Below, piece by piece: positions 1-12,462 of a stretch of 12,462 nt of DNA; position 1 is the first letter of the stretch, and each line of letters begins with the position of its first letter. Below the pieces are notes generated by a model. The model worked only from the letters and a program-made list of their open reading frames with translations, made no database searches and was not told the origin of the DNA. The translations under genes and the position numbers were made by a program. The DNA lies in NCBI RefSeq assembly GCF_000955955.1, contig NZ_JYJG01000510.1, positions 1 through 12,462 on the forward strand, given 5' to 3'. The DNA comes from Lentzea aerocolonigenes (GTDB lineage: Bacteria > Actinomycetota > Actinomycetes > Mycobacteriales > Pseudonocardiaceae).

Positions 1-27
1 GGTTCTTGCTGACCCGACAAAGCACTA

Positions 28-561
28 CTAGCTCCTGCGCAGGCGCAGCGCCGAGACCAGGAAGAAGATCCCGCCGATCGTGGCGTAGCCGGCGAGGTTC
101 GCGAACGTCGGGTTCTCGCCGGACGCCATCACGATGAACGACGAGCCCGCGAGCACCGAGATGCCGCCGCTGAGGATCATCGGCCACTGACCGCCCATCC
201 TGCGGCGGCCGACGGCGACCGCGAGCTGCACCAGCCCGGAGACGATCGCCCACGCTCCCCACACGCGCAGCACCGCGGGGATGCCCGCGGACGTGGCGAT
301 CGCGAGGCCGGCCGCGGCGAGCAGGCTGATCGCGATGTTCAGGTACAGCCCGTTGTTGCGGGACGAGCGCAGGTCGACGACGGCCGCGGCCACGTCGAAC
401 AGCGGGTACAGGACCAGCAGGGTGATGGCGAGCGGTCCGAGCTCCTGCCTCGACACGAACAGCAGCGCGGCCCACACGACGGCGAACCCGAACCGGACGA
501 GGTACAGCCTGCGCAGCGCTGACGCGGCGTCGTTTCCGGTGGGTGAGGCAACGGCGGTCAC
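28..561 (-). CDS. DUF308 / HdeD-like six-helix membrane protein
   Basis: This 177-residue protein is almost entirely hydrophobic. Six likely membrane segments lie at about residues 20-37, 43-62, 73-90, 96-118, 127-147 and 153-172, with short Arg-rich loops and an Arg-rich tail (RLRRS). The six-helix layout and length match the DUF308 family, whose best known member is HdeD, an acid-resistance inner-membrane protein of E. coli; the actinobacterial members have no assigned reaction. I chose the GTG at 559-561 because an AGAGGA Shine-Dalgarno sequence sits about 7 nt upstream. The open frame continues back to 741, but that extension is Arg-rich, non-membrane, and would run across the operator region and into tetR. 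The gene is divergent from the TetR gene and probably controlled by it. The family call is fairly sure; function is unknown. Confidence 0.8.
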   Translation of the reverse strand: MTAVASPTGNDAASALRRLYLVRFGFAVVWAALLFVSRQELGPLAITLLVLYPLFDVAAAVVDLRSSRNNGLYLNIAISLLAAAGLAIATSAGIPAVLRVWGAWAIVSGLVQLAVAVGRRRMGGQWPMILSGGISVLAGSSFIVMASGENPTFANLAGYATIGGIFFLVSALRLRRS

Positions 562-601
562 GAAAGGTGTCCTCTCAAGCGATGGGCCCGGCTCCAAAAA
601 G

Positions 602-616
602 AGACCGAACGTTCTA
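602..616. promoter_or_regulatory. TetR operator candidate, copy 1
   Basis: The 15-bp sequence AGACCGAACGTTCTA is centred on the perfect palindrome GAACGTTC (607-614). The outer bases also pair: AG at 602-603 with CT at 618-619. It lies about 40-55 bp upstream of the DUF308 start, a suitable place to block that promoter. An identical 15-bp copy lies 51 bp away next to tetR. That it binds the neighbouring TetR protein is inference. Confidence 0.6.
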
Positions 617-652
617 CCTCTTCGAGAGTGACGGGTCGGGCGCGAATCGTCA

Positions 653-667
653 AGACCGAACGTTCTA
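653..667. promoter_or_regulatory. TetR operator candidate, copy 2
   Basis: This is a second, identical copy of AGACCGAACGTTCTA, with the GAACGTTC core at 658-665. It lies immediately upstream of the putative -10 hexamer of tetR (673-678), so a bound repressor would cover the promoter. Centre-to-centre distance to copy 1 is 51 bp, close to five helical turns, which would put both sites on the same face of the DNA. This fits autoregulation of tetR together with control of the divergent DUF308 gene. Confidence 0.6.
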
Positions 668-672
668 TCGAC

Positions 673-678
673 TACAGT
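673..678 (+). promoter_or_regulatory. Putative -10 hexamer of tetR (leaderless start)
   Basis: TACAGT fits the actinobacterial TANNNT -10 consensus and ends 7 nt before the ATG at 686. Transcription would then start at or next to the start codon. No Shine-Dalgarno sequence is visible before that ATG. A -35 is not clear; AAGACC (652-657) overlaps the operator. Confidence 0.4.
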
Positions 679-685
679 GGGCGGC

Positions 686-1264
686 ATGGCGCGCACCGAC
701 TCGACCCGACCCTCCGAAGCGCGGACCCGGCTGCTCAACACCGCCCTGCGCGTCTTCTACGCCGAGGGCATCCACTCCGTCGGCATCGACCGCATCGTGG
801 CAGAAGCCCAGGTCACGCGCGCCACGCTGTACCGGCACTTCCTGAGCAAGGAAGAGCTGGTCGTCGCCTACCTGAACGAGGTGGACGCGGCCATGCGCGC
901 CCAGGCATCGGCCGCCGCCGAGCGCGGCAACTCCCCCGCCGACACCCTGCGCGGCCTCGGCGAGGCCATCGCGGCGGGCATCCGCTCACCCGAGTTCCGC
1001 GGCTGCGCCTTCCTCAACGCGGCCGCCGAGTACCCCGACCCCGGCCACCCGGTGCACCAGACCGTGCTGGCTCACCGCCAGTGGTTCCACGACACCGTCC
1101 AGTCGCTCTTCACCGAACTCGGCACGTCCTCCGCCGAGCCGGCGGCCCGCCACTTCGTGATGCTGCGCGACGGCGCCATGGCGGCAGGCTGCCTGTCCGA
1201 CGCCGCACTCGTGTGCGAGACGTTCCTGCGCGGCGTCGACGGCCTGCTGCGAGTGCACGGCTAG
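686..1264 (+). CDS. TetR/AcrR-family transcriptional regulator
   Basis: This 192-residue protein has a typical TetR N-terminus. After a short basic arm (residues 1-15), the helix-turn-helix spans about 27-52 and ends in the signature VTRATLYRHF followed by SKEELV. The C-terminal half is the helical ligand and dimer domain. It carries the stretch GCAFLNAAAEYPD (107-119), which recurs in a subgroup of TetR proteins with small ligand pockets; the ligand is unknown. I chose ATG at 686 over the in-frame GTG at 677, which would add MGG and overlaps the likely -10 box. The gene is divergent from the DUF308 membrane-protein gene, and the two share the operator pair at 602-667, so that gene is the most likely target. 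Its TAG stop lies inside a CTAG shared with the convergent RraA-like gene. Confidence 0.9.
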   Translation: MARTDSTRPSEARTRLLNTALRVFYAEGIHSVGIDRIVAEAQVTRATLYRHFLSKEELVVAYLNEVDAAMRAQASAAAERGNSPADTLRGLGEAIAAGIRSPEFRGCAFLNAAAEYPDPGHPVHQTVLAHRQWFHDTVQSLFTELGTSSAEPAARHFVMLRDGAMAAGCLSDAALVCETFLRGVDGLLRVHG

Positions 1265-1875
1265 CCGGCGAACCCGTTGTCCCGCAGCGCTTTGTCGACG
1301 CGGGCGCGGTGGTCCGCCTCCCACTCGTCCAGCGACTGTGCCGCTTCCTTGTCCTGTTTGGACTGTGCTTTGTGGAGAACCTCGTCACGTTGGCCATGAG
1401 GTACGACCACAATGCCTTCCTCATCCGCCACAACGATGTCGCCCGCACTCACCCGCACACCGCCGCAGCCGATCGGCTCGTTCAACGGCAGCGCGACCTT
1501 CTTGGTGCCAGGAATGGGAATCACTCCCCTGGCGAACACCGGGAACCCGAGCTCCCGCGCCTCCGCCACATCCCGGATCACGCCGTCGAGCACGAACCCG
1601 GCAACACCCCGCCGATGCGCGATCGCGCAGACGTTGCCCCCGGCCAGCGCGTAGTCCAGATCCCCGGACTGCACCACGATCACGTCACCGGGCTGAGCGC
1701 GGTAGATCGCCGCGTGCAGCATCAGGTTGTCCCCCGGCGGGCACCGCACCGTGAACGCGGGCCCCGCGACGCGAGGCATCGGCGTCCACAGCGGGCGGAT
1801 CCCGATGTCCATCACGCGCTCGCGCCCCAGCACGTCCGCGAGCGTGGTCGGTGAGACGTGTCCGAACTCGTTCAT
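1261..1875 (-). CDS. RraA-like / HMG-aldolase family protein
   Basis: This 204-residue protein belongs to the RraA-like superfamily. Members include divalent-metal-dependent 4-hydroxy-4-methyl-2-oxoglutarate/oxaloacetate aldolases-decarboxylases and the RNase E inhibitor RraA of E. coli. The aldolase signature G-x20-R-D-x2-E/D is intact: G80, R101, D102 and E105 in DGVIRDVAEARE. The preceding glycine-rich ALAGGN loop and the later GDIVVADEEGIVVVP strand pair are also typical. With that motif present, enzymatic activity on a pyruvate-type keto acid is more likely than RNase regulation, but the substrate cannot be told. The ATG at 1873-1875 is preceded by GGGAGGA about 6 nt away, a strong ribosome site. 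The gene is divergent from the glutathione peroxidase gene and tail-to-tail with tetR, overlapping by 4 bp at CTAG. No pathway partner is adjacent. Confidence 0.85.
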   Translation of the reverse strand: MNEFGHVSPTTLADVLGRERVMDIGIRPLWTPMPRVAGPAFTVRCPPGDNLMLHAAIYRAQPGDVIVVQSGDLDYALAGGNVCAIAHRRGVAGFVLDGVIRDVAEARELGFPVFARGVIPIPGTKKVALPLNEPIGCGGVRVSAGDIVVADEEGIVVVPHGQRDEVLHKAQSKQDKEAAQSLDEWEADHRARVDKALRDNGFAG

Positions 1876-1915
1876 CGTGGTCCTCCCGCTCGGCCGCTTC
1901 CTCGTCGATCATGCA

Positions 1916-1931
1916 GCACGGTGTCTCGTGC
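1916..1931. repeat. Short inverted repeat between the RraA-like and gpx genes
   Basis: The arms GCACG (1916-1920) and CGTGC (1927-1931) are perfect complements around a 6-bp spacer. The repeat sits about 40 bp upstream of the RraA-like start and 50 bp upstream of the peroxidase start. It could be an operator for either divergent gene. Five-bp arms are short in DNA this GC-rich, so chance is not excluded. Confidence 0.25.
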
Positions 1932-1966
1932 CACACCGGCCGGATCAGCCTCGCTCGAGCAACGTG

Positions 1967-1975
1967 AACTAGTTT
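1967..1975 (+). promoter_or_regulatory. AACTAGTT palindrome with putative -10 of gpx
   Basis: AACTAGTT (1967-1974) is a perfect 8-bp palindrome in an otherwise GC-rich gap. TAGTTT (1970-1975) within it fits TANNNT and ends 6 nt before the ATG at 1982, so the transcript could be leaderless. The GGTGG at 1976-1980 is too close to the ATG to be a good ribosome site. No convincing -35 is visible. Confidence 0.4.
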
Positions 1976-1981
1976 GGTGGT

Positions 1982-2467
1982 ATGGAGATCTTCGACATCC
2001 CGGTCGCCACGCTCGCGGGTGAGCCGGGCGACCTGAGCCCGTTGCGCGGCAAGGTGCTGCTCATCGTCAACGTCGCCTCGCGCTGCGGCCTCACCCCGCA
2101 GTACGCGGGCCTGGAGCGGCTCCAGGAGAAGTACGGCGAGCAGGGCTTCTCGGTCGTCGGCTTCCCGTGCAACCAGTTCATGGGCCAGGAGCCGGGCAGC
2201 TCAGAGGAGATCGCCACGTTCTGCTCCACGACCTACGGGGTGTCGTTCCCCCTGTACGAGAAGATCGAGGTCAACGGGGCGGACGCGCACCCGCTCTACC
2301 AGGCGCTGACGCAGCAGCCGGACGCCGACGGCACCGCCGGCGACGTGCAGTGGAACTTCGAGAAGTTCCTCGTGTCGGGCGAGGGCGAGGTGCTCGGCCG
2401 GTTCCGTCCCAAGGTGGAGCCCGAGGACCCGACGATCACCCAGGCGATCGAGGCAGCGCTCCGCTAG
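1982..2467 (+). CDS. Glutathione peroxidase family (thioredoxin-type, Cys)
   Basis: This 161-residue protein is a full-length GPx with a thioredoxin fold and no signal peptide, so it is cytosolic. The peroxidatic cysteine is C35 in NVASRCGLT. The other catalytic tetrad members are Q69 (GQEPG), W124 and N125 (WNFEKF). GFPCNQF (60-66) is the second family signature. A further cysteine, C81 in EEIATFC, matches the resolving cysteine of two-cysteine, thioredoxin-dependent GPx enzymes. Despite the name it therefore probably uses thioredoxin, as is usual in bacteria, and actinomycetes generally lack glutathione. Substrates in this class are H2O2 and organic or lipid hydroperoxides. The gene is convergent with, and overlaps by 4 bp (CTAG), the catalase-related gene of the lipoxygenase operon. 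That makes detoxification of LOX-derived hydroperoxides an attractive but unproven role. Confidence 0.92.
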   Translation: MEIFDIPVATLAGEPGDLSPLRGKVLLIVNVASRCGLTPQYAGLERLQEKYGEQGFSVVGFPCNQFMGQEPGSSEEIATFCSTTYGVSFPLYEKIEVNGADAHPLYQALTQQPDADGTAGDVQWNFEKFLVSGEGEVLGRFRPKVEPEDPTITQAIEAALR

Positions 2468-3420
2468 TCCGCGCCTCGCCCCAGTTGGCTGGGGCGGTAC
2501 GCGACCTTGCGGGCGCGCATCACCTCACCCAGCGGCCGGTGCTCGACGACCGCGTTCCACGGATCGAACTTCGCGGCCTCCACCTCGGCCGCGAAGTCCT
2601 CGTCCGGCTCCTGCCGGCCGATCACCAGGCGCGCGACGGTCTGGTACGGCGAGTCCCAGATCGCCGCGGCGTCCTCGATCGGGGTGCGGGCCTCGTCGAG
2701 GAAGAACTGCACCTGCAGCTCGTGCACCAGCGGGGCCTGCGCCAGGCGGGAGTAGATGTCCGCCGACCAGTCGTCCTTCGCCTGCGGGTTCACCTGCGCG
2801 GAAGCCGCCCGCAGCCGTACGCGGACCGCGTACGGGCCGTAGGAGATCGGTGCCGCGCTGAAGAAGTCCTCGGTCGCGAACCCGCTGAACGGCTTGTTCA
2901 GCGCGGCCCGCACCTCCTTGAGGTTGCCGAACAGGCGCGGCGAGCGGAGCAGGGCGCGCAGGATCCCGGCCAGCCCGCCACCACCGGCCGTGGTGACCTG
3001 GCTGAACTCCCTGCTGGTCGACGAGCTGAACTTCTCGTGGTTGATCAGCACGAAGTCCTGGCTCGCGGCCGGACCGCCGAACACGGACCGACCGTCCACA
3101 CCGAGCACCTTGAACGCGAAGCCGCGGATGTCCGGCACGTGGTCGGGCGCCCGGTCGAACCCGCCGTTGGACAGCCGGACCCGCACCTCGTAGGTGGCCT
3201 CGGTCGCGAAGATGCCCTGCCTTGCCTCCGGTGGCAGGCCCTCGACCACCTCCAACGTCGCCCGCAGCGCCGGGCGCTGCTTGCGGTGCAGCGCCCGGCC
3301 CGTGCCGAACCGCGCCGACTTGCGTTGCTGCATCGCGACGAACAGCTCCGCCTGGTCGCGGTGGCGCTGCGCCTCGTCCGGTGCGACGACCTCTTGCCAG
3401 TTCGTGCTCGGTGTGGTCAT
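2464..3420 (-). CDS. Catalase-related haem protein (LOX partner)
   Basis: This 318-residue protein is far shorter than true catalases (about 480 or more residues) but keeps the haem-site landmarks. A distal His, H45 in GRALHRK, aligns with the catalase RVVHAKG segment. DIRGFAFK (97-104) is the conserved catalase core. R304-x3-Y308 in RKVAY matches the proximal Arg-x-x-x-Tyr haem ligand. Such minimal catalase-like proteins form a group related to allene oxide synthase of coral and the catalase-related domain of Anabaena, which act on fatty-acid hydroperoxides rather than H2O2. The residue before the distal His is Leu44, not the Val of true catalases. The gene starts 8 bp after the lipoxygenase stop with only a poor GAGG very close to the ATG, which suggests translational coupling. 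Its 3' end overlaps the convergent gpx gene by 4 bp. Monofunctional catalase is unlikely; the exact product is unknown. Confidence 0.85.
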   Translation of the reverse strand: MTTPSTNWQEVVAPDEAQRHRDQAELFVAMQQRKSARFGTGRALHRKQRPALRATLEVVEGLPPEARQGIFATEATYEVRVRLSNGGFDRAPDHVPDIRGFAFKVLGVDGRSVFGGPAASQDFVLINHEKFSSSTSREFSQVTTAGGGGLAGILRALLRSPRLFGNLKEVRAALNKPFSGFATEDFFSAAPISYGPYAVRVRLRAASAQVNPQAKDDWSADIYSRLAQAPLVHELQVQFFLDEARTPIEDAAAIWDSPYQTVARLVIGRQEPDEDFAAEVEAAKFDPWNAVVEHRPLGEVMRARKVAYRPSQLGRGAD

Positions 3421-3428
3421 GGCCTCGC

Positions 3429-5177
3429 TCAGATGTTGGTGCTGTTGGGGATCAACGACGGCCGCAGGTACTCGTACGGCACGGCCCGGCGGCGGTTCCT
3501 GGCGACGATCTCGGCCTCGATGCTGCCGAGATCCGACTGGAAGCGCTGGTGCCCGGCGGCGACCGGAGTGCCCTTGAAGTCGTTCTCGTAGTCGCCGAGG
3601 ACGGTGTGGTGGATGGAGCCGAGGAAGTGCATGACGCAGAACTGCTGCACGGCCACGTCCAACGGCGGCAGGTTGTCGAGCCAGTCGGTCTCGGTGTGCC
3701 CCTTGCCGGTGGGCTCGGGGGTGTAGCCCGCCAGCGGGTTGGCCGGCAGGAACGCCAGGTGGTCCTTCTGCGCGAAGTTCACCGCGGCGTGCTGCGGGCC
3801 CGCGGTCCAGATCACCATGGTCAGGATCTCCGCAAGATCCTGCAAGTCGGCGATGTGTCCTGGGGTGGCGCCGAAATCCCGGACCTGACCGCCGTCCGGT
3901 GACGCCACCTCGGCCGCCCACGCCTGCAGCTCGTGGTCGCCCTGGACGTCGGCGTCGCCGCGGTAGTAGGTGGACACGAACGTGCCGACCCACTCCGAGA
4001 TCGCCTGCCACACCAGCAGACCGTCGTCGCGGTACGGGAAGTGCGGCAGCTCGCGGCTCTCCCGCGTGCCGGTCGACGCGAGCGCCGCCGGCAGGTAGTT
4101 GCCGCGGAACGAGCGCTGGGCGCGGTGCTTGGCGAGCCACGGGTAGGTGCTCGCGAGGTCGGACCCGATCAGGTACTCGACCGCCTTTCCCGGCTGGATC
4201 AGCAGCTCGACCGCGAGCTTGTTGATCGAGAACGTGCCCTCGAAGTGCCGCTTCAGCAGCACGGCGACCGGGTGGTTGGCCGCGAGGTTGCGCACCGCGG
4301 CGAGCAGCACGGGCTCGCTCATCAGGTGCGTGAAACCCAGGTGCGTCAACACTTCGTGGTAGGTGTTGTGCGCCGAGAGCACGCAGTTCTTGGCGAGTCT
4401 CCACGAGTAGCCGTCGGCCGGCGTGTAGATCTCCCGGCCCGCCGGGTCCTGGCCGCACTGGATCGCGAACGGCCGCAACTCGCCCCCTCGGCGCGGCACG
4501 CAGAACGCGGCCATCGGCGCGTACATGTACTTCGGGGCCTGCGGGTGCTTGCCGTTGTCCAGTTCGGACATGGCCTCGTAGTCCACCCAGTACACGCGGC
4601 CTTCGGCGATGGCGGTCGCCAGGCTGTCGCTCGCGAACCCGGGCAACGCCGTGAGGTGCTCGTCGGTGATCGGGAACTTGCCGGGGACCGCGGTCATCCG
4701 GTGCAGCCGGGTCGGGTCCGGCCCGGCCACGAAGCACTCGGCGAAGTACTCGTCGGTCTCGAACCGCTCGACGACCGACGGCGGCTGGGCCAACGCGAAA
4801 ACGTCTCGGAAATCCTGCAGGCTCTTTTGTCTCAATTCGCCGGTCGTCCCGCCGGGAACGGGCATGAAGTAGTCGACCAGCCCGGCCATGTCATCGGCCC
4901 GGATCATCTGCGCCAGCTTCACCGGCGCCAGCGGCTGCAGTTCGTGGACGAAATTCCACCGGCCCCTGCGCTTGAGCAGGCGGAGGTTCATCCGCAGCTT
5001 TTCCTGGGCTTCGAGGGACTTGAGCTGCCAGAGCTTGTCCGGGCCGTCGTCCGCGGTCGTACCTGCGGCGACCGGGAAACCCATCTCCATGTTGTACCGG
5101 TAAAAAGACCGTACCCCGGCAACCTGTTCAGCACGTTCTTCCCGGCTGTCGTGCTGCGAAATGAGATACTCCGCCAC
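3429..5177 (-). CDS. Lipoxygenase (non-haem iron fatty-acid dioxygenase)
   Basis: Lipoxygenases insert O2 into polyunsaturated fatty acids to give hydroperoxides. All five iron ligands can be placed in this 582-residue protein: H274 and H279 (H-E-V-L-T-H, the His-x4-His pair, preceded by the family-typical SWRLAK), H463 and N467 (QHAAVNF), and the C-terminal carboxylate of I582 in the ending IPNSTNI. The ligand spacings match the family. It has no signal peptide and appears to lack the N-terminal PLAT beta-barrel of plant and animal enzymes, so it is a compact cytosolic bacterial form. The start is GTG at 5175-5177, with GGAGGA about 4 nt upstream. It is the first gene of an operon with the catalase-related gene. 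Regio- and stereospecificity cannot be read reliably; the region aligning with the Ala/Gly stereocontrol position lies near residues 326-334. Palindromes upstream at 5191-5227 suggest regulation. Confidence 0.93.
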   Translation of the reverse strand: MAEYLISQHDSREERAEQVAGVRSFYRYNMEMGFPVAAGTTADDGPDKLWQLKSLEAQEKLRMNLRLLKRRGRWNFVHELQPLAPVKLAQMIRADDMAGLVDYFMPVPGGTTGELRQKSLQDFRDVFALAQPPSVVERFETDEYFAECFVAGPDPTRLHRMTAVPGKFPITDEHLTALPGFASDSLATAIAEGRVYWVDYEAMSELDNGKHPQAPKYMYAPMAAFCVPRRGGELRPFAIQCGQDPAGREIYTPADGYSWRLAKNCVLSAHNTYHEVLTHLGFTHLMSEPVLLAAVRNLAANHPVAVLLKRHFEGTFSINKLAVELLIQPGKAVEYLIGSDLASTYPWLAKHRAQRSFRGNYLPAALASTGTRESRELPHFPYRDDGLLVWQAISEWVGTFVSTYYRGDADVQGDHELQAWAAEVASPDGGQVRDFGATPGHIADLQDLAEILTMVIWTAGPQHAAVNFAQKDHLAFLPANPLAGYTPEPTGKGHTETDWLDNLPPLDVAVQQFCVMHFLGSIHHTVLGDYENDFKGTPVAAGHQRFQSDLGSIEAEIVARNRRRAVPYEYLRPSLIPNSTNI

Positions 5178-5190
5178 GAATCCTCCACCC

Positions 5191-5202
5191 TGCTCGCGAG
5201 CA
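5191..5202. promoter_or_regulatory. Perfect 12-bp palindrome upstream of the lipoxygenase
   Basis: TGCTCGCGAGCA is a perfect 12-bp palindrome ending 13 bp before the lipoxygenase GTG, just upstream of its Shine-Dalgarno sequence. It lies where a repressor would block the promoter or early transcript, so an operator is the simplest reading. No regulator gene adjoins the operon, so the binding protein is unknown. Confidence 0.45.
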
Positions 5203-5203
5203 A

Positions 5204-5227
5204 AAAAGTGATGATCGCACCACTTTT
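5204..5227. repeat. AAAAGTG/CACTTTT inverted repeat (terminator or operator)
   Basis: Perfect 7-bp arms, AAAAGTG (5204-5210) and CACTTTT (5221-5227), flank a 10-bp spacer in the most AT-rich patch of the window. Read on the minus strand the stem is followed by a run of six T (5202-5207), so it could be a weak terminator of the upstream metal-transport operon, which ends at 5265. It could equally be an operator or the AT-rich promoter of the lipoxygenase operon. The stem has little GC, which argues against an efficient terminator. Confidence 0.4.
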
Positions 5228-5264
5228 GAAAAGCGGCTCGTGAGGGTGTGTTCAGATGCGTGAA

Positions 5265-5537
5265 CTACTCCTGGGGGTTCACCCAGTCGATGTCTTCCCA
5301 CGGCACTTCCCGAGTGCCGTGGTGCAGGACGCGAGAGAGTCGTTCGAGCACCCACGGCCGTTGGATGCCGGGCCGTTCGAACCCGAGCAGCCGCCCGCGC
5401 CACCGCGGGGTCACCAGCACCCGGACGACCCGCTGCCGGCCGTGCTCGTCGGCTTCGGTCAGCAGGTCGGCCACCCGGCCGAGCGGGCGTCCCGCGCGGT
5501 CCCGGACGGTTCGTCCCAGCAGGTCACTCGCCAGCAT
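5265..5537 (-). CDS. Small PRC-barrel-like protein, last gene of Nramp operon
   Basis: This 90-residue protein is soluble. Its N-terminus, LASDLLGRTVRDRAGRPLGRV, is a clear PRC-barrel opening: a strand, a Gly-Arg turn, a second strand, then the usual VVRVLVTPR and closing VPWEDIDWV strands. PRC-barrels are small beta-barrels found in the photosynthetic reaction-centre H subunit, in RimM and in actinobacterial transporter accessory proteins; they bind partners or sense rather than catalyse. The ATG at 5535-5537 lies inside the upstream gene, with a 14-bp overlap, so the two are translationally coupled. This is the fourth and last gene of the operon. A cytosolic partner or sensor role for the transporter is inferred from position only. 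Confidence 0.75.
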   Translation of the reverse strand: MLASDLLGRTVRDRAGRPLGRVADLLTEADEHGRQRVVRVLVTPRWRGRLLGFERPGIQRPWVLERLSRVLHHGTREVPWEDIDWVNPQE

Positions 5538-5916
5538 CCGTTGCTCCTGGAATACGTCCGATCACGTTGTCGCGCAGCCACAACTCCAAGGCGGGCGTGT
5601 CCAGCAGCTCGTGCCGGACGTCGAGCCTGATCGCGCTGCCGATCTCCGCGACCCGCTCGAACGGGATGCGCAGCGGCTGCGGATCGCCGGTGGTGTGCAG
5701 CCGTCGGGCCACGGCGGCCATCCACCTGCCGAGGACTCCGCCGATCCGGCGGCCCAGCGCGTGGTGGCCGACCAGGATCGCGGCCACGAACGGGCGGCCG
5801 TCCTCGGTGGTGCCGAACTCGACGTCGTCGGCCTTGCCCACGAGGTAGCCGTCCAGGTCCACGATCTGGCGGTCCAGCAGCTGGAAGTCGACCCGCAACG
5901 GATCCGGCACGCTCAT
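5524..5916 (-). CDS. PRC-barrel-like accessory protein, coupled to Nramp
   Basis: This 130-residue soluble protein also looks like a PRC-barrel. FQLLDRQIVDLDGYLVGKADDVEF (roughly residues 11-34) has the strand, turn, strand opening, and LRIPFERVAEIGSAIRL (about 82-98) is the closing part. The C-terminal tail from about 105 to 122 has a helix and the segment LRDNVIGRIPG. Its ATG (5914-5916) overlaps the Nramp stop as ATGA, the classical signature of translational coupling, and its own 3' end overlaps the next small gene by 14 bp. Some actinobacteria carry PRC-barrel domains, often fused to an MgtE-type intracellular domain, next to an Nramp gene; this pair may be a split version of such a partner. 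That comparison is from memory and should be checked. Confidence 0.7.
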   Translation of the reverse strand: MSVPDPLRVDFQLLDRQIVDLDGYLVGKADDVEFGTTEDGRPFVAAILVGHHALGRRIGGVLGRWMAAVARRLHTTGDPQPLRIPFERVAEIGSAIRLDVRHELLDTPALELWLRDNVIGRIPGATDAGE

Positions 5917-7142
5917 CCCCCCATCCCCGTCAGGATCATCAGCGGCACCGCGGCGATCGCCGCCACCAGGATGACCACCAGATACGACACGCCCAGCACG
6001 TTGGTGAGGCGGGTGTTGACCCGGTCGCCGAGGTAGTCGCGGTCGTTGGCGACGATCAGGATCGGCAGGTAGGTCAACGGCAGCGCGACCGCGCTGAACA
6101 CCAGCGAGTACTCCGTGATCGCGATCGGGTCGGCCGTGGTGAGCAGCATCGCGACGCCGAGCAGGATGCTGATCAGCACCACGGTGTGAAACCGGGCAGC
6201 CTCGCGCGGCCGCACCCGTTTGCCCCACTGCCAGCCGAAGTACTGCGCCACGGTGTAGCCGGCGGACAGTCCCGTCTCCAGCGCCGCGCCGAAGGTCGCC
6301 GCGAAGAAGCCGAGGATCACCACCGCGATCCCGAGCTTGCCGAGCGTCATGGCCACCGGCAGCGCGGTCTGGCCGAGGGTGTCCACCCGCGCCCCGAGCG
6401 GTTCGTAGACCACGGCCGCACAGCCCATGATCGCCAGCGACAGCAGTCCGCCGAGGGGGAAGCCGATGAAGACGTTCACCCGCTCGATCGCGAGGTCGCG
6501 CCGCGACCATCCCTCCTCGACGCCGCCGGACGAGAAGAAGAACACCTCGTACGGGGTCATGGCGGCGGCGAACAGCGCGACGGCGAAGAACCCGTAGGTG
6601 CCCCAGTCCTCCGCGGCCGGCGGCGAGAAGCTCGTGGCCTGGTCTCCCAGTTGGCCCCACGGCGGATCGAGGGCGATGAAGGCCACCACGAACACCACGA
6701 GTGCGAGCCCGGCCAGGCCGAACACCCGTTCCATGGGCTCGAACTTCACCTTCCACAGCACCACCCAGAGCACGAACGCCACGATCGGCACCCACAGCAG
6801 GTAGTGCACGCTCGTGGCCAGCTGGATCGCGAGCGCGACACCGCCGACCTCCGCGCCGAGCGTGAGCAGCGTGACGAGGTAGGACCCGGCCAGGTTGGCC
6901 AGCGCCACCCGCGGCCCGAGGCGCTCGCGGACCAGGTCGAACACCGGACGACCGCTGACCGCGGCGACCCGGCCGGCCATCTCGGCGTACACGCAGATGC
7001 CGACGACACCGACCAGCACCACCCACGCGAGCCGCATGCCGAACCGGGCACCCGTCTCGGAGTTCGCCACCAGGTCGCCGATGTCGACGAAGCCGCCGAT
7101 CGCGGTGAGGATGCCGAGCGTGACGGCCAGGAGTCGCTTCAC
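5913..7142 (-). CDS. Nramp-family transporter with altered metal site (Mg2+-type?)
   Basis: This 409-residue polytopic membrane protein has about 11 helices with the LeuT-fold order of Nramp proteins. The two motifs that hold the metal in Mn2+/Fe2+ Nramps are changed. The helix 1 DPGN is D20-I-G-D23 here, so Pro becomes Ile and Asn becomes Asp. The helix 6 MPHN is T196-P-Y-E199, so the Met ligand is lost and the His becomes Tyr. In studied Nramps the Met disfavours hard ions, and Nramp-related Mg2+ transporters (NRMT) lack it. Uptake of Mg2+ or another hard cation is therefore more likely than Mn2+ or Fe2+. The start is GTG at 7140-7142, with GGAGGG about 7 nt upstream, overlapping the previous stop as GTGA. 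The following gene starts in an ATGA overlap, so two PRC-barrel proteins are coupled to it. Confidence 0.85.
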   Translation of the reverse strand: MKRLLAVTLGILTAIGGFVDIGDLVANSETGARFGMRLAWVVLVGVVGICVYAEMAGRVAAVSGRPVFDLVRERLGPRVALANLAGSYLVTLLTLGAEVGGVALAIQLATSVHYLLWVPIVAFVLWVVLWKVKFEPMERVFGLAGLALVVFVVAFIALDPPWGQLGDQATSFSPPAAEDWGTYGFFAVALFAAAMTPYEVFFFSSGGVEEGWSRRDLAIERVNVFIGFPLGGLLSLAIMGCAAVVYEPLGARVDTLGQTALPVAMTLGKLGIAVVILGFFAATFGAALETGLSAGYTVAQYFGWQWGKRVRPREAARFHTVVLISILLGVAMLLTTADPIAITEYSLVFSAVALPLTYLPILIVANDRDYLGDRVNTRLTNVLGVSYLVVILVAAIAAVPLMILTGMGG

Positions 7143-7591
7143 CGCAGTCCCTCCAGCGCCGTCGTGAGCTTCTCCCCCACCGTGCCGAGCCCGTCCACCG
7201 CGGCCGACGCCCCGGCTCGGTCGTCCTCGTCCAGCCCGGTGCCGAGGTCTCCGATCAGGCGGGCGGAGTCCTGCAGCAGCGGCAGCACTTGGTCACGCGA
7301 CTGCCGTGAGGTCTCGTCAGGCACCTGCAAGTCCACGATGTCCGAAATGGCCGTTGCGACGCTCTTGCGGGCATCATCGAGCACAGTGGACTCGTAGGCG
7401 CCGAACGCCCTGCCCCGCAACGCCGTCTGCCCCGCCAGTCGAGCGGTGCCGACAGCGGACACCGCGTCCTGGACGCTCGTCTCCACAGTGGACCGGAATC
7501 CACCAGGGGTCTGCGGCCACACACCGGCCAGCACCACGGCGAGAAGCACCGCCCCCAAGCCGATCAACACCGCCCACCGACGCGTTCGCAC
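7139..7591 (-). CDS. Membrane-anchored helical protein, first gene of Nramp operon
   Basis: This 150-residue protein belongs to no family I recognise. A basic N-terminus (RTRR) precedes one hydrophobic helix at about 7-24. The rest is hydrophilic and largely helical, with Ala-rich amphipathic stretches and many acidic residues (DEDD at 121-124). It has no cysteine. The predicted form is a single-pass protein with a helical domain outside the membrane. The start is GTG at 7589-7591; upstream ribosome signals are weak (GGGG), and the ATG at 7600-7602 is out of frame. The stop overlaps the transporter start (GTGA), so it is the promoter-proximal member of the operon. It may be a transporter-associated subunit, but this rests on position alone. 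Confidence 0.7.
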   Translation of the reverse strand: MRTRRWAVLIGLGAVLLAVVLAGVWPQTPGGFRSTVETSVQDAVSAVGTARLAGQTALRGRAFGAYESTVLDDARKSVATAISDIVDLQVPDETSRQSRDQVLPLLQDSARLIGDLGTGLDEDDRAGASAAVDGLGTVGEKLTTALEGLR

Positions 7592-7658
7592 GACGAACGC
7601 ATACCCCGATCCAGCGGGTCCAAACCGGAAAGCGGTGGATCACGGGGCGGGCGCCGCT

Positions 7659-7664
7659 TACGGT
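7659..7664 (+). promoter_or_regulatory. Putative -10 hexamer of ABM gene (leaderless)
   Basis: TACGGT fits TANNNT and ends 6 nt before the ATG at 7671. TGGATC (7636-7641), 17 bp upstream, is a partial -35 match. The 79-bp gap to the divergent Nramp operon also holds GATCCA...TGGATC arms 22 bp apart, which may be chance. Confidence 0.4.
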
Positions 7665-7670
7665 GCCGCC

Positions 7671-8009
7671 ATGAGTGATCACCCCGTCGAGGCCTTCGAG
7701 CCCCCGTACTACGTGGCTGTCTTCACCACGATCCGCACCGGGGAACAGGACGGCTACCCCGAGACCAACGCGCGCATGGAAGAACTCGTGAACCAGATTC
7801 CCGGCTATCTCGGGATGGACCACGCACAGACCCCCGGCGGGCTCGGCATCACGGTCGGGTACTTCCGCGACGCCGAGGCGCTGACGCGGTGGCGGACCGA
7901 CGAGGAGCACCGCGCGGCGCAGCAACGCGGGCGGGCCGAGTGGTACCAGAGCTACACGCTGCACATCGCGAAGGTGGAACGCAGCCACGGGTTCACACGC
8001 GCGGACTAG
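7671..8009 (+). CDS. ABM (antibiotic biosynthesis monooxygenase) domain protein
   Basis: This 112-residue protein has the small ferredoxin-like ABM fold: strand YYVAVFTTIR (13-22), helix around MEELVNQIPGYLGMD (36-50), strand ITVGYF (60-65), then the conserved helix WRTDEEHRAAQQRGRAEWY (74-92) and a final strand. ABM proteins are cofactor-free oxygenases of polyketides, haem-degrading enzymes (IsdG type) or proteins of unknown role. This single-domain form with the W...EEH...WY pattern is widespread in bacteria and usually unassigned. I chose the ATG at 7671 because the longer frame upstream would run into the divergent Nramp operon. The ATG has no clear Shine-Dalgarno sequence but does have a TANNNT box 6 nt upstream. 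It lies 9 bp before the dehydratase gene and may be co-transcribed with it. Confidence 0.85.
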   Translation: MSDHPVEAFEPPYYVAVFTTIRTGEQDGYPETNARMEELVNQIPGYLGMDHAQTPGGLGITVGYFRDAEALTRWRTDEEHRAAQQRGRAEWYQSYTLHIAKVERSHGFTRAD

Positions 8010-8012
8010 GGT
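8007..8012 (+). promoter_or_regulatory. Possible internal -10 hexamer overlapping ABM stop codon
   Basis: TAGGGT fits TANNNT; its first three bases are the TAG stop of the ABM gene. It ends 6 nt before the ATG of the dehydratase, the same spacing as at the other putative leaderless starts in this window. It may allow separate expression of the second gene. Read-through from the ABM promoter is equally possible. Confidence 0.3.
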
Positions 8013-8018
8013 TCGGCC

Positions 8019-8975
8019 ATGGCGGAGCTGCTGACCATCGACGACGTCCGGGCCGCGGCCGAGGTGCTCGACGGGCGTGTGCTGCGCACGCCCACGCTGC
8101 CCTCGCCGGGGCTGTCCGCGCTGCTGGGCGTGCCCACGACGGTGAAGCTGGAGTTGCTGCAGCGCACCGGTTCGTTCAAGATCCGCGGCGCCACCGCGAA
8201 GATCCTCTCGCTGTCCGGCGAGGCACGGGCGGCCGGTGTGGTCGGGGTCAGCGGCGGCAACCACGGGATCTCGCTGGCCGACGCGGCCCGGACGCTGGCC
8301 GTCGCGGCCACCGTCGTGATGCCCGCCTCCGCACCCGCCCGGTCCGTCGAGCTCGCCCGCGATTCGGGCGCGGACGTGCGGCTCACCGACAGCTTGCCGG
8401 CGGCGTTCGCGCTGCTGAACGAGCTGGTGGAGGCGGGTGCGACGCTCGTGCACCCGTACGACGACCCGATTGTCGCGGCGGCTCAGGGAACCGCGGGGCT
8501 GGAGTTCGCGACCGACGCGCCGGATGTCACCGATGTGCTGGTCAGCGTGGGTGGCGGTGGGTTCGTCGCGGGTGTCGCGACGGCGTTCCACGCGCTGGTG
8601 CCCGGCGTGCGGGTCTGGGGCGTCGAGGTCGAGGGCGCCGAGACGATGACCAGTGCCCTGGCCGCGGGCGGACCGGTGGAGATCACGCCGACGTCGATCG
8701 TCTCGACGCTCTCGGCGCCGCACGTCTCGCAGCTGACCTACGACCACGCCGTCACACTGCTCGAGGAGGTGCTGGTGGTGTCCGACGCCGAGGCCGTGCA
8801 AGGCTCCCTCACACTCGCCGAGCGGCAGAAGGTGTGGGCAGAGCCCGCCGCCGGATGTCTCGTTCCGGCGGCACGGACGGTGCTGGACCGGGTCGGACCC
8901 GGCGCGCGCCTCGGGATCGTGGTGTGCGGCGGGAACGCGACAGTCGCGGATCTCCTCCGCTGGGCCGGCGCCTGA
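8019..8975 (+). CDS. Threonine/serine dehydratase-like PLP enzyme
   Basis: This 318-residue fold-type II PLP enzyme has every cofactor motif in order. K54 in TGSFKIRGA forms the Schiff base. SGGNHG (78-83) holds the substrate carboxylate, GGGGF (178-182) holds the PLP phosphate, and CGGN (303-306) faces the pyridine nitrogen with Cys303. Length and motifs match catabolic threonine dehydratases and serine racemase/dehydratases, without the C-terminal ACT-like regulatory domain of biosynthetic IlvA. The likely reaction is deamination of L-threonine or L-serine to 2-oxobutyrate or pyruvate; hydroxyaspartate dehydratase or racemase activity is an alternative. It starts 9 bp after the ABM gene and no good ribosome site is visible. 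Confidence 0.88.
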   Translation: MAELLTIDDVRAAAEVLDGRVLRTPTLPSPGLSALLGVPTTVKLELLQRTGSFKIRGATAKILSLSGEARAAGVVGVSGGNHGISLADAARTLAVAATVVMPASAPARSVELARDSGADVRLTDSLPAAFALLNELVEAGATLVHPYDDPIVAAAQGTAGLEFATDAPDVTDVLVSVGGGGFVAGVATAFHALVPGVRVWGVEVEGAETMTSALAAGGPVEITPTSIVSTLSAPHVSQLTYDHAVTLLEEVLVVSDAEAVQGSLTLAERQKVWAEPAAGCLVPAARTVLDRVGPGARLGIVVCGGNATVADLLRWAGA

Positions 8976-9126
8976 GCGCGACCGGAACCCAACCGCCACC
9001 GGCACCGTCCGATAGCCCATCGCCTGAGCACATCGGCCATGAAGTTGCGGGAATCGCCACGACCGGGGCGGCCCGCCGCTATCGTGCCGCGCGAAGGCCC
9101 CGGGGAGCGGAGGAGCCATCAGCGGG
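8976..9126 (+). promoter_or_regulatory. Upstream region of the AfsR-type gene
   Basis: This 151-bp gap has no gene. It holds three tandem hexamers of the form ACCGNC (8992-9009), a possible -10 hexamer TATCGT (9080-9085) without a convincing -35, and a strong GGAGGAG ribosome site (9109-9115). A start of transcription near 9092 would leave a leader of about 35 nt. No terminator hairpin for the dehydratase gene is evident. Confidence 0.35.
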
Positions 9127-11856
9127 TTGAGCGTGCGGTTGCTGGGCCCGCTCGAGGTCTGGCGGGACGGCCGCAGGGAGAACCTCGGCGGCGTCAAGCA
9201 GCGGGCCCTGCTCGCGCACCTCGCGCTGCACGTGAACGCCGGCGTCTCGCTCGACCAGCTCGTCGAGGCGCTGTGGCCGGTGTCCCGGCCGCGGTCGGTG
9301 GTCCAGAACGTCCGCACCTACGTCTGGCAGCTGCGGCAGTTGCTCGACGAACAGCTGCGCACGCACGGCACCGGCTACGTGCTCGAACTGTCGGCCTTGG
9401 AGCTCGACACGCTGAAGTTCGACGAGCTGGTCGCGGAGGCGCGCCGACGGCCGGACGCGGCGCTGGAGTTGTTGCGGCAGGCGGAATCCCTCTGGCGTGG
9501 CCGGCCTCTCGAAGATCTACCGGACCACGACGCGTGGACGCCCGCCATCGCCCGCCTCGACGAAGCCCGGCTCTCGGCGACCGAGCAACGACTCGCGTTG
9601 CAGGTGACGCTGGGCGAGAGCGCCGAAGCGATTCCGGAGCTGCGGGCGTTGCTGACCGAGCACCCGTACCGCGAGAGCGTCTGCGGTCAGCTGGTGATCG
9701 CGTTGCACCAGGACAACCGGCGTGCCGAGGCGTTGCAGGTCTACGCGGACATGCGTACGAGACTCGCCGACGAGCTCGGTCTGGAGCCAGGACCGGCGTT
9801 GCGCGCGGCCCAGCTCGCGGTCCTGCGGGACGAGCCCGCGAGTGCTCCCATTCGTCAGTTACCGCCCTCGGTGTCCGATTTCTGCGGCCGGGCAACGGAA
9901 ACCGGGGCTCTGGTCGCGGCGTTGCGGCGTGGTTCGGTGTCCGCGCCGGTCGCGGGCGTGACCGGGCCGCCCGGTGTCGGCAAGTCGACGCTCGCGATCC
10001 GGGTGGCGCACCAGATCGGCGACCACTTCCCGGACGGCCAGCTCTACGTCGAGCTCGGCGGCACCTCGGACCACCCGCGCGAGGCGAGCGAGGTGCTCAC
10101 GGAACTGTTGCACGCCTTGGGAGTCACCGGCGCCGGGTTGCCCGCGCAGGTCACCGCCCGTGCCGCGCTCTACCGCTCGAAACTCGCCGGGCGACGGTTC
10201 CTGGTGGTGCTCGACGACGCCGCCTCGGTGAGCCAGGTCGTGCCGCTGCTGCCCGCCGACGCCGGGTGCGCGGTCCTGGTGACCAGCAGGCGCAGGCTGG
10301 CGGAGCTGCCCGGCGCGCTGCAGGTGGAGCTGCCGCCGTTCGCCCCGGCAGAAGCGGCGGAACTGCTCGCGGGCATCGCGGGCGAGGACCGGGTCAGCGC
10401 TCAGCCCGACGAGGCCGCGGCGATCGCCTCCGCGTGCGGGCATCTGCCGCTGGCGATCCGGGTCGCGGGTGCCCGGCTGGCCGGGCGTGGCGGGTGGTCG
10501 ATGCAGGTTCTGCGCGAGCGGCTGGTCGACGAGTCGACCCGGTTGCGCGAGCTGAGCTCCGGTGAGCTGGCCGTGCGGGCGAGCTTCGACCTGAGCGTCC
10601 GGCAGCTGCCGGAGCGCGAGTTCCAGGCGTTCGTGCGGCTGGCGTCGCTCGGGCCGCACGACTTCCCGGGCTGGGTGGTCGAATCGCTGCTCGACGAGCC
10701 GGGCACCGAACATGTCGTCGACGGGCTGGTCGACGCTCACCTGCTCGAGTCCTGCGGCGCCGACGGCATCGGCCAGCCGCGTTACCGGCTGCACGACCTG
10801 TTGCGGTGCCACGCGTTGGAGCATTCGCTGCCGGACGGGCGGGCCGCATTGGAACGAACATTGCGAGCCTGGTTGTGGCTCGCAGTCACGGCAGCACGCC
10901 GGTTACCGGTCACGTTCGGCACCACGATCTGCTCGGCCGACCCGGTACGGGCACCGGAACATCTGCTCGCCGAGCCGGTCGCGTGGTTCGAGGCGGAACG
11001 GCGGACGTTGTGCGGCGCGGTCGACATCGCGGCGGCCGCTGGGCTCGACGACGTGGCGTGGCAGCTCGCGGCGGCTTGTGTGCCGTTCTTCGACCTGCAC
11101 AGCCACTACGAGGACTGGGCTCGCACCCACGCGCGGGCGTTGCAGAGTGTTCGCGCGGCCGGGAACATGGCGGGCGAGGCGGCGCTGGTTCGCGGCATCT
11201 CCCAGGTTCACATCTACCGCAACGAGTTCACGGACGCCGAACAGGGACTGCTTGCGGCACAAGAGCTTTATCGCTCGGTCGGCGACGAGCGCGGTCAGGG
11301 CATCGCGGTCGCGGGCATCGGTGTGGTGTACCGGCTGCGCGCCGAGTACGAGCGCTCGATGGAGTTCTACGTCGAAGCGTTGCGACTGCTGGAATCCGCG
11401 GGCGATCTGCATTCCGTGGCGCACGTGCGGGCCTCGATCGGCGGGGTGCACGGCTCGCTCGGCAGGCCTGACGAGGCACGGGAATGGCTCACCGGCGCCC
11501 GGCAGCTGGCCGCGGATCTCGGTGACGCACATCGGGAAGCTCTGGTGCTGGTCCGGCTCTCGGCGCTCTACCGCAGCACGGGCGAGCACGACGAGGAACT
11601 GCGCAGCGCACGCCGGGCCGTGACGATCCTGATGGACCTCACCGACGAGCGGTGCACGGCGTTCGCGCAGGTGGAGCTGGCCGAGGCGCTGATCTCGAAC
11701 GGCCACCCGCAGGAGGCGCACGACCTGGTGCAGCAGGCGCTGGAAACCTACCGCCGCACCGGGAACCGGGAAGGCGAACCCGCCGCGCTGCGAACACTCG
11801 CACGCGCGGCGGGGTCACTGGATCAGTTGCTGTTGCCGGGCTTCCAGCCGAGGTAG
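9127..11856 (+). CDS. AfsR/SARP-type regulator with NB-ARC and TPR domains
   Basis: This 909-residue protein has the full AfsR plan. An OmpR-like winged helix (about 5-88) is followed by a bacterial transcriptional activator domain (about 97-235, ending in YADMRTRLADELGLEPGPALR). The NB-ARC ATPase module has Walker A GPPGVGKST (280-288), Walker B FLVVLDD (358-364), VTSRRR (385-390) and the GLPL-like CGHLPLAIRVAGARL (437-451). The TPR-type helical repeats run from about 690 to the end. AfsR-like proteins activate secondary-metabolite or developmental genes, using ATP binding and TPR partner sensing. I took TTG at 9127 as the start, 11 nt after GGAGGAG; GTG at 9133 is the alternative. No biosynthetic cluster is visible beside it. 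Its 3' end overlaps the convergent NlpC/P60-like gene by 34 bp, and that gene carries SARP-like direct repeats, so it is a candidate target. Confidence 0.92.
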   Translation: MSVRLLGPLEVWRDGRRENLGGVKQRALLAHLALHVNAGVSLDQLVEALWPVSRPRSVVQNVRTYVWQLRQLLDEQLRTHGTGYVLELSALELDTLKFDELVAEARRRPDAALELLRQAESLWRGRPLEDLPDHDAWTPAIARLDEARLSATEQRLALQVTLGESAEAIPELRALLTEHPYRESVCGQLVIALHQDNRRAEALQVYADMRTRLADELGLEPGPALRAAQLAVLRDEPASAPIRQLPPSVSDFCGRATETGALVAALRRGSVSAPVAGVTGPPGVGKSTLAIRVAHQIGDHFPDGQLYVELGGTSDHPREASEVLTELLHALGVTGAGLPAQVTARAALYRSKLAGRRFLVVLDDAASVSQVVPLLPADAGCAVLVTSRRRLAELPGALQVELPPFAPAEAAELLAGIAGEDRVSAQPDEAAAIASACGHLPLAIRVAGARLAGRGGWSMQVLRERLVDESTRLRELSSGELAVRASFDLSVRQLPEREFQAFVRLASLGPHDFPGWVVESLLDEPGTEHVVDGLVDAHLLESCGADGIGQPRYRLHDLLRCHALEHSLPDGRAALERTLRAWLWLAVTAARRLPVTFGTTICSADPVRAPEHLLAEPVAWFEAERRTLCGAVDIAAAAGLDDVAWQLAAACVPFFDLHSHYEDWARTHARALQSVRAAGNMAGEAALVRGISQVHIYRNEFTDAEQGLLAAQELYRSVGDERGQGIAVAGIGVVYRLRAEYERSMEFYVEALRLLESAGDLHSVAHVRASIGGVHGSLGRPDEAREWLTGARQLAADLGDAHREALVLVRLSALYRSTGEHDEELRSARRAVTILMDLTDERCTAFAQVELAEALISNGHPQEAHDLVQQALETYRRTGNREGEPAALRTLARAAGSLDQLLLPGFQPR

Positions 11857-12287
11857 TGGCTGAAGTGCGACGTCGAGCCGGCGTGGCCGATCTTGTTGTT
11901 GACGTCGGTCGACCAGAAGCCGCCGTTGCCGTCCGCGATGCCCACGTGGCCGTACTGGCTGATGTCCCAGAAGACGAACGCGCCCTTGGGCGGCAGGCCG
12001 GTGGTGTGCCGGGCGCCGTCGGAGGACCGCCAGTGCTCGATCGCCGACGCGTGGTGGGTGGTGCGGTTCCACGCGAGGCGGACCGCGCGCTCGCAGTAGC
12101 CCTCGTACGCCGTGCTGCCGTTGCGGTCGGACATCCACTTGACCGCGCCGGCCGCCGTCTGCTGGATCGTGATGTCTGACGCGGTGGCGGTGAACGCTTC
12201 CCCGGTGGCCGCACCGGCCGGAGCGGCGGTGCCCATCAGAGCCCCCAGCAGGCCGATGGCCGCGAACGTGACTTTGCTGAACCGCAT
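11823..12287 (-). CDS. Secreted NlpC/P60- or CHAP-like cell-wall hydrolase
   Basis: This 154-residue protein begins with a Sec signal peptide: basic MRFSK, a hydrophobic core at about 6-20, and probable cleavage after APAGA near residue 26. The mature part looks like a small Cys/His papain-fold domain. C65 in EGYCERAVRLAW fits the helix-start nucleophile and H114 in QYGHVGIADGNGGFW fits the catalytic His. GAFVFWDIS between them is the usual strand before the His. Such domains cleave peptide bonds of peptidoglycan stems. The third catalytic residue is not certain. The ATG at 12285-12287 follows AAGGGGA at about 6 nt. It carries no wall-binding repeats and may be a single-domain hydrolase or a hydrolase-fold protein of other use. 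It is tail-to-tail with the AfsR-type gene, overlapping it by 34 bp. Confidence 0.75.
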   Translation of the reverse strand: MRFSKVTFAAIGLLGALMGTAAPAGAATGEAFTATASDITIQQTAAGAVKWMSDRNGSTAYEGYCERAVRLAWNRTTHHASAIEHWRSSDGARHTTGLPPKGAFVFWDISQYGHVGIADGNGGFWSTDVNNKIGHAGSTSHFSHYLGWKPGNSN

Positions 12288-12300
12288 GAGATCCCCTTTT

Positions 12301-12325
12301 CGCTGTCTGCACTGCTCCCACAGCG
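12301..12325 (-). repeat. Inverted repeat in leader of the NlpC/P60-like gene
   Basis: CGCTGT (12301-12306) and ACAGCG (12320-12325) are perfect 6-bp arms around a 13-nt loop, just upstream of the ribosome site. In the transcript this could form a small hairpin. It is too small to be a known riboswitch; function is unclear. Confidence 0.3.
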
Positions 12326-12334
12326 TCTGGGGGC

Positions 12335-12367
12335 CTCATCCACGGCCGATACACCGCTGATACACCG
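12335..12367 (-). promoter_or_regulatory. SARP-like direct repeats, 11-bp period
   Basis: On the minus strand two 11-bp units, CGGTGTATCAG (12367-12357) and CGGTGTATCGG (12356-12346), stand head to tail and match at 10 of 11 positions. A third, weaker unit, CCGTGGATGAG (12345-12335), follows in phase with 7 of 11 matches. SARP regulators bind short direct repeats with an 11-bp period upstream of the -10 box. The block lies about 50-80 bp upstream of the NlpC/P60-like start. Binding by the neighbouring AfsR-type protein is inference. Confidence 0.5.
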
Positions 12368-12383
12368 AGGTTGAGGTACGTCC

Positions 12384-12400
12384 GTTCGGCCCTATCGAAC
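12384..12400. repeat. Short inverted repeat near the right edge
   Basis: GTTCG (12384-12388) and CGAAC (12396-12400) are perfect arms around a 7-bp spacer. I see no gene between 12288 and the window end at 12462. The repeat may be an operator for the hydrolase gene or for a gene beyond the window, or may be chance. Confidence 0.25.
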
Positions 12401-12462
12401 AGGCCCTGTGCCACGCGCGCCCAGGACCTTTCGCGTGTTGTCCTCGATGGACACTCCTGAGG

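Follow-up and report, generated by a model that had tools for sequence, protein, structure and literature searches.

A tandem of lipoxygenase and small catalase-fold genes in Lentzea aerocolonigenes and related actinomycetes

Signalling by polyunsaturated fatty acids is usually associated with plants, animals and fungi, and with only a few bacteria. Lentzea aerocolonigenes carries a lipoxygenase (LOX) gene that is closely followed by a gene for a small catalase-fold heme protein (CAT), which raises the question of whether the two products act in succession on a fatty-acid hydroperoxide and, if so, by which chemistry. Bacterial LOXs are rare and are known from <0.5% of sequenced species, according to the available text of PMC6612559. 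The stretch of DNA analysed here, referred to as the window, has 12,462 bases and is one entire contig (C165) of the 10.25-Mb Lentzea genome. A first-pass annotation of the window proposed the same chemistry as in the coral and Anabaena LOX fusions, carried out by separate genes. We consider it fairly probable that the pair forms a two-step unit, in which LOX makes a fatty-acid hydroperoxide and a co-transcribed CAT consumes it. What is new is a LOX and a distinct Leu-His catalase-fold subfamily occurring as a compact block in actinomycetes.

The two genes and their products

Both genes lie on the minus strand. The LOX gene (3429..5177, GTG start) encodes a protein of 582 residues (P0001) recognised by its Pfam match and iron ligands, and the CAT gene (2464..3420, ATG start) encodes a protein of 318 residues (P0002) assigned by residue mapping and fold. 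Between the LOX stop and the CAT start there is a gap of 8 bp (3421..3428), with a GAGG-like ribosome site immediately 5' of the ATG. The first-pass description of a LOX with five iron ligands, an 8-bp gap and a 318-residue CAT was confirmed from the sequence, as were distal His45 and proximal Arg304/Tyr308 of CAT by residue mapping. Upstream of LOX, on the same strand, is a PRC-barrel gene (5265-5537). An imperfect inverted repeat with 10-nt arms and a 4-nt loop (5204..5227), also upstream of LOX, is either a terminator of the preceding gene or an operator; a conserved operator was ruled out, since the repeat is absent in Lentzea kentuckyensis. A convergent glutathione peroxidase gene (1982-2467) overlaps the end of CAT by 4 nt, and it was rejected as a member of the unit because the L. 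kentuckyensis DNA match stops at the CAT end.

P0001 consists of the catalytic domain only. PF00305 is its sole Pfam match (171.5 bits, against a curated cut-off of 23.6) and the single match to this family in the whole host genome, and a PLAT domain was not matched in P0001 by Pfam. The iron ligands are complete (H274, H279, H463, N467 and I582); the first four are invariant among 19 aligned LOXs, and the C-terminal residue is Ile in 17 and Val in two. Solved structures rank in the order of Pseudomonas aeruginosa 15S-LOX (4g32, 8.6e-95), Cyanothece LOX and coral 8R-LOX (8.6e-66). Under Coffa's rule, to which exceptions exist, Ala at the Coffa site leads to an S product. In P0001, A322 aligns with the sole residue in that block that differs (A to G) between 4g32 and 5lc8, the latter of which we take to be the A420G mutant of the P. 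aeruginosa enzyme. Ala322 at the Coffa site thus predicts an S rather than an R product, and an S-hydroperoxide is most likely, judging from the alignment. P0001 resembles the secreted P. aeruginosa 15S-LOX, its best solved match, in having this Ala, but it has a shorter N terminus, lacks an obvious signal peptide by eye, and is paired with CAT.

Alignment and profile place the key residues of P0002 at R42-A43-L44-H45, R99, N127, R304, Y308 and R315. The protein therefore has the fold and residues of the catalase-related allene oxide synthase (cAOS) type, with distal His45/Asn127 and proximal Arg304/Tyr308. A reading of the distal Asn as Ser was ruled out, as both MAFFT and the profile alignment set N127 on the catalase Asn. 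The PF00199 score is 21.4 bits, below the cut-off of 25, and some homologues carry a precomputed PF00199 assignment. Both the sequence profile and the fold (AlphaFold2 model, 59-row version replacing a first model with pLDDT 76.5) give the 33-kDa catalase-related protein of Mycobacterium avium paratuberculosis (3e4w) as the best solved relative. With about 300 residues, a catalase core only and this nearest fold, P0002 has the build of a minicatalase of the 3e4w type, and the distal site of 3e4w also reads R-A-L-H.

Recurrence of the pair

The same tandem is found in L. kentuckyensis (L002), again with an 8-bp gap, and in the metagenome-assembled genome (MAG) of an uncultured actinomycete (L006, on the same contig as G054:C71), where about 24 bp separate the two genes and CAT is cut short by the contig end. 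Restriction of the pair to one strain, which would have spoken against the first-pass reading, is thus not what was found. When the whole window was compared by blastn with the 13,746-base L. kentuckyensis locus, there was one substantial match, a two-gene cassette on the minus strand (2463..5193, 88.8% over 2734 columns) that extends from 16 bp before the LOX start to the CAT stop. The remaining matches were of 54 and 30 nt, and the surroundings are unrelated. Since the block is confined to the two genes, either they travelled together or the DNA around them was exchanged. Outside the block, tblastx gave many short, scattered pieces under BLAST sum statistics; blastn gave nothing beyond the block and the two short matches, and the tblastx pieces were read as noise. 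Both genes are under purifying selection, with dN 0.056 and dS 0.29 for LOX and dN 0.089 and dS 0.35 for CAT between the window and L. kentuckyensis.

The trees of LOX and of CAT have broadly the same shape. The closest partner of the MAG LOX is P0152 (100/100) and that of the MAG CAT is P0061 (98/90); both proteins are recorded with a longest contig of 3723 bp, which points to a fourth pair. P0129 (LOX) and P0088 (CAT), with the same longest contig (12669), may be another. Both genes also occur in Pseudonocardia sp. GCM10023141, where P0155 and P0082 are on records with different longest contigs.

P0001-type LOX was found in 13 of the 361 genomes of the family (nine full-length at at least 71%, four weak or partial), in 4/397 of the order (including one at just 37% identity and one interrupted by an in-frame stop), and in 1/394 of the class, namely its own. 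Merging these searches with a scan of named genomes gave 13 distinct LOX genomes, and the tandem is present in three of them: the host, L. kentuckyensis and the MAG. In Fodinicola (L010/G033), a divergent, interrupted CAT relative adjoins a LOX with an in-frame stop. The LOX flanks examined in the other nine (two Crossiella-type, five Kutzneria-type and two Amycolatopsis) gave no P0002 match, so LOX works without CAT. Six unpaired genomes were searched whole (L003, L004, L005, L007, L008 and L009); CAT relatives were absent from four, and the only matches were one of 34% (L004) and a 37-residue fragment (L008). The pairing is therefore genuine but confined to a minority of these genomes, as a result of loss or transfer: the search proposed in the first-pass annotation shows that the tandem recurs, but not that it is the rule.

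These nine genomes count against the two-step unit and would suit an accidental adjacency of LOX and CAT, in a gene order that is otherwise unrelated. Chance is nevertheless very improbable, given the short gaps in three genomes with differing flanks and the rarity of both genes, CAT at >60% identity being present in 2/397 genomes of the order, beside LOX in both. Within Lentzea, CAT occurs in two of 24 genomes. No LOX-CAT fusion was seen among the listed LOX homologues (484-619 aa), in a search excluding proteins >1.75x the query. Plasmid-borne LOX appeared in eight records, and there was no annotated catalase in the regions shown for those examined, from Acaryochloris, Nostoc and Rhodococcus.

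Class and neighbours of the CAT relatives

In the CAT tree (60 rows, midpoint root, with a long-branch warning), the P0002 clade stands apart from true catalases and minicatalases with support of 100/100, and the minicatalases group with the true catalases. Three sequences with divergent heme motifs (L042, L048 and L051) and L083, a duplicate of L067, were left out beforehand; two fragments (L080 and L085) have no alignment row. Clustering with true H2O2 catalases, the outcome that the first-pass annotation had named as fatal to its proposal, was not observed. Kribbella proteins, at ~60-65% identity, dominate the CAT match list.

An alternative is that CAT serves self-protection: as a peroxidase similar to the minicatalases, it would remove organic peroxides or H2O2 that arise from LOX or from metabolism, with no dedicated oxylipin. 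The M. avium paratuberculosis protein, the best solved relative with the same R-A-L-H motif, has organic-peroxide-dependent peroxidase activity. On a Shinella plasmid, a more distant CAT relative lies immediately after xanthine dehydrogenase genes, an arrangement that suits peroxide scavenging and counts against the two-step unit. Moreover, the only PF00199 match in the host genome is a minicatalase (P0243), and a full-size catalase was not found by this search. But P0002 falls outside the clade of P0243, to which 3e4w is far closer (2.1e-54). The M. avium type (3e4w/3e4y) belongs to the P0243-type clade, is ~21-23% identical, and has no LOX link that we saw. As the dioxygenase linkage described below is also limited to the P0002-like clade, we regard self-protection as unlikely.

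This linkage concerns cyclooxygenase (COX)-like heme peroxidases/dioxygenases, which lie in the same frame or at a distance of <=1.5 kb in 21 of 34 P0002-like loci (L018-L051, from the order and class searches; other matches were given no locus) and in none of 12 minicatalase or true-catalase loci. Fisher's test gives a p value of 1.4e-4, which overstates the evidence because the loci come from related species. Two of the 21 rest on weak matches (L018 and L028), and An_peroxidase was confirmed by Pfam in all six linked loci scanned. Nine loci have CAT first and the dioxygenase second in one open frame, and L024-like loci have the dioxygenase first. The difference in linkage favours fatty-acid hydroperoxides as the substrate of CAT.

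Several observations weigh against the two-step unit here. The dioxygenase link is a feature of sister clades and is absent from the P0002 subclade itself, the 34 loci cannot be counted as independent, and 13 of them, as well as the further P0002-like L066 and L067, have no dioxygenase in their flanks. No LOX or dioxygenase was found within the 14.5 and 7.4 kb fetched around the P0002-type loci L036 and L037, nor in their genomes (G591 and G711).

Possible chemistry and comparison with known systems

On the two-step reading, a cytosolic LOX would dioxygenate a polyunsaturated fatty acid to a hydroperoxide, most likely of S configuration as the family and the Coffa site suggest. The hydroperoxide would be handed over to CAT, bind at the Tyr308-ligated heme with His45/Asn127 on the distal side, as residue mapping places them, and undergo cleavage of its O-O bond. 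The product would more probably be an alcohol by reduction, or an epoxy-alcohol or keto-epoxide, than an allene oxide. The host genome has six matches over the cut-off to the fatty-acid desaturase family, so an endogenous polyunsaturated substrate is possible.

Catalase-related allene oxide synthase/LOX fusions are described from corals (Plexaura homomalla and Capnella), Anabaena and Acaryochloris in the available text of PMC5617202 and PMC11719350. As far as that text describes them, the Lentzea pair is similar in combining a LOX and a catalase-fold heme domain, with distal His/Asn and proximal Tyr, in one unit. It differs in having separate genes, a Leu-His CAT of 318 aa and a predicted S-LOX, and the CAT tree, which holds no coral or cyanobacterial cAOS/fusion sequences, leaves the fusions outside the comparison. 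Should CAT follow this precedent, it would turn the LOX hydroperoxide into an allene oxide or an allylic epoxide. The recurring two-gene unit and the separation of CAT from true catalases support the first-pass proposal in part. The distal pair speaks against this chemistry: it is Leu44-His45, in place of the Thr-His with which the coral enzyme forms allene oxide (PMC5617202, available text), and Thr directly precedes the distal His in none of 63 aligned CAT rows. The predicted S-LOX, nearest to P. aeruginosa 15S-LOX, also departs from the coral 8R enzyme (PMC5617202, in part), and in the P0002 profile ranking coral cAOS (1u5u, 2.6e-6) scores far worse than 3e4w (1.6e-19) and is outranked by several true catalases. 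This makes coral-type chemistry quite improbable, and the unpaired LOX and P0002-type genes also count against the first-pass interpretation. Thr before the distal His is reportedly, after Mashhadi in 2016, the hallmark of catalase-related allene oxide synthases. With Leu in that position, allene oxide cannot be taken for granted as the product of CAT; reduction or epoxide/ketone formation appears at least as likely. Peroxidase-type or epoxide/ketone chemistry is somewhat favoured by the Leu-His site and by the nearest fold.

LOX and CAT are indeed unfused, as the first-pass annotation stressed, but unfused pairs of a dioxygenase and a catalase-related protein were already known. For example, Nostoc punctiforme has a linoleate 10S-dioxygenase and a catalase-related 10S-hydroperoxide lyase (Brash 2014, via the available text of PMC9579011, PMC13049297 and PMC9410191), the latter giving lyase products (PMC9579011, PMC9410191). 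From what these texts contain, the likeness lies in separate bacterial genes for a dioxygenase and a catalase-related partner that uses its hydroperoxide. In Lentzea, too, a dioxygenase gene adjoins a catalase-fold gene, but the partner is a non-heme iron LOX (PF00305) and not a COX-like heme enzyme (PF03098). Fg-cat of Fusarium graminearum acts on a 13S-hydroperoxide with peroxidase activity and a keto-epoxide product (PMC11719350, in part); it is likewise an unfused catalase-fold enzyme, but fungal, and is compared here by that partial description, not by sequence. A search limited to open-licence literature found no paper on a LOX and catalase pair in actinobacteria, which does not in itself show absence. 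As for gene order, the Fg-cat gene presumably adjoins a LOX gene.

More tentatively, the pair may be an oxylipin module of two genes that is mobile among actinomycetes. In such a module, a non-heme LOX would take the usual COX-like place beside a Leu-His CAT, the halves would be interchangeable, and the product would be new to bacteria. If true, a self-contained unit that makes and consumes hydroperoxides in antibiotic-producing soil actinomycetes would be a simple, separable system for studying what makes a catalase fold remove peroxides or act instead as a lyase, an epoxide-forming enzyme or an allene oxide synthase. Given the Leu-His variant and the COX-like link in its sister clades, this choice is directly testable with purified, unfused proteins.

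Catalases and peroxidases of the Lentzea aerocolonigenes genome

The gene for CAT, the catalase-fold heme protein P0002 (window 2464-3420, minus strand), converges with a glutathione peroxidase gene (window 1982-2467), the two overlapping by 4 nt at their stops; the latter gene lies outside the LOX and CAT block conserved in Lentzea kentuckyensis. Elsewhere in the 10-Mb genome, the 307-aa minicatalase P0243 (L016:1417-2340), which matches PDB 3e4w at 2e-54, is the sole PF00199 match, and the PF00199 search found no full-size catalase in this genome, unlike L. kentuckyensis, which has one. The animal heme peroxidase family PF03098 is matched at two loci (L100 and L104), one of which carries two in-frame stops.

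Dioxygenases in shared frames and in pairs

A catalase-related domain and a COX-like dioxygenase share one unbroken frame at nine P0002-like loci (L020, L021, L023, L034, L039, L040, L043, L045, and L046), of which L020, L040, and L043 only were scanned with Pfam. Where residues were read, the distal pair Phe-His is conserved among them. In Pseudonocardiaceae, a PF03098 gene directly adjoins a divergent LOX-like gene at L061:1192-3665 (G826) and L064:1210-3721 (G811), with PF00305 matches of 8e-10 and 4e-14, respectively; this arrangement is a further dioxygenase pairing within the family.

Relatives on plasmids

On the Rhodococcus qingshengii plasmid NZ_CP089607.1 (L097), an acyl-ACP thioesterase-domain gene precedes the LOX gene by 24 bp, possibly providing a step that supplies free fatty acids. 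The Shinella plasmid NZ_CP132313.1 (L098) carries a group of three xanthine dehydrogenase genes whose end is overlapped by the gene for a P0002-like catalase.
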